Source: Rhodopirellula baltica SH 1
GTDB taxonomy: Bacteria; Planctomycetota; Planctomycetia; Pirellulales; Pirellulaceae
Assembly (NCBI RefSeq): GCF_000196115.1
Contig: NC_005027.1
Coordinates: forward strand, 4,712,001-4,776,000
DNA: 64,000 bases
Direction: 5' to 3'
Below the pieces are notes generated by a model that worked only from the letters and a program-made list of their open reading frames with translations, was not told the DNA's origin and ran no database searches. The translations under genes and the position numbers were made by a program. This document shows, one piece after another, positions 1 through 64,000 of this stretch (positions within the stretch are counted from its first letter, which is position 1; each line of letters begins with the position of its first letter).

Positions 1-858
1 CTGTGACGAATCAAACAGCCCCGAATCCAATAACAATGCCAGCGTTTGCATTTGGATCGCCATCCTACCAACCCCCTCTCCAGAGGCACCCTTCTTGCCG
101 GGATGAACAGCGGCAGCGATGTCAAGATTTCCGTTCGGAAGACAGACGATCCCGACATAGCCGTCATGCCCACAGTGCATTTGGATTTCACCAGATTCCA
201 AAATCCAATCAATCTGATTTGCGTCATCGCGACTCATATGAGCGGATAAACCCATTGGGCCATTGGGCGTTTCAACCCACCGAAGATCCGCCACATCGCG
301 TTGCCGAAAACGTCCGGTCAGCCCCGCCGCAACAACCATCAAGTCAAAAGCCTCTGGCGATCCCGTTCCGATGTCGATTGAAACGCTTTTGTCGGACTCC
401 GCCACGATGGTGGCTTCGCATGGCTGCCGCACTTCCACACCGGCCTCGATCGCCAACGTCAAAAGATGCTGATCCAATTCCGCACGCGAAAGTGCGATGC
501 CCTCACGAATTGGAATACGTACCGGGGGAACACGCGACGCTTTCTCGCCCACCATCTGTGTCACCGCTGAGCTAGCTTTCGTCACTTGAAAGTAGCCACG
601 AAAGAACTTGGTCGGCAGCCCGAGATCGCGAACTGATTCGCCGGCACCGATTGCATCCAGCGCAGCCAATCCCGCAGCCCCCAAACAACACCCGCAAACT
701 TTTTCGCGAGGAAAAACCGATCGCTCGAACAAGGTGACCTTGGCACCACGTTGCGCAAACCGAATTGCCGCAGCACAACCTGCCACGCCCGCACCAATGA
801 TTGCGACCTTGCCCAAGTCCCGAGTTTCAATCGAGGAACCTGATTCGGCGAGGCTCAT
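1..858 (-). CDS. FAD-dependent oxidoreductase, geranylgeranyl-reductase-like family (partial, C-terminus outside window)
   Basis: The frame is open from the ATG at 858 to the window edge, giving 286 residues of a family that usually has about 380-420, so roughly the last quarter is missing. An FAD-binding Rossmann motif GAGVAG lies at residues 22-27, with the acidic end of the second strand (FER) at 44-46. A PREKVCGCCLG segment at 50-60 matches the K-x-C-G motif of geranylgeranyl-reductase/halogenase-like flavoproteins. The start overlaps the stop of the upstream methyltransferase by one base (TGATG), so the two are probably translationally coupled. In other bacteria such a flavoprotein and methyltransferase pair often accompanies a type III polyketide synthase; that is inference, because the neighbour lies outside the window. 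The substrate is unknown. Confidence 0.82.
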   Translation of the reverse strand, partial: MSLAESGSSIETRDLGKVAIIGAGVAGCAAAIRFAQRGAKVTLFERSVFPREKVCGCCLGAAGLAALDAIGAGESVRDLGLPTKFFRGYFQVTKASSAVTQMVGEKASRVPPVRIPIREGIALSRAELDQHLLTLAIEAGVEVRQPCEATIVAESDKSVSIDIGTGSPEAFDLMVVAAGLTGRFRQRDVADLRWVETPNGPMGLSAHMSRDDANQIDWILESGEIQMHCGHDGYVGIVCLPNGNLDIAAAVHPGKKGASGEGVGRMAIQMQTLALLLDSGLFDSSQ

Positions 859-1613
859 CACGGAATGGCACCCGACAGAATTGGTGAAGGTGCCCCCACC
901 CTTTCTGCCACGCAGGCTTGATCGATCGCTGCAAGGAATCGGCAGGGAAAAGAAATGCGGACGGGAATGTCGTATCCCATCGCTTGTCGAAGAAGCGACG
1001 AAAACTCAGGGCGACTGTACGCAGCTCGAACACTGGCCGTTGCATCGTGGTGAACGATGTCGCTGCGCGAGACCAACCGCGATGCGGCGGCGACCAAAGC
1101 AAGGTTCACCGATGATCGATCCAGGTCACAGATCAGCACCGAGCGTTCACTCACGCGCCACATTTCCTGGATCAACCGGACCGCTTGATAGTTTTCTAAA
1201 TGGTGCATGAACAAGGAATTGGTCACGACATCAAATCCAGACGGCAATCCATCCACCAAGCAATCCCGCACGACAGTGCCCAAGGTCACGCCAGCAGCCT
1301 TGGCCGACTCCAAAGCAAAATCCATGGCGGTTTCACTGCGATCCAGCGAGGTGACCTCCATCTGGATGCCCTGTCGCTTGGCCCGGCACAACCAATCGAT
1401 CGGCAGGTCCGCGCTGCCGCTGGCAACATCCAAAATGCGCAGAGGTCGACGCGGTTGCTGCGACGCCAATCGAACCAACCGAGGGTAAAACACACGCGAG
1501 ACCAAACTGATTCGGTTCAACCGAGCCAATCCAGCCAAAGCCTGCCGATGTCGATCTGGATCCAAACCGGGATCGTCCATCCACTCATCACTGCGAATGC
1601 GTGCAAAGGTCAT
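858..1613 (-). CDS. class I SAM-dependent methyltransferase
   Basis: This 251-residue protein has the SAM-binding motif I ([11 protein letters not shown], residues 60-70), an acidic post-I position (SLDRSE) and a motif resembling the UbiE/COQ5-type middle region ([13 protein letters not shown]). It lacks membrane segments and a signal peptide, so it should be cytoplasmic. Its start overlaps the stop of the dehydrogenase upstream by four bases (ATGA), and its stop overlaps the start of the flavoprotein by one base, giving a tightly coupled three-gene unit. It probably methylates a small lipid-like or aromatic product that the flavoprotein also modifies. That role is inferred from coupling only; the acceptor cannot be read from the sequence. 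Confidence 0.85.
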
Positions 1614-2608
1614 GATGGTGTGGCAACCACCTCATTGACCAACTCTTCATCGCGGCTGAACGCATCGATGCTTTGAAGCGTCGTTTCCGCAATGGTTTCC
1701 AGTGCTTCTCGTGTGAAGAAGGCTTGGTGAGAAGTGATCAAGACATTTGGAAATGTCATCAAACGCGAAAGCACGTCATCCTGCATGACCTGCTGTGACA
1801 GATCTTCAAAGAACACGCCTGATTCCTCTTCGTAGACATCCAAGGCAAACCCGCCCAACTGGCCGGACTTCAAACCTTCAATAGCCGCAGAAGTATCGAC
1901 CAATCCACCTCGCGATGTGTTGACCAACATCGCACCGCGTTTCATTTTGCTCAGTCGTTCGGCATCGATCAAATGATATGTGTCCGGGGTCAGCGGGCAC
2001 TGCAGAGAAACCAAATCAGACTCGGCCAGCAATCGATCCAGATCAACGTATTCGCCAAGCTTTTTGGCCTCGTCATTCGGATAAGGATCGTACATCAACA
2101 CGCGGCAACCAAAACCGCCCACGATCCCAGCCAGCGTACGACCGATCGCACCGGTACCGATCACGCCAAACGTTCGGCCGTGCAAATCGAAACCCAAAAA
2201 CCCATCGATCGAAAAGTTGTTCTCACGCACTCGGTTGTATGCTTTGTGAATCTTCCGATTCAAAGTCAAAATCAATCCGATCGTATGCTCCGCCACCGCA
2301 TACGGCGAATAACGAGGAACTCGCACAACGCGAACACCAAACTTCGCGGCGGCGTCCAAGTCGACATTGTTGACGCCGGCGCATCGCATGGCGAGCAAGC
2401 CGATTCCAACCTCGCTGACTCGCTGGAGCACAGAAGCATCCAACGTGTCGTTGACGAAGGCACACACGGCATCGCATCCCTCCGCCAACACCACGGTCGA
2501 CGCATCCAACCGGTGTTCCAGGAACACAAATTCATGCTCGAACTTTTCCGAAGCCGCTGACAAAAACTGCTCGTCGTAGGGCTTGGTGCTGAAGCAGGCG
2601 ATCTTCAT
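1610..2608 (-). CDS. ldhA: D-2-hydroxyacid dehydrogenase, LdhA-like (fermentative D-lactate dehydrogenase family)
   Basis: This 332-residue NAD-dependent dehydrogenase resembles E. coli LdhA along its whole length. It shares the N-terminus ([15 protein letters not shown]), the segment [13 protein letters not shown] at 75-87, the nucleotide-binding GTGAIG at 151-156, the catalytic Arg in VNTSRGG and the catalytic His in SHQAF near the C-terminus. The expected reaction is pyruvate to D-lactate, although the wider family also reduces other 2-ketoacids. It is the first gene of an overlapping unit with the methyltransferase and flavoprotein, an unusual place for a fermentation enzyme. Substrate specificity within the family is therefore the main uncertainty. 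Confidence 0.88.
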
Positions 2609-2689
2609 GAACCGCTCTCAATATTCAAAGTATCTCAATCAATCTAAATGGGTTTCGATGAGGACGAAAAACAGTCTGTCGTCGACTCA

Positions 2690-4099
2690 TCACAATCCGG
2701 CCGCCGCCGCATCCGATCCGCCAACCACGTTCGTGTTCCCGCCACCAGGAGTTTGCTCCGACGTCGAGTCCACACCACGCCAACGAATGAACAGTGTCAC
2801 CAAACTGGCCGCGATAACGACCAAACTGACCCACTGCGAGATCGACAACGAAGTGCCAAATTGACCCTTCTCGTCGACGCGAATCCACTCCAACACGATT
2901 CGAAGCACACCGTAGGCGATGAAGCCGACCAGCATCAGAACACCCGGCCGACGTCCTCCCGTGATAGCTCGCTCCGTCACGGCGTCATCCGTTTGCTTGG
3001 ACGGCCGATGCAGGATTCGTTCCACAATCAGCAAAACAACAAACATGATGGCGGCGAACACGGAACTGATAATTTGCGTGCCCCAAACGGGATCCGCAAT
3101 CGAGGGCAAATCACGCGGCGAAAATCTCGCCACAACTTCGTCATCTCTTAGCACGACAACGCCTGGTAAAGCTTCTTCCGCGGGCCGATCCAACGGCACT
3201 TGGTCCCGATAGGATGGATCCAGGGCGATCGTCAGCGTTTCGCCCTTCTTCACTCCCGCTTGGTTGGCCAACGAATCTGGACGCACCGAATCCACAACCA
3301 TCTGCGATTGACCGGCGGGTGGCTCCTCGTCCGACACGACCGGATGCCCTTCGATGCCCAGCAATTCGCCCGACAACAACTGCTCAGCATGGACCTGTGA
3401 GCCCGCCGGAAATTGAACCGCCAATGGTCCCGCTTCGCACGCGCCACCGTAGCAGCATCCGTTCATCAAGCACCCCAATCGACCAAACAGCAACCCTACG
3501 AACACGCAAGGGATGATCACGTCTCCGATTCGCCAGATCGGCGTTTGATGTCGCTTCAACGCGATCAACGATGCAATGAACCCACCGATGAATCCGCCAT
3601 AGACGACCAATCCGCCTTGGTTTAGCGCCGCCATTGCCATCAGGGTTTCACCCCAGGTCGGCCGCAGGAAATCTTCGTAGTACTGCGTGACGTAAAAAAC
3701 ACGAGCCCCCAAAAGCCCACCGATGAACGTCCAGGGCGCCAATTGCAGAATCGAGTCGGCTCCCAACCCGGCACGCTCGGCTCGCCAAGCCGCCAAGCCA
3801 ACCGACGCAATCGCGGCCAGCATCAAGAACATTCCGTAGCCACGGACCGCGACACCGACCGGATCGCCCAAAGTGTTGACCAACTCGGTTCTCGGGACCA
3901 CGACCACCAGAATCACCGCGGCCATCACGGCAAAGCCTGCGATCTGACGAATGGCGGTGGAAGCACCCAAACCACCGCGGCGGGATTCCCAGCCGACATA
4001 GGCCAAAACGGCAATCAACAAGAACAGCAACGCCCAACCAATCCCAAAAATGGGCCAGCCCGCGAATTCGTGAGGGATCAAAAACAGCGTCCGACGCAT
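2690..4099 (-). CDS. lgt: prolipoprotein diacylglyceryl transferase with a PDZ-like insert
   Basis: Lgt transfers diacylglycerol from phosphatidylglycerol to the lipobox cysteine of prolipoproteins in the inner membrane. This polytopic protein has the family blocks RGYGMF, GGLLGARVFYV, VVYGGFIGGF, GRLGCLMNGCCYG (with the conserved Arg) and, near the end, EWIRVDEKGQFGTSLSISQW. Tyr replaces the His of E. coli in the YGG block, as in several other phyla. At about 469 residues it is much longer than the usual 260-300. The excess lies mainly in roughly residues 225-345, between the GCC block and the last helices, and looks like a periplasmic PDZ-like module (VVDSVRPDSLANQAGVKKG). The start at 4099 was preferred over an ATG 69 bases upstream, because MRRTLFLIPHEF is followed directly by the first membrane segment. 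Confidence 0.87.
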   Translation of the reverse strand: MRRTLFLIPHEFAGWPIFGIGWALLFLLIAVLAYVGWESRRGGLGASTAIRQIAGFAVMAAVILVVVVPRTELVNTLGDPVGVAVRGYGMFLMLAAIASVGLAAWRAERAGLGADSILQLAPWTFIGGLLGARVFYVTQYYEDFLRPTWGETLMAMAALNQGGLVVYGGFIGGFIASLIALKRHQTPIWRIGDVIIPCVFVGLLFGRLGCLMNGCCYGGACEAGPLAVQFPAGSQVHAEQLLSGELLGIEGHPVVSDEEPPAGQSQMVVDSVRPDSLANQAGVKKGETLTIALDPSYRDQVPLDRPAEEALPGVVVLRDDEVVARFSPRDLPSIADPVWGTQIISSVFAAIMFVVLLIVERILHRPSKQTDDAVTERAITGGRRPGVLMLVGFIAYGVLRIVLEWIRVDEKGQFGTSLSISQWVSLVVIAASLVTLFIRWRGVDSTSEQTPGGGNTNVVGGSDAAAAGL

Positions 4100-4454
4100 G
4101 GTTGCCTGTCGAGAGAGGGTCAGTCCGTCAAATGCGTGCGGAATTCGCACGGTTCTCGCCACTTCCAAATTCCGGTGGCACTTGCCTTTATCGTCGCATC
4201 GTTCGGCCTGAAACGATAGGCGAATTGGCTCGTGACAACTGTTCCAACCGGTCCAGACCGACCGAAGTGCCGCGGGGAAATGGCGAAATCACGGGAACTT
4301 GGGTATTTTCTTTTGGTTGAACTATACTGACGGCCAAACCTAGAAGGCGAGTTTGTTATCCTTGCCACGCGAGCGGATCGTCTCGCCCAAACCGGGACCT
4401 GTGTCCCGCTCCAATTGCATCCTGATTCTCCGAAATTGATCGAGGTTCCCGTCC
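4100..4454. other. spacer between divergent lgt and small membrane protein
   Basis: No gene could be supported in this 355-base spacer. It should hold the lgt promoter on one strand and the promoter of the small membrane protein on the other; a candidate for the latter is listed separately. Confidence 0.5.
4299..4328 (+). promoter_or_regulatory. candidate sigma-70-like promoter for the small membrane protein
   Basis: TTGGGT (4299-4304) and TATACT (4323-4328) are separated by 18 bases, a reasonable housekeeping-type match. It lies about 125 bases before the start at 4455. Planctomycete promoters are poorly conserved, so this is only a candidate. Confidence 0.3.
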
Positions 4455-4658
4455 ATGCCCAAGGCTCTTTGTCTAGTTAGCCTTGTGGCGTCCATCTTGC
4501 TGTTGGTGCTATTTGGAGCCGATTTGCTGTTGGGCGTGGCTGGAATGAGCGACATGGCTCCGCTCGGATCCGCCAGCATGCTGATGAACCTCGGTTTCGT
4601 CATTTTCTCTGGTTTGCTGGCCTTCCTCAGCTTCACCACCTACCGCGAACAGCGGTAG
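4455..4658 (+). CDS. small two-helix membrane protein of unknown function
   Basis: This 67-residue protein is nearly all membrane: one hydrophobic helix at about residues 4-28 (LCLVSLVASILLLVLFGADL) and another at about 42-60, ending in a charged YREQR tail. The hydrophobic pattern and ATG start suggest a real gene despite its size. It stands alone between divergent lgt and the Tat-exported propeller gene. I do not recognise a family and assign no function. Confidence 0.6.
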   Translation: MPKALCLVSLVASILLLVLFGADLLLGVAGMSDMAPLGSASMLMNLGFVIFSGLLAFLSFTTYREQR

Positions 4659-4963
4659 CGAAGCCCCCTCGGCGACGTCTTTTGTCCGCCGATTTCGTCC
4701 GAGTCGTTCTAGGAAACGCTCGTGGCTAAGGCATTAGTCTCGCGGCTGGCTCCGCGATTAACGTAGCCCGCGTTGTTGCAGCCCCGTGTTGCTGCACGCT
4801 CGAGTCTTCGCTGACCCGAGCGATCACGCCACGGTGGCGACCGCCAATCAACTAAACTGCTGGGCCGGTTCGTTGGCTTGGGCCCTCGCATCGCCTCGGC
4901 TCATCGCGCCGCCCATCTCCCGCCTCAGCTCCCTCCCCCACCCTCCCCACCGGAGTCGCTCCG
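4659..4963. other. gene-free spacer with small palindromes
   Basis: No gene is supported here. There are short hairpins: TCGCGG/CCGCGA (4740-4757), GCAGC/GCTGC in the following 50 bases, and CGCTCG/CGAGCG near 4800. They could be remnants of an intergenic repeat or terminators without a U-tract. Confidence 0.4.
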
Positions 4964-6301
4964 ATGCCACGCTTCAATCCGCTCCCCCGCCGCCAATTCC
5001 TCGCAACCAATCTCGCCGCCGGATCCGCCTTGCTTGCGAGTTCCTCCTCGCTGCCTTTCGCGAAGGAAACCGCGAGCGAAACCGGTCCGCTAGAAACCTT
5101 TGTTCCGGCGCGAACGATCACTCACGGGCCCAAATTTCACTGGTTTGGCTACTACGACAAACAAGAATTCGATCCCACCGGCCGCTTCGTGCTGTCCAAC
5201 GAAGTCGACTTTGAAGGCCGCAGCCCCAACGCCGAGGATCGCATTGGAGTTGGATACGTGGACACCGCCAACGACAATCAATGGATCCCGTTGGGCACCA
5301 GTCAGGCTTGGGGGTGGCAACAAGGATGCATGCTGCAGTTCGTCGGCCAAGACGGCAAACGCGTTCTTTGGAACGACCAAGATGGCGATCGGTTTGTGTG
5401 CCGCATCCGTGACCTGACGTCGGGCCAGACGAAAACGATTGATCGACCGATCTACACGATCAGCCAAGACGGACGGACTGGTTTGTCCGCTGATTTCCGG
5501 CGGATCAACAACCTTCGACCTGGCTACGGTTATTCCGGACTTGCTGATCCGCACGTTGACGAGCGAGCCCCGGAGGCATCCGGCGTTTGGCGAGTGGACC
5601 TGCAAACCGGCCGCAGCGAACTGATTTTGTCCCTGGCCCAGGTCGCTCAATTGCCTTGGCCCGATGGCGACAAACATGCCGACGCGTGGCACTATTTCAA
5701 TCACCTTCTGATCAACCCATCCGGCACCCGCTTCATTGTGCTGCACCGGTATCGTCCTGAATTCGATCCGTCGACACTGCAGTACAAAGGCGGTTTTGTC
5801 ACGCGTATGTTGACCGCCAACATGGACGGCTCGGATCTGCATGTGCTCGATCCATCCGGCTACACATCGCACTTCATTTGGAAAGGCGACGATGCCGTGA
5901 CCATGTGGACCCGGCCCGCCGGCAAACCCAATGGTTTCTATGTCTTTGACGATCAAACCGATGCTGTTCGTCCGGTTGGCGCCGGCAAGATGCCAACCAA
6001 CGGGCACAACACTTACCTGGCGGGCGACTACGGGGATTGGATTCTCAACGATACCTACCCGAGCAAGTCCCGACGTCAAACGGTTTACCTGTATCACGCT
6101 CCCAGCGACCGACGATTTGATCTTGGGCATTTCCCATCGCCCAAACGCTACACCGGCGAATGGCGTTGCGACACGCACCCACGATGCAGCCCTGATGGAC
6201 GTACAGTTGCGATCGACAGCCCGCACGCGGTTGACCAGAACGAAGGCGGACGCCAAGTTCACTTGCTGGACATCGGCGAATTGCTGGATGCCAACTCGTG
6301 A
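4964..6301 (+). CDS. Tat-exported beta-propeller (TolB-like) protein of unknown function
   Basis: The 445-residue product starts with a twin-arginine signal (LPRRQFLATN, residues 7-16) followed by an Ala/Ser-rich hydrophobic stretch, so it should be exported folded. The mature part has recurring W/D-rich strands such as GRFVLSNEVDFEG, GKRVLWNDQDGDRF and HPRCSPDGRTVAIDS, which is the usual look of a TolB/WD-like propeller; the last one is a classic SPDG blade motif. No catalytic signature was recognised. It is followed after 38 bases by mrp, but a functional tie is not evident. Confidence 0.72.
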   Translation: MPRFNPLPRRQFLATNLAAGSALLASSSSLPFAKETASETGPLETFVPARTITHGPKFHWFGYYDKQEFDPTGRFVLSNEVDFEGRSPNAEDRIGVGYVDTANDNQWIPLGTSQAWGWQQGCMLQFVGQDGKRVLWNDQDGDRFVCRIRDLTSGQTKTIDRPIYTISQDGRTGLSADFRRINNLRPGYGYSGLADPHVDERAPEASGVWRVDLQTGRSELILSLAQVAQLPWPDGDKHADAWHYFNHLLINPSGTRFIVLHRYRPEFDPSTLQYKGGFVTRMLTANMDGSDLHVLDPSGYTSHFIWKGDDAVTMWTRPAGKPNGFYVFDDQTDAVRPVGAGKMPTNGHNTYLAGDYGDWILNDTYPSKSRRQTVYLYHAPSDRRFDLGHFPSPKRYTGEWRCDTHPRCSPDGRTVAIDSPHAVDQNEGGRQVHLLDIGELLDANS

Positions 6302-6339
6302 CACCACTTCCCTGGTCTTGATCGCCCCTGGTTTTTGAA

Positions 6340-7470
6340 ATGACGACTCCCGTCGAACCCGACGCCCTGATCGCCTCTCTTCGCGAACGAATCGGCCAAC
6401 ACCCGGATCCTGAAACCGGACGGCCAATCGAAAGCACCGGGCAATTGGGCGAAATCACGCTGGATGGCGACACGATCAAACTGTCTGTGGGAATCACGTC
6501 CCACTGCCAACCCATCGCCGACGAGATCGCGGACACGATTCGCGATCTGGCTTTGACGGTGGCACCGGGAAAAACCATCCAGGTGCAAACACCTGTTCAT
6601 GCTCGCCCACCAGCTCGACTGGGTCAGGTTGGCTTGAAAGCCAAAAGCGTGATCCTGGTCGGCAGCGGCAAAGGTGGCGTTGGCAAGAGCACCGTGGCAA
6701 CGTCTTTGGCACTGACACTTCGCCGATTGGGTGCGACTGTCGGCCTCATGGACGCCGATGTTTACGGCCCCAGCGTCCCGCATTTACTGGGATTGTCCGG
6801 TCGTCCCGCGATCTCCGAAGACAAAAAAATTGAACCGATTCGCCTCGGCCCCAATGGCGAATCAGGAGTCCCACCCGAAACCGAAGGCGCAATGCCCGTC
6901 ATGTCGATGGGATTCCTGCTGGAACCGGACCAAGCCGTGATTTGGCGTGGTCCGATGCTGCACGGTTCGATCCAACAATTCCTACGTGACACGTCCTGGG
7001 GCGAACTGGATTACTTGGTCATTGACATGCCACCGGGCACCGGCGACATCGCATTGACGCTGTCGCAAGCGATCCCAATCACGGGTGCTGTCGTGGTTTG
7101 CACCCCACAGGAAGTCGCCCTGCTGGACGCGGTCAAAGCCATCAGCATGTTCCGCAAAGTCAACATTCCGATCGCGGGCATGGTGGAAAACATGAGCGGA
7201 TTCACTTGCCCGGATTGTGGCAAGACCTACGACATCTTCGGTCGTGGTGGTGCTCGCGACAAAGCCGAAGAACTCACCGTTCCTTATCTAGGTGGATTGC
7301 CCATCGACATCACACTTCGTGAAGCCGGTGACGCGGGCAAATTGGCCGAGGTTCTCGCGAACGATCATCGCGCCCGCGCACCGTTTGACCAAGTCGCTCG
7401 TTCATTGGTTCGCAATCTGGCCGCGAAAGCCGCTTCGGCACCGCCTAAAGCTTCGCTGCCGACGCTGTAG
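6340..7470 (+). CDS. apbC: Mrp/NBP35-family P-loop ATPase, iron-sulfur cluster carrier
   Basis: This 376-residue protein contains an N-terminal MIP18-like domain (about 1-85) followed by the deviant Walker A motif GSGKGGVGKST (108-118) of the MinD/Mrp class. It also has DADVYGPSVP, the Walker B region YLVIDMPPGTGD, and a CPDC motif at about residues 290-293, where Mrp proteins bind a bridging Fe-S cluster at the dimer interface. It should carry [4Fe-4S] clusters to apoproteins in the cytoplasm. It lies 38 bases after the propeller gene and 54 bases before the SDR gene, all on the same strand, so it may be co-transcribed with them. Length and motifs are typical. Confidence 0.93.
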   Translation: MTTPVEPDALIASLRERIGQHPDPETGRPIESTGQLGEITLDGDTIKLSVGITSHCQPIADEIADTIRDLALTVAPGKTIQVQTPVHARPPARLGQVGLKAKSVILVGSGKGGVGKSTVATSLALTLRRLGATVGLMDADVYGPSVPHLLGLSGRPAISEDKKIEPIRLGPNGESGVPPETEGAMPVMSMGFLLEPDQAVIWRGPMLHGSIQQFLRDTSWGELDYLVIDMPPGTGDIALTLSQAIPITGAVVVCTPQEVALLDAVKAISMFRKVNIPIAGMVENMSGFTCPDCGKTYDIFGRGGARDKAEELTVPYLGGLPIDITLREAGDAGKLAEVLANDHRARAPFDQVARSLVRNLAAKAASAPPKASLPTL

Positions 7471-7524
7471 TCCAACGGGCTGATTGAACTCGACCACCTT
7501 TTTCCATTCCCCACCGAGTCCTCG

Positions 7525-8280
7525 ATGTCTTCTTCATCACGTCCCGTTGCTTTGGTCACTGGCGCCGCCACTGGTGTGGGGCGAGCCTGCGCAATCGGAC
7601 TGGCCCGGCAAGGTCACGATGTCATCGTCAACTATTCACGCAGTGAAGCAGAGGCCAAACAAACAGCCGCCGACGTGGAAGCCCTCGGCGCGAAATCCAT
7701 GTTGGTCCGATGTGATGTGTCGATCGATGAAGATGTCCGCGCGATGATCCATCAGATTGGCGAAACCTTTGGACGGCTGGATTGCCTGATCAACAACGCG
7801 GCTACCACCGAGTTCATTGAACATTCTGAACTCGAAACGCTCACCGAACCGATGTGGGACCGCATCCTCGGCGTGAATTTGAAAGGTCCCTTCTTTGTCA
7901 CACGAGCCGCCGCCGAATTGCTTCGCGAGGGCGAAGGTGGCTCCGTCGTCAACGTGAGTTCCGTTGCGGGAATCACCGGTTCGGGTTCGTCGATTGCGTA
8001 CTGTGCCAGCAAAGGTGGATTGAACACGCTCACCAAATCGCTGGCCCGTGCTCTCGCCCCCAAAATTCGCGTCAACGCCGTCTGCCCCGGCCCAATCGAC
8101 AGCCGTTGGATTCGACAGGGCAATCCGAACTGGGATCTTGAGGAAATGGTCGCGGATTACCCGATTCCCAAGGCATCTCAGCCAGAAGATATCGCCGACG
8201 CGGTGCTGTTTTTTGCGACGGGAACCAGCATGACAACCGGCCAGCTTCTCCCCGTCGATGGCGGCCAAACGTTAGGTTAG
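7525..8280 (+). CDS. short-chain dehydrogenase/reductase (FabG-like SDR)
   Basis: This classical SDR of 251 residues has the cofactor motif TGAATGVG near residues 11-18, the NNAA motif (INNAATTEF), a catalytic Ser in NVSSVAG, the YxxxK pair in YCASKGG, and the PGP segment. The C-terminus GQLLPVDGGQTLG matches the FabG/3-oxoacyl-ACP reductase branch, which reduces carbonyls with NADPH. Because the branch is broad, the substrate is left open. It sits between mrp and the aquaporin gene on the same strand. Confidence 0.85.
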   Translation: MSSSSRPVALVTGAATGVGRACAIGLARQGHDVIVNYSRSEAEAKQTAADVEALGAKSMLVRCDVSIDEDVRAMIHQIGETFGRLDCLINNAATTEFIEHSELETLTEPMWDRILGVNLKGPFFVTRAAAELLREGEGGSVVNVSSVAGITGSGSSIAYCASKGGLNTLTKSLARALAPKIRVNAVCPGPIDSRWIRQGNPNWDLEEMVADYPIPKASQPEDIADAVLFFATGTSMTTGQLLPVDGGQTLG

Positions 8281-8408
8281 TGCCTGTTCACCAAAAACCT
8301 GAGGCGGCCTCTCGTTCAGTGAACCGTTGGAGGTGATGCGATTTGGCGACCAAGTCCGCGCATTCCAGCGTCTTGGCGGTCAAACGAATACTGAAGAAAG
8401 GTGGAACC

Positions 8409-9158
8409 ATGCATCCGTACGTCGCAGAGTTTGTTGGGACGATGTTCCTGATCTTGTTTGGCAATGGAGTGGTCGCGAACGTCGTTCTGCCAAAGACCAA
8501 CGGGAACAATGGTGGCTGGATCGTGATCGCCGCGGGATGGGGCATCGCCGTTTTCATCGGAGCGTTCTGTGCCAGCGAATTCAGTGGGGCACATCTGAAT
8601 CCTGCCGTCACCTTCGCGATGTACTGGGCGGACACAGAATTCGGTCTGCTGGACAGTGGCGGGTACATCGGCGCTCAAATGTTGGGTGCAATGGCTGGGG
8701 CAGCGTTGGTCTACGTCTTTTACCGCGAACATTTTCGAGAAGCGTCGGACGACCCGGATGGCATGTTGGCCTGTTTCAGCACAGCACCTAGCATTCGCAA
8801 ACTTCCGCAAGCGTTTGTCTGTGAAATGATTGGCACGTTCGCATTGATCCTGCCTATCTTCTTGATGGTTGCCCCCGGTTTCAGCTCTGGACCGGAACCG
8901 GTCGACACTGACCCCGTGCTCGGACTGGGCTCGATCGGGTTGCTACCCGTCGGTTTGCTTGTCTTCGGCATCGGTTTGTCGCTGGGAGGAACAACCGGCT
9001 ACGCGATCAACCCGGCCCGAGACCTCGGCCCGCGATTGATTCATGCCTTGCTACCAATCAAAGGGAAACAAGGAAGCGATTGGTCCTATGCCTGGGTACC
9101 CGTGCTTGGTCCGCTCACCGGTGCCGCCCTGGCCGTTGTCGTCAACTCGTTTTTGTAG
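8409..9158 (+). CDS. glpF: MIP-family channel, glycerol facilitator type
   Basis: The 249-residue membrane channel has both half-helix signatures: HLNPAVTF in the first half and GYAINPARDLGPR in the second. The Asp after the second NPAR is typical of glycerol facilitators rather than water-specific aquaporins, so passive uptake of glycerol or similar polyols is expected. Six hydrophobic segments are visible. The ATG at 8409 was chosen because a strong Shine-Dalgarno sequence (GAAAGGTGG) lies just before it and the protein then begins at the first helix; an upstream in-frame ATG at 8343 would add a charged extension. No glycerol kinase gene is next to it. It converges with the histidine kinase, 41 bases away. 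Confidence 0.88.
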   Translation: MHPYVAEFVGTMFLILFGNGVVANVVLPKTNGNNGGWIVIAAGWGIAVFIGAFCASEFSGAHLNPAVTFAMYWADTEFGLLDSGGYIGAQMLGAMAGAALVYVFYREHFREASDDPDGMLACFSTAPSIRKLPQAFVCEMIGTFALILPIFLMVAPGFSSGPEPVDTDPVLGLGSIGLLPVGLLVFGIGLSLGGTTGYAINPARDLGPRLIHALLPIKGKQGSDWSYAWVPVLGPLTGAALAVVVNSFL

Positions 9159-9199
9159 ACCACCGCGAGCCAATCGTCGCGGCAATGTTGGTATCGCCA

Positions 9200-11554
9200 T
9201 CAGGACCGTGACCGGTCCTCGCGTTCGATCTTTTCTTGCAACTGATCCGCACGCAAATGCCGGCGTTGAACCAACTCGCTCACATCCATTTCGTGGGTGT
9301 AGTTGGCCACCATGCTGACCAATTGAATGTGATCGATGGGCTTGGACAGATAGTCGTCGCACCCGCCGTTGAGGCACCGATCACGGTCACCTTTCATCGC
9401 GTCAGCGGTGAGGGCAATGATTGGCCAATCAATCCCAGCCGATCGCAACAACGCGGTCGCTTGCAGCCCATCAACGACGGGCATCTGCATGTCCATCACG
9501 ATCAAATCGTATGGATGCCCCGAGTCACGAGCCTGGATGGCAGCATCCACGCCTTGCTGGCCGTCTTCTGCCGTATCAACTTTCGCTCCCGCTTTTTCGA
9601 GGAAGTGCTGACTGATGTGACGGACATCTCTGCGATCATCAACCACCAAAACACGGCAGTCCAACTTTGGAATTTCCGCTAGCAACTCTTCCGGCCGCGA
9701 TGGTTGTTTGACCAAGTCGGGTGTCACCAACTCGATGCCTTCGACCGAATGAACGGGCAACCGGACAAAAAATGTCGACCCCTCGCCGAGTTCGCTTTCC
9801 AGCGACATCTCGCCGTCCATCATCTCGATCAAACGCTGGCTGATGGCCAGCCCCAAACCACTGCCGCCGTATTTTCGGGTCACGGAAGCGTCGCCCTGCG
9901 AAAACGGTTTAAACAACCGATCCTGCTGTTCTTTGCTGATCCCGATTCCGGTGTCGACAATCGAGAACTCGACGACCGGAGGATCGGCACCTTTCATAAA
10001 ACGAACTTTCAATCTCACGCTGCCTTCGTCGGTGAACTTGATCGCGTTGCCAATCAAGTTGATCAACACCTGCCGCAGGCGAGTTGGATCAGTTTCGATC
10101 GACTGTGGCACGCGGCCCTCGAACTCGACTTGAAAGTCGACGTTTTTCTCGTCCGCTCGGACCTGCATCAAAGACTGGATATCGCCCACCAACCGGGGCA
10201 ATGGAACCGACTCTGCGTCCACGCTGAGCTTGCCCGCCTCGATGCGAGACAAGTCGAGTATGTCATTGATCAATGACAACAAGTGCTCGCCGTTGCGTTT
10301 GATGATCATCACGCAATTGCGATTGTCGGGATCTTCCAAATGGCCGAGCAAGACGTCCGCGTAGCCGAGGATTGCCGCCATGGGAGTCCGAATTTCGTGG
10401 CTCATGTTGGCCAAGAACTCACTTTTGGATTGATTGGCCGCCAACGCGATTTGCTCACTGCGTTGCAAGCGTTCCTCTTGGCGTTTGCGTTCGGTCACAT
10501 CCGCAACCGTGCCATCGAAACTGGTCAGCACCGCTTTCCCGCGGCGGCGACTGGCTCGAGCGATCCCCTTGCTCGATACCCAGCGGATAGACCCGTCCCG
10601 GTGAACGACCCGGTATTCAACCGAATAGGGCGATGGGTCCAACGGTGACATCGATGCTCGCACGGCTTGTCGAACCCTCGCTCGATCATCCGGGTGAATT
10701 CGTTTCAAAGAATCCTCAAACGTCATCTCTTCCTGTTCGACACCGTGAATTCGGCGGTACCGTTCATCGGTTTGCAGGGTGTTCGTCTCGGGGTCGATGT
10801 TCCATGCTCCCATCTCTGCCGCATCCAATGCCAACTGAACTCGTTCTCGAGTCGCGTTCAACATCAACGCATCCCGTTCCGCCTTGCGGCGATTGCGTTC
10901 CAACAGATACAGCACGCTGCCGACGAGAATCAGACCAATCAAAGTGGATGACACCGAGGTTACGATCCCGCTGCGATAGGCTCGCGTCGCCATCGCTTCG
11001 CGAACAACCAACAGGTCCTCTTCAATCTTCCGCATCGAGATGGCCAGATCGTCGATTTTCCCCATCAAGTTCTGGTCCAAATTCTGGATCACGGCGGCGC
11101 GAGCGGCCTCGGGACCTTCTTCAGCTCGAATATCCAACACGGCATTGAGATGCTTGATTCGTTCTTCGACGTTCTCTCGAAGATAGTTGAACTTGGCTCG
11201 CTGGACCGCATGGTCTTGAGTCAGCTTCTCGAATTGATCGAGGCTCTCCCTGGTGCGTTTGACGGCTTCCTTGAAAGGCTCCAAATGCCGCTGATCGTCC
11301 GTGATCAAGTAGTCCCGTTGCCCACGTTCGGCATCCATCACGGCACCCTCAATCTCAGCCAAAGAAGCCAAGACCTTCAGCGTCAAACCGACCTTCAGTC
11401 GCGTTTCCTGCAGTTCACGAATGTTATGAAATGCGATCACCCCACTGATGATCAACACGATCATCACCACGGCCACCGCGAGCGGGTTGACCAAACTGCG
11501 AGTCAGGCTTCGTTGATTTTCGGTCGTTGCGGTCGAATTCACCCGTGCTTCCAT
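9200..11554 (-). CDS. membrane hybrid histidine kinase (CHASE3-like sensor, PAS, kinase, receiver)
   Basis: About 784 residues. A first membrane helix (24-43) is followed by an extracytoplasmic helical region with the DAERGQRDYLIT signature of CHASE3-type sensors (about 50-190) and a second helix (197-218). A PAS domain with PAC end (about 240-355) precedes the HisKA box with phospho-acceptor His386 in MSHEIRTP. The ATPase domain has an N-box (NLIGNAIKF) and G-boxes (DTGIGIS, GGSGLGLA). A C-terminal receiver carries the phospho-acceptor Asp688 in DLIVMDMQMP. Upstream in-frame starts exist (ATG at 11605, and a GTG at 11542 with a better ribosome site), so the first 20 residues are uncertain. 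No partner output regulator is adjacent, and the signal is unknown. Confidence 0.9.
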   Translation of the reverse strand: MEARVNSTATTENQRSLTRSLVNPLAVAVVMIVLIISGVIAFHNIRELQETRLKVGLTLKVLASLAEIEGAVMDAERGQRDYLITDDQRHLEPFKEAVKRTRESLDQFEKLTQDHAVQRAKFNYLRENVEERIKHLNAVLDIRAEEGPEAARAAVIQNLDQNLMGKIDDLAISMRKIEEDLLVVREAMATRAYRSGIVTSVSSTLIGLILVGSVLYLLERNRRKAERDALMLNATRERVQLALDAAEMGAWNIDPETNTLQTDERYRRIHGVEQEEMTFEDSLKRIHPDDRARVRQAVRASMSPLDPSPYSVEYRVVHRDGSIRWVSSKGIARASRRRGKAVLTSFDGTVADVTERKRQEERLQRSEQIALAANQSKSEFLANMSHEIRTPMAAILGYADVLLGHLEDPDNRNCVMIIKRNGEHLLSLINDILDLSRIEAGKLSVDAESVPLPRLVGDIQSLMQVRADEKNVDFQVEFEGRVPQSIETDPTRLRQVLINLIGNAIKFTDEGSVRLKVRFMKGADPPVVEFSIVDTGIGISKEQQDRLFKPFSQGDASVTRKYGGSGLGLAISQRLIEMMDGEMSLESELGEGSTFFVRLPVHSVEGIELVTPDLVKQPSRPEELLAEIPKLDCRVLVVDDRRDVRHISQHFLEKAGAKVDTAEDGQQGVDAAIQARDSGHPYDLIVMDMQMPVVDGLQATALLRSAGIDWPIIALTADAMKGDRDRCLNGGCDDYLSKPIDHIQLVSMVANYTHEMDVSELVQRRHLRADQLQEKIEREDRSRS

Positions 11555-12070
11555 CCTCGCGTGAAAGAGCGCTTCGAAATGGGCGGCGTCACCGAGACGG
11601 GCCACGATGCGTCGATGTCACCGACTGTTTGCCACTTCAATGCGGAGACAAGGGACACAGCTTACCGGCGGAAGCTAAAAAACTCTTCCGCTCCCCATCC
11701 AGTGGAACTTACTTAGATTGTCTTCCTTGTCAGAAAGGAATTGAAATCCATCCTCGCAGTTTGGTCAATTCCGCTGACCCATTGCATCGAATGGACAATG
11801 GACCGCTTCGAAAACCACGAGTCCTTTTGAGTGTATCCTCTCAAGCTGATCGTCAAGCCGTCATTCGCGAAAGCATTGATGAACCGCCATAAGCATGTAC
11901 ACCTTCCCGGCACAGCCGACCGCGACACCTGGAGAGCTCTCGTGTCGATCGAGCCGGTTTTTGTTGCTATCAAAGCAGACATCCTGCGCCCCGATCCACG
12001 AAAGAACTCGCCTGTCCACTGGCGACCTCTTCACCGACGACCTTATTAGACAAAGCGAGACCTGTCCGGA
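11555..12070. other. long divergent spacer between the hybrid kinase and the zinc-ribbon gene
   Basis: About 500 bases with no supportable gene or RNA. Short frames exist on both strands but have no recognisable protein features. Promoters for both divergent units are expected here, but none is clear. Confidence 0.4.
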
Positions 12071-13009
12071 ATGCCTACCGCGGAATTGACGACCGAACCT
12101 GAACTGCAGGAGATTGCGTGTCAATCATGCGGTGCTGCGTTGACGGGTCTGTCGGGCATGCTAGCGACAATTTGTCCGTACTGTGCCTCACCATCGGTGA
12201 TCCAACGTCCGCCGTCAAAAAACCGCCCCACGCCGACATTCGCAATCGGCTTTGTCGTGGACCAAGAACGAGCCACCGAGCTCGTCAAACAATGGATCGG
12301 TCGAGCCCACTGGTTCGCTCGCTCCGATTTCAAACGAGCCGCACCAAACTGCACTCGCGGGGTGTATCTTCCAGCGTATTTGTACGGCGCGGTTGCCGAC
12401 ACACAGTATTCCGCCAGCATCGGCGAGAACTACACGGAGACGGAAACCTATACGACGACCGACTCCAACGGCAAACAAGTCACACGAACTCGAACTGTCA
12501 CAAAAACCGAGTGGCGGAGTCTCACCGGGCAACACTCGTGTTATGTCCTGGATGTAATCGTGACCGCATCCAAAGGCACCGACAATGATTCCCTAGAAGC
12601 GATCGAACCGTTTGACCTGCGAGCGCTTCGTCGGTATTCGCCATCGATCATCACGGGGTGGCTGGCGGAGCTCCCGTCCAGAGACCAAGCGACTTGTTTT
12701 CAGTTGGCACATGGTGAAACAATCGCGAAAGTTGGTTCGCAACTGAAAAACTTCATGCCCGGCGACTCCCATCGGAACCTGGAACATCGCACGCAACTCT
12801 CTCGCGAAGTGATCGACCTCGTGCTTTTGCCCATTTGGTGTTTCGCCGTCCGCTACGACGAAAACCAACCTCCGGTGCAAATTTTGGTCAACGGACAAAC
12901 GGGGCGAGTCGGCGGCAGCGTGCCCACATCGACCACCAAAATCGCGTTGGTTGTCGGTGCCGTGCTATTGTTCATTGCATTCATCGTTCTTCTTTCCGCC
13001 ATGCAGTGA
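12071..13009 (+). CDS. zinc-ribbon, tail-anchored membrane protein (first of a tandem pair)
   Basis: The 312-residue protein begins with a zinc ribbon: Cys17, Cys20, Cys35 and Cys38 in the pattern CQSC...CPYC. A soluble middle domain follows, including a Thr-rich stretch (residues about 120-150, YTETETYTTTDSNG) and a motif around ILVNGQTGRVGGSVP. It ends in one C-terminal helix (about 285-308), giving a tail-anchored topology with the ribbon in the cytoplasm. It is clearly homologous to the next gene, seven bases downstream: the regions FVVDQERATELVKQWIG and FLLTPDDAQRALRQWLG align, as do their C-terminal NGQ/SGQ segments and tail helices. I do not recognise a characterised family. A role in recruiting or sensing at the membrane is conceivable but unproven. 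Confidence 0.75.
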   Translation: MPTAELTTEPELQEIACQSCGAALTGLSGMLATICPYCASPSVIQRPPSKNRPTPTFAIGFVVDQERATELVKQWIGRAHWFARSDFKRAAPNCTRGVYLPAYLYGAVADTQYSASIGENYTETETYTTTDSNGKQVTRTRTVTKTEWRSLTGQHSCYVLDVIVTASKGTDNDSLEAIEPFDLRALRRYSPSIITGWLAELPSRDQATCFQLAHGETIAKVGSQLKNFMPGDSHRNLEHRTQLSREVIDLVLLPIWCFAVRYDENQPPVQILVNGQTGRVGGSVPTSTTKIALVVGAVLLFIAFIVLLSAMQ

Positions 13010-13016
13010 GCTGACG

Positions 13017-13979
13017 ATGCCTGAAATCATTTCCGTTTGCTCTCGCTGCGACACGCCGCTCGAACACGGTGACTTGAGATGCTCGATCTGTGGTCAATCG
13101 TCACCTCCAAACGAAACCACAAAACAGAACGTCTCCGCGAAGATCCTTCGTTGCAAAGGTTGCGGTGCTGCGGTCGCGTTCGACCCAGAGCATCAAGCCC
13201 TGCGATGTTCGTTTTGCGACGGAATTGTAGAGATCGAAACCATCGTCGACCCGATGGAACAAACCGAAGCCTACCTACCCTTTCTGCTGACTCCCGATGA
13301 TGCTCAGCGTGCACTTCGGCAATGGCTTGGTTCACTTGGTTGGTTCCGCCCCAGCGATCTGACCTCCGCTTCGCACGTGGATGACCTGCATCCGCTGTAC
13401 TGGGTCGCATGGGTCTTCGACACCGAGTGCAAAATCAGTTGGGCCGCGGACTCCAACGCCAATTCGCGAAGATCAAGCTGGGCACCTCATTCCGGACAAA
13501 CCGACGTGGTGTTTCAAAACATCCTCGTGTCCGCATCACGTGGACTGTCGCAACCGGAAGCAGTTACCGTCAGCCGGCGACTGGATCTTCGCACCGCGCG
13601 AGCGACTCCCAACCGCGAAGACGGTGTGACGAGAGAGCAGTTTGACGTCCAGCGATCTCAGGCTCGACGGCAAGTCCGTGACGCCTTGCGTTTGATGGCA
13701 AAAAAGCACGTCGAGGAAACTCAAATCCCCGGTTCAAGCTTTCGCAACGTTCACGTCGAAACCGTCGTGAAAGGGCTGACCACTCGGCGATTGTCGCTGC
13801 CCGCCTATGTCATGGCGTATCGCTACCACGACCAGCTTTACCGGGTCGTCATTAGCGGACAAAACGCACAAGACCTAACGGGAACCGCCCCCTACTCCAC
13901 GGCAAAAATCGTGCTCACGATCTGCGGTGCGATCGCCTTGGCATTGTTGTTTTTGGTGGTAGTGGCCGCAGCGCAGTGA
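13017..13979 (+). CDS. double zinc-ribbon, tail-anchored membrane protein (second of a tandem pair)
   Basis: With the ATG at 13017 the product has 320 residues and two successive zinc ribbons: Cys8/11/22/25 and Cys46/49/64/67. The middle domain and C-terminal helix (about 297-318) match those of the preceding protein, so the pair arose by duplication; the paralogue has only one ribbon. The ATG at 13017 lies just after the upstream stop (gap seven bases), which fits a co-translated operon. An in-frame start at 12951 would overlap the previous gene by 59 bases with an implausible N-terminus. Function unknown. Confidence 0.75.
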   Translation: MPEIISVCSRCDTPLEHGDLRCSICGQSSPPNETTKQNVSAKILRCKGCGAAVAFDPEHQALRCSFCDGIVEIETIVDPMEQTEAYLPFLLTPDDAQRALRQWLGSLGWFRPSDLTSASHVDDLHPLYWVAWVFDTECKISWAADSNANSRRSSWAPHSGQTDVVFQNILVSASRGLSQPEAVTVSRRLDLRTARATPNREDGVTREQFDVQRSQARRQVRDALRLMAKKHVEETQIPGSSFRNVHVETVVKGLTTRRLSLPAYVMAYRYHDQLYRVVISGQNAQDLTGTAPYSTAKIVLTICGAIALALLFLVVVAAAQ

Positions 13980-14012
13980 CATCGACACAATTGGCGTCGA
14001 TTTGGAGAGCAG

Positions 14013-14435
14013 TCACTTTTCGCTGGACAATTGAATTGTACCGGCGTCCCAGGACTCTTCGTCCGGCACCGTCCACTGAATAGACGCCTGGTCCGGTTTC
14101 GCATAGCGTCCGTTCAATCGATCGCCTTCTTGAGAACGCGTGACAATGTTGAACTCGCTCCATACGAAGGTGATGTCGTAGGTTCCCGGCTTCACCCCAT
14201 CACCTTGCGTCAGCGTGCTGATTTCAAAACGCCCACCTTCCGATGTGATTCCCATTGCGAGCGATGGTGCTTTGGATGGAGGATGCAGCTCAATGACGAC
14301 GCCAACCGCTGGCTCGCCGTCCACTTCCACGACACCGCTGACCGGAACCATTCCATCGTCTGGTTTTTTGCCGGTGCAACCAACCATTAGCCCGAGCAGC
14401 AAAACCAAACCCAACTGTTGACCAATCGCCGTCAT
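14013..14435 (-). CDS. small secreted lipoprotein with carboxypeptidase-regulatory-like fold, partner of DUF1559
   Basis: The 140-residue product starts MTAIGQQLGLVLLLGLMVGC, a complete lipoprotein signal with lipobox LMVGC, so it should be lipidated by Lgt. The mature part has the strand pattern of an Ig-like carboxypeptidase-regulatory domain (VPVSGVVEVDGEPAVGVVIELHPP, then GGRFEIST and KPGTYDITFVW). The start at 14435 was chosen over an ATG 45 bases upstream, because GAAGGA lies six bases before it and the signal peptide is then perfect. It lies just downstream of, and on the same strand as, a DUF1559 gene, an arrangement that recurs in this window at 54.3 kb. Confidence 0.75.
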   Translation of the reverse strand: MTAIGQQLGLVLLLGLMVGCTGKKPDDGMVPVSGVVEVDGEPAVGVVIELHPPSKAPSLAMGITSEGGRFEISTLTQGDGVKPGTYDITFVWSEFNIVTRSQEGDRLNGRYAKPDQASIQWTVPDEESWDAGTIQLSSEK

Positions 14436-14460
14436 CACGATCCTTCGCCGTTTTAACAAC

Positions 14461-15510
14461 CTAAATTCCATCTTCAGCAATCACTTCCCGGCCACGTCGC
14501 GTGATGTTGGACGAAAACACAAGCGGTTCGATGCTGGTGTTGATAAAGCGAATGGATCCGTCGGCGAATGCAAAGTGACATCCACCTGCGTGAAAGCTGT
14601 GGAATCCGAACCCACGAGCGTTTGTGCAGTTGATCGCGCAAGGCCCGCCAACCGGCGGCCAACTCAAGCCACTTCGCAGCGAACCTTGTAGCCAATGTTC
14701 GCCGTTGAGCAGATCTCCCCACCCTCCACCTTCAACGCCGATCAACGCGGCAGTGGCGACCGGGTCTTCGCGACCGGCGCTGTAGACAACGTTGCCGCCC
14801 GTGCGTTCGCCAAACAAAGTTGTGTGAGACAATCCATCCAAGATGTCCGCAAAACGGCCATCTTGATCGCCACCGAAAATTGGACTGACGACCTGCAAAG
14901 CGCCTTCGCGGCCGCCACTCAACGTCGCGCCATAGGCGAAGTTGGCATACGTGCCACGCACACCCGTGGTCGGCGAGAAATCCGCCGGGGCCAAGTTCGT
15001 CGCCGTGAACGGCAGTCCAGCCGGATTGGAATCGAACAAGTAGCGTCGCGATTCAATCCCACCGGGCGAGGACGGGCAGATGAACAACGACATCGGCGTT
15101 TGCAAAGCGGCCACGTTGTCGGGACTGAGTTGATCGACCGGCAAAATGCTTCGATCGATTTGGTCATACAGTCCTTGTTGTTCCAACTGCGGCAATATGG
15201 ACATCATCCAGTTGCCACCGTTGAACGCCTTGGGTGGAGTCTCCAACCACCACGCTCTTGGCAATTTGCGATATGCCGAGTGGTAATTGTGAATTGCCAG
15301 GGCAAGCTGCCGCGATCGATTGCTGCAATCAGCTCGACGAGCTGCTTCGCGAGCTGCCTGGACCGCGGGCAACAACAGCCCCACCAGCATTCCGATGATC
15401 GCGATGACGACCAGCAACTCCACCAGCGTGAATCCAAGACGCGATGGCCTCGCTACGTCGCCAGTGTTCTCGCCATCTGTGCTGCCAATCGGCTGTGTCG
15501 TTCGTCTCAT
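14461..15510 (-). CDS. DUF1559 protein with prepilin-type N-terminus
   Basis: This 349-residue protein has a type IV prepilin-like leader: a short basic N-terminus, then GFTLVELLVVIAIIGMLVGLLL with the conserved Glu at +5, and the planctomycete PAVQAAREAARR segment. The C-terminal part contains the family's H-x-GG...FADGS motif (residues in HAGGCHFAFADGSIRF). DUF1559 proteins are greatly expanded in planctomycetes. They are presumed to be processed by a prepilin peptidase and assembled or displayed at the surface, though their job is not established. It precedes the small lipoprotein by 25 bases and is probably co-transcribed with it. Confidence 0.9.
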   Translation of the reverse strand: MRRTTQPIGSTDGENTGDVARPSRLGFTLVELLVVIAIIGMLVGLLLPAVQAAREAARRADCSNRSRQLALAIHNYHSAYRKLPRAWWLETPPKAFNGGNWMMSILPQLEQQGLYDQIDRSILPVDQLSPDNVAALQTPMSLFICPSSPGGIESRRYLFDSNPAGLPFTATNLAPADFSPTTGVRGTYANFAYGATLSGGREGALQVVSPIFGGDQDGRFADILDGLSHTTLFGERTGGNVVYSAGREDPVATAALIGVEGGGWGDLLNGEHWLQGSLRSGLSWPPVGGPCAINCTNARGFGFHSFHAGGCHFAFADGSIRFINTSIEPLVFSSNITRRGREVIAEDGI

Positions 15511-15874
15511 TGCCTCGTGCCTGTCTGCAATGTGTCTATGTGTTCACCACAGACGATCGCAAACGCCACTCACCCTCCGAAAGCACCCCAGCCGCGCGCA
15601 TACTAGCGTCGCGAACCCTGGAAGCCTCGTTGTTCTGATGCCTACGATGTTCAAGGTGAAAAACCATGAAGAGACCTCAGAATACACCGCCTTGGGGCCC
15701 CCCGAAGCTCAAAAGACGCGAAAATCCAACTCCGCCACCGAAATGGAGTCCCGAGAAACATTGCCGTCCTCAAAGGAGGAAGAACACGACGCAATTGATC
15801 GCACCGGCTGGCGAGACCAGCCGAGATCAACCATTCGAATCAGGACATCTCACTTCGCCACCACGTCTGGGGAC
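15511..15874. other. spacer with no recognisable gene
   Basis: 364 bases between the start of the DUF1559 gene and the stop of the PhoX-like gene. It should contain the DUF1559 promoter. I see no gene, tRNA or strong hairpin. Confidence 0.4.
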
Positions 15875-17308
15875 TTAGGCGAAAGCGTCTTTCCAGGGTC
15901 CTGTGATGGCACAAGTGATGCCGGGGCTTTGCAAATTGACGAACAACCATTTTCCGTCAGGGCTGAACGTCGCTCCGGCCCACTCTTTGGTTCGGAAGTC
16001 ACCTTGGAAGCCGTTCTTTTCTCCATGGAGCTGGACATTGTTTTCAGCCAACAACTTCAATCGCCCATCTTGCGATAGCGTGAAGGCACGCTGCGGGTAC
16101 TCGTTGGCTCCATAGTCATTGTCTTCGCACAGCACCAAACCACCTTGAGGACTGACACACAAGTTGTCGGGCATGTTCAAAGTCGGCTTGCTGGGCGATT
16201 CGAACAACAACGTCAACGTTTGCTGCTTTGGATCGAACTGCCAGATCTGCCCCGCCTCCGCCGCACCACCACTGGTCGCGTCGAAGTACACCACGCCATT
16301 GCCGAACCAACATCCTTCGAGCCGCGAAAAGGTCGACCCACCTTTCTTCTGTCCCTGTTGAAAGACACCCAACTCGTCACCGACTGCGCCTTCTTTCGAA
16401 ACGTTCTTCAGCGACTCGGGACTGTGGGCCAATGTTGGATCATCGATCAAGTGCCAACGCACATCGAACTGGGCTCCGTTTTGAAAGCCACCCCGCAGGT
16501 CAGACTGCCCGACGACTTCCGCCATTTCCAGACGTCCGCCATCCGCCAATTTGCCGGGCGTGTTGGGCAAGAAACGATAGAAGCCCGATGTGGAACGATC
16601 CTCGGTGAGATACACGATGCCGCTGTTTCGATCGATCGCGACGGCTTCGTGAACAAAGCGTCCCATGTCTTTCAAAGGAACCGGGTTGCCATCGGCATCG
16701 GTGTGGCCAACTTCGAATACCCAACCGTGAGTCTTTTCGAATGTACGAACCTTGTCCGCTTTGTAATGGTCTGCATCGAGAGGCCCGAGCACGGTCTCTT
16801 CTGCGGTCAACCACGTTCCCCACGGTGTGACGCCACCGGCACAGTTGCGACTGGATCCGGAGAACACCACACGGCTATCGAGCCATTCACCTTTGGCACT
16901 GTCAAACCGCAACTCGGTGCAACCGCCTTGAGCTCGATTGTCATAGGCACGTCCCGATTTGATTGCGATCGCTCGACCGTCGTCACTGATTTCGTGATTG
17001 CGGCAAAGCGTCAACACATCGCCCTGACTGGAGATCACCCCCATCCCGTCATGAGCGGCCGGGGTTGGAGTTCCATCGGCCATGATGTCACCGGTCCAAC
17101 CAAACGTGCGGTACCGGAAACCTTCCGGCAGTCGCAACAGCGGCAATCCGGTCGTGTCATCCGATGTCGGTCGTAAGGTCGATGCCGCATCGGGCTGCTC
17201 GCCTCGAACCACGCGTTGCCCCAATCCCGCCAAAGCAGCGGTCACACCGAAAGACCCCAAGGCTGAAAAATTGTCGCTTAGAAATTGTCGACGATTGCGA
17301 TCGGTCAC
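15875..17308 (-). CDS. phoX: Tat-exported PhoX-family (DUF839) phosphatase-like protein
   Basis: With a GTG start at 17308 the product has 477 residues and begins with a twin-arginine signal (DRNRRQFLSDN, Arg6-Arg7) plus a hydrophobic stretch, so it would be exported folded. The body matches the PhoX/DUF839 family: LPEGFRYRTFGWTGDIM, CRNHEISDDG, NCAGGVTPWGTWLTAEE, HGWVFEVG, FVHEAVAIDRNSGIVYLTEDR and a C-terminal GATFSPDGKWLFVNLQSPG. PhoX enzymes are Ca/Fe-dependent alkaline phosphatases. The frame is open to an ATG at 17392, but that would bury the Tat signal; AGGAG lies 11 bases before the GTG. It is divergent from phoD with a shared spacer. Confidence 0.82.
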   Translation of the reverse strand: MTDRNRRQFLSDNFSALGSFGVTAALAGLGQRVVRGEQPDAASTLRPTSDDTTGLPLLRLPEGFRYRTFGWTGDIMADGTPTPAAHDGMGVISSQGDVLTLCRNHEISDDGRAIAIKSGRAYDNRAQGGCTELRFDSAKGEWLDSRVVFSGSSRNCAGGVTPWGTWLTAEETVLGPLDADHYKADKVRTFEKTHGWVFEVGHTDADGNPVPLKDMGRFVHEAVAIDRNSGIVYLTEDRSTSGFYRFLPNTPGKLADGGRLEMAEVVGQSDLRGGFQNGAQFDVRWHLIDDPTLAHSPESLKNVSKEGAVGDELGVFQQGQKKGGSTFSRLEGCWFGNGVVYFDATSGGAAEAGQIWQFDPKQQTLTLLFESPSKPTLNMPDNLCVSPQGGLVLCEDNDYGANEYPQRAFTLSQDGRLKLLAENNVQLHGEKNGFQGDFRTKEWAGATFSPDGKWLFVNLQSPGITCAITGPWKDAFA

Positions 17309-17716
17309 GATGCAGACCACTCCTATAGAAGAGGGATCGAATTGAGGCGAATCAGCCCGATCGATCCAATGAAACTGGCTTGAATGGAACACGGCCCCGG
17401 AATGCTTGATTGCCCAAGGCAGATTTCGCGACAGAGTATCGAATTTGTGTTCAAACGCATCTCACTGTTTTGCATCCAGCAACAAACTTCATGGTTTGTT
17501 CATAAATGCCGCCGTCCAAATTTGTGAAGTTTTCTTGAAATCTGAGCATGCAACCACGGATCACATTGGTTCAAAATGAGCGGTCGATACACTTCCCGCA
17601 AAATGGCCGCCAGAGCCCGCGGGAGCGATCGAGCTTGCCTTCCTGTCCTCACCGGCTGACGCGATGCCATTTGAATTTCGTTTAGCCGATCCCGCCTGAC
17701 ACACAACGAGCCAACC
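17309..17716. other. shared divergent promoter region of phoX and phoD
   Basis: 408 bases with no gene. The region is locally AT-richer near 17440-17560 and carries the direct TTCAT repeats listed separately. Both genes start from its ends, so one regulator could control both. Confidence 0.5.
17487..17506 (+). promoter_or_regulatory. candidate Pho box (tandem TTCAT repeats, 11-base period)
   Basis: Two copies of TTCAT (17488-17492 and 17499-17503) sit exactly 11 bases apart and are followed by AAA. PhoB/PhoP-type sites are direct 6-7-base repeats with an 11-base period ending in TCAT/TCA, so the spacing and core agree. It lies roughly midway between the two phosphatase genes. Only two repeat units are seen and the flanking bases deviate from the E. 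coli consensus. Confidence 0.35.
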
Positions 17717-19300
17717 ATGTCACGACCAACTCACGCTGACCAAGTCACTTCCACCGCCTGGAATCGTCGACGGTTCCTAGCATTTACCGGCGCGCTGCCC
17801 GCCTACGTGCTGTCGACTCAACACGCCTGGGCCGACGGCAAGATTTCTTTTTCAAGCAATCCATTCAGCCTAGGCGTCGCTTCTGGAGATCCCGATCACC
17901 GCGGGATGGTCCTATGGACTCGCTTGGCACCTTCACCGTTGCTTCCCGATGGTGGTATGCCTGCCCAAACCGTTGAAGTGACTTGGGAAGTCGCAACGGA
18001 TGACTCGATGCGAAACGTCGTCGCATCCGGCACTCAACTGGCCACCCCTCAACTTGGTCACTCCATCCATGTCGAACTGAACCAACTCGAGTCCGACCGT
18101 TGGTATTGGTATCGATTCCGATGCGGCGACGCTGAAAGCACTATCGGTCGCACCCGCACCATGCCACTGCCGCATCAACTGCCCGACCAAGTTCGCTTTG
18201 CCGTGACCTCGTGCCAAAACTACGAACAGGGTCTCTTCACCGCCTACGAGCAAATGGCGGCTGACAACGTCGACATGGTCTTTCACTTAGGCGACTACAT
18301 CTACGAATACGAAGCCGGTCGCAATGGGAAGGTCCGAACTCATCATGGATCTGAAATCATGTCACTGGGTGACTATCGCGTCCGCCACGCTCAGTATCGA
18401 TCCGATCCGTTGCTGCAAAACATGCACGCTCAGTGTCCATGGTGGCTGACATGGGATGATCATGAGTTTGACAACAACTGCGCTTGCGACATCTCAGAAG
18501 AGTCAGGCGTCGACTCACTTTCATTCCTTTCGCGACGAGCCAACGCCTACCAAGCCTATTACGAAATGATGCCGCTTCGATTGCGTCAGATTCCCCGCGG
18601 CAGCGACATGCGTCTGTATCGCTCGGCTCAATTTGGACGACTGGCCGAGTTCTCGATCTTGGATACTCGCCAGTATCGAACCGACCAACCCAACGGCGAT
18701 CGCAAAAGCCCACTGAACGAAGCTGCCTTGGATCCAACTCAGTCGATGTTGGGAACGAAGCAGCGCGGATGGTTGTCTCGCAACCTGATCCGATCAACCG
18801 CCACTTGGAATGTGCTGGCACAGCAAGTCATGATGGGAATGGTCAACCGTTCCGGCGACCCCGACAACCATCAGTTCTCGATGGATCAATGGCCCGGCTA
18901 TTCCCACGAACGGATGGAACTGTTGAACTACATTCGAGATCGACAAGTCAGCAATCCCGTTGTCTTGACCGGCGACATTCATTCCAACTGGGCCAACGAA
19001 CTTCGCGTTGACGACCGACAAACCGAACAAGGTCTCGTTGCCACTGAGTTTGTTGCCACTTCGCTATCCAGTGGAGGAAACGGTCCAGACAAACCCAAGA
19101 ATCTCGACGCGGTGCTGGCAGAAAACGCTTGCGTCAAATGGCACAACACCGAACGCGGCTACATCCGCTGCGACGTCACACCGAATAGCTGGAAGTCCGA
19201 TTACATGGTTGTGGATGACGTGCTGAAACCAGGCGGCAAAACATTCACTCGCAATTCCTTCGTTGTCGAATCAGGCTCACCCAAACTGAACCAAGCCTGA
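17717..19300 (+). CDS. phoD: PhoD-family alkaline phosphatase, Tat-exported
   Basis: 527 residues. It opens with a Tat signal (WNRRRFLAFTGALPA, residues 15-29). A Fn3-like N-terminal PhoD domain follows (FSLGVASGDPDHRGMVLWTRLAP), then the metallophosphatase core: HLGDYIYEY, TWDDHEFDNN, LDTRQYRT, LAQQVMMG and the metal-binding VLTGDIHSNW. PhoD releases phosphate from organic phosphomonoesters and diesters outside the cytoplasmic membrane. Length and all blocks are complete. Its divergent partner is another phosphatase family with the same job, which suggests phosphate-starvation control from the shared spacer. A strong hairpin lies 28 bases after the stop. Confidence 0.93.
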   Translation: MSRPTHADQVTSTAWNRRRFLAFTGALPAYVLSTQHAWADGKISFSSNPFSLGVASGDPDHRGMVLWTRLAPSPLLPDGGMPAQTVEVTWEVATDDSMRNVVASGTQLATPQLGHSIHVELNQLESDRWYWYRFRCGDAESTIGRTRTMPLPHQLPDQVRFAVTSCQNYEQGLFTAYEQMAADNVDMVFHLGDYIYEYEAGRNGKVRTHHGSEIMSLGDYRVRHAQYRSDPLLQNMHAQCPWWLTWDDHEFDNNCACDISEESGVDSLSFLSRRANAYQAYYEMMPLRLRQIPRGSDMRLYRSAQFGRLAEFSILDTRQYRTDQPNGDRKSPLNEAALDPTQSMLGTKQRGWLSRNLIRSTATWNVLAQQVMMGMVNRSGDPDNHQFSMDQWPGYSHERMELLNYIRDRQVSNPVVLTGDIHSNWANELRVDDRQTEQGLVATEFVATSLSSGGNGPDKPKNLDAVLAENACVKWHNTERGYIRCDVTPNSWKSDYMVVDDVLKPGGKTFTRNSFVVESGSPKLNQA

Positions 19301-19801
19301 CCACTGAGATGATCTTTTCGCACTCTCGCCGGTGACTTCAACAGTCACCGGCCGATCGCTTGATGCTTTGCCGCGGTCACTTTCTTGTGAGAGGTTTAGC
19401 GATCACCTCACGAGCCGCCCGATTGGCTCTATCTACATGGTTGTGCAATTGAACCTGAAATCCTTTGCAGTTGCCTCACCAACGTAGTCGCGGGATAGAA
19501 CACAGGCCCCGCGTGTAGCGATCGAGACCTGAAGCCGCCGGACGGTAGTTCCCCACGTCCGATGGAGCAGATGACGTCTCGGCTTCTGAGGCCCAGGACC
19601 GATTGCAACCGATCAAGCAACCGATCTCACTCCATAGACGTCGAAGGTCTATGGACGCGGCAAATGCGACAAATCGTCGGACTACCGCTGGCTTCGATGA
19701 TCCATAAGCTAAGACGATGAACTAGAATGCGACGTTCACCCACCTCCCCACCTCTCACCTTCTTCGGCGAGCAAAACTCGCTGCTAAGAACCTGCCTCAA
19801 A
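19301..19801. other. spacer with two perfect hairpins
   Basis: About 500 bases without a supportable gene. Besides the hairpin after phoD, TCCATAGAC (19631-19639) pairs with GTCTATGGA (19647-19655), a 9-base stem in the likely leader of the following large gene. Whether that is a regulatory structure cannot be judged from one sequence. Confidence 0.45.
19328..19352 (+). terminator. perfect hairpin after phoD
   Basis: GCCGGTGACT (19328-19337) pairs perfectly with AGTCACCGGC (19343-19352) around a five-base loop, 28 bases after the phoD stop. There is no U-run after it, so it may stabilise the mRNA or act with Rho rather than terminate alone. Confidence 0.5.
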
Positions 19802-22800
19802 ATGAAACTGTTAGCCAAAAACAATTTGCGACTGCCAGCAAATCAAATGCGACTCTCAACGTCGAAACTGACTCGCGTTGGCCTCGCTTGTGCCACTCTA
19901 CTGCTCGCCGGAGGACTTTCGCGATCGCACGCGGATGACAAGTCCGCCGACGAAACCGTTGCCCCCGAAGTCATCACGACCGTCACCGACAACGAAATTC
20001 AGCAAACCAAACGAGTTCGTCCGGAATACTTGCAACCCGTCGAAGTGGATGGCGATGCTCCCGCCACCTCGCTGCCGCTGAAACCGACCCAAGGCGAAAC
20101 GATCGCTTTCCTCGGCAATGGCCTGGCTTCGCGAATGGAACTGTTCAATGCCTTTGAAACGGCACTCTACCAGCAGTTTCCTGAGAAGGATTTGACGTTC
20201 CGCAACATGGGATTTCCGGGCCACACCCCGGCCTATCGTCCAGAAGCTGGCAAGAAAGATCCTTGGGCATTTCCCGGTGCCGAAAAGTTTCGTCCCGAAA
20301 TCCAAGGCCACTACGGCGAAGGCCATTATCCGAAACCAGACGAATGGTTGACGATCGTCAAAGCCAACACGATTGTCGCCTTCTTCGGGTTCAACGAATC
20401 CTTCGACGGCATGGACGGAGTCGAAAATTTCAAGAACGAACTGCGAGCCTTCGTCGATCACACCCTCTCGCGTTCCTACGAACGTGACGCATCCAAACCA
20501 CCTCGCCTCGTCTTGGCAACTCCGATCGCGATGGAGCAGCATCCCGAGTTCAATCTTCCGAATGCGGATGATCGAAACGCGATTTTGAAGGCGTACGCGG
20601 ACGCCGTCGGTGCGGTCGCCGATGAAAAGCATGTTGGCTTCGTTGATCTCTACACACCGACCTTGGAATGGTTCCAAAGTTCCAAAGAAGCTTTGACGAT
20701 CAACGGCGTGCACCTGTCCGAAGAGGGCTATCGCAAGCTTGCTCCTGTCATCATGCAACAACTGTTCGGTGCCGACTCCGGTGTCGCCCCGAGGGATTCG
20801 TTGTTGCACGCGGCGGTCCAAGACAAAGCGTGGTTCTGGCGCAATGACTTCCGCATGCTCAACGGCGTGCACGCTTACGGTCGGCGTTGGGCTCCCTACG
20901 GAAACTTCAACTATCCAGAAGAAATCGAGAAGATCCGTCAGATGACGGTCTTGCGTGACCGGAACATTTGGGCAATCGCACAAGGTAAATCGTCCACCCT
21001 CGAAGTCGACGATTCGATCACTCGGCCTTTGTCGTCGGTCGAAACGAACTTTCGCATGAGCGAGAAGAACGGCAATCCGGACTATCTCAAAGCCGAGGAA
21101 GAAGCTCTCAAGACGTTCACGTTGCCGGAAGGCTACGAAGTCTCCATGTTCGCTTCCGAGCAAGACTTCCCGAACCTGGGCAACCCAGCCCAAATGAGAT
21201 TTGACAACAAAGGTCGTCTGTGGGTCTCGACCCTGCCGAGTTACCCACACTACAAACCGGGTGACTCCAAACCCAACGACATGATCCTGATCTACGAAGA
21301 CACCGACGGCGACGGACGCGCGGACAAAGAAACCGTCTTTGCCGATGGATTGCACATGCCGATCGGTTTCGAATTGGCCCCCGAAGGAGTCTACCTCTCG
21401 CAAGAACCTTTCTTGGTGCTGCTCAAGGACACCGACGGCGACGATCATGCTGACAAGATGGAAGTCTTGCTCGACGGTTTCGATCCCCACGACACCCACC
21501 ACGCCATCTCAGCATTTGATGTCGACCATGGTGCTGGCATCTACATGTGCGAAGGCCGTTTCCTTCACTCGCAAGTCGAAACCCCGTGGGGCCCCGAACG
21601 CATGACCGATGGTGGCATTTGGCGTTTCGATCCAAAGTCATGGAAGGTGGAACGCGTCATGCAATCTGACGTCAACAACCCATGGGGTGTCGCTCATGAC
21701 GAATATGGCCAAACGTTCGTCAACGATGCCTCCGGTGGTGCCCAGTACTGGATGCTGGGTTACTCGATCAAGGTCCCGCATTCGAAAGAAATCCCAAAGG
21801 TTTCGAAGTTCAACTACGAACACCATGCTCGCCCCACTTCGGGATCGGAGTTCCTCTACAGCCGTCACTTCCCCGATGAAGTCCAAGGCGACTACATGTA
21901 CGCCAACACGATTGGCTTCTTGGGAATTAAACAGTACAAGACCGTTGAAGATGGAGTTGAGATCAAAGGCAAATTCCGCCAAGACTTGATCCAGTCCTCC
22001 GACGGAAACTTCCGCCCCTGTGACTTAGAAGTCGCCCCCGATGGAAGTTTGTACTTCATCGATTGGCACAACACGCTGATCGGTCACATGCAACACAGTG
22101 CTCGTGACCCGATGCGGAATTCAGAATACGGTCGCATCTATCGCATCACCTACGCGGACCGCGACTTGGTCGAACCACCGACCGTTGCCGGGGCTGATAT
22201 CGAGCAACTGTTCGAGAACATGAAGCTGCCCGAACTCAACGCTCGCAAACGTTCGCACCTCGAATTGCGTGGTCGTGACAAACAAGCCGTGGTTGCTGCT
22301 GCGATGAAATTCGCCAGTGAAAACGCAGACAACGAACGCTTGGTTTTGGAAGCTCTTTGGGCAACCTGGGGTCATCAAGAACCGTCCACCGAATTGCTCA
22401 ACCAATGCTTGCAAGCCGAAGATCACCGGGTCCGCTCCGCAGCGGTTCGAGTCGTCCGGCATTGCCTGCACTTGCTCGACCATCCCGAGACGTACTTGTT
22501 GACCGCTGCTGCGGACACACACCCACGCGTTCGCTTGGAAGCTCTCTCAGCCGGTTCATGGCTGGGCGGCCAATCCGGTGCGAAAGTGTTGCTAACCGTT
22601 GCCTCCCACAAGACCGACCGCTGGATTCGCAACGCACTCAACAGTGCCATGCCGCTGCTCAAAGAAGACGTTGAGAAAGAGATTCAGGCCAAAGAGTTTG
22701 ATCCAGACAACTTGTTGGTGGAGTACAAGCAATTGCTCGCCGGCAAATTGGAAGGTGCGGCCAAACCGAAGGACTACCGAACCAAGTCCGACAAGTTCAA

Positions 22801-23809
22801 GAACAAAGCATTTGCTCAGACCTACAACCTGGGCCAGCAAGTCTTTTTCGAAGAAGGCTCCTGCTACGCTTGCCACCGTGAAAACGGTGAAGGCATCGCA
22901 CGGATCTATCCACCGTTGGCCGGCAGTGAATGGGTCACCGGTGACTCAGAGCGGCTGATCAAGCTGACCCTTCACGGCATCTGGGGAAAAATTCGCGTTC
23001 GTGGCAAAGTCTTTGAACCGACTCAAGGTGTGCCGCCAATGACCGCCATTGGCAACATGTTCTCCGATGCGGAAATCGCTGCAGCGCTGACCTATGCTCG
23101 CAACAGCTGGGGCAATGACGCCAGCGAAATCAAACCGGACGAAGTCAAACGCGTTCGCGCCGCGACGGAAGACCGCCAACGTTTCTACAGCCCCGAGGAA
23201 CTGATCGAAATGCATCCGTTCCCCGAGGACAGCCGCCCGGAGATGATCGAAGACGAACCGGCAAACAACCAGCTCGAAACCGAACTGCTTGCGGAATCAC
23301 TCAGCGACTTGGTTCGAGACGCTCATGAAAAGGGTGATGCCATTCGTGGTGCCACGTACTTCTACGGTTCCAAGACCGCATGTGCGACTTGCCACGACGT
23401 CAACGAAGGCTATCAACTTGGCCCCCACCTCACCAAAACACGTGAGGACATAACGCATGAGCACTTGATCGAATCGATCCTGAAACCATCCGAGAAGATC
23501 TTGGAAGGTTACCAGACGGTGAACGTGATCACAGTCGACGGCGCCATCCTTTCCGGCTTCCTCGTGGAAGAAACCGATGACAAGATCACACTCAGCATCG
23601 CGGCTGATCAAGGCAAACCCCGCACCATCGCAATTGACGATGTCGAAGACGTGCTCGAGTCGCAAAACTCGACCATGCCACCCGGCCTCGTCAACATGCT
23701 GAAGGATCGACAAGAGTTCTTGGATCTCGCCAAGTTCATCTTCGACGTCAACCAAGGCGGTGCGAAGACGCTGAATCAGCTGAAGAAGAAAGCGAAGATC
23801 AAGAACTGA
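19802..23809 (+). CDS. large secreted SGNH / PVC-type propeller / HEAT / di-haem cytochrome c protein
   Basis: About 1,335 residues after a signal peptide (hydrophobic LACATLLLAGG, ending near SHADD). The N-terminal module (about 65-310) has the SGNH-hydrolase layout: TIAFLGNGLASRM, FFGFNES, and NGVHLSEEGYRKL with the catalytic-type His; the usual GDS serine block is altered. A planctomycete membrane-bound dehydrogenase-like propeller (about 370-720) follows, with EDTDGDGRADKETVFADGL. HEAT-like repeats occupy about 740-880. Two haem motifs complete it: CYACH (from residue 1021) and CATCH (from residue 1194), the latter within a PVC-type haem domain. It probably oxidises a carbohydrate-related substrate in the periplasm. 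Alternative starts are ATG 19727 and 19847. Confidence 0.85.
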   Translation: MKLLAKNNLRLPANQMRLSTSKLTRVGLACATLLLAGGLSRSHADDKSADETVAPEVITTVTDNEIQQTKRVRPEYLQPVEVDGDAPATSLPLKPTQGETIAFLGNGLASRMELFNAFETALYQQFPEKDLTFRNMGFPGHTPAYRPEAGKKDPWAFPGAEKFRPEIQGHYGEGHYPKPDEWLTIVKANTIVAFFGFNESFDGMDGVENFKNELRAFVDHTLSRSYERDASKPPRLVLATPIAMEQHPEFNLPNADDRNAILKAYADAVGAVADEKHVGFVDLYTPTLEWFQSSKEALTINGVHLSEEGYRKLAPVIMQQLFGADSGVAPRDSLLHAAVQDKAWFWRNDFRMLNGVHAYGRRWAPYGNFNYPEEIEKIRQMTVLRDRNIWAIAQGKSSTLEVDDSITRPLSSVETNFRMSEKNGNPDYLKAEEEALKTFTLPEGYEVSMFASEQDFPNLGNPAQMRFDNKGRLWVSTLPSYPHYKPGDSKPNDMILIYEDTDGDGRADKETVFADGLHMPIGFELAPEGVYLSQEPFLVLLKDTDGDDHADKMEVLLDGFDPHDTHHAISAFDVDHGAGIYMCEGRFLHSQVETPWGPERMTDGGIWRFDPKSWKVERVMQSDVNNPWGVAHDEYGQTFVNDASGGAQYWMLGYSIKVPHSKEIPKVSKFNYEHHARPTSGSEFLYSRHFPDEVQGDYMYANTIGFLGIKQYKTVEDGVEIKGKFRQDLIQSSDGNFRPCDLEVAPDGSLYFIDWHNTLIGHMQHSARDPMRNSEYGRIYRITYADRDLVEPPTVAGADIEQLFENMKLPELNARKRSHLELRGRDKQAVVAAAMKFASENADNERLVLEALWATWGHQEPSTELLNQCLQAEDHRVRSAAVRVVRHCLHLLDHPETYLLTAAADTHPRVRLEALSAGSWLGGQSGAKVLLTVASHKTDRWIRNALNSAMPLLKEDVEKEIQAKEFDPDNLLVEYKQLLAGKLEGAAKPKDYRTKSDKFKNKAFAQTYNLGQQVFFEEGSCYACHRENGEGIARIYPPLAGSEWVTGDSERLIKLTLHGIWGKIRVRGKVFEPTQGVPPMTAIGNMFSDAEIAAALTYARNSWGNDASEIKPDEVKRVRAATEDRQRFYSPEELIEMHPFPEDSRPEMIEDEPANNQLETELLAESLSDLVRDAHEKGDAIRGATYFYGSKTACATCHDVNEGYQLGPHLTKTREDITHEHLIESILKPSEKILEGYQTVNVITVDGAILSGFLVEETDDKITLSIAADQGKPRTIAIDDVEDVLESQNSTMPPGLVNMLKDRQEFLDLAKFIFDVNQGGAKTLNQLKKKAKIKN

Positions 23810-23879
23810 TCCGGAAGGAAGTTCGTCTGGGGCCCTGCCCCGTTCGGAAGCAACTTTCGTTTCCAAATAACAACAGACT

Positions 23880-24012
23880 CCCCTCGCCCCGCCTCGGCGG
23901 TTATGCAGTTTCACTTTACCCTCCCTTTCGGAGGGTGATGATAAACGCGTTGCAATACGGCAATTTAGAAACTGCACGACCTCCCTTGGGCAGAGGGACT
24001 CGGGGTGAGGGG
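23880..24012. repeat. nested-palindrome intergenic element
   Basis: Three concentric or internal pairings are visible. CCCCTCGCCCCG (23880-23891) pairs with CGGGGTGAGGGG (24001-24012), 11 Watson-Crick plus one G-U. GCAGTTTC (23905-23912) pairs with GAAACTGC (23968-23975). ACCCTCC (23918-23924) pairs with GGAGGGT (23930-23936) as an inner hairpin. The layout resembles a small non-autonomous mobile or REP-like element, or a structured RNA. No second copy lies in this window. Confidence 0.55.
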
Positions 24013-24072
24013 TAAACGAGCTCAGAAGCCACCTTCACCAGCAACTCCTAGGCTGCAAAGCCGACTATCTTG

Positions 24073-24116
24073 AAGCCGACGCAAACTTGCCATCAAGTTT
24101 CGCGTCGGCTTTTTTA
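24073..24116 (+). terminator. rho-independent terminator
   Basis: A 17-base arm (24073-24089) pairs with 24094-24111 with one bulged base and a four-base loop, followed directly by a run of T (24110-24115). It is a textbook terminator for the transcript of the large cytochrome gene. It also overlaps the earliest in-frame ATG of the sialidase, which argues for the later sialidase start. Confidence 0.85.
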
Positions 24117-24155
24117 TTTGCCTCCCGCCAAAACCGCCCCGCCAAGCTCCCTCCC

Positions 24156-25343
24156 ATGTCCCAGCGTTTTATCTCCCCACGTTGCGTCGCAACGCTCCTG
24201 ACTTCGATCTTTTTGACTTGTTTGCTCGCATCCATTGCCAAGGCGGACGAACGAACATCGGTGCTCCTTCACCGCCAAGGCGAACACGATTGCCATACAT
24301 TTCGCATTCCCGGGATCGCTCGCTCCAACGCGAGAACTCTGCTGGCGGTTTACGACATGAGATATGACAGTCGTCGCGATCTTCAAGGTCACATGGACAT
24401 CGGACTCTCGCGATCTACAGATGGCGGAAAGACTTGGGCCGCCCCGCGTCCGATCATGGACATGGGCACCCACGGAGCATTGCCCGAAAACCAAAACGGA
24501 TGCTCCGATCCCAACATTTTGGTCGACACACAAACTGGTGAAATCATCGTCACCGCCGTCTGGACTCACGGCAAACCAGGCACGCATCAATGGCGAGGCA
24601 ATGGATCTGAACCTGGACTGGACATTGCCACCTCCACCCAATTCCTCGCCGTCCGTTCCAACGACGACGGTCAAACTTGGTCGTCACCCGAGAACTGGAC
24701 GAAGCAACTCAAGGATCCCAAGTGGTACCTGTTCGCTCCCGCGCCAGGCAACGGAATCACAATGACCGATGGCACGTTGGTGATCCCCACGCAGGGCCGC
24801 GACCAAACTGGGCTTCCCTTTTCCAACGTCATCTACTCCCGCGATCACGGAAAGACTTGGACCGTTTCCAATCCGGCACGCTCCGACACGACCGAGTGTG
24901 CCGTTGCCGAGTTGACCGACGGTTCTCTGATGTTGAACATGAGAGACAACCGAAATCGCAAGGACAAATCCGACACCAATGGACGAGCCATCAGCGTGAC
25001 GAGCGACTTGGGCCAAAACTGGACGATTCACCCAAGTGATCATGGCGCACTACCTGAACCCGTTTGCATGGCCAGTCTGATCTCAAACTCATTGACCGAT
25101 GGCCGCCGTGCTCTGATCTTCAGCAACCCACATCACAAAACCCGACGTGCCAACATGACCGTGCGAGCCAGCCTGGATGACGGTTTGACATGGCCGTCCA
25201 ATCGACAGGTCGTCTTGGACAACGACGGCGGCGCCTACAGCTCGCTCGTGATGGTCGACGACACGACCCTCGGAATCCTCTACGAGTCTTCCCGGGCCGA
25301 ATTGGAGTTCCAAACCATCGCACTGGATGAACTGGGGCTTTGA
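24156..25343 (+). CDS. nanH: exo-alpha-sialidase (neuraminidase, GH33-like)
   Basis: 395 residues from the ATG at 24156, which opens a signal peptide (hydrophobic LLTSIFLTCLLASIA, ending near AKADE). The mature enzyme has the sialidase FRIP motif (HTFRIPGIARS, residues 48-58), with the Arg of the catalytic triad. It also has repeated Asp boxes: STDGGKTW, SNDDGQTW, SRDHGKTW and a degenerate TSDLGQNW. A conserved YSSLVMVDD...LYESS C-terminal block supplies the nucleophile region. It should release terminal sialic acids from glycans outside the cytoplasm, fitting a polysaccharide-degrading marine lifestyle. The upstream ATG at 24087 lies inside a terminator and is unlikely. No sialic-acid catabolic genes are adjacent. 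Confidence 0.88.
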   Translation: MSQRFISPRCVATLLTSIFLTCLLASIAKADERTSVLLHRQGEHDCHTFRIPGIARSNARTLLAVYDMRYDSRRDLQGHMDIGLSRSTDGGKTWAAPRPIMDMGTHGALPENQNGCSDPNILVDTQTGEIIVTAVWTHGKPGTHQWRGNGSEPGLDIATSTQFLAVRSNDDGQTWSSPENWTKQLKDPKWYLFAPAPGNGITMTDGTLVIPTQGRDQTGLPFSNVIYSRDHGKTWTVSNPARSDTTECAVAELTDGSLMLNMRDNRNRKDKSDTNGRAISVTSDLGQNWTIHPSDHGALPEPVCMASLISNSLTDGRRALIFSNPHHKTRRANMTVRASLDDGLTWPSNRQVVLDNDGGAYSSLVMVDDTTLGILYESSRAELEFQTIALDELGL

Positions 25344-25467
25344 GCCTTGCACCCCAGGCACGGTTTCGCTTTCGGGATGTGGAACTAGAATCAAATCTGA
25401 CGAGCAAAGAGTCTCACAGCCTCAATCGCTCGCGGCCTCCACCCACCACTCTCACTGAGATACCGAC

Positions 25468-26433
25468 GTGACTCATTTTGACGTTTTCAATGGCGATGCG
25501 GATGGCATTTGCGCATTGCACCAACTGCGGCTGGCAGACCCCAAAGACAGCACGCTGGTGACTGGCGTCAAACGGGACATCAACCTGCTCAAAAGAGTCC
25601 CCGCGAGCTCGGGCGATTCTGTGACCGTGCTCGACGTCTCGCTCGACAAGAACCGCGATGAGCTCCACCGCATTTTGGCTGCCGATGTCCCTGTCACCTA
25701 CTTCGACCATCATTTCGCTGGCGACATTCCTTCGTCGCCTCTGCTGTCGACTCACATCGACACGGCCGGCGACGTGTGCACTGGACTGCTCGTCAATCAA
25801 TTCCTGAGTAGTCAATTCTTGCCTTGGGCAGTCACCGCTTTGTACGGCGACAACTTGCACGATGCGGCCAAATCCGCCGCCGAACCACTTCAACTCAGCG
25901 ACTCGCAACTGGCAGAACTGGAACAACTCGGCACGCTGCTCAACTACAACGGCTATGGGGGAACGCTCGACGATCTTTACTTCGCTCCTGACAAACTGTA
26001 TCGCAAGGTCCAACCTTATGCGGATCCGTTTGAGTTCATCGCGGCGGACACCACATTCGAAACACTTCGCGATGGTTTCGACAGCGACATGAAGCGAGCC
26101 GCTTCGATCGAACCCAAGATGGCGACCGAATCCTGCGCCGCGTTCCTGTTTCCCAACGATTCCTTTTCACGGCGAGTCAGCGGCGTCTACAGCAACCAAC
26201 TCGCCCGTGAAAATCCCAACCGAGCCCATGCGTTGCTCAGCGAACTGCCTTCGGGCGATTACCTCGTCAGCGTCCGCGCTCCTTTGACCACCAAGACCGG
26301 TGCCGACGAACTGGTCCGACAATTCCCAACCGGAGGCGGCCGCAAAGCTGCAGCTGGCATCAACCAACTTCCTGCCGACCAACTGCAGAAGTTTCTCGAC
26401 ACGATGCAACAACAATTCGCCGAGCAGATATAG
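25468..26433 (+). CDS. DHH-family phosphoesterase-like protein
   Basis: 321 residues with a GTG start. DHH-family signatures: FNGDADGICAL (residues 7-17), which holds the first metal-binding Asp pair, VTVLDVSLDKN, and the name-giving YFDHHFAGD (DHH at 80-82). The C-terminal DHHA1-type nucleic-acid/substrate site GGGRKAAAGIN completes the fold. Family members include oligoribonuclease/pAp phosphatases, RecJ and cyclic-dinucleotide hydrolases. This one is short and lacks RecJ's extra domains, so a small phosphodiester substrate is more likely. It has no signal peptide. It lies 124 bases after the sialidase and may share its transcript, but a functional link is not obvious. Confidence 0.75.
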   Translation: MTHFDVFNGDADGICALHQLRLADPKDSTLVTGVKRDINLLKRVPASSGDSVTVLDVSLDKNRDELHRILAADVPVTYFDHHFAGDIPSSPLLSTHIDTAGDVCTGLLVNQFLSSQFLPWAVTALYGDNLHDAAKSAAEPLQLSDSQLAELEQLGTLLNYNGYGGTLDDLYFAPDKLYRKVQPYADPFEFIAADTTFETLRDGFDSDMKRAASIEPKMATESCAAFLFPNDSFSRRVSGVYSNQLARENPNRAHALLSELPSGDYLVSVRAPLTTKTGADELVRQFPTGGGRKAAAGINQLPADQLQKFLDTMQQQFAEQI

Positions 26434-26702
26434 CTTTTCGCCTTTCGCGACTTCGCGTCTGATTCATCCAGGCGAGATTGGCTTCAAAGAGACCTGGGAA
26501 TGCCAGAAAATGCCAATCCGGCACTCGTCAATCTCTCCGCATCATCAGCAAATTTGACGTTCCCAACCACGCTGGTACGATGACCCCCGCTCGTCCCGAA
26601 ACCGGATTTTATCTGGGATTACCATGGCGGACATTCTGCAATTGAATCGCTAGTCGTCTCAGATGCCCTCCATTTCATTCGCTCTGATAAGTCAATCGCT
26701 CC

Positions 26703-28295
26703 ATGGTTCCTCAAACCATCCGCTCGCTTGCGTTCAGCCGATATCTGTTCGTTGTTATCTTCGGAACCTTTGCCTGCTCATCGGTCTCAGCACAGGTTTC
26801 ATCGCCACCGTTGTTCAAAGTCCTTCTAAAGGACAACTCCAATCCCATTATCGGAACGCTCCTCGACCAAGACCCAAACAACGTGACGATCCGAGACATT
26901 TACACCAAGACGGATGTCAATTTCGAGCGGAGCAATGTCAAAGAGGTGGTCACACCATTTGCCTTTGATGATGCGGTGGAATCAATCGGGCTGGCAGAAA
27001 TGCTGAGCTGGAAGGTCGCACAAATTGCGTCGCAAAGGAAACAACCAGGCCGGATCGCCAAGGTGTCGTCGCAGGTCATCTATGTCACGCTTGGTACCAA
27101 CAGCGGCATTCGCAAAGACGCCAAGCTAGACGTCTTCCGCAATGAAGGCGAAATCAAAGATCCCGTGAGCGGCGAGGTGATTGCAGTCGAACGTCCTAAG
27201 ATCGCAGAGATCCAGGTCGTCGAGACTCACGAAAAGTACTGCAAAGCGAAACTAGTCGGAAACCTAGAACCCGATCTGCAAGTCGGCGACGAGGTCGAAC
27301 CCAATCTCGATCTGCGAATCGCGGTTTGCCCCATTCGTGACCAGAACGGAAACACGGCTGATGAGACACTTGTCATGGCCGAAGATCTCACGACCAGGCT
27401 GGTCAACCGAAGAGTCCCTGTCGTCGATCGCGAATCACTGGGATCAGTCTTGGATGAATTGCTCGCACAAAACTCCATTCTTTTCGATCCGAAAACCGCT
27501 CAAAAGCTTGGCGAATTGTCAGGAGCAACTCATGTTGTGGCGGGCAAAATCGTCGCCAATGGCCGCACGCGGGGCATCGTTTACGTCCGATTGATCGATG
27601 TACAAACCGGACGAATCGTCGTTGCAACTTCCACCTCAATCAGCCTGCCTCGTACGATGGCAGACACGGAACCCGGTCTTGCGTCGAGACGTCCGAGTCC
27701 AGCTCAGATGCCCCGAAACGGCAAGACCTTGGGTGAGTCACGGGCACTGCCATCATTTCTCACAACCCGATCTCGCTACCAAAAAGGCGAAGCGGGCGGC
27801 ATTCGCATTCAGGGATACGATGAATTCACATATCGAAACCAGGGTGTCATCTTCACCAAAGACATCGGTTGTGTATCTCGAGATTTCACTTTCGAAACGG
27901 TTCTTCAATTCGGCCCCGAGGACATGGTGGCAAACATTGGGATTGGATACGGAGTCGCCGACCGCAGTTACAACGGATTGAAAGACTCTGTTTATTTGCG
28001 GCTGCATTCACCGTACATGCGAATTGAACCGGGCTTGGTCGAACTGAATCGCTTCAAGCTAGGAGAGGAGAACGTTGGAGAATTGGCCACCGCGGGTCCG
28101 CACCTGGTACGAATCACGAAACAAGGCAACACGGTCACATTCCAAGTGGACTCAGGCAACGACGGTCCAACCGACGATGACTTCGAGACCACCATCGCCG
28201 ACATTGAAGAATTTGCACCATTCCTTCATTCGAAAAACTCCCCTCTGTTCTTTGCAGGTGCTGGAGAATACATCCGCGTTTCGCTTTCAAAGTGA
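26703..28295 (+). CDS. secreted protein with CsgG/FlgO-like domain and C-terminal jelly-roll-like region
   Basis: 530 residues with a signal peptide (hydrophobic YLFVVIFGTFACSSVSA, cleavage near residue 31). After a beta-rich N-terminal segment, roughly residues 215-305 resemble the CsgG/FlgO-type domain: VMAEDLTTRLVNRRVPVVDRE, then a LGELSGATHVVAGKI core and VRLIDVQTGRIV. That pattern is seen in outer-membrane-associated lipoproteins that gather at secretion or flagellar structures. The C-terminal third (about 365-530) has a LamG/laminin-like strand pattern (FTFETVLQFG, HLVRITKQGNTVTFQVDSG). No lipobox was found. The combination is unusual; a cell-surface binding role is plausible but not demonstrated. 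Confidence 0.7.
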   Translation: MVPQTIRSLAFSRYLFVVIFGTFACSSVSAQVSSPPLFKVLLKDNSNPIIGTLLDQDPNNVTIRDIYTKTDVNFERSNVKEVVTPFAFDDAVESIGLAEMLSWKVAQIASQRKQPGRIAKVSSQVIYVTLGTNSGIRKDAKLDVFRNEGEIKDPVSGEVIAVERPKIAEIQVVETHEKYCKAKLVGNLEPDLQVGDEVEPNLDLRIAVCPIRDQNGNTADETLVMAEDLTTRLVNRRVPVVDRESLGSVLDELLAQNSILFDPKTAQKLGELSGATHVVAGKIVANGRTRGIVYVRLIDVQTGRIVVATSTSISLPRTMADTEPGLASRRPSPAQMPRNGKTLGESRALPSFLTTRSRYQKGEAGGIRIQGYDEFTYRNQGVIFTKDIGCVSRDFTFETVLQFGPEDMVANIGIGYGVADRSYNGLKDSVYLRLHSPYMRIEPGLVELNRFKLGEENVGELATAGPHLVRITKQGNTVTFQVDSGNDGPTDDDFETTIADIEEFAPFLHSKNSPLFFAGAGEYIRVSLSK

Positions 28296-28897
28296 ACCAC
28301 CAACAGATTGGTCACTGAGTCACCAATCATCGCCCTCTTAAACTCTGGTGTCCTACGCGACGCTGCCAGAGAGGGGGAAACAAGCGGAAAGGCAACAGGC
28401 CGCCTCAGCCGATTGCGTTCGCATGTTCCTTCGTTTTCCCGGACCCACCCCGTGAAGCGAATGGTTCCCCGCAATAGATCACGCCGTTAATATTTCGCGA
28501 CGCCCGCCCAAACTCTTCCCCCGACTCGTGCGTCGGCAATGCATAGCCAACAGCCCCCCCCCACGGTCCAATTGATATCCCAATCTCTACGATCGTCTCT
28601 TCCAAATCAGCCTCTAATGCACCAGGCATTCCGCTTAGTCGATGATCGTCGGCAGCTATTCATTTGCCGAGCAACCGTGACGAACAATCCGCCCGCCGCG
28701 TAAACGAGCTTCTCACCGTCTTCATTCGCTTGCTGTTGTTTCAAATCGAATTGAACACTGCCTCAACTGACGATCCGTGCCGGCTGATTACTCATTAAGC
28801 CGCATCGCCCTCGCTATCGCTTGCAGACTATGATGGAACCAAGGCGATCGGTTGCTCGGACATGTGTGCGAAGTTTTTTTGGGATTGGGAGAATCGA
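28296..28897. other. long gene-poor spacer
   Basis: About 600 bases with no supportable gene. A hairpin GATTGGT/ACCAATC (28306-28328) lies ten bases after the upstream stop. The 74-codon minus-strand frame at 28405-28629 has no recognisable features. The region may contain degraded repeat sequence. Confidence 0.4.
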
Positions 28898-29962
28898 GTG
28901 GCGACGCGAGTTTTTATCACAGGGATCTGTGGTTTCGTTGGGAACATGCTCGCCAAACTGGCCGCGGAACATAACCTGGATTGGGAAATCTCAGGGATCG
29001 ACAACCTCGCTCGTCCAGGAAGCGACATCAATCGTCGCGATTTGATGTCGCGTGGTATCAACGTGGTGCACGGCGATTTACGAAACTCGTCCGACCTCGA
29101 TTGCATTGGGGACATCGACTGGGTGATCGATGCGGCGGCCAAGCCCTCCGTCTTAGCTGGTGTTGATGGCCAAACAAGCAGTCGACAGCTTGTCGAGCAC
29201 AATCTGATTGGCACACTCAACGTGCTGGAGCTTTGCAAACGCTCGCAGGCCGGTCTTGTTTTGCTAAGCAGCAGTCGTGTTTATTCGATCCATCCACTAG
29301 CGAAACTTTCGATCGAAATTCGAGACGGTGCGTACGTTCCCAAGCTACCGTTCCCCAAAGGTATGACCGAGGCTGGTATCAGCGAAAGCTTCTCGACCAC
29401 TCCACCCGTATCACTTTATGGATCGACCAAGCGTGCCTCCGAACAGATCGCACTCGAATACGCGGCGACTTTTGGATTTCCTTGTTTGGTCAATCGCTGC
29501 GGCATTTTGGCGGGAGCTGGACAATTTGGACGGCCGGACCAAGGAATCATCGCGTTCTGGATCCACAGCCATCAGGCCCGTCGTTCGTTGCACTACACTG
29601 GTTTCGACGCGCTCGGGCATCAGGTTCGTGATTGCCTCCACCCACGCGACTTGCTGGCACTCATTACTCGTCAAATGCAATCGGAACTTCATGGGATGCC
29701 CTTGATTACTAACGTTTCCGGTGGGGTCGAATCAGCAGTCTCTTTGCAGCAACTCACCGCTTGGTGCGACAGGCGTTTTGGCATTCACCCCGTCTCATCT
29801 CAGCATACCAATCGGCCTTTCGACCTCCCTTGGGTGGTACTAGACAATAAGCTGGCGAAAGAGACTTGGGGATGGCGTCCGGAAACAGAGAAAGAGGAAA
29901 TTTTCGCGGAGATCGCGGACTATGCGGAGCAAAACCCTGACTGGCTTGACATCTCATCATGA
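28898..29962 (+). CDS. NAD-dependent nucleotide-sugar epimerase/dehydratase (CDP-paratose 2-epimerase-like)
   Basis: 354 residues from a GTG start that has GGGAG six bases before it; an upstream ATG at 28862 would add a non-family extension. The protein opens with the extended-SDR cofactor motif TGICGFVG (residues 8-15), followed by GIDNLARPGSDIN, VVHGDLRN and an active-site YGSTK. The segment HQVRDCLHPRDLL near the C-terminus is the pattern of CDP-paratose/tyvelose 2-epimerases. It should act on an activated sugar for surface polysaccharide or lipopolysaccharide-like glycans. A glycosyltransferase follows 110 bases downstream, consistent with a small glycan locus. The exact nucleotide sugar cannot be told from sequence alone. 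Confidence 0.82.
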   Translation: MATRVFITGICGFVGNMLAKLAAEHNLDWEISGIDNLARPGSDINRRDLMSRGINVVHGDLRNSSDLDCIGDIDWVIDAAAKPSVLAGVDGQTSSRQLVEHNLIGTLNVLELCKRSQAGLVLLSSSRVYSIHPLAKLSIEIRDGAYVPKLPFPKGMTEAGISESFSTTPPVSLYGSTKRASEQIALEYAATFGFPCLVNRCGILAGAGQFGRPDQGIIAFWIHSHQARRSLHYTGFDALGHQVRDCLHPRDLLALITRQMQSELHGMPLITNVSGGVESAVSLQQLTAWCDRRFGIHPVSSQHTNRPFDLPWVVLDNKLAKETWGWRPETEKEEIFAEIADYAEQNPDWLDISS

Positions 29963-30072
29963 CAGCCTGCAGCCATGCCTCACACTGCAACGAATCCATC
30001 TTCCTGTCCCTCAATCACGACCTCAGATAGATTCACCCGTGGAATCAATGCGAAACAAAGTGGTTTAACCCG

Positions 30073-30894
30073 GTGCCCGAAGAACAAAAAGAACAAGCGA
30101 TCCCAGGCCCTGAGATGGAAAGTGCCTCTCCGGACAAAGGCGTAGACGAATTGAAGCTTCTTTCGGTTGTTATTCCTGCTCGAGACGAAGAAGGCTGCAT
30201 TCGCTCCAGTGTCGAACACCTGCATTTGGAACTACGACTCAAAGAGGTACCTCACGAAATTGTCGTCGTCGATGACGGAAGCTCAGACAGAACTTGGGCA
30301 ATTCTATCCGAAATGGCAAATACGCTCCCCGCTTTGAAGCCCGTGCAAAACGTTGGCGAACACGGCTTCGGACTTGCAATTCGGTATGGAATTGATCAGT
30401 CCGAAGGCGATGCCGTTGTCATCATGATGGCCGATGAATCCGATGATTGCCGTGACGTCGTCCGCTACTGGAACTTATTGAACGAAGGTTTCGATGCCGT
30501 CTTCGGAAGTCGATTCGTGAAAGGTGGGGGTGTTGTCGATTATCCCTGGCTGAAATTGTTCTTGAATCGAACAGCCAATCATTTGATCCGCTTCCTTTTT
30601 CGAATCAAGCTGAACGACACCACAAATGCCTTCAAAGCATATCGGCGGACAACGCTGGACGGATGCCGACCATTTCTTTCGCCTCATTTCAATCTGACTG
30701 TCGAATTACCACTGAAGGCCATCGCACGTGGCTATTCATGGACTGTCATTCCTATTACATGGCGGAATCGACGCACTGGACTGGCGAAACTTAAAGTCCG
30801 AGAGATGGGAAGTCGCTACTTCTTCATCGTTGCGTACGTTTGGCTCGAGAAATACTTCAGCCGTGGCGACTATGTGAAAGCAGAGAAGTCGTAG
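30073..30894 (+). CDS. GT2-family glycosyltransferase (dolichol-phosphate-mannose-synthase-like)
   Basis: 273 residues, GTG start. GT-A fold signatures are LSVVIPARDEEG (30-41), IVVVDDGSSDRT and the metal-binding-type MMADESDD. FNLTVELPLKAIARG and the R-R-x-G-x-(S/A)-K-L segment (WRNRRTGLAKLKVREM) match the dolichol/polyprenyl-phosphate sugar synthases. Members transfer a sugar from a nucleotide donor to a lipid phosphate at the membrane. It lacks the C-terminal transmembrane pair of some relatives, so it is probably peripheral. It follows the epimerase and is presumably used with it. The lipid acceptor is inferred. Confidence 0.8.
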   Translation: MPEEQKEQAIPGPEMESASPDKGVDELKLLSVVIPARDEEGCIRSSVEHLHLELRLKEVPHEIVVVDDGSSDRTWAILSEMANTLPALKPVQNVGEHGFGLAIRYGIDQSEGDAVVIMMADESDDCRDVVRYWNLLNEGFDAVFGSRFVKGGGVVDYPWLKLFLNRTANHLIRFLFRIKLNDTTNAFKAYRRTTLDGCRPFLSPHFNLTVELPLKAIARGYSWTVIPITWRNRRTGLAKLKVREMGSRYFFIVAYVWLEKYFSRGDYVKAEKS

Positions 30895-31468
30895 ACGCGG
30901 GTCCTCGCCAACTCTTCTGCTTTCCGAAGAACGCCCCCGATGAAATACAAAACGGCCGCCGCGCTGCCTGCCTACGCTAGCATATGAACCAATCATGGCA
31001 GCATGATCGAGCTGAAATCCCCAGCCTCGAATCGGCTTCGCTGCGATGGAAAACGACACATTGGTTGACACGCAAAACCGGCGAGCCACAGGTGCGAGAT
31101 TCTCGGCACACTGAAACGTTTGCCAATCAACCTTCTGGTGCCCTTCGCTTAGAGCGGGGCCGGTCCATCGAATCGACCAAACAAGAACTAAGCCCTCGCT
31201 TTTGACACCGCAACAAATGAAAAGGCCGCGTCTAGGCGGCGGTGCGGATATTGAAAGCAAATCGAATCAGCTGATTCGGCGGTGGCAATTCTTGCGGTAC
31301 AGCGCCGGCTGGCAGTGCTATTCCGGGGCAACCACCCACCTTCACGCTCGCCGTTAAATTCAATCGAACGCACCCCAAAAGTGGTCTATCAGGTTACAAT
31401 CCCGCCGCATCGCCGCGTCTTCACGCGATCTTAACAGTCCAATTCCGAAGATTTGGAACGGGAAACCC
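30895..31468. other. long gene-poor spacer
   Basis: 574 bases between the glycosyltransferase and the Na/Pi cotransporter. Short frames occur on both strands but none has a domain, membrane segment or plausible start. No RNA gene was recognised. Confidence 0.4.
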
Positions 31469-33151
31469 TTGGATTCTTCCACGCTGATCAAGATGATTTT
31501 CGAACTGGCCGGCGGCCTAGGCATTTTTCTGTTGGGCATGAAGCACATGTCCGACGGAATGCAGGCCGTCGCTGGGAACAGCCTTCGTCGTTTGGTCGGC
31601 GCGGTCACGAACCATCGGGTTTTCGCCACGACCGTCGGCATTATCGTGACTTGTATCGTTCAATCCAGCTCGATCACAACGGTGATGGTTGTCGGATTCG
31701 TCAACAGTGGCGTGATGAGTTTGTCACAGGCGGTCGGCGTGATCATGGGAGCCAATATTGGCACGACGATCACCGGCTGGATTCTGGTTTTGAAGATCGG
31801 CAAATACGGGTTGCCGCTGCTGGGTTTTGCGGCATTCATGTACCTGTTCACCCGCAACGATCGCTGGCGTTACTGGGCGATGTTTGTGATGGGCATCGGC
31901 ATGGTGTTCTTTGGGCTTGAAGTGATGAAGGACGCTTGTTCAATCATCAAAGAGATGCCTGACTTCGAAGCTTGGTTCGCACGTTTCCAAGCCGACACGT
32001 ACGTGGGTGTTCTGAAATGCGCTCTCGTCGGCTGCGTCCTCACGACGTTGGTCCAGTCCTCTTCCGCGACGCTCGGCATCACAATCTCGCTAGCGACCCA
32101 GGGCGTGATCTCGTACCCGACCGCCGCTGCTTTGATCTTGGGTGAAAACCTCGGAACAACGATCACAGCTTTTCTAGCGTCGCTAGGAACCACTACGAAT
32201 GCAAAACGTGCCGCATACTTTCACGTGATCTTCAATCTGATTGGCGTGTTCTGGATCACGTTGATCTTCCAGTGGTACATCCAACTGATTCAAGGCATCG
32301 TCGGTGTCGACGTAACTGAATCAGTCCTGGTCGATGGGAACGAAACCTATCCCAATACGGTCGCAGCCATCGCGGCGACACACAGCGTTTTCAACGTGTG
32401 CAACACACTGTTGTTCATGCCATTCTTGACGCCGATGGTGCGTTTCCTGGAACGGATCATTCCGTCGCTGTCTTACAAAGAAAAACCGCGTCTAACGGAT
32501 CTAGACATCCGTATCTTGGAAACGCCACTTCTCGCGATCGAGCAATCCCGCAAAGAGATCCTCAAGATGGGCGACGGTTGCCTAAAAATGCTCGACTGGC
32601 ATTTGGAACTGATGCAAGCCGACGAACCCAACAAGCAACTCGGCGACCGACTACGACAACGCGAACGAGTGTTGGATTCGGTCCAAGACGAAGTCGCTGC
32701 GTTCATCACCAACTTGCTCTCTGGGAACGTCTCGCACGCGACGGCGGAAGAGGGACGCCGGCAATTGCGACTGGCCGATGAATACGAATCCATCAGTGAC
32801 TACATCGTCAACTTAGACAAGTTTGACCGAAAGCTAAGACGCGACGGATTTCGTTTCACCGAGTCTCAGCGAGCGGACTTGGAAACACTCAATCGCCACG
32901 TGAAAACCTACACCCATGATATTCACGAGGCTTTATCAGCTTCCAACCCCAACATCTTGACCAGCACCGATGCCAGCGGCAAACGCATCCGAGATCAGGT
33001 GAAGGCTCTACGTCGGAAACATTTGGAAGAACTTTCCGCTGGCACGATCCCGCCCGTGGTCAGCGTCGCATTCATGGCCGCCCTGAATGCATACATTCGT
33101 GTTCGAGACCACGCCAGAAATATCGCCGAGACAATCGCTCTCGAAAAGTGA
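31469..33151 (+). CDS. Na/Pi cotransporter family protein (NptA type) with PhoU-like tail
   Basis: 560 residues from a TTG start (an ATG at 31493 is the alternative). The membrane part has the two inverted QSSS repeats that define the SLC34/NptA family: residues 65-68 and 196-199, each followed by a G-A/E-N-I/L-G-T-T loop (MGANIGTTITG, LGENLGTTITA). The cytoplasmic C-terminal region (about 345-555) is helical and PhoU-like. The protein should import phosphate with sodium, or export it when overloaded, as reported for some YjbB-like relatives. It is 12 kb from the phoX-phoD pair, so shared phosphate control is possible but not shown. Confidence 0.9.
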   Translation: MDSSTLIKMIFELAGGLGIFLLGMKHMSDGMQAVAGNSLRRLVGAVTNHRVFATTVGIIVTCIVQSSSITTVMVVGFVNSGVMSLSQAVGVIMGANIGTTITGWILVLKIGKYGLPLLGFAAFMYLFTRNDRWRYWAMFVMGIGMVFFGLEVMKDACSIIKEMPDFEAWFARFQADTYVGVLKCALVGCVLTTLVQSSSATLGITISLATQGVISYPTAAALILGENLGTTITAFLASLGTTTNAKRAAYFHVIFNLIGVFWITLIFQWYIQLIQGIVGVDVTESVLVDGNETYPNTVAAIAATHSVFNVCNTLLFMPFLTPMVRFLERIIPSLSYKEKPRLTDLDIRILETPLLAIEQSRKEILKMGDGCLKMLDWHLELMQADEPNKQLGDRLRQRERVLDSVQDEVAAFITNLLSGNVSHATAEEGRRQLRLADEYESISDYIVNLDKFDRKLRRDGFRFTESQRADLETLNRHVKTYTHDIHEALSASNPNILTSTDASGKRIRDQVKALRRKHLEELSAGTIPPVVSVAFMAALNAYIRVRDHARNIAETIALEK

Positions 33152-33531
33152 TCTTGGTCAGACGCACTTCAGAACAGCGGATGCTGCCACTCACCCCCAT
33201 CAGCCGAAACGCACTGGCGTCCGGTTCATCGTCGCTGTCCGCCGACCACAGAAGCAAGACGACGCTCGACGAACAGGAGATGTTGTCGAACGCTACCTCG
33301 TCTCGGATCCAGCGCGACACCTCGTACCACCGAGCTTGGCGGGGAAGACCTGGTGGCCACAGAATCTCGAACGAAACCCACCATCACATGAACGGTTGCA
33401 CCACTGGTTGCACCTGATTCAGGCAACCGTGGTAAATCAGGGTCCATTCCTGACCATTCTGCTGGGAATGCCGACGACGGGAAATTCCGTCCGCGCATGA
33501 AAAAACCCCGTGAATCACGGGGTTCTTTGGA
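33152..33531. other. spacer with the tRNA terminator, otherwise empty
   Basis: 380 bases between the phosphate transporter and tRNA-Leu. Apart from the terminator at 33500-33525 I see no gene. Overlapping frames on both strands lack any protein features. Confidence 0.45.
33500..33525 (-). terminator. rho-independent terminator of tRNA-Leu
   Basis: On the minus strand a 7-base stem CCCCGTG/CACGGGG (33506-33522) with a three-base loop is followed by a U-run (complement of 33500-33505). It lies about ten bases downstream of the tRNA 3' end. Confidence 0.85.
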
Positions 33532-33616
<85 letters not shown>

Positions 33617-33691
33617 GAGCTGTGTTGGTCTTTGCTGGACGGGAAAGTTTGGCACAAATCTGTCTGGCGTCAACGCCCAGTCATGCTGGAA

Positions 33692-34429
33692 TCATCGAGT
33701 CGCTTGACCGGGCTGGACGGCTGCGACGAATTGGCGGATTTTCTCGGCGTTTTTGCGACCTTTGGGCTGCTCGACCCCGCTGGCGACATCAACGCCGGTC
33801 GCCCCGCTGACCTGAATCGCTTCTCGTACGTTTTCGGGATTGAGACCTCCGGCCAACACCCATCCTGCCGCCGAATCACCTCGACGATCCGCCCACGCTC
33901 GTATGCTCGGCCAATCCAAAGGCTGACCGCCTCCTCCAAACGAGGCTCCCGCGTCCGCGTCGAGCAAGTACGAGACATCCACCTCATTCCACTTGCCGAT
34001 GACATCATCAATCTGTCCCAGCTTGAGTTTCCCGCGGGGCAACCGAATCGCTCGCAAGATACTTTGGCCAGCTCGCACCAGATCTTCGGCCAACGACACA
34101 GGTTCATCACCATGCAACTGGATCCAATCGAGCTGCAACGAACCAGCCACCCGCTGGATGAACTCCAAGTCATGGTTGACGAACAATCCAACTCGCGTCA
34201 GCCCCACTTCTCGAGCGACTTCGTTGATTCGGATGGTTTCCTCCGCATCGGGGTTGAGCGAACGGACGCTGGGTTCGTAGAAGTTCAATCCCACCGCGTC
34301 GGCTCCGGCATCGGCAACGGATCGCACATCCTGCACGCTTCGCATGCCGCAGATTTTGATCGCAAACGGCGACCGAAATGGCTGCGTGGTGGGGGGATCG
34401 CTGGGGCCGACGGGAGGCAAGGTTGTCAC
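33692..34429 (-). CDS. trpF: phosphoribosylanthranilate isomerase
   Basis: 245 residues of a TIM barrel. The hallmark KICGMRS motif at about 25-31 carries the catalytic Cys, followed by GADAVGLNFYEPSVR and VGLFVNHD. WIQLHGDE is the second conserved block, and LLDADAGASFGGGGQPLDW holds the catalytic Asp region and phosphate-binding glycines. WVLAGGLNPENV and GVDVASGVE close the barrel. It converts phosphoribosylanthranilate to the carboxyphenylamino ribulose phosphate in tryptophan synthesis. No other trp gene is in the window, so the pathway is dispersed here. A 20-residue N-terminal extension precedes the barrel; the start may be later. Confidence 0.93.
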   Translation of the reverse strand: MTTLPPVGPSDPPTTQPFRSPFAIKICGMRSVQDVRSVADAGADAVGLNFYEPSVRSLNPDAEETIRINEVAREVGLTRVGLFVNHDLEFIQRVAGSLQLDWIQLHGDEPVSLAEDLVRAGQSILRAIRLPRGKLKLGQIDDVIGKWNEVDVSYLLDADAGASFGGGGQPLDWPSIRAWADRRGDSAAGWVLAGGLNPENVREAIQVSGATGVDVASGVEQPKGRKNAEKIRQFVAAVQPGQATR

Positions 34430-34480
34430 AATTGTCTCAAGTTTCCTGGATCACCGAAGTGGAACTGACCGATCATCAAG

Positions 34481-35422
34481 ATGGACGGTCTCGAGATCTT
34501 CGGGCACGTTCAAACCGCCGATCCCTCGCATTTTCAGTGGCATCGTTTCGTGTCTGGCAAGTTCGCTGCATTGAGAATCCTAACACGCAACCCGCACGTC
34601 GGCATCGCGGTCACTTCGATCGCCAGTTTCACATTGGTGATGGCAATCTGGCCGCCGAGGCCAACCCAGCATCGGGTTTCTTATCCGCAGGCGGTTCGCA
34701 ACGAAACGTCGGCGGCTGATCTCAATGCTACCGAATGGTCGCACCGAATTGTGACCAGCGATAATGTGGATGGGTTTCGCAATCGTCTGCTGGACGCTCA
34801 ACAACCCAAAGCATCAGCCAATGTGGGATGGGTGCGTTGGCGAAGCGAAGTGGCAGCCTTTTACGCGAAAGCCGAACAGAACCGAGTCGCTTTGAAAGAG
34901 AGCGATCGGGAATCACCACTTCGGTTGGCCAGCCACTCGATGCCCGATTCGTCGGCTGAGCAGTCTTTAGAAAAGTCCACCGCGGCGTCCAAGTGGATCG
35001 CGTTTTGGCAGAGCGAAACGGCACGCACCAACGAATGGTTGGCCGGATACGAGCGGGCCAACGCGGATCGCATCGCGATGTTTGCGAACTCCATCGAGGT
35101 GAGCGCGCTGCCAATGTCGTGGCCGATTCGCGCCTGGACCTGGGCGATCGGCGTGGCTCTCATGGTCGCCATCACGGGCTGGACCTGGATCGAGACCTGC
35201 CCTGCCCGTCGGTTGGAACTGGCGTCGCTGGGCATCAGCGAACAGAAAGAAGAAGCGTCGCGGGCCCAAGACGAGGGCGAGAATTGGACGGAGATGGCGT
35301 TTCGAGCCGAATGGGTCGCGGTGACCCAACCCGTGGGAGTCTGGTTGCGGCGAACGACTGCCGTATGCCTGGTCATCGCGGCGAGCCTTCTGGTTGCCGT
35401 CCGCGTGCTTGGCATTGTTTAG
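34481..35422 (+). CDS. membrane protein of unknown function with central soluble domain
   Basis: 313 residues. One hydrophobic segment near the N-terminus (about 42-58, VGIAVTSIASFTLVMAI), a Q/E/R-rich middle part (about 60-205), a second helix (about 215-233) and a third at the C-terminus (about 293-311, AVCLVIAASLLVAVRVL). The layout resembles the chain-length-determinant/Wzz-like topology, but no family motif was recognised, so I do not assign that function. It is divergent from trpF by 51 bases and ends about 240 bases before leuS. Confidence 0.6.
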   Translation: MDGLEIFGHVQTADPSHFQWHRFVSGKFAALRILTRNPHVGIAVTSIASFTLVMAIWPPRPTQHRVSYPQAVRNETSAADLNATEWSHRIVTSDNVDGFRNRLLDAQQPKASANVGWVRWRSEVAAFYAKAEQNRVALKESDRESPLRLASHSMPDSSAEQSLEKSTAASKWIAFWQSETARTNEWLAGYERANADRIAMFANSIEVSALPMSWPIRAWTWAIGVALMVAITGWTWIETCPARRLELASLGISEQKEEASRAQDEGENWTEMAFRAEWVAVTQPVGVWLRRTTAVCLVIAASLLVAVRVLGIV

Positions 35423-35665
35423 CAGGCAGCGGACTTGCCGGAGCAGCGCCGAAGCGGCTTGATCCGGCCTACTTGGACAAATGCACAGACGTCATTTGAC
35501 AGGAAGTTGGCAACGCAAGCGAGCTTGCCAGACCAGCTCCCACACCAGACCGCTTGCCCGAAAACGCCCTCTGAGGGAACCTGTTTGCAACGCGGAGTGG
35601 TCGCTTTTTCATTGCTAGTGCCCTGCCCCGCTCTGCCCTGCCCTTCCCCGCATCGCTAAGACGAC

Positions 35666-38518
35666 ATGGTCCGCTACAACCCCAACGAAATCGAACCTCG
35701 CTGGCAAGCCTACTGGGACGAACACCACACTTTCGCCACGCCCGAAAAAGTCGGCAAAAAGAAGCGCTACGTGCTGGACATGTTCCCCTACCCCAGTGGT
35801 GACGGATTGCACGTCGGGCACCCAGAAGGCTACACGGCGACCGACATCGTTTCGCGATTCGCACGGGCTCGCGGGGAATCGGTTTTGCACCCGATGGGAT
35901 TCGACGCGTTTGGATTGCCTGCCGAAGAGCATGCGATCAAGACGGGCGAGCACCCTCGCGTTCAAACTCAACGCAACATCGACAACTTCACTCGCCAATT
36001 GAAGATGCTCGGTTTCAGCTACGACTGGGACCGAGTCTTGGCGACCACCGACGAAGAGTACTTCCGCTGGACGCAGTGGATCTTCGGCGTGCTGTACGAC
36101 ACCTGGTTCGACCACGACCAACAAAAAGGCCGGCCGATCTCGGAGTTGCCGATCCCTGCCGAAGTCACCGCGGAAGGCGAGTTGGAAATCGAGCAGTATC
36201 GCGATTCAAAGCGATTGGCTTACCTCGATGACGCCTTGGTGAACTGGTGCCCAAAACTCGGCACGGTGTTGGCTAACGAAGAAGTGGTCGATGGCAAAAG
36301 TGAAGTCGGTGGGCACCCGGTCAAACGGATTCCCCTGCGGCAATGGATGTTGCGGATCACAGATTACGCCGAACGTTTGCTGGACGGTTTGGACGATCTC
36401 GATTGGCCAACCGGCATCAAGAAATTGCAGTCCGATTGGATTGGCCGCAGCACCGGTGGCGAAGTCGACTTCTACTTGCAACGCGGTGCCGCCGGCGACG
36501 ACACCGGTCCGTTTGTTGCATTCAAGCGAGCTCGCGAAAGTGAAGGCTTTCCAACCGATCCCGGCAAGGATTGCTTGCGTGTTTACACGACACGTCCCGA
36601 CACACTGTTCGGAGCGACCTACATGGTGGTCGCGCCCGAACATCCGTTGATCGATGTGTTGGTCAAACCCGAACAGAAAGACGAAGTCGACGCCTATCGC
36701 GAAAAGGCTTCGTTCAAAAGCGACCGTGAACGAACCGATGGCGATCGAGCCAAAACGGGCGTCTTCACGGGCTCGTACGCAATCAACCCTGCCGACGGAC
36801 GCAGCATCCCGATTTGGGTCGCGGACTATGTGTTGGCAGGTTATGGAACCGGCGCGATCATGGCCGTCCCCGCTCACGACGAACGCGATTTTGAATTCGC
36901 CGTGGCGTTTGATTTGCCTGTCATCCCGGTCGTCGATCCTCCCGCGGACCACAAGCAACGCGAAGAGATTTTGGCTGGCAAAGCTTGCTTCGCTGCGGAA
37001 GGCGTTGCGATCAACAGCGGTGAATACGATGGCAAAACAACCGCGGAAGTCAAAGCCGCTTTGACCGCTGAATTGGCCAAACAAGGCTTGGCCTGCGAAG
37101 CCGTCAATTACAAGCTGCGGGATTGGTTGTTCAGCCGCCAGCGTTTCTGGGGCGAACCGTTTCCCGTCTTGCACGAAATTGACTCCGAAGGCAACGCGAC
37201 CGGTGTGCGTCGCTTGGTCCCCGACGATCAATTGCCGGTGACGTTGCCGGAACTCGCGGACTTCAAACCTCACGGACGCCCCGAACCACCGCTCGCGAAA
37301 GCCGACGACGATTGGTTGATCGTGGAGCTCGACGGCAAACGCTACCGCCGCGAAACCAACACGATGCCGCAGTGGGCCGGTTCGTGCTGGTACTACTTGC
37401 GATACATCGATCCCAAGAACAGCGACGCATTGATCGATCCGCAAAAGGAAAAGGATTGGATGCCGGTCGACTTGTACGTCGGTGGTGCCGAGCACGCTGT
37501 GTTGCACTTGCTGTACTCACGGTTCTGGCACAAAGTCCTGTTCGATCGCGGCCATGTGACTTGCCCCGAACCGTTTGGCAAACTCGTCAATCAAGGCATG
37601 ATTCTGGGAGAGGTTGAATTCACCAGCTTCGTGGATCCGTCCGGCAAACATGTCTCCACGAAAGACGTCAAGAAAGACGCTGAGGGCAACCGCGTTCACA
37701 AGGCCACCGGCGAACAAGTCGAGATCGTTTCGTTGACGGAAGAACAAGTCGTCAAGAAAGGCGAAGGTTTTGTCTTGGCATCGGACGCCTCGATCAAGGT
37801 CGACAGTCGCGCTTTTAAGATGAGTAAGAGCCGCGGCAACGTGGTCAACCCGGACTCAGTCGTTCGCGACTATGGCGCGGACTCATTGCGTTTGTACGAG
37901 ATGTTCATGGGCCCCCTGGAGGCGACCAAGCCCTGGGCGATGAACGGCGTCGGAGGCGTTCGCAGTTTCCTCGATCGCGTCTGGCGGATGATCATCGACG
38001 AGCCCGAGGACGAGCTGAAGGTTTCCGACGCGGTGGTGGACACGGCCTGCGATGAAGAACAACTTCGCGTGCTGCACCAAACGATTCGCAAGGTCACCGA
38101 AGACAACGAAGCGATGAGTTTCAACACCGCGATTGCGAAGATGATGGAATTCACCAACCACTTCACACGCTGCGAAACGCGACCGCGTGAAGCGATGGAA
38201 TCGTTCTTAATCTTGCTGGCTCCCTACGCACCTCACATGTGCGAAGAACTGTGGAAGCATCTCGGTCACAACGAATCGATTTCGCTACAGCCTTGGCCGA
38301 AGTGGGACGAAGCCGCATTGGTCCAGTCCAGCATCGAGATTCCGGTTCAGATCAACGGGAAGGTGAAGGCGAAGATCTCGTTGTCACCCGATGCGAAACC
38401 GAACGAGATGGGCGAAGCAGCGCTCGCAGATCCTGCGGTTCAAAACGCGATCGGCGACAAGAAGGTTGTCAAAACGATCGCCGTCCCCGGCCGCATGGTG
38501 AACCTGGTCGTCAAGTGA
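35666..38518 (+). CDS. leuS: leucyl-tRNA synthetase
   Basis: 950 residues, class I synthetase charging tRNA-Leu. The ATP site HIGH-type motif is HVGH (49-52, within [15 protein letters not shown]) and the KMSKS loop is at 718-722. A CP1 editing domain follows the first Rossmann half, with [20 protein letters not shown] and the downstream [15 protein letters not shown]. The anticodon-binding domain ends with a C-terminal extension (VNGKVKAK-like [13 protein letters not shown]). It is longer than the E. coli enzyme (860), mainly from insertions in the catalytic half such as residues about 640-690. The tRNA-Leu(GAG) gene lies about 2 kb upstream on the opposite strand. The two folded repeats start two bases after its stop. 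Confidence 0.97.
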
Positions 38519-38520
38519 CT

Positions 38521-38610
38521 TCCTGTCGCACGGCGGTCTCCACCGTGAATGGGAATCAGCTCTCGGTGGGGGACCACCGAGCGACAGGTTGATGGCCGCA
38601 TTCTGGCGAA
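38521..38610. repeat. three-stem intergenic repeat, copy 1
   Basis: A 90-base unit. Its first 67 bases fold as an outer stem CTGTCGC (38523-38529) with GCGACAG (38581-38587), enclosing two hairpins: ACGGCGG/CCACCGT (38530-38546, one mismatch) and CTCGGTGG/CCACCGAG (38562-38581). A conserved tail TTGATGGCC...GGCGAA follows. Copy 2 lies 108 bases on. Confidence 0.8.
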
Positions 38611-38628
38611 CCTGCTCGGCAAATAACC

Positions 38629-38718
38629 TCCTGTAGCACGGCGGTCTCCGCCGTGAATGAGAATCAGCTCTCGGTGGGGGACCACCGAGCTACAGGTTGA
38701 TGGCCGAATTTTGGCGAA
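38629..38718. repeat. three-stem intergenic repeat, copy 2
   Basis: Same unit as copy 1, about 90 percent identical by eye. Its outer stem is CTGTAGC (38631-38637) with GCTACAG (38689-38695): both arms changed together relative to copy 1. The first inner hairpin is perfectly paired here (ACGGCGG/CCGCCGT). The second inner hairpin is unchanged. It ends 30 bases before the stop of the converging acyltransferase gene. Confidence 0.8.
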
Positions 38719-38748
38719 TTCGGCAATATCGTTTCTGAGGCGAACAAC

Positions 38749-40095
38749 TTAACCGGCCACGGCTTCAGCGACTGATGGTCGTCGCGTTCGTTCGGACACC
38801 TTCGCATACAAACGACGCAAAGCCTTTGTGATCGGTTGCTCGATCCGGTTGGTAATTACCAACGCCAATGCGAACGAGAACACGATCACAATCGCCAAAC
38901 ATGCCAACGGTGGCAGGCCGGCTTGATCGAACGTGTTCAACAACACGCAGCCCAGGTTGTTGTGACACAAATACAACGCGTACGAGATCGCACTGATAGT
39001 CACGAAAGGCTTCAATCGCAGGACGGGAATCTTTCCGTACGCGGCCATCGTGACCAGACCAATGATCAGCGCCGTCGCGGCTGGGTTGTGCTTGCCGTGA
39101 TCAATGCTGTGGAAGACACCCGCGGCAACCACGATGCCGAGCAAGTTCTTCCACTTTGGACCGACTCCGGTCTTGATCATGTAGAGCAAGAACCCGATCG
39201 CGAACAATGGAACGAAATCGAGTACCAGCAAATGTCTGACCGCAGACAGTGCGGCGAACAATGATGTGTGTCCATAGCTGGCCTGTGCCGCATCCAATGC
39301 CGGGCACAATACCAAGGACGCGGCCAACAACGATCCCCAACCAACGAAGTAGCGATGCAAGTAGCCTTTGCAGAACAGCGTCACCAAGACGAAGTAGAAC
39401 ATCATCTCGACTTGCAAGGTCCACATCACCGGATCGATGCATTCGTATCCAAAGACACGTGGCATCAACGTCAAATTAGCCAGGAACTGCTGCGTCGAAA
39501 CGGGCTGGCCGTTCAGCGGAGCGAACGTCACGATCCAAAGGTTCGCGAAGATCACCATCAGGAACAGTGGCACAATTCGAATCAATCGAGCAGCCACGAA
39601 ATCAACAGGCTTGCCACGACGCATCAGCGACATGCTGTTGACGAAACCGCTGAGGATAAAGAAGAGCTCGACTCCGTAGGCACCATAAGGCCACTCCCCG
39701 CCCAGCGGACTGGAGAAGCCAAACTTGACCGCATAGACGTGCGTGAAGTGAAACAGCACCAAGTTGATGGCTGCCATCGCTCGCAATGCGTCCAGCTCTA
39801 AAATCCGGCGATGCGGCTTCAGGGTGGACGGCGTTTCGACGGCGTCAGCCTCGCTCGTGTCTTGATCAGAATCTGCCGGCGAGAAACCAGCGAGAGACAC
39901 ATCACGGCCTTTGCGAACCGCACGTGCCAACTGGCGAACCTCTAAAGAGGACCGGACGGCGGGCAGTATCGGTGCAGACGGTTCTTCCCAGGTTTCCTGA
40001 ACGGGCGGATTGTCCCATGCATGCTCAGGCGGAAAATGACCTGAAAAAGGGCCATTCGCCGAGTCGGAATCCGATGGGGATGGGGCAGATTGCAT
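38749..40095 (-). CDS. acyltransferase-3 family membrane protein (OafA/YrhL-like)
   Basis: 448 residues. A long polar, Pro/Ser/Glu-rich N-terminus of about 95 residues precedes the membrane core. The core begins with the family signature ILELDALRAMAAINLVLFHFTHVY, with its characteristic R and H. It continues with GVELFFILSGFV, RLIRIVPLF and about ten hydrophobic helices, and ends SYALYLCHNN...IEQPITKALR. These enzymes O-acetylate or acylate sugars of lipopolysaccharide, peptidoglycan or exopolysaccharides from the inner membrane. It is convergent with leuS. The cytoplasmic N-terminal extension is unusual in length and has no recognised domain. Confidence 0.85.
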   Translation of the reverse strand: MQSAPSPSDSDSANGPFSGHFPPEHAWDNPPVQETWEEPSAPILPAVRSSLEVRQLARAVRKGRDVSLAGFSPADSDQDTSEADAVETPSTLKPHRRILELDALRAMAAINLVLFHFTHVYAVKFGFSSPLGGEWPYGAYGVELFFILSGFVNSMSLMRRGKPVDFVAARLIRIVPLFLMVIFANLWIVTFAPLNGQPVSTQQFLANLTLMPRVFGYECIDPVMWTLQVEMMFYFVLVTLFCKGYLHRYFVGWGSLLAASLVLCPALDAAQASYGHTSLFAALSAVRHLLVLDFVPLFAIGFLLYMIKTGVGPKWKNLLGIVVAAGVFHSIDHGKHNPAATALIIGLVTMAAYGKIPVLRLKPFVTISAISYALYLCHNNLGCVLLNTFDQAGLPPLACLAIVIVFSFALALVITNRIEQPITKALRRLYAKVSERTRRPSVAEAVAG

Positions 40096-40366
40096 CGTTT
40101 AAAAATGGACCGGGAACGAAGAGGATCTCTGTGTCCGCTCAAGGATGGGTCAGCCCCTCCCTCTGCACCATCAATTTTTACTCGTCTGGTCAAACTCCGA
40201 TCCTCTGCGTGGAAGACTGCATGGATCAGTCCGAAGTCAACGATGACGCCAATCGGATCAATTTTGCCGGTTCTTGCGACGCTGGTTTCTATCGGGCCCT
40301 TTCGTTTTCGCGGGCGTTCAACGAAACTGCCGCAATTCTTTCGACCATCCAGGCGGAGCCTTCGCC

Positions 40367-41608
40367 ATGAAATATGTCCTGATCATTCCCGACGGCTGTG
40401 CCGACGAGCCCCTCGAATCACTGAACGGCCGCACACCGCTGCAAGCCGCGAATCTGCCTGCGATGGATCAAATCGCTTCGCGGGGTCGTGTTGGGGTGAC
40501 CGACAACACGCCCATTGACTTTCCCGCCGGCAGCGAAATCGCCAACCTGTGCCTGTTGGGATACGATCCGAACGTTTGCTTCACCGGCCGAGCTCCCTTG
40601 GAAGCCGCTGCCCAGGGCATCGAGCTGGGGCCTCACGATTGCGCCGTGCGATGCAATCTGGTCACCATTCGCGACCAGACGATGATCGACTTCACCGCCG
40701 ATCACATCAGCACCGAAGAAGCGACGACATTGCTGGAAGATCTGTCGAAGGAATTGTTCGGCGAAAACGGACCGCTCAGCGACAGCGACTTGGCCGGCCG
40801 ATTGGAATTTGTCCCCGGAGTCAGCTATCGCAATTTGATGCTGTATCGCGGCGACGCGGATCATCCGTCGCCATTCACCACCGCGACACGGTCGAGCGCC
40901 CCGCACGACTTGACCGATCTAAGCGTGATGGACGATTTCCCGCGTGGTCCCGGCAGCCAGATCTTGGTCGATCTGATGAACGCGTCGGCCGATATTCTGG
41001 CCAAACATCCGATCAACGTCGCTCGCAAAGCGGCCGGCAAAGACGTCGCGACTCATGTTTGGTTGTGGAGCTCGGGCGGAGCACCCAAATTGTCGACGTT
41101 CGAGGAACGTTATGGGATTCGCGGCGTGATGATCACTGCCGTTGACCTGCTTCGCGGAATCGGTGCCCTGGCTGGTTGGCCACGGATCGAAGTCGAAGGA
41201 GCCACCGGATACCTCGATACGAATTATGCGGGCAAAGGCGAAGCGGCAATCCAAGCTCTCGCTGACTATGATTTCGTCTGCGTCCACATCGAAGCTCCCG
41301 ACGAAGCGTCCCACGAGGGCAACGTCGAAGCCAAGATCGAAGCGCTCCAGCAAATCGACCAGCACATCGTCGCTCCGCTTTGGGAAGCCCTTTCCAAGTA
41401 CGACGAACACCGCATGTTGATCTTGCCCGATCACCCAACGTTCTGCCGAACCAAGAAACACACGCACGGTCCGGTCCCACTGACCATGGCCGGTACCGGC
41501 ATCGAATCTGATTCGGCGACCACCTTTGACGAGGTTTCCGCCAATGCATCGGGATGGGTGTTCGATCCCGGTTGGACCATGATGGACGCCTACATTCAAA
41601 AAGGCTGA
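40367..41608 (+). CDS. apgM: ApgM-family cofactor-independent phosphoglycerate mutase / possible homoserine kinase
   Basis: 413 residues, ATG at 40367 with AGGCGGAG ten bases before it; the frame extends upstream to 40274, but the family N-terminus MKYVLIIPDGCADEP begins here. Alkaline-phosphatase-superfamily features include the metal-binding IIPDG, the active-site Ser region PAGSEIANLCLLGYDP, and VHIEAPDEASHEGN and LPDHPTFCRTKKHTHGPVP, which supply further Asp/His metal ligands. The archaeal-type (ApgM) enzyme interconverts 2- and 3-phosphoglycerate. However, ApgM-like genes next to aspartate-pathway genes have been proposed to act as homoserine kinases, and here lysC follows by 78 bases. 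Which reaction applies is unresolved. Confidence 0.85.
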   Translation: MKYVLIIPDGCADEPLESLNGRTPLQAANLPAMDQIASRGRVGVTDNTPIDFPAGSEIANLCLLGYDPNVCFTGRAPLEAAAQGIELGPHDCAVRCNLVTIRDQTMIDFTADHISTEEATTLLEDLSKELFGENGPLSDSDLAGRLEFVPGVSYRNLMLYRGDADHPSPFTTATRSSAPHDLTDLSVMDDFPRGPGSQILVDLMNASADILAKHPINVARKAAGKDVATHVWLWSSGGAPKLSTFEERYGIRGVMITAVDLLRGIGALAGWPRIEVEGATGYLDTNYAGKGEAAIQALADYDFVCVHIEAPDEASHEGNVEAKIEALQQIDQHIVAPLWEALSKYDEHRMLILPDHPTFCRTKKHTHGPVPLTMAGTGIESDSATTFDEVSANASGWVFDPGWTMMDAYIQKG

Positions 41609-41686
41609 TTCACCGGGTTCGAGTGCAACGTCGATTGCTTATCCCCTTCCCCACTCCGCTTCCTTCCGTTTCGCTTCGTCACTTCC

Positions 41687-43474
41687 ATGTCCCTGATCGT
41701 TCAAAAATTTGGCGGTACGTCCGTTGCCGACACCGAAAAGATTCGCGCCGCGGCTCGGAAGGCAATTCGTGCTCAAAAAGCCGGCCATCGAGTCGTGATG
41801 GTTGTCAGCGCAATGGGCAAGAACACCGACACTTTGCTCGATCTGGCGTCGCAAATCAGTGATGAACCACCGGCACGCGAAATGGACATGTTGCTCAGCA
41901 CGGGCGAACAGGTCAGCGTCGCATTGGTCGCGATGGCGATTCATAGCATGGGATCCAAAGCGGTCAGTCTGACCGGCGGCCAAATCGGATTGAAAACCGA
42001 CAACAGCTTCAGCAAGGCACGGATTCAATCGATCGACACCGGTCGCATCGAACGCCTGCTCGACGCAGGCAACATCGTTGTTGCGGCGGGTTTCCAAGGC
42101 ATCGACGATGACCTGAACATCACGACGCTCGGACGAGGCGGCAGCGACACCACCGCGGTGGCGCTGGCTGCTGTTCTGGGCGCGGACGCTTGCGAGATCA
42201 ACACCGACGTCGATGGCGTTTACACCACCGATCCACGACTGTTGGCCGAAGCTCGTCGCGTGGACGTGATCAGCTACGACGAAATGTTGGAACTGGCATC
42301 TCTGGGTGCCGGAGTGATGCACTCGCGATCCATCGAATTCGCCAAGAAATTCGAGGTGCCGATTCACGTTCGCAGTAGTTTCTCGGACCAAGACGGCACG
42401 ATGATCGTCGCCCAACCCGAATCGGAAACCGCTCCGGTATCGGGCGCTGCACTGACCCGAGATGAGGCTCGCGTGACCGTGCTGGGCGTCCCGGATGTTC
42501 CCGGCATGAGCCAAAAGATTTTCTCGGCAATCGCTGCTCAGAAAGTCGCCGTGGACATGGTGGTCCAGAACGTCGGGACGTCAGGCAAAGCCGATGTCTC
42601 GTTCACCGTCGCCGGCGGCGAACTGAAAAAGACTCTCGCTGCACTCGAAGGAATCTTGGATTCGCTCGGTGCCGACGGCGTTACTCATGACGATCAAGTG
42701 TCCAAGGTCAGCGTCGTTGGTTTGGGCATGGCTCACCAAAAGGCCGTCGCCGCCAGCATGTTCCGTGCTTTGGCCGAAGCCAACGTGAATATCCACATGA
42801 TCACAACCAGCGAGATCAAAATTTCGTGCTTGGTCCCTCGCGATCAAGCGAACGAAGCTTTGCGGGCGGTTCACGAAGCGTTCTCGTTGGACCAACGGCC
42901 AAGTGATGCGAAAACATGGAACGAGATCAAGGCGAGCAACGCGAAGGAAGCCGATGTGGCCGATGTCGTCGCACGTCTGCAAAACGATGCGTTGGAAGCT
43001 CTCACGCTCACCGACATTTCAATCGTTCCCGCTCAAGCCCGCGTGACCCTCGATGGTGTGCCCGACCAAGTCGGCGTGGCAGCGGACATGTTCGAACAGA
43101 TCGGTGAAGCCGGCATTTTCGTCGACATGATCGTGCAAGGCTACGACGGCGAAGATGGAAGCACGAGCGTCAGCTTCACGGTCGAACAAGCCGACCTGGA
43201 TGCCGCACAAAAGGTTGCTCGCGAGATTTGCGGCAAGCACTCGATGCGAGACGTCCGCGGTGCATCAGGAATCACCAAACTCAGCGTCAGTGGGATCGGA
43301 TTGCGAAGCCACACGCAAGTCGGCACGGTGCTGTTTGAACAATTGGCCAGCGCCGGAATCAACGTCGAAATGATTGCGACGAGCGAACTTCAGGTGAACG
43401 TGGTCATCCAAAGCGACCAAGCCGGCGACGCCGCTACGAGATTGAAGCAAGCCTTCGCCGAAGCTCTGCACTGA
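41687..43474 (+). CDS. lysC: aspartate kinase with four ACT domains
   Basis: 595 residues. The kinase domain starts with VQKFGGTSVAD (5-15) and has TLGRGGSDTTA, DVDGVYTTDPR and the conserved SLGAGVMHSRSIEFA. It phosphorylates aspartate, the first step to lysine, threonine and methionine. Usual enzymes have about 400-460 residues and two ACT domains. Here the regulatory tail from about residue 255 is doubled, with four units recognisable by repeating VTVLGVPDVPGMS/VSVVGLGM/VTLDGVPDQVGVA/LSVSGIGL starts. Synechocystis-type enzymes have the same design. Feedback control by lysine and/or threonine is expected. It follows the ApgM-like gene, likely as one operon. Confidence 0.94.
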   Translation: MSLIVQKFGGTSVADTEKIRAAARKAIRAQKAGHRVVMVVSAMGKNTDTLLDLASQISDEPPAREMDMLLSTGEQVSVALVAMAIHSMGSKAVSLTGGQIGLKTDNSFSKARIQSIDTGRIERLLDAGNIVVAAGFQGIDDDLNITTLGRGGSDTTAVALAAVLGADACEINTDVDGVYTTDPRLLAEARRVDVISYDEMLELASLGAGVMHSRSIEFAKKFEVPIHVRSSFSDQDGTMIVAQPESETAPVSGAALTRDEARVTVLGVPDVPGMSQKIFSAIAAQKVAVDMVVQNVGTSGKADVSFTVAGGELKKTLAALEGILDSLGADGVTHDDQVSKVSVVGLGMAHQKAVAASMFRALAEANVNIHMITTSEIKISCLVPRDQANEALRAVHEAFSLDQRPSDAKTWNEIKASNAKEADVADVVARLQNDALEALTLTDISIVPAQARVTLDGVPDQVGVAADMFEQIGEAGIFVDMIVQGYDGEDGSTSVSFTVEQADLDAAQKVAREICGKHSMRDVRGASGITKLSVSGIGLRSHTQVGTVLFEQLASAGINVEMIATSELQVNVVIQSDQAGDAATRLKQAFAEALH

Positions 43475-43540
43475 AGTCATTTCGATTGATGGCCAACGTC
43501 GAAGTTCCGGCGAATTCGGCTACGCCCATTCATCCCGATT

Positions 43541-43667
43541 CGTAGGCCAGCTTGTACCTGGCAACCACGCACGATGCTTTGGAACAAAGCGAGACGTGCG
43601 ACCCAAAATCCCTCGCGTCCGCATCACCGCCTCGCATTTTACCCGGCCAGGTGTGACTTGGCCTACG
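43541..43667. repeat. three-layer palindromic intergenic element
   Basis: Three nested stems: outer arms of 22 bases (43541-43562 with 43646-43667, 17 of 22 complementary including CGTAGGCCA/TGGCCTACG), a middle stem CGCACG/CGTGCG (43568-43573 with 43595-43600), and an inner hairpin GCTTTG-gaa-CAAAGC (43576-43590). It fills the gap between convergent lysC and the cytochrome gene. A 12-base GGCGAATTCGGC (43509-43520), preceded by TTGATGGCC, is shared with the end of the repeat at 38.7 kb. Confidence 0.65.
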
Positions 43668-43669
43668 TA

Positions 43670-45094
43670 TTACCGGATGGCAACTTCGGTTGGCTTGGGC
43701 TCTTCGGTGGACTCTTCTTCCGGTTCCGGTGGCGTTTGCAACGAACGCAAGTAGTTGATCAAGTGCCACACGTCGTCGTCTTCGAACTCGCCATCAACAA
43801 ACGTCGCCGCTGGCATTGGTGAACCTTCGATGCCTTGCGTGATCCGGATGTACAAATCGTTCGCGGTTCCACCACCGTGGAACAATCCTGTGGTGAAGTT
43901 TCGTGGCTTGGCATTGATGGGTGGCAATGCTCCGCGAGCGAGCAAGGGAATCAATGCATCGCGGTTCTCAGGTTTGATGCCAATGCCGAGCGTCCACTCC
44001 TTTGTCCAATCGTCGAAGTCGGTCGTCTGACCATCGCCCAATCCGTTGACTCCGTGACACTTGCTGCACAGGGCGATCTTGCCAACGTATAGCTCTTGTC
44101 CTCGCTTGATCGACTCAGCCAAAGCCTCGGCTTGCTCACCGTTTTGGAAAGCGACGAATTCCTCGTAATTGTCAGCGACAGGCAGGTCCGCGGGTGGCTC
44201 AGGAACTTCGACAATTGCATCAGGAGCGGCCAACCAAGCGTCGGCAATTTCTAGCGCGTAGTCTTCGGCAATCTCCCAACCTTCTTCGAACAGTTCCTTC
44301 TCTTCTTCGTCGGCGGAGTTCTTGTGAGCAGGATTGATGACCCGATCACCACCCTCCAAGTCCAACTCGAAGATTGCGTCGTCGATCAAAGTTCGTTCCA
44401 ACTCACCTCGCCACGAAAGATAGATCACGTAGTCGGTCAAAGCTTCGGTTTGTTGATCGATTACCTCTTCGTTGATCGCTTCGACTTCGTCGTCGCTGAG
44501 CGTATCGATCGCTTTGCCAATGTGGGCTTCGATTTGTTCGTCGGTCAGCTTGGGCAAAGCAACCATCGCAGTCCCTTGGATGCCGTTTTTGATCAGCGTG
44601 GCCAAGTCTTGTCGCGTGGGTTTCTCACCACGTTCTGTCGATTTGAACTTAAAAATACCCTTGCGGTAGTCGCGAGGATACGGGTTCAAGATCGCCGATG
44701 ATGAACCGCGTCCATCACCGCTGATCCCGTGACAAATGGCACAGTGTTTTTGATAGAGCCCACGGCCTTCGGCGTCGGCAGGCCCTGATGCCATCATCAG
44801 GTTGTCGAGCGACACAAGCGATGCAAAGTCCTCGTCTTCCATGGCGACTTCCGGCAACTTGGGTTGCTCCGGAGTCCCAAACATTTCAGTCACGATCCAA
44901 AACGCATCTTTGGAAGCTTGTTCCATTTCGATGCCTTCCTTCAACTCGTACTTCATTGAATGCACGAGGTTGGGTTCGAACGTCATCGGTTTCGGTTCGC
45001 TGCAACCGCTGATGAATACCGAACCTGCCGCGATCGTGAACGCCCCGGCCAAAGGTGAAAAGGATTTCAGGCAATGAAGAAATTTGGACGGCAT
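43670..45094 (-). CDS. di-haem cytochrome c lipoprotein
   Basis: 474 residues. The signal peptide ends in a lipobox (FISGC, Cys31), so the protein should be anchored in a membrane facing the periplasm. Two haem c motifs: CAICH (118-122) in a domain with YQKHCAICHGISGDGRG, and CSKCH at about 343-347 in LCSKCHGVNGLGDG. Each has a downstream axial Met candidate, for example PMPAATF near the C-terminus. The region between them is rich in acidic residues. It is probably an electron carrier or the cytochrome subunit of a respiratory complex, but no oxidase or complex-III-like genes are adjacent. It is the last gene of a minus-strand run after kinase and acyltransferase, 34 bases behind the latter. 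Confidence 0.85.
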   Translation of the reverse strand: MPSKFLHCLKSFSPLAGAFTIAAGSVFISGCSEPKPMTFEPNLVHSMKYELKEGIEMEQASKDAFWIVTEMFGTPEQPKLPEVAMEDEDFASLVSLDNLMMASGPADAEGRGLYQKHCAICHGISGDGRGSSSAILNPYPRDYRKGIFKFKSTERGEKPTRQDLATLIKNGIQGTAMVALPKLTDEQIEAHIGKAIDTLSDDEVEAINEEVIDQQTEALTDYVIYLSWRGELERTLIDDAIFELDLEGGDRVINPAHKNSADEEEKELFEEGWEIAEDYALEIADAWLAAPDAIVEVPEPPADLPVADNYEEFVAFQNGEQAEALAESIKRGQELYVGKIALCSKCHGVNGLGDGQTTDFDDWTKEWTLGIGIKPENRDALIPLLARGALPPINAKPRNFTTGLFHGGGTANDLYIRITQGIEGSPMPAATFVDGEFEDDDVWHLINYLRSLQTPPEPEEESTEEPKPTEVAIR

Positions 45095-45128
45095 GATCGT
45101 GTTGGCGTGAGATGAGTTGAAATGCGAC

Positions 45129-46355
45129 TCAGGCCAACAATTTGGCCTCTTGGGACAACGATGTCACCATTGTATGCAGTTGTTCCCGCAATTGGCAAAG
45201 CACCGGATCGGCTTCTCCACGAGGTGGCCGGCCGACCGGAACCGGAATGGCTTCTCCGACATCGATGACAACCTTCATCGAAAGAGACTCCTTCGCTTTC
45301 CCAAAAATCGCTTCTTGGATGCGTTGAATCGTTTCCACGATGCGAGTGTCGGTGATTTTCCCCGGTGTTAAGTATTCATCGGGAAACGAAAGGAGAAACT
45401 GTGCCAGGTCCGCGCGTTCCGCGTCGCGACGAAAAGTCGCAGGGTCACGATCCGCATCATCGGTCGCGAAGTAAGTGGCGGACACCGCGGCGCGAATTTT
45501 ACGCACGCGTTCCCGCACATCCTCAGTGGGCTTCGCCACCAAGCTATACCGTTCTTCCGCCTGCACAAGCAACTGCTCAATCAACCGATCTCGTCGAGGA
45601 CTGAGTTCGCCCGAAGAGGCGTGTCCGGTGAACTCGATCTCTTTGAGTGCCAAATAGGCCTGCGAAACTCGCAGCAATCGTTCAATCAGTTTGCCGATCG
45701 ATCCCGGGTTGAAAGCCGGTTGCCAACTCAGCGTTCGCTCGAGTTCGGCCAATTGCACATGCGCCCATTCGTGAGCGTCTTCCAAGCACAAATACTTCAA
45801 TCCAACCGGGTGAATGACAACTTGCCCCTTCTCTTGCTTGGCTCGTTTCTTCGCGGCGGATCGAGCGATGAATGAAACGCCGTCGAGCAAAGGTTTCAAA
45901 ATGTCGTTGGTCCGGTTGGTCGTGCCTTCGGGGAACAAAACCAACGGTCGTTCGCCACTGACCAAAATATCGATCGCTGTTTCCAAAGCCTTGCGATCAT
46001 TGCCTTCGCGAAAAATGCTGAAGGCCCCCATCCGCCGAAGTGCAAACTGCTCGAACTTGTTCGTGTTGAACAAATGCCAAGATGCCATCGCATACAAATG
46101 CGTGCGGACCTGACGAGCCAACCACCCCAGCACGATTGGATCGGCGTAGCGGCAGTGGTTGGGCGCGAGGATGATCCCGTGACCGGCCTTCAACGATTCG
46201 GCAAATCGTTCCGCATTGCGACACTCGCCACTAAGAACGGCCTCCTTCGTTCGAAGGTGCCAATCGATCAAGCGAAAGTTTTGAATCGCGGTGGGCCAAA
46301 GATTTCCGCGATAGGGCGGGACAAATTCGTAGGGCCGATCAAGAACTACAGTCAA
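45129..46355 (-). CDS. PlsC-like 1-acylglycerol-3-phosphate acyltransferase family protein
   Basis: 408 residues. Catalytic motif NHCRYAD (His67-x4-Asp72) and the substrate-binding LFPEGTTNR (140-148) define the PlsC acyltransferase fold, which acylates lysophosphatidate-type lipids. The acyltransferase core occupies about 50-200. The remaining 200 residues are a helical, charged tail with no recognised domain, making it nearly twice the usual PlsC length; the lack of transmembrane helices suggests peripheral membrane binding. Its ATG overlaps the kinase stop by four bases (ATGA), strongly suggesting translational coupling with that kinase. The acceptor lipid is not determined. Confidence 0.82.
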   Translation of the reverse strand: MTVVLDRPYEFVPPYRGNLWPTAIQNFRLIDWHLRTKEAVLSGECRNAERFAESLKAGHGIILAPNHCRYADPIVLGWLARQVRTHLYAMASWHLFNTNKFEQFALRRMGAFSIFREGNDRKALETAIDILVSGERPLVLFPEGTTNRTNDILKPLLDGVSFIARSAAKKRAKQEKGQVVIHPVGLKYLCLEDAHEWAHVQLAELERTLSWQPAFNPGSIGKLIERLLRVSQAYLALKEIEFTGHASSGELSPRRDRLIEQLLVQAEERYSLVAKPTEDVRERVRKIRAAVSATYFATDDADRDPATFRRDAERADLAQFLLSFPDEYLTPGKITDTRIVETIQRIQEAIFGKAKESLSMKVVIDVGEAIPVPVGRPPRGEADPVLCQLREQLHTMVTSLSQEAKLLA

Positions 46356-47884
46356 GACGTCACTTTCGCGAGAAAATATCCCAGTGCCAATGCGGCGACG
46401 AATAGCGAAGTCACCACGGTGCCCAACAAGACCGGATCGATGCCCTTGCTCCGGTTGTCAGCAAGTTGTGTGCGAGTGTCTGAAGGCTTGCCGCGATCGA
46501 TGCCCGAACCGACCCCGCGTCGACTTCCTGAACTGGGAGCCCGTGCCGTCGGTCCCTTGTACCCGGACTCGACTTCCAGATCGAGAAAACTTCCCTCCAA
46601 CATATCGGCGGGTGTTCCCATCGAACCGACCTTCACCAATCGACCGCTCTCGCTGGCCGCTTGGTTCTGCTCTCGAATCAGCTTCGAACGACTACTCGCC
46701 AGCGTGTCGTCGTTTTTGTTCGTCAGAGTGTCTTGGTTGGACTGCGTGACCATCGACCCCGAACTGCTATCGAAATCCATCGAAGACAAACTGCTGTCTT
46801 CATCCGGACCTTCGCCCAACCCGACTCGAATCGCTTCGCCCTTGGGTACCGCGGCTGCGAACTTTTCCAAAACCTCGGCCACGTCGGTGGCGTTTTGATA
46901 GCGATAGCGAGGATCCTTTTGGATCATCTTCACCACGATGCCTTCGAGTTCGCCGGGACACTCCGGCCGCAATTCTCGAATCGCTTTTGGCATTTCGTTT
47001 TGGTGCTTCGCGATGCGTTGGGCGAGCGTGCCTTCGGCAAATGGCGGACGACCGGTCAACAAGAAATACAACGTGCAACCAAGACCGTAGATATCGACAC
47101 GGTGGTCGACCGTGTGACTGTTCAGAGCTTGCTCAGGTGCCAAGTAGTCGGCCGTGCCAAGAACATTTTCGTTGTTGGCGACGGTCAGTGATTCATCGTC
47201 ACCGGTTTTTGAAACCAGCGCCAATCCCATGTCCAGCAATCGAACGCGGCCATCACTGTCGATCAACAAGTTGGCTGGTTTAACGTCACGATGCACCACG
47301 CCGCGATTGTGCGCGTGCGCCAATCCGCGAGCGGCTTGAGAGATGAGTTCAGCGGCGGTTGAAAAATCCAGCGGTCCGTCTCGCCGCACCAACACCTGCA
47401 AATCCACTCCGTCGACGTACTCCATCACGATGTAGTGAACGTCGCCGTCGTTGTCGATGTCGTGCGCCAACACAATGTTCGGGTGGTTCAGCGACGCGAT
47501 CGCTTTCGCTTCCAGTTTGAAGCGAGCCAGATAAGAAGCATCGTTGACGCGTTTCTTCGGCAGCACCTTGATCGCACGCTTGTCTCCCAAGCCAATGTGC
47601 TCGGCCAGATAAACACTGCTCATCCCGCCCGAACCGATGTGACCGAGCAGTTTGTATTTGCCGAGGAAGAATCCCTTGTACTTCCCGGTGAATAACTTCT
47701 CGATGTGCCAATCCGTCAGCAGGCCGGCCTTTTTGTAGGCCAACGCCAACTTCTTCGAACTGGCCGGTAGGTTGCCTTCGCACTTCTCACGGACCTTTTT
47801 CAGGAACCGTTCCTGCGTGGCTTCGTCGACCAAGTTGCTACGTGCAACCATCTCGACAAATCGTTCCGATGTGATCGAAGCCAT
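46352..47884 (-). CDS. membrane-anchored Ser/Thr protein kinase
   Basis: 510 residues. An N-terminal helical region (1-78), typical of planctomycete kinases, precedes the kinase domain. The Gly-rich loop is GHIGSGGMSSV (81-91), the ATP lysine is Lys106, its partner is Glu125, the catalytic HRDVKPAN is at 198-205 and the metal-binding DFG is replaced by DMG (218-220). The activation segment ends TADYLAPEQ. A disordered Ser/Asp/Arg-rich stretch with many potential phosphosites leads to a single C-terminal helix (about 485-506), so the kinase faces the cytoplasm with no large external sensor. It overlaps the downstream acyltransferase by ATGA. The signal is unknown. Confidence 0.92.
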   Translation of the reverse strand: MASITSERFVEMVARSNLVDEATQERFLKKVREKCEGNLPASSKKLALAYKKAGLLTDWHIEKLFTGKYKGFFLGKYKLLGHIGSGGMSSVYLAEHIGLGDKRAIKVLPKKRVNDASYLARFKLEAKAIASLNHPNIVLAHDIDNDGDVHYIVMEYVDGVDLQVLVRRDGPLDFSTAAELISQAARGLAHAHNRGVVHRDVKPANLLIDSDGRVRLLDMGLALVSKTGDDESLTVANNENVLGTADYLAPEQALNSHTVDHRVDIYGLGCTLYFLLTGRPPFAEGTLAQRIAKHQNEMPKAIRELRPECPGELEGIVVKMIQKDPRYRYQNATDVAEVLEKFAAAVPKGEAIRVGLGEGPDEDSSLSSMDFDSSSGSMVTQSNQDTLTNKNDDTLASSRSKLIREQNQAASESGRLVKVGSMGTPADMLEGSFLDLEVESGYKGPTARAPSSGSRRGVGSGIDRGKPSDTRTQLADNRSKGIDPVLLGTVVTSLFVAALALGYFLAKVTS

Positions 47885-48144
47885 GGCGTGTGGAAAGAAA
47901 TCCCGCTAGAAGACAAGTCCGTTGCTGAACATCTCGGTGGAAGAGACGCCTTTCAAAGGAAGTGAGCGACGCGGCGAAGGTATCCCCGCGCGATCGCCCG
48001 CTCAATTAAGTTTAACCAAAACTTCGCGTTCGACAGAACGAAATTGCTGGATTGCCGAACGCCAAGGGCGGAATTGTAAACGAATCCGACATCGCTGAGT
48101 GGTCGCATGCGTGGCCGTTTCCTGACTCCGTCGAATCATTTTTC

Positions 48145-48954
48145 ATGCCCAACTCGTCGAAGACTCCGCTTCGCCCGCTCACCGCTTCTGCCTCGCCGAT
48201 CCGCAAGCTTGGCGTGATGGCCAAAGTTGCGACCGAGGGCAAGGTCAAAACACGGCTCGGCAACACCATTGGTTTCGACAAATCAGCCCAGATTCACCAG
48301 CGATTCCTCGATCATCTGTTCAAGGTGTTCCAACATTGGGGCGATGAGCGGCACTGGGTCGTCTCCCCCATCGAATCCATTTCGCAGACGGCGCCCCAAG
48401 CAAGCTCCTATTGGCAAATCATTGACCAAGGTGGAGGAAATTTGGGCGATCGGATGCGGCGATGGTTTGCCAACCACGCCTTCAGCCACCCTGCCCTGCC
48501 CCGCACCCATGCGATTCTGATAGGCGCCGACTGTCCTCTGCTGAGTCCCGCAGAAATGGACCAGACCGATCGACTCTTTCGTGATTGCGACCTGGTACTG
48601 GGCCCCGCGACTGATGGTGGCTACTACCTAATCGGGCTATCTGTGCCCGCCGATTCGCCGAACGAAAACAATCCCCCGAACCGGGCCACGCTCCCGTCCC
48701 GCACAATTTTGAACACCCTGTGGAACGACATCCCCTGGAGCACGGATGAGGTTTTCGATCGCACGGTGGCGGCGGCCGAAGCGATTGGGCTGCGGATCGG
48801 CATGCTTCCAGTCCGTTCGGATGTCGACACAGAAGAGGATCTGACTGCCCTCCTTCATCAAATTGAACATCCAGTCGACAATACGGACGTGTCCTCTGAT
48901 CACATTGAACTCGCTCGAGACATTCGCCGCATCCTATCTCAACCCATGATCTGA
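48145..48954 (+). CDS. DUF2064 / TIGR04282-type glycosyltransferase-like protein
   Basis: 269 residues from ATG 48145; an earlier in-frame start at 48052 would give 300. The family core is visible: KLGVMAKVATEGKVKTRLG (the nucleotide-binding K-x-G-x-x-K-T-R-L segment), AILIGADCPLLSPAEM, and DLVLGPATDGGYYLIGL. It ends with the family-typical DVDTEEDL. Members look like MobA/GT-A nucleotidyl-sugar enzymes, and their substrates are mostly unknown. The following ThiO-like gene starts one base after its stop, so the two should be co-translated. The pairing with an amine oxidase gives little hint of substrate. Confidence 0.8.
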   Translation: MPNSSKTPLRPLTASASPIRKLGVMAKVATEGKVKTRLGNTIGFDKSAQIHQRFLDHLFKVFQHWGDERHWVVSPIESISQTAPQASSYWQIIDQGGGNLGDRMRRWFANHAFSHPALPRTHAILIGADCPLLSPAEMDQTDRLFRDCDLVLGPATDGGYYLIGLSVPADSPNENNPPNRATLPSRTILNTLWNDIPWSTDEVFDRTVAAAEAIGLRIGMLPVRSDVDTEEDLTALLHQIEHPVDNTDVSSDHIELARDIRRILSQPMI

Positions 48955-48955
48955 A

Positions 48956-50170
48956 TTGTCCGTCCCTCCATCTTGCACCAGCGATCGCGTCAGCCAACCT
49001 CACCAAGAGTCCACAGGCACGCTGGTTGTGGGGGGTGGAGCAATCGGACTTTCCATCGCTTGGGAATTGGTTCGTCGAGGCGAAAAAGTAACCGTGATCG
49101 ACCGTGGCCCGATCGCGCACGGAACGTCTTGGGCGGCCGCCGGAATCTTTCCGCCCGCGAACTTTGATCGTGCAACCGACCCAATCGATCGCCTTCGCGG
49201 ATTCAGCCATACGCTGTGGCCCCTGTGGTGCAAACAACTCGTGGATCAAACCGGTATCGATCCCGGGCTGATCCGATGCGGTGGCTACTACCTGGCCGAA
49301 ACGGTTGGAGAGGCGTCCGCCCTGACCGGCATGATGTCATACTGGGACGACCTTGCCGTGGAATGCCAACGCATCGAATTGACGGAGTTGCTTTGTCGGC
49401 AACCTCGACTGACAGAATGGTCGCAAACCAATCCTTGGATTCAGTCGCATCCAGACAGCGCCGCTTGGTGGACACCCGACGAATATCAAATCCGTCCATC
49501 TCGATTGCTGACGGCATTGGCCACGGCGTGCCAAAGCCTGGGCGTGGAACTATTGCCGCACACGACAATCCTCGATGTCTCGTCCGACAACTCCGGATGC
49601 ACCGCGAAGACGTTGACTCGGGATGCGGTGGAACATTGCTTACGCAGTGACCGGACGATCCTTTGCGGTGGCGCGGCGATCGGCAGCATTTGTCCAGAGA
49701 TCCGCTTGGAATCATCCGTCATACCCATTCGAGGCCAGATCCTGCTGCTGCACAGTGACACGTTCACCGACCCAATCGTTCTCAATGTTGGCAACCGTTA
49801 CTTGGTTGCTCGCGGCGATGGAAACGTGCTGGTCGGATCTTGCGAAGAAGAAGTTGGCTTTGAACAAGGCACTACCGACGATGTCATTGACGGCCTACGA
49901 AGCTTTGCAAATCGCGTCTGCCCAGAACTGGAATCAGCGACGGTCGCGTCGCAGTGGTCAGGGCACCGTCCCATGACATTCGACGGGTTTCCGATGATCG
50001 GACGCGTGCCTGATCAACGAAACGTGTTCGTTGCCGGTGGCCATTACCGCAGCGGAATTCACTTGGCATCCGGAACCGCTGTTGCAATGGCCGACGTGAT
50101 CGAAGGCAAACGATCGTTCATGGAACTGTCTGACTTCTCCGTCGGCAAGCAACAAACCGTTCCGCGCTGA
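48956..50170 (+). CDS. thiO: FAD-dependent glycine/D-amino-acid oxidase-like protein (ThiO family)
   Basis: 404 residues, TTG start next to the upstream stop; the true start could be later because the family N-terminus begins at TLVVGGGAIGLSIAWEL (about 22-38). That is the dinucleotide-binding GGGxxG motif of the DAO fold, followed by VIDRG and GTSWAAAGIFPP, the flavin-contact block of ThiO. C-terminal RPMTFDGFPMIGRVP and VAGGHYRSGIHLASGTA match ThiO/DadA proteins. ThiO oxidises glycine to dehydroglycine for the thiazole moiety of thiamin. No thiG/thiS is adjacent, so another amine substrate is possible. Confidence 0.78.
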   Translation: MSVPPSCTSDRVSQPHQESTGTLVVGGGAIGLSIAWELVRRGEKVTVIDRGPIAHGTSWAAAGIFPPANFDRATDPIDRLRGFSHTLWPLWCKQLVDQTGIDPGLIRCGGYYLAETVGEASALTGMMSYWDDLAVECQRIELTELLCRQPRLTEWSQTNPWIQSHPDSAAWWTPDEYQIRPSRLLTALATACQSLGVELLPHTTILDVSSDNSGCTAKTLTRDAVEHCLRSDRTILCGGAAIGSICPEIRLESSVIPIRGQILLLHSDTFTDPIVLNVGNRYLVARGDGNVLVGSCEEEVGFEQGTTDDVIDGLRSFANRVCPELESATVASQWSGHRPMTFDGFPMIGRVPDQRNVFVAGGHYRSGIHLASGTAVAMADVIEGKRSFMELSDFSVGKQQTVPR

Positions 50171-50194
50171 TCTGTTTCGCGTTGAAGCCGCGAC

Positions 50195-51877
50195 TCACTC
50201 AAAACAGCGATTGCGAACCGTTGCCCCACCGGAAAGGTTCTGAACATCGAATCCGTTCTGACGCAAAATCCGAGCGGCGATGTGCCCGCGGACGCCAACG
50301 GCACAACTGACCACCGTGGGCTTGGAACGATCCAGTTCACTCAATCGCTCTCGAAGCTCATCGACCGGAATATGAATCGCCCCCGATGCTTCGCGAAGGG
50401 GAGTCTTCTCAATCTCGCCGGCACCACGAACGTCGACAACCTGGACTTCGTCCAAAGAATCGTCCGAATCGCGAAACGACTCGATTTCGTCCAGCGCGTT
50501 GCACGCTGCGAATGCGGCCATATGTACCGGGTCCTTGGCCGAACCAAACGGGGGTGCGTAAGCCAAATCCAACCCAGCCAAATCGCGAACCGTGCCGCCA
50601 AAGTGCATCGCCGTTGCGATCACATCAATGCGTTTGTCGATGCCTTCACCACCGACGCACTGAGCCCCCAAGACCTTGCCGGTGGCTGGTTCGAAGGCCA
50701 GCTTTAGCGTCATCACCTCCGCACCGGGGAAGTATCCCGCGTGATGCTTCGCGACGATCGTCACGCTGGTGGCATCTTTTCCAAACCGCTTCGCAGAGGC
50801 TCGCGTCAAACCAGTCATGCCAACCGAGACATCGAACACTCGCACGACACTGGTTCCCCAGACGGGCGTCGCGGCAGCAGATTGGCCGGTCACGGCATGC
50901 TCACCCGCCAATCGACCGGATCGGTTGGCCGGGCCAGCCAACGGAACTCGCATAGGCGTTCCCGTCGGACCGTACACGGGCTCGGATGCATCACCGACCG
51001 CATAGATATCGGAATCACTCGTGCGTGAAAACTCGTCGATGGTGATCCCACCCGTGCTTCCAATCTCCAAACCAGCTTCCTTGGCCAGTTCCGAATTGGG
51101 GCGAACACCGATCCCCAAAATCACCAAATCAGTTGACAGTTCCGTTCCATCGCTCAACCGAACCGAAGTCGCCCGGTCACCATCAAGCTGGATGGATTCC
51201 AACCCGACGCCCAGGTGGATACCAACATTGTTTCGGCGCAGTGCGTCCTCGATCGGCCGAGCCATCTCGTGATCGAGCAACGGCAACACCTGCTCGCGAA
51301 GCTCAATCAGATCGACATCCATCTCGCGACGCCGCAGTTGCTCAACCATTTCCAATCCGATGTAACCGGCACCCACCACGACCGCTCGGCGAACCGATCC
51401 GGAATCCACGCGGGCCTTGATCCGGTCCATGTCAACCAAGTTGCGCAGGGTCAACACGTTGCTGGCATCTACGCCCGGTAGCGCCGGGACGATTGGAGAA
51501 GCTCCCGGTGCCAAGATCAGCTTGTCGTATGGCTGCTCGTACGTCTTGTCTTTTTCCGAGGTCGCACCATGTCGGACGACGGTCACACATCGCTTTTCAC
51601 GATTGATTGAAACGACTTCCTCGCGGGTTCTCACATCCAACTGAAAACGTCGCCGAAGAAAATCAGCCGAAGCGACCACCAAGGCGTCCCGATTTTTAAT
51701 CTCTTCCCCGATGTGATAGGGCAGACCACAATTGGCAAAGGAGACATCCTCGTCCTTTTCAAACAGAATGATCTCTGCTTGTTCGTTCATCCGTCGGGCT
51801 CGAGTGGCCGCCGAAGCTCCTCCCGCGACACCGCCGACGATGACTAAGCGAACGGGTGCATTGTGTTCCACCGACAT
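50195..51877 (-). CDS. cdr: CoA-disulfide reductase-like flavoprotein fused to a rhodanese domain
   Basis: 560 residues. The pyridine-nucleotide-disulfide oxidoreductase part has the FAD motif VGGVAGGASAA (14-24), the single active-site Cys50 in SFANCGLPYHIG (the CoADR/NADH-oxidase type rather than a CxxxxC disulfide), the NAD motif VVGAGYIGLE and the C-terminal VGDASE block. A rhodanese module (about 460-560) has the catalytic Cys525 in VVSCAVGVRG. CoADR-Rhd proteins reduce CoA disulfide, persulfides or polysulfide and are linked to sulfane-sulfur handling. It is divergent from an ArsR-type regulator with an 85-base gap that contains an inverted repeat. Confidence 0.88.
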   Translation of the reverse strand: MSVEHNAPVRLVIVGGVAGGASAATRARRMNEQAEIILFEKDEDVSFANCGLPYHIGEEIKNRDALVVASADFLRRRFQLDVRTREEVVSINREKRCVTVVRHGATSEKDKTYEQPYDKLILAPGASPIVPALPGVDASNVLTLRNLVDMDRIKARVDSGSVRRAVVVGAGYIGLEMVEQLRRREMDVDLIELREQVLPLLDHEMARPIEDALRRNNVGIHLGVGLESIQLDGDRATSVRLSDGTELSTDLVILGIGVRPNSELAKEAGLEIGSTGGITIDEFSRTSDSDIYAVGDASEPVYGPTGTPMRVPLAGPANRSGRLAGEHAVTGQSAAATPVWGTSVVRVFDVSVGMTGLTRASAKRFGKDATSVTIVAKHHAGYFPGAEVMTLKLAFEPATGKVLGAQCVGGEGIDKRIDVIATAMHFGGTVRDLAGLDLAYAPPFGSAKDPVHMAAFAACNALDEIESFRDSDDSLDEVQVVDVRGAGEIEKTPLREASGAIHIPVDELRERLSELDRSKPTVVSCAVGVRGHIAARILRQNGFDVQNLSGGATVRNRCFE

Positions 51878-51896
51878 TTGACTTTCCTTTTCAGTC

Positions 51897-51909
51897 GTTA
51901 CCTCGTAAC
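51897..51909. promoter_or_regulatory. candidate ArsR operator
   Basis: GTTAC (51897-51901) and GTAAC (51905-51909) form a perfect 5-base inverted repeat with a 3-base spacer, located between the divergent reductase-rhodanese and regulator genes. Position and symmetry suit a dimeric winged-helix repressor. The arms are short, so chance is possible. Confidence 0.4.
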
Positions 51910-51962
51910 ATCACGACACATAAATATCGATTCCCCCTCTTCAGTGCAACTGCTCCTTCGCA

Positions 51963-52310
51963 ATGGCCTCTCCAAAACCTCGCACCAGCAAACGTGCCCC
52001 GGAAGAACCCAGCAAACCGACCGGGGGCGTGCAATCGTTCTCCGAGGCTGCGGAATGCCTGAAGACACTGGCCCACCCGGTTCGACTACGGATTGTGCAA
52101 TTGCTTCTGCACAGTCGTTACACGGTCGGAGAAATCGCCGCGGATTGCGAAATCGCGGATAACTTGGCGTCTGAGCACCTTCGCTTGCTGCAGCGATGTG
52201 GTTTTTTGGACAGCGAACGAGAAGGTCGCCGCGTTTACTATCAGGTGGTCGAGCCGCATCTGAGCCAATTGATGGCGTGCATTGAATCGAGATTTCTGAC
52301 CGGCGAATGA
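51963..52310 (+). CDS. ArsR-family transcriptional regulator
   Basis: 115 residues. The winged-helix core begins with the family signature CLKTLAHPVRLRIVQLLL, followed by the recognition region VGEIAADCEIADNLASEHLRLLQRCGFL and the wing SEREGRRVYYQV. Four cysteines (32, 62, 79, 106) are present. The alpha-3 CxC metal site of ArsR/SmtB is absent, so metal sensing by that site is unlikely; a thiol or persulfide signal would fit the divergent reductase-rhodanese gene. It probably represses that gene and itself through the short spacer. Ligand not determined. Confidence 0.85.
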   Translation: MASPKPRTSKRAPEEPSKPTGGVQSFSEAAECLKTLAHPVRLRIVQLLLHSRYTVGEIAADCEIADNLASEHLRLLQRCGFLDSEREGRRVYYQVVEPHLSQLMACIESRFLTGE

Positions 52311-52458
52311 TTCCGAACAAGTGACTTTGCCAGGAAATCCCAAGTGACAACTGATGCGTGACCGCTTGAGGCATCTGGGAGAATGATTGACGATACAGGT
52401 CGAACTCAATGGAGTTCCTTCGCGTCCGTCCCACCTCGTCGCAGAAAGATTGCCTGCT

Positions 52459-54054
52459 ATGTCCATCGCTTCTCCCGCCACGCACCCTGTTTTGATCGCT
52501 GGAACTTGGCGTGAAGCCAACGCCGAGTCCACCTTCCAGGCCACGGATCCCAATCGCAACGAAAAACTCGACGCTGCGTTTCCCGTCAGCAGTTGGAAAG
52601 ATTGCGACGAAGCACTCGACGCCGCCGTGGAAGCCGCCGCTGAACTTCGCAAACTCGGCCCGGCCAAAATCGCTGATTTCATGGAAGCGTACGCGGATAA
52701 GATTGATGCTGCGAAAGATCAATTGGTTGAAACCGCATTCGCCGAAACCGGTTTGGCTCGTTCACCACGTTTGGCCGATGTCGAATTGCCTCGGACCAGC
52801 AATCAATTGCGTGCGGCTGCCAAAGCATGCCGGACCGGCAACTGGGCCATGCCAACCATCGACACTCAAACGGGCATCCGTTCCTGCCTGGGACCACTGG
52901 GCCCCGTTTGCGTGTTCGGTCCCAACAACTTTCCGTTCGCATTCGGCAGCGTTTCCGGTGGCGATTTTGCTGCAGCCATCGCAGCCGGCAACCCGGTGAT
53001 CGGCAAAGCCAACAGTTCGCATCCTGACACAACACGTTTGTTTGCAGAATTGGCACTCGAAGCCCTCACCGAAACCGGACTCCCCGCCGCAACGGTGCAG
53101 TTGATTTATCGAACCAGCCACGCCGATGGCGAGAAACTGGTTTCCGATCCGCGTAACGGTGCGACCGGCTACACGGGCAGTCGCGGTGCGGGACTGACGC
53201 TGAAATCCGCCGCGGACAAAGCAGGAAAGCCAATCTACTTGGAACTGTCCAGCGTCAATCCCGTGGTCATCACCCCCGCGGCACTCGAAGAACGTGGCGA
53301 TGCCATTGTCGACGAGTTCATCACCAGTGTTCTGATGGGAACGGGTCAATTCTGCACGAATCCCGGCATGGTGATGCTCGTCAAAGGTGAAGCGACGGAC
53401 AAGTTCATTGCCGCAGTGAAGGAACGCTTCACTGCCGCTCCGGCCGGAACGTTGCTGTCTCCCGCCGTGGCATCTTCCCTCGGAAAAAGCATCGAACAAT
53501 TGGTTGGATTCGGTGCCGAACTGCTAGCTGGCGGTGGCGAAGCCGAATCGGACCGATGTGCGATGGCCAACACTCTTCTCAAAACCAGTGGCACGGACTT
53601 CCTCGGCAACCCAGAAGGTTTCCAAACCGAAGCCTTTGGAAACGCATCCTTGATCGTGGTGGCAGACAACCTTGATCAGCTCTGTGAATCCATCCGTCAT
53701 CTGGAAGGCAACCTGACCGGCTGTGTCTACACTTCGACCAACGGCGGCGACGAAGACGCATACTCACAAATTGCGTTTGAATTGGAACCCAAAGTAGGTC
53801 GAATGCTGAATGACAAAATGCCAACCGGAGTCGCGGTGAGTGCCGCGATGAATCATGGCGGTCCTTATCCCGCGACTGGTCACCCGGGCTTCACCGCCGT
53901 GGGAGTCCCCGGATCGTTGATCCGATTTGGAAAGCTCACCAGTTTCGACAACGTCCGAGAATCTCGCCTTCCCGCTTTGTTGCAATCCACTCCACCAACC
54001 GCTGACACATGGCGTTTGGTAGACGGAGCTTGGACAAAAGACGCGATTTCTTAA
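52459..54054 (+). CDS. aldehyde dehydrogenase of the alpha-ketoglutaric semialdehyde type
   Basis: 531 residues from the ATG at 52459; a TTG 72 bases upstream is also in frame. The cofactor-binding block LGPVCVFGPNNFPFAFG, the conserved Glu in ELSSVNPVVI, and the catalytic Cys299 in GTGQFCTNPGM are present. The NPVVITPAALEERGDAI segment and overall length place it in the branch of 2,5-dioxovalerate dehydrogenases, which oxidise alpha-ketoglutaric semialdehyde to 2-oxoglutarate using NADP. These enzymes end pathways for hexuronates, pentoses or hydroxyproline. No matching pathway genes are adjacent, so the source of the aldehyde is open. Confidence 0.88.
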   Translation: MSIASPATHPVLIAGTWREANAESTFQATDPNRNEKLDAAFPVSSWKDCDEALDAAVEAAAELRKLGPAKIADFMEAYADKIDAAKDQLVETAFAETGLARSPRLADVELPRTSNQLRAAAKACRTGNWAMPTIDTQTGIRSCLGPLGPVCVFGPNNFPFAFGSVSGGDFAAAIAAGNPVIGKANSSHPDTTRLFAELALEALTETGLPAATVQLIYRTSHADGEKLVSDPRNGATGYTGSRGAGLTLKSAADKAGKPIYLELSSVNPVVITPAALEERGDAIVDEFITSVLMGTGQFCTNPGMVMLVKGEATDKFIAAVKERFTAAPAGTLLSPAVASSLGKSIEQLVGFGAELLAGGGEAESDRCAMANTLLKTSGTDFLGNPEGFQTEAFGNASLIVVADNLDQLCESIRHLEGNLTGCVYTSTNGGDEDAYSQIAFELEPKVGRMLNDKMPTGVAVSAAMNHGGPYPATGHPGFTAVGVPGSLIRFGKLTSFDNVRESRLPALLQSTPPTADTWRLVDGAWTKDAIS

Positions 54055-54201
54055 AGAAGAGAACGAATTCCCTGGCCTGAATCTCAAGATTTTTCAAAAA
54101 AATCTCAAAAAGGCCAGTGTCTAGGAACCCGCCCTTCGCTCTCGTTTCCGGAAACATGCCGACAGTTGAGTTTGTCACCATGCACCGGTTCCGTCAATTT
54201 T

Positions 54202-54228
54202 CGCGATGGGGGCTTTGTCCCCATCGCG
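54202..54228 (+). terminator. strong hairpin after the aldehyde dehydrogenase
   Basis: CGCGATGGGG (54202-54211) pairs with CCCCATCGCG (54219-54228) around a 7-base loop and is followed by only three T. It lies about 150 bases after the stop, within a 289-base spacer that otherwise appears empty. Confidence 0.5.
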
Positions 54229-54343
54229 TTTGATATTTGGCGCCCTGAAAAAAGTGCCTATGGTCATTGCAGTGGCTGAGTAAGAGAACGGCGGAGCATT
54301 CAAACTCTTGCCGGCCATTTGGTTTATCACCTTATAGGACCAA

Positions 54344-54544
54344 ATGATGACTGCACGATTAGGCCTAGTGGGCAAATGGATGACCGCCGGTCTGCTTCTC
54401 TCGGCATTGACCGGTTGCGGCGTCCCCCAACCGAAGATCATTCCGCTCGCATCAATGGATGAAGAGCAGGCATCTATCGAAGCAACCATGGGACGAGCCA
54501 ACACAGCGGTGACTCAGTTGCCGGGTGAATGTGATTTCAAATGA
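54344..54544 (+). CDS. small lipoprotein, partner of DUF1559
   Basis: 66 residues. The first 25 form a lipoprotein signal ending in the lipobox ALTGC (Cys25), so Lgt should modify it. The mature peptide is only about 40 residues (GVPQPKIIPLAS onwards), with no recognised domain. Its stop overlaps the start of the DUF1559 gene by ATGA. A second lipoprotein + DUF1559 pair is at 14.0-15.5 kb in reverse gene order. Function unknown. Confidence 0.65.
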   Translation: MMTARLGLVGKWMTAGLLLSALTGCGVPQPKIIPLASMDEEQASIEATMGRANTAVTQLPGECDFK

Positions 54545-55818
54545 ACACAGCATCACCTAGAAACCTTTCATTGCCCGTTGGCCAAACATCTCAAGGTGTC
54601 CTCATGTTCGCTTCCACTCCGCTACCTGAGCACGCACGCTCGCGACGCTCACCAAAACGTCTCAATCGGCAAGCATTTTCGCTGGTCGAACTGGTTGTCG
54701 TGATCGCGATTCTTGCCGCCCTGGCCGGATTGCTGCTACCGGCCGTCCAGGCGGCTCGTGAAGCAACTCGGCGAATGAACTGCAACAACAACTTCAAAAT
54801 GTTGGGGTTGGCACTCCATAACTACCACGCCGCCTACAACAACTTCCCATATAGCCGCATCGTCAATGACACGAACTGGCGTGGCTATGGTCCGGTCGTT
54901 GGCATGCTTCCGTTCATGGAACAACAAGCCGCTTGGGAGATGATCTCTCATCCTCATACCAGCGACAGCGGCAACCAATACGTCGCATTTGGTGGTTTTC
55001 CTTGGACGGCAGACTACACGCCCAACCGCATCCAAATCCCTTCGCTTCGTTGCCCTTCCGATCCAGCAGAAAACGAAACGATTGGTCGTTTGAACTATGG
55101 GTTCTGCTACGGCGATGCGGCTCGCTACATTTCCTTCTATTGGTTTCATCCCGATCAAAATCGTTCCGACCCCGCCTACGACTGGTTAGGTGACGAGGCC
55201 GTCGACCGCGGCATGTTCACATGGAATAAAAGAAAACGATTTCGCGACTGCAAGGATGGAACCAGCCAAACGATGCTGATGGGCGAGATGGCGACATTCT
55301 TGGATGACCGCTCGATCATCGGGACCGCAGCGGTGTTTGATGACCGGCAATTTCAAACCGACCTTCAACAGTGTGCGAGCACTTATGATCCTGAACGTCC
55401 GCAATTCTATAAGCCTGGACAAGAACTGATCGGCTTCGGCAACTTTGCTGGCCAATCCAACCGAGGGCGTTGGTGGACGGATCCGATCGCGTGCAACACT
55501 GCGGTCAACACGATTTTTGCCCCCAATCGAGTCAGCTGCACCTACAGCACCGGACCAGGCTCGGACTGGTATGGCGGCGTCTACACCGTCACCAGCCGTC
55601 ACCCGGGAGGCGCGCACATCCTGATGACCGATGGTTCGATCAAATTTGTGACCGACTCGATTGATTCAGCAACCAAAGGCGTGGACTCCAACACGACCGT
55701 CACACGCTATGCCCCGGGGCCCGTCCACCCAGCCGGCTCGGAAAGTCCCTTCGGTGTCTGGGGAGCTTTGGGCACGTCCAGCTCTCAAGAGACGAGGGCG
55801 AACGAAGCCGAACTTTGA
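54541..55818 (+). CDS. DUF1559 protein with prepilin-type N-terminus
   Basis: 425 residues. After a basic leader comes AFSLVELVVVIAILAALAGLLL, a type III/IV prepilin signal with Glu at +5, then PAVQAAREATRRMNC. The C-terminal family motif is HPGGAHILMTDGSIKFV. The leader is longer (about 44 residues) than in the other DUF1559 gene here; an internal ATG at 54604 would shorten it, but the ATGA overlap with the lipoprotein supports 54541. It is presumably processed by a prepilin peptidase and displayed outside the membrane. Role not established. Confidence 0.88.
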   Translation: MNTASPRNLSLPVGQTSQGVLMFASTPLPEHARSRRSPKRLNRQAFSLVELVVVIAILAALAGLLLPAVQAAREATRRMNCNNNFKMLGLALHNYHAAYNNFPYSRIVNDTNWRGYGPVVGMLPFMEQQAAWEMISHPHTSDSGNQYVAFGGFPWTADYTPNRIQIPSLRCPSDPAENETIGRLNYGFCYGDAARYISFYWFHPDQNRSDPAYDWLGDEAVDRGMFTWNKRKRFRDCKDGTSQTMLMGEMATFLDDRSIIGTAAVFDDRQFQTDLQQCASTYDPERPQFYKPGQELIGFGNFAGQSNRGRWWTDPIACNTAVNTIFAPNRVSCTYSTGPGSDWYGGVYTVTSRHPGGAHILMTDGSIKFVTDSIDSATKGVDSNTTVTRYAPGPVHPAGSESPFGVWGALGTSSSQETRANEAEL

Positions 55819-55991
55819 ACGAATGAGCGGCCGATCAAACGGTCGCTTGCGAATTCTCTTCCGCACAAAAATCAAGCGAACCCGAAGCGTTTCCCCTCTG
55901 ACGGTCTCTAGTGGGGAATCCTTTGGCCTAGATTGGTCGGTCTCGACCGCGTCAATCTCGGTCCTTCGCTTGCTTTTTCTCTGCGGTTTCC

Positions 55992-58900
55992 ATGATGGAA
56001 GTGCTGTTTTTCATCGCGATCGGGTGGCTGATCGTCACGATGGCCGGCCACCTGACCTGGGTCGTTTTCGCGACCATCTTTCGCCTGGCATTCGCTCCTA
56101 AAACGCTCTACCCGCCACCGCCGTCACGGGTCGAGACACCGGAAACCCAACGCTTTCCCACCCAAAACCAGCAAGGCTCGCCAGCTTCCGACGAACGACC
56201 ATCGGCCTCCGCCGACTTGGCCGCGTTTTCGAGAATGATGGATGCGCTGACCGCCAACGACCAAGTCGATGCAGGAACCGCCAGCCAACTGAAAGCGTCC
56301 GCTCGAGACCTGGCCCGGACCTCGACACCGGCAAGCGTCGATCCGGTTGTCGACGTGGTGCCTCCCACGACAACCGTTGCGAGTTCCCCACCAACCGTGG
56401 ATTCAGTGGTCCCGGTCAAAGCAAATCCAACCGCAACGTCGCGAACTGAACTCGGCCCCACGCCTCCCCTCCCCATCGCAGAAGAAGCGGTCACTGCGGA
56501 AGTGGTTGCCGCCGAAGCCATCTACGATTCACCTGCCCCAACGACGCCCCAGCGAGCGTTGTCGGAAGTCATCACCTCGTTCCTGGCTCGCAACAACATT
56601 CGCTGGGGCGAACTGGTTGCGGGGCTCTTGGTCGTGGTCTGCTCGATCGGCTTGGTCGTCAGTCTCTGGAACACGTTGACGTCCGCCCACCGAGTCGTGC
56701 CCTCGTTGATCTTCATGTCCGCCGACGCGGCAATTTTTGCAGCCGGCCTGTACACGGTGCGGCGATGGAAACTGCGACACACCAGCCGCTCGGTGTTGAT
56801 CATCGCGACGCTGCTGGTCCCTTTGTGCGTGCTGGCAGGCATGGCCGCGGCGGGTGCCGGATTGGATTCAGTCACGCTTTCCGATCCAGCGACGCTGGGC
56901 ACGATCGTGGCTGGGTTGGCCGGTTGCGGTTGGCTGCTGCTTCAATCGTCTCGCAGCTTGGTTGGTCGTGCTGACGCATTGCCGATGACGGCCAGCGTCA
57001 TTGCGCCCACGCTGGCGCTGCCACTGCTTCCCACCGCCGCACGGCTGCTTGGCCCCAACGCCGGGCTGGCGGTTTTGGTCCCTGCGATCTGTGTGGCCGC
57101 AGCGTTGCTCTGGCCCCAACGCACGCGACAAACACATCTTCAGTCGCACGAACGCACAAACTCGGTTGGCGGCCGAAGGCACTGGAAGAATCGTTGGTTA
57201 TCGCTTGGGATCGCTTCTTCCGCGATGGTCAGTGTTTTGGTCTACGCCGCGTTCCTGTTGAGTGATCTCGAAAACGAATTCGCGGTTCAGGCCGCTTGGA
57301 TTCAGATCGCGATCGCATCGATTCCGTTTTGGATCGCGATTGCGTCGAGCTGCCACAACGACTCGACGAAACTTCGCCAAACAGAGTCGCTCTCGAACAA
57401 ACGTGGCTGGATGGCCAACTCGAACTTGATCGCAACTGTTTTGATGCTGCTATCGATGGGCGTGGTGTTGGCGATCCTTCCCGCTTCGCTTCGCAGGCTG
57501 GACTGGATGTGGATGCACGCGGTGGTTGCGGCGGCCTCATGGCTCGCGGCATCGATCGCACTGCGACAACCTTCACGCATCATCGGCGCGACGCTGCCGC
57601 TTGGGATCGCCGCGATGCTGTCGTCGCCCGTTTGGATGGGCGATATCAACTGGGGCGACCTGCCGCTATGGCGTCTGGTTCTGGGTGGCGAACCGATGGT
57701 CACATCGCTTGGCATCGCCGCGTTGCTTGGTGGCATCGGATTTACCCTGAACCAAATCGCGAAAAAGAAAACGTGGGTTCGCGAATTCGTCGCGTCGAGC
57801 TGGTTTGCTGCTTGTGCGTGGGGAGCACTCGCGTTTGTCCAAGCGTTGGTACTCAGCGTTGCACCGGTCGCTTGGCTGGGTCAGGTGCCGCCGGTGTTGA
57901 TCGATGTGGTGTTGGGCCTATCCGCTTTGGGATGCATCCTGGGATCCTTCAAAGATTCGCGAGCCTCACTGGCAACACCGGTGATTCTGATCGCGTTCTG
58001 GACTTCCGTACTGGGATTGTTGACTTGGCCGGACGGTCGCCTTCACGCGGACCTCACGCTGACACCTTGGATCGGGCTCGCGGTCACAATGTCATTGATG
58101 GTTGCTGCCGGTCTCGCAAAATTCCTGCTTCATCGTCCATCAACCTCTGGCGAACGATCTAGCCTTCTCGAACGCCCTGGCTTCCTCGAACGATCAAGCT
58201 CGCTTTCGCGAACTGCGGATCAGTCGATGCGACGCCATGCTTCATCGGCGGGAGTGACGGCGTGTTTGTCCGCCGCGGCCCTGGGTGGGATCGCTTTGTT
58301 TTCACTCTCGTCCGGCGGCTTCGAAGCGCCGGGGTGGTGGTCCACCAGCGGCCAACTTTGGCTGCTCGTTGGATCGTTGTTTGGAGTCGCGATTCTGTTG
58401 CGAGAACGCGGTTGGCTGCAAACTTCGATGGGCCTGTCCGCGATCACGGTCGCGACCACACTCACCGCTTTCTTGGGCGTGACGGTTTGGCATTCGGAGT
58501 CTTGGCTGGGCGGGATTGCGACGTGGTGGGTCGCGGCGATCTTCGCATCAACATCGGCGCTGTGGATGCTCGTTCGAACAACCGCGCCACTGCGAACGTG
58601 GTTCCCGAGCAACAAACACCAAACAGCTCATCTGAACTGGCCTCAAATGCCCGATGGTTTGTTCGCGATGTTGGCGACAGGCACCATCGTCTTCACCGTC
58701 GCTCGCCAGTACGCCGCGATCGTGGCGGGGCCCTTGGAAGGGATCGCTCAGTGGTCCACCAACGACTGGATCGCAGCGGCCAACTTTGCTTGGTTTGAAT
58801 CAGCGGCGTGCCTGGGATTGGTCGCCGGCACCTCCGCGTTGTTCGTCCTTTCGCGAAGCCACACCGAAGACTCGCTCTGGTCAGAAAACGACTGGCAAGA

Positions 58901-61900
58901 TTGGTTCTTGGGTTTGCTCGGGGCAGCCAGTCTGTACCTGGCGAGCCAACTTGGATTGGCATGGACCGACACCGCTGCAACGTGCTTGGTCATCACGACA
59001 ACGCTCGCCTGTGCGTTCTTGTTCGCCTGGAAATTCCGCTCACGAATCACCACTCAGCCATGGCTCACGTTCCTGTCACCGAGCCAGTCAGAGCGATTTG
59101 CAATCCACTCGATGATCGCAGGATTGGTGGCCGCAGCATCATTGGTCTTACTCGGGACGGGCTGGCTGGCACCGCTGTCGAACAACCAATCACCTGATCG
59201 GTTCAGCACCCTCGCGGTGGCAACTTGGTGGGTCATCGCATCGATCGGATTGCTATGGTCCAAGCCAGACTCCGCACGCGAAACCAAATCCAACTCATTA
59301 TTTTCCAGCGTCTTGCTTCCCGCGGCGGTTGGCATTGCCACCCCGGCGATTGCGACGCGAGTTCCTTTCGTGAATCAGCCCTTGGTGTGGGTGCAGATGT
59401 CAGTGTTTGGATCGCTTGTATGGTGGCTGCTCGAACGGTTGGTCAGCAAGGCTTCGGGCTCAGTTGCCAACACTCCCTCACGCTTCATCATCGGTGCCCA
59501 CCTTTCGCGGGTCTGGATCCTGGTTGTTGGCTTGGCGTGTTGCATTGTCTCAGGATCCATCGCGTACTCGTCGACGGGAACGATGCTGCAATCTCCGTTC
59601 TCGTTGTGGACGCTACCCATTGGTGGGTTGGTGTCGCTCATCGCGGTCATGGTGGCGATGCGATGTTACGTGACTCCCGCTCGTGATTCATGGCCATTCG
59701 CGATCAGTCTGCTGTCCGGACACGCAACCGTTTTGGTTGTCTGGATGCAGTGGATTCATCCTGATTCGGCACTGACACTGCTGTGCAGCATTTGGCTCGT
59801 CGCATCGATCGGCTCAGCAGTCCTTCACTGGATCCGAAACATCCCGTTGCACGCTTGGCACATGACGTTGCTAACGTTCGCGATGGCTTGGGTCGGCTTG
59901 TTCGACAACGACACCGCACCATGGGCACTGTCTTCGCTCGCCGTCGTCGGCCTTGCCGTTGCGGGGATTTCATGCACACGATTTGGACGAACGATCGCAA
60001 GCGACGAAGAGTCCGAAACCGACACCACCCCACCACGACGCTTCTCTTGGCAAACGATCGGTTCGGTCAATTCCTTGGCCGGATGGAACTGGCGATTCGT
60101 CTTGCCACGATTGCTGGGATGGACAACGGTTGGAGTTGGCGGGTTCTTGCTTTGGAACACCGCTTTGGATCCGATCGTCGCGGTGGCCAAGTTTGATCCG
60201 ACCTCGATCTGGTTGGCTTGGATGGCATTGTGGGTGATCGTTTGGCGAAGCGTGAGAAACGATCGCTCGGCTCCACTGGCCGACATCGAAACCGCTTGTG
60301 CGATGATTCCGATCGCGGCGTTGTGTTGGATCGAGTCTCACCTGGCACTGCCCCGTTCAGCCTTTGCTGGTTCCGGTTGGATTGGCGTGACCAGCGGCAC
60401 GCTGACGTTGGCTTCGCTTGGATTGGTGACCGCCTCGGCATGGCTGCGTCCTCGCGGCCGCACAGTTTGGTTTGTCAGTTTGGTCCTTTCGTGTATTGCG
60501 GTCAGCGAAGTGGCTCTCTGGATCGGATCACAAGCCGGCCTGACGACCAACCTCGGTTTCGCGGTGACTCACTTGGCCGTCTCGGCCACATTGGTGGCTT
60601 GGACGTATGGGTCATCGCTGATCGGACAAGCTCGCCTGCAGTTGGCTGGTTCTCTCGAACGAGTGACTTTGATCTGGGTCGGCTTGAGTTCGCTGCTGGC
60701 GTGCTGGTTGTTGGTCGACCACATCAGCGAACCATGGCCGCGCATTTGCATCCTCACGACGGGAGCCCTGGCGTGGGTGTTCTTCGAATTGTCGGAAAGG
60801 AACCTCGCCAGCGATCCAGCGACCACTGCCAGACGCCGTCACATCACCGTTGGCATCGTGCTTTGGTCGGTCGCGTTGATGGCCGTGCTGACTGGACTGC
60901 CTCTGAAGCACCCTGCCCTGATTGCCGTGATGCGTTTGCTGATCGCGGGTGTCTTGATGGTGGCTGTGTTGCTGCTGGCGATTCCCAAGTTGTTCAAAGG
61001 TCCGTTCATGGACCGCTGGAGCGAAGCGACAACCCGCGGTGGGTTGATATCAGGCATCGTCTCCATCGGATCACTGATCATCATGCTGGCTTTGGAAACC
61101 GCGGTTCGCAAATCGGTGGTTGGCATTCCTGGAATCAGCATGCCAGTCGTGATTGCGGTCGCGATCACGCTGGGCGGACTGGCGGCAATGGCGGGCGTGT
61201 TGGCGGTTTTGACCGGCCCCAATTCACGATTGCCAAACGCAATCCAAAACGTGCGACTCACCGACTCACAACGCAAATGGTTGCTGTATGTCGCACAAGG
61301 AGTCGCAGCGACGACTTGGTTGCATCTGTTTCTCTGCCGAACCGGAATCGCGTTCTTGGGACTGCGGCAAGTCTGGCCATACGTGGTGATGGTGATCGCA
61401 TTTGCCAGCGTTGGCCTGACTCAGTGGGCGATCCGTCGAGGCGACCAAGTGCTGGCCGACGTGATGCGTCGCACCTCCATGTTCCTGCCGATGATTCCGG
61501 TCGTCGGGTTCTGGCTGAGCGGTTCGTACGCGGTGGTGACACAGTCGGAAGCTTGGTCGTGGACCTTCTTCCGAGGCACGACTTCCTATCAAGGCTTGCT
61601 GCTGGTCGGTGCGATTTATTACGGCATGATGTCGCTGCTGTGGAAGAACGGGTTGCCGCGAGTCGCGACGGTGGTGCTCGCCAACGCGGCGCTGTGGGTC
61701 ACGTTGACCCAGGTGCCAGGCTGGGACTTCATCACTCACCCGCAAGCCTGGCTGATTCCGCCTGCCGTTTGCGTTTTGCTGGTCGCTCATTTGCAACGCG
61801 ATCGCTTGGAAGCGGCCATGGGATCGGCAATCCGATATGCGTGCACCTTGGTGATCTATCTCAGCAGCACGGCTGACATGCTGCTATCGGAAGTTGGTCG

Positions 61901-62183
61901 TTCGCTTTGGGGACCGGTGATTTTGGTGCTGCTTGCACTGGCGGGGATGGCACTCGGCGTGATTCTGCGAGTCAAACCTTTCCTCTACCTGGGCACGATC
62001 TTTGTGTTCCTCGGCGTGACCAGCATGGTTTGGCATTCGACTCAAGCGATCGATGCCGTTTGGCCTTGGTGGGCGTTTGGAATCACAACGGGACTGCTAC
62101 TGCTGACGGGGTTGGCGATGATCGAGAAGCATCGACCGCGACTGAACCAATGGGCGAACCAACTGGCGAGTTGGGAAAGTTAG
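55992..62183 (+). CDS. giant polytopic membrane protein of unknown function
   Basis: 2,063 residues. One N-terminal helix (about 5-35) is followed by a cytoplasmic-type Pro/Ala/Ser/Thr-rich linker (about 40-190). From WGELVAGLLVVVCSIGLVVSLW at about 205 the rest is an almost unbroken series of hydrophobic helices rich in Trp, Leu, Ala and Gly, several dozen in all, with short polar loops. No transporter, glycosyltransferase or enzyme motif was recognised. The start of the membrane region faintly resembles DUF2157/DUF2339-type multi-helix proteins. A coherent 6.2-kb frame with normal codon character argues for a real gene. It is flanked by DUF1559 upstream and a small cytoplasmic protein downstream. 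Confidence 0.85.
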   Translation: MMEVLFFIAIGWLIVTMAGHLTWVVFATIFRLAFAPKTLYPPPPSRVETPETQRFPTQNQQGSPASDERPSASADLAAFSRMMDALTANDQVDAGTASQLKASARDLARTSTPASVDPVVDVVPPTTTVASSPPTVDSVVPVKANPTATSRTELGPTPPLPIAEEAVTAEVVAAEAIYDSPAPTTPQRALSEVITSFLARNNIRWGELVAGLLVVVCSIGLVVSLWNTLTSAHRVVPSLIFMSADAAIFAAGLYTVRRWKLRHTSRSVLIIATLLVPLCVLAGMAAAGAGLDSVTLSDPATLGTIVAGLAGCGWLLLQSSRSLVGRADALPMTASVIAPTLALPLLPTAARLLGPNAGLAVLVPAICVAAALLWPQRTRQTHLQSHERTNSVGGRRHWKNRWLSLGIASSAMVSVLVYAAFLLSDLENEFAVQAAWIQIAIASIPFWIAIASSCHNDSTKLRQTESLSNKRGWMANSNLIATVLMLLSMGVVLAILPASLRRLDWMWMHAVVAAASWLAASIALRQPSRIIGATLPLGIAAMLSSPVWMGDINWGDLPLWRLVLGGEPMVTSLGIAALLGGIGFTLNQIAKKKTWVREFVASSWFAACAWGALAFVQALVLSVAPVAWLGQVPPVLIDVVLGLSALGCILGSFKDSRASLATPVILIAFWTSVLGLLTWPDGRLHADLTLTPWIGLAVTMSLMVAAGLAKFLLHRPSTSGERSSLLERPGFLERSSSLSRTADQSMRRHASSAGVTACLSAAALGGIALFSLSSGGFEAPGWWSTSGQLWLLVGSLFGVAILLRERGWLQTSMGLSAITVATTLTAFLGVTVWHSESWLGGIATWWVAAIFASTSALWMLVRTTAPLRTWFPSNKHQTAHLNWPQMPDGLFAMLATGTIVFTVARQYAAIVAGPLEGIAQWSTNDWIAAANFAWFESAACLGLVAGTSALFVLSRSHTEDSLWSENDWQDWFLGLLGAASLYLASQLGLAWTDTAATCLVITTTLACAFLFAWKFRSRITTQPWLTFLSPSQSERFAIHSMIAGLVAAASLVLLGTGWLAPLSNNQSPDRFSTLAVATWWVIASIGLLWSKPDSARETKSNSLFSSVLLPAAVGIATPAIATRVPFVNQPLVWVQMSVFGSLVWWLLERLVSKASGSVANTPSRFIIGAHLSRVWILVVGLACCIVSGSIAYSSTGTMLQSPFSLWTLPIGGLVSLIAVMVAMRCYVTPARDSWPFAISLLSGHATVLVVWMQWIHPDSALTLLCSIWLVASIGSAVLHWIRNIPLHAWHMTLLTFAMAWVGLFDNDTAPWALSSLAVVGLAVAGISCTRFGRTIASDEESETDTTPPRRFSWQTIGSVNSLAGWNWRFVLPRLLGWTTVGVGGFLLWNTALDPIVAVAKFDPTSIWLAWMALWVIVWRSVRNDRSAPLADIETACAMIPIAALCWIESHLALPRSAFAGSGWIGVTSGTLTLASLGLVTASAWLRPRGRTVWFVSLVLSCIAVSEVALWIGSQAGLTTNLGFAVTHLAVSATLVAWTYGSSLIGQARLQLAGSLERVTLIWVGLSSLLACWLLVDHISEPWPRICILTTGALAWVFFELSERNLASDPATTARRRHITVGIVLWSVALMAVLTGLPLKHPALIAVMRLLIAGVLMVAVLLLAIPKLFKGPFMDRWSEATTRGGLISGIVSIGSLIIMLALETAVRKSVVGIPGISMPVVIAVAITLGGLAAMAGVLAVLTGPNSRLPNAIQNVRLTDSQRKWLLYVAQGVAATTWLHLFLCRTGIAFLGLRQVWPYVVMVIAFASVGLTQWAIRRGDQVLADVMRRTSMFLPMIPVVGFWLSGSYAVVTQSEAWSWTFFRGTTSYQGLLLVGAIYYGMMSLLWKNGLPRVATVVLANAALWVTLTQVPGWDFITHPQAWLIPPAVCVLLVAHLQRDRLEAAMGSAIRYACTLVIYLSSTADMLLSEVGRSLWGPVILVLLALAGMALGVILRVKPFLYLGTIFVFLGVTSMVWHSTQAIDAVWPWWAFGITTGLLLLTGLAMIEKHRPRLNQWANQLASWES

Positions 62184-62287
62184 TCCAATCAGGCAAAACA
62201 GGTCTCTCGTCTGGCGAGTCAAGTTCGCTAGACTAGCGGCGCGCTCGAACGAGTGAAAAAAACCTGCTCAAACACGGAGGATCAACG

Positions 62288-63019
62288 ATGGCAAAATCAG
62301 AACAACAAAAGCAAAAGAAGCTGGCCAAACAGAAAGCCAAAGAGCAACGCAAAAAGAAGGAACTCGCTCGCCAGCAGCAGATGATGGCGTCGATGGCAGG
62401 CAAAATGCGAGCCGCCGCCACCGGGACAATCAAGGACTGCATGATCAGCGGTAACCTGCTGATGCAAAACCCAACCACTCCCGCGATTGGGCACGTGATG
62501 CTTTCGCGAATTGCCCCCGGCAGCCAAATCGCCACGGCGTTCTTCCTGGTGGACCTGGGCTGCATGGGCGTTAAAGACGTGGCCGGGAACTACCGCACCC
62601 TGACCGAATACAGCGATGTGATCACGGACATGCAGTCGCGTCAGATGCTGCAACCGTGCGAGCCTGAATTCGCTCGCGGGGTGGTGGAAGCCGCGATCGC
62701 GTACGCCGAATCATGCGGTCTGCAACCGCACCCCGACTACAGCAAGTACGCGCCACTTTGGCACAACATCGAACCCGCATCGGTGGGAGATGCAATCTCC
62801 TTTGGCATGGACGGGAAACCGACCTACATCGCGGGCCCGTACGACGACATGGGCCGGCAAACTCAGATCTACAACCGCATGCTCAACACCCTCGGCGAAG
62901 GCAACTTTGAGTTCGCAATGGCCACGTCGGGGGCCCAGAGCTTCGATGACTTCGAGCTGGATGAAGAGATCGAGCTCGATGAAGAAAGCTCGATCGTGCG
63001 GCTCGATTCCGCCGAGTGA
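62288..63019 (+). CDS. conserved-looking cytoplasmic protein of unknown function
   Basis: 243 residues with a strong ribosome site (GGAGG, nine bases before ATG). The first 35 residues are a Lys/Gln/Arg-rich helix of coiled-coil type. A globular part follows (about 40-215; for example HVMLSRIAPGSQIATAFFLVDLGCMGVKD and YAPLWHNIEPASVGD). The tail is very acidic (DFELDEEIELDEESS). No family motif was recognised; the basic head and acidic tail suggest a nucleic-acid or ribosome contact, which is speculation. It begins about 100 bases after the giant membrane protein and converges with the next gene. Confidence 0.72.
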   Translation: MAKSEQQKQKKLAKQKAKEQRKKKELARQQQMMASMAGKMRAAATGTIKDCMISGNLLMQNPTTPAIGHVMLSRIAPGSQIATAFFLVDLGCMGVKDVAGNYRTLTEYSDVITDMQSRQMLQPCEPEFARGVVEAAIAYAESCGLQPHPDYSKYAPLWHNIEPASVGDAISFGMDGKPTYIAGPYDDMGRQTQIYNRMLNTLGEGNFEFAMATSGAQSFDDFELDEEIELDEESSIVRLDSAE

Positions 63020-63056
63020 ATCTCTGATCTGATTGCCAAAACCAAACCAAACTTCA

Positions 63057-63088
63057 CATTCGCTGGTCGATTGATTCGCAAGCGAATG
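63057..63088. terminator. hairpin between convergent genes
   Basis: CATTCGCT (63057-63064) pairs with AGCGAATG (63081-63088) in the 113-base gap between two convergent genes; an alternative shorter hairpin ATTCGC/GCGAAT lies inside it. No U-run follows on either side, so its function is uncertain. Confidence 0.35.
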
Positions 63089-63132
63089 ATCCGGTTTGCA
63101 CCATCAACAAACCAGACCATCGCATCGGACGA

Positions 63133-64000
63133 TCAGCGATCCAGCGCGTGCCAACCCGACTCTTGATGCTGAGTAGCTTTTGGCTTAGCAGGCTGCTGAA
63201 CTCGGGGTGCTGCGTTGACTGGCGCCATGGCAGGTCGACGTGTTTGAACGCGAGTAGGGCGTTCCTGCGTCGGTTGACGGACGGGCTGACGAACAGGTTG
63301 ATAGTCACCAACAGTTTCTGTCAAAGCAGCGGTCTTTGGCATCGATGGTCGACGCTCGGTCAACGAAGCTTCGCGAACTTTGTATCCCCACTGGACCGGC
63401 CCTTCGTCTTCCATCGAAGAATCCAGCCGCGATTGGGCCTGTTCGTAGGCTCCGCCACCAGTGCGTGGCGGCGGTGGCAAAGCTGGCAACAAATCTGGTG
63501 CTCGCAACTGCCCCGTTTCCGAAGTCGATGGTGGCGACAGCGATGGGATCGAACGAACCGGTGCGGTGCTCGGACGAGCAACCGGTGCAGCGGAATCCAT
63601 GCTGCGGTCATCGAATGCGTGACGGTAACCTTCCGGTGCTGGGATCGGACGCACGCGTGGTGCGGCGGATGGATCTGCGGAAACGTTTCCAGACGTCAAT
63701 CGACGCAGATCTTCGCGATCGCGAAGAACCTCTTGTCGGCTTCGGCTGAGGTAGTCATCCAGCGAATTTTGTTCGCTCTCTTCAGCATCGCCCTGCTCTT
63801 CTGGCTCAGGCTGATAGCGATAACTGTCGTAGACATCGTTTGGATAGTTGTCTTCGGCTTGGCTTGGTTCATCCGCCTGATTATTGGACCGAGCGGGCGG
63901 TTCAATGCTGTAACGATACTGCGTTGCCGGAGGCTGATCCGATGGCGAAGACTGGGACTCCGATGGAGCTTCGCTTGCATAGGGCGAACCCGTCAATGGA
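63133..64000 (-). CDS. Pro/Gln/Arg-rich protein of unknown function (N-terminus outside window)
   Basis: The frame is open through the right edge; a TTG at 63996 is in frame, but the coding region probably continues beyond the window. About 288 residues are visible. They are of low complexity: Ser/Pro/Gln/Glu-rich at first, then DDYLSRSRQEVLRDREDLRRL, which may be helical, then Pro-rich stretches and short tandem repeats near the C-terminus (QPVRQPVRQPTQERPTRVQTRR). It is likely the disordered tail of a larger protein. No domain was recognised. Confidence 0.6.
   Translation of the reverse strand, partial: PLTGSPYASEAPSESQSSPSDQPPATQYRYSIEPPARSNNQADEPSQAEDNYPNDVYDSYRYQPEPEEQGDAEESEQNSLDDYLSRSRQEVLRDREDLRRLTSGNVSADPSAAPRVRPIPAPEGYRHAFDDRSMDSAAPVARPSTAPVRSIPSLSPPSTSETGQLRAPDLLPALPPPPRTGGGAYEQAQSRLDSSMEDEGPVQWGYKVREASLTERRPSMPKTAALTETVGDYQPVRQPVRQPTQERPTRVQTRRPAMAPVNAAPRVQQPAKPKATQHQESGWHALDR

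Follow-up and report, generated by a model that had tools for sequence, protein, structure and literature searches.

Tandem inverted REP doublets behind leuS in Rhodopirellula baltica SH 1 and a likely cognate transposase in related genomes

Two inverted doublets behind leuS

The window analysed here is a stretch of 64,000 nucleotides from Rhodopirellula baltica SH 1. Within it, a 950 aa ORF named leuS in a preliminary description (35666..38518, plus strand; ORF list and duplication alignment) lies convergent to a 448 aa ORF (38749..40095, minus strand; ORF list), which by eye is membrane acyltransferase-like. Two units of 90 bases with a 108-base period had been described directly after leuS. 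Repeat alignment confirmed the period and the tandem arrangement, with copy 1 (38496..38603) and copy 2 (38604..38711) on the plus strand forming a direct repeat of 108 bp units that differ at 12 of 108 nt (89% identity). However, the unit starts inside leuS and its folded part comprises 67 nt, not 90. Copy 1 consists of the leuS tail, a first REPIN and a downstream spacer. The last 20 coding bases of leuS and its stop codon (38516-38518) are part of the duplicated unit, and copy 2 carries a second leuS tail, again of 20 coding bases and a stop, which is altered at several places. Because copy 1 begins within leuS and copy 2 repeats the tail of the gene, the sequence points to tandem duplication in place, including the leuS end, not to two separate arrivals.

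The 67 nt core of each copy contains two outward CTGT(A/C)G heads, each with an 8-pair hairpin and a 3-4 nt loop, in inverted arrangement, and the first doublet follows the leuS stop codon after 3 nt. By alignment, folding and a survey of doublets, REPIN 1 (38522..38588, heads GTCG/GTCG, given without strand) is composed of an A-type REP on the plus strand (38523..38547), with a CTGTCG head and a CACGGCGG/CCACCGTG hairpin (7/8 pairs), and a T-type REP on the minus strand (38562..38587), with a CTGTCG head and a CTCGGTGG/CCACCGAG hairpin (8/8 pairs). REPIN 2 (38630..38696, heads GTAG/GTAG, likewise unstranded), delimited by the same means, has CTGTAG heads and 8/8 pairs in both its A-type REP (38631..38655, plus strand, CACGGCGG/CCGCCGTG hairpin) and its T-type REP (38670..38695, minus strand, CTCGGTGG/CCACCGAG hairpin). 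Two differences between the copies that had been pointed out previously are present: the outer stem is changed on both sides (C/G to A/T at 38527 and 38583), and where the first hairpin of copy 1 has a C-A mismatch, copy 2 has a repaired pair. The hairpins recur beyond chance: the first matched 3 times in the window, compared with 0.06 expected, one match being the palindrome's own other strand, and the second matched twice, compared with 0.01 expected. A separate terminator-like hairpin (38703..38724, plus strand) starts in the final bases of copy 2, and the consensus scan that located it is weak in this respect, giving 1 match compared with 0.6 expected in shuffles.

Folding z-scores of the repeat units range from -5.7 to -7.7. 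The fold first proposed, an outer stem enclosing two hairpins, was not the preferred one for RNA, as one long imperfect hairpin was 3 to 8 kcal/mol more stable for each copy, whichever strand was folded (on the plus strand, -41.9 vs -33.8 and -40.8 vs -37.8 kcal/mol). With DNA parameters a three-stem-like fold was best for copy 2 only. Both the long-hairpin and the three-stem fold have been named for Pseudomonas REPINs (PMC3116915; here and below, PMC sources are cited from parts of their text). A structured RNA had been put forward as an alternative. A non-coding RNA of this kind, or a leuS 3'-UTR element, selected for the three-stem fold would suit the stable folds, the distance of 3 nt from the leuS stop and the double change in the outer stem. 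Rfam lends it no support: at gathering threshold the 64-kb window contained only a tRNA elsewhere and nothing near the site, and three matches around the leuS site (E 0.073-0.3) fall far below gathering scores. As the long hairpin is the better RNA fold, no Rfam family corresponds, about 100 copies occur across the genome, the outer stem lacks covariation in 45 doublets and the doublet is absent at leuS in three relatives (G003, G006 and G012, see below), we regard this explanation as extremely improbable.

A dispersed family of GTAG-tagged repeats

A BLAST search with the 67-mer returned 53 matches at E ≤ 0.01 in the R. baltica genome (7,145,576 bp). A relaxed pattern matched 315 times vs 221 times for its reversed control, so that most of these hits are attributable to chance; at least 55 are free of mismatches. 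Within 37 stretches fetched from the genome there are 107 pattern matches (up to 3 mismatches), 95 of them with at least 6/8 hairpin pairs. A covariance model of the single REP, R1, was built from these 95 copies and leans to the R. baltica genome, in which it gave 103 matches at E ≤ 0.1 with the best 150 candidates scored. The heads among the 95 REPs are CTGTAG (55/95), CTGTCG (16/95), CCGTAG (6/95) and others (18/95), and the stem has 8 pairs with a 3-4 nt loop. GTAG or a near variant 0-2 nt ahead of a short stem-loop, which marks GTAG REPs, is thus evident, as are the high copy number and mostly extragenic location of such elements (103 R1 matches; 10/95 in ORFs). With ORFs called crudely, by length only, 10 of the 95 REPs lie inside ORFs of at least 150 aa, compared with 81% of random positions, and 3 inside ORFs of at least 200 aa, compared with 77%. 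As to plasmid carriage, the plasmid collection gave no match.

The loci fetched from four genomes contain 45 inverted doublets, of which 40 are heterodimers of an A-type and a T-type REP. The doublet heads are mostly 61-65 or 73-78 bp apart. The 37 loci of R. baltica contain 14 HH pairs within 100 bp, and tandem arrays occur with periods near 108, 127, 134, 170, 201 and 207 bp. Inverted pairs at set spacing and tandem arrays, both characteristic of REPINs and BIMEs, are therefore found. One same-strand tandem array (L070:1515-2572; G000:C1:6300.4-6301.5 kb, G000 being the R. baltica genome) advances in steps of 205-207 bp with one of 414, and its REPs, all headed by GTCG and most with a CACGTTGG/CCAACGTG stem, form a sub-family with a compensated stem. 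Elsewhere (L044:1555-2103; G000:C1:640.4-641.0 kb) five same-strand REPs spaced 123-134 bp apart make up a singlet array containing no doublets.

The 45 REP clusters are located between convergent ORFs in 28 cases, between co-directed ORFs in 13 and between divergent ORFs in 3, with 1 at an edge, vs 7 convergent, 16 co-directed and 6 divergent among the remaining ORF pairs in these loci (n = 29). In E. coli, REPs act as transcription-end or mRNA 3' protection signals. The doublets at leuS might similarly be kept, whatever their origin, as host signals that, between convergent genes, end transcription in both directions or protect mRNA 3' ends; the excess of clusters between convergent ORFs and the convergent orientation of leuS and its neighbour would agree with this. 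However, insertion followed by purifying selection would leave the same bias, the doublets are not followed by a T-run, and the sole terminator-like stem found is the different hairpin at the end of copy 2. Doublets are also absent after leuS in G003, G006 and G012. Retention as a host signal is thus unlikely in our estimation, although roles of REPs in gene expression have been named (PMC8266576).

Pairing in the hairpins and in the outer stem

The two-sided change in the outer stem had been taken as covariation that suggests selection on a fold, to be doubted if the unit were absent elsewhere or if other copies varied without keeping their stems paired. Covariation within the single hairpins was analysed in the 95 REPs, 12 of the 107 pattern matches having been dropped beforehand for fewer than 6/8 pairs. 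Here 97% of cells pair vs 86.6% when shuffled, 42 cells are changed on both sides vs 15.5, and covariation scores 0.291 vs 0.122, values that 0/500 shuffles reach in each case. Hairpin pairs with a double change (3 vs 2.5 shuffled, 254/500) and further pair types (9 vs 7.5 shuffled, 52/500) are not in excess. The short hairpins covary, then, on three of five measures, in numbers that kinship among the copies inflates. Sliding the hairpin partners abolishes pairing. All 79 matches with no more than one mismatch, which were selected on the head and 5' arm only, keep at least 6/8 pairs, and 65 of them keep all 8.

The outer stem behaves differently. Heads in the 45 doublets have 49 mismatches vs a shuffled mean of 46.9 (P 0.84); with one doublet per locus there are 34 vs 32.5, and two earlier subsets, of 14 and 14 doublets, gave P 0.29 and 0.28. 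The two heads are identical in 10/45 doublets, and leuS copy 1 provides the sole matched non-consensus head pair among the 45. Outer-stem covariation was consequently rejected as evidence of selection, since the doublets mismatch as often as shuffled heads do. The double change at leuS is real but isolated and is no property of the family; the most suitable reading is a single coincidence, or a single templated repair within the palindrome, and not selection acting on the outer stem. Of the earlier expectations, abundance elsewhere and continued pairing hold for the unit and its short stems, and pairing fails for the outer stem. The covariation argument is replaced by more direct evidence for a mobile family, namely sites both filled and empty, a nested insertion, and a probable cognate transposase bracketed by repeats of this family.

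The family and its transposase in related genomes

Twelve relatives from the genus (G001-G012, G003 being Rhodopirellula europaea 6C) were compared. R1 searches at E ≤ 0.1, with the best 150 candidates scored in each genome, gave 90 matches in G008, 73 in G002, 63 in G003, 50 in G004, 19 in G006, 14 in G012 and a single match in each of G009 and G010; G001, G005, G007 and G011 had none. Recurrence of the repeat in this genome and in relatives, which the preliminary description proposed to look for, is thus evident from the 103 matches at home and the many in several relatives. At E ≤ 0.001, R1 matched in 7 of 149 genomes of the family including R. baltica, the other six having 1-3 weak matches each, in a sample that evidently lacks the close relatives rich in copies, for which it contains no entries. 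Among named genomes the exact pattern was found in 6 stretches, all of R. europaea 6C.

Just after leuS, R. baltica carries two doublets, G002 carries one (decayed) and G004 three at other spacing. None follow leuS in G003, G006 and G012, although the loci of these three can still be aligned, nor in six more distant loci; in G005 the leuS search gave no match. Since G002 shares the position of the doublet, its sequence suggests that the insertion is probably older than the split between R. baltica and G002 and that the doubling came later. G003 is closer by its leuS end (92% identity to R. baltica vs 89% for G002) yet has no doublet, so that loss there or another history is needed. Another hairpin whose foot is GTAG (GTAGGCCATGTCTCACATGGC) follows leuS in G003 and occurs at a greater distance from it in G002 (L144, L147), and the gap therefore holds more than one repeat family.

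In G004, a 236-codon HUH/Tyr frame is situated between two doublets (L136, starts 1606 and 2449) in which the searched 16-mers occur without mismatch. A frame of 239 codons, 77% identical to that of G004, lies near a contig end in G002; of the doublets on either side of it in L137, the one at 134 is somewhat decayed and the other is at 978. Against Pfam Y1_Tnp (cut-off 23 bits) the G004 protein scores over at 24.7 bits and the G002 protein under at 21 bits; the match to the Y1 core begins at residue 141, with a long part preceding it. The best NCBIfam family for both is REP_Tyr_transpos (NF047646), at 51.4 and 51.3 bits and thus below its cut-off of 80. A profile of 20 relatives searched against the PDB had TnpArep 4er8 as top match (E 2.5e-6); the single G004 protein gave no match there. 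N-H-x-H, a W and the Tyr are invariant in 20/20 aligned rows. The HUH motif, catalytic tyrosine and RAYT relatives in the structure database that identify a RAYT are accordingly all found, and the G004 and G002 frames are likely the cognate RAYT of the leuS-type doublets, present in 2 of the 12 relatives within the part of the Y1_Tnp matches that was scanned.

No cognate RAYT was found in R. baltica itself among 8 Y1_Tnp matches (7 over the cut-off), none with a leuS-type REP within about 1.5 kb, or among three RAYT relatives. Flanking by the same REP, as expected for the RAYT of a REPIN family, is seen for none of the own-genome RAYTs found. The REP-associated transposase that had been anticipated is missing from these matches, whereas in G004 and G002 it has leuS-type doublets on both sides. 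In relatives, no leuS-type REP was present in the flanks of 30 Y1_Tnp loci, and a flank scan of 30 of 36 RAYT matches (three from R. baltica) was positive in G004, G002 and, for a GTGG variant, G008. In the latter a GTGG-variant REP flanks a RAYT, and a GTGG pair is found ~1 kb from another RAYT. Given three relatives of the cognate RAYT in R. baltica, one of these resident RAYTs, for instance that at C1:4637475, could still be moving the REPINs of this genome in trans. However, the RAYT at C1:5210329 (Y1_Tnp match C1:5210371) is adjoined by its own, different GTAG hairpins, and that at C1:370456 (Y1_Tnp match C1:370501) lies beside a GTAG repeat that differs in sequence and includes a G-T in its stem, recognised by eye and missed by a stricter scan. 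The third, at C1:4637475, is the best own-genome match at 42% identity to the cognate and has neither a leuS-type REP in its flanks nor a GTAG/GTGG hairpin of at least 8 pairs nearby. Mobility in trans is for these reasons quite improbable.

The flanks of the G004 RAYT align in R. baltica to C1:4553060-4554062 and C1:4551731-4552754. At this site the two REPs of one doublet are split by about 165 bp with an imperfect GTAG-AAC hairpin, and tblastn detected no trace of the RAYT. G003 has one lone compact doublet and no RAYT at the site. In G006 the doublet is decayed and interrupted by a GTAGAAC element, and G012 has remnants. A lone doublet is the expected remnant of recombination between two flanking doublets, and from these sequences we infer that the RAYT was lost here rather than gained in G002 and G004. 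With G003 lacking both the leuS doublet and the RAYT, losses or transfers beyond this simple story are needed. An element of the other, GTAG-AAC family inside a REPIN, that is a nested insertion, is seen at L063:1555-1861 (G000:C1:4552754-4553060) and L185:2140-2400, and its hairpins are of the kind that flank RAYTs of G003, G001 and G012. Variation that may bear indirectly on mobility includes this nested element at the RAYT site and a leuS-site copy number that differs among species.

Taken together, the leuS feature is very probably a tandem REPIN (BIME) pair, that is, miniature non-autonomous elements each of two inverted GTAG-tagged REPs, usually A-type and T-type, which would have been copied by a RAYT and whose family is probably orphaned here. 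The initial reading as REP/BIME elements moved by a TnpA-REP transposase agrees with the dispersed GTAG hairpins, the inverted doublets and tandem arrays, the mostly extragenic location and the flanked RAYT of G004 and G002. A RAYT, as a HUH/Tyr single-strand transposase, would read the GTAG guide and the hairpin foot and copy doublets around the genome. One doublet would have landed behind leuS in an ancestor common to G002, and slippage or recombination would then have duplicated it in R. baltica. Loss of the RAYT from this lineage would have left the family probably orphaned and decaying, with GTCG, GTAA and GCAG heads. Sister species with and without the RAYT would allow testing whether REPINs need it to persist.

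The leuS REPs resemble the GTAG REP families of PMC3733652 in their GTAG tag, 6-13 bp stems, short loops, HH dimers and complementary stem variants. That source attributes several REP families to R. baltica, along with many tyrosine transposase genes that repeats flank, and establishes tandem clusters and lost REPtrons for GTAG REPs; the covered parts of its text contain no mention of the leuS site, and the leuS REP family is perhaps already listed among its GTAG families. A literature search by genus found no matching paper, which says little as PMC3733652 writes R. baltica without the genus name, and the searched text of PMC2817692 contains no Planctomycetes terms. REPINs of Pseudomonas fluorescens SBW25 (PMC3116915) have another REP sequence, and the leuS-type doublets differ from them in their unlike arms (A-type/T-type in 40/45) and in that no cognate RAYT was found in the own genome. 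For SBW25, population reads showed REPIN excisions (PMC3116915). The TnpA-REP systems of E. coli and S. maltophilia share the GTAG foot, tandem REP/iREP pairs and a HUH/Tyr protein (PMC8266576). In S. maltophilia the REP stem is perfect over 8 bp and closed by a 3-nt loop (PMC8266576), which resembles the leuS-type REP; unlike the E. coli REP, the leuS-type stem is without a bulge, and the RAYT frame described above differs in its long part before the Y1 core. The TnpA-Y1 classes of PMC6006769 are alike in that their canonical REPs lie no more than 1 kb from the gene and carry GT[AG]G at the foot of the hairpin, and class 3 was noted there for Planctomycetes, with atypical structures.

Other RAYTs of the genus adjoin other hairpins. 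That of G008, 59% identical to the cognate, pairs with GTGG-CACG hairpins, and GTAG-AACA hairpins lie beside those of G003, G001 and G012 (45-46% identical). In G003, which carries 63 REP copies, a different REP adjoins the nearest RAYT (46% identical). Some of the related RAYT loci scanned had no such hairpin at all. It is an evenly balanced proposition that, within the genus, RAYTs and the guides and stems of their REPs diversified together (GTAG-CNCGG, GTGG-CACG, GTAG-AACA, GTAG-CNGAC and others), with some species keeping tens of REPIN copies after loss of the transposase. If true, the genus would constitute a natural experiment on REPIN persistence and head decay without a RAYT. The leuS-type repeat is of an ordinary kind, and the interesting part is the genus-wide pairing of REPs and RAYTs. 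Many related RAYTs across the genus bear their own GTRG hairpins, with guide and stem shifting as the RAYT diverges (L150-L179). In G012 (C1:6437942-6440280), three equal-scoring Y1_Tnp genes lie in tandem, about 1 kb apart.
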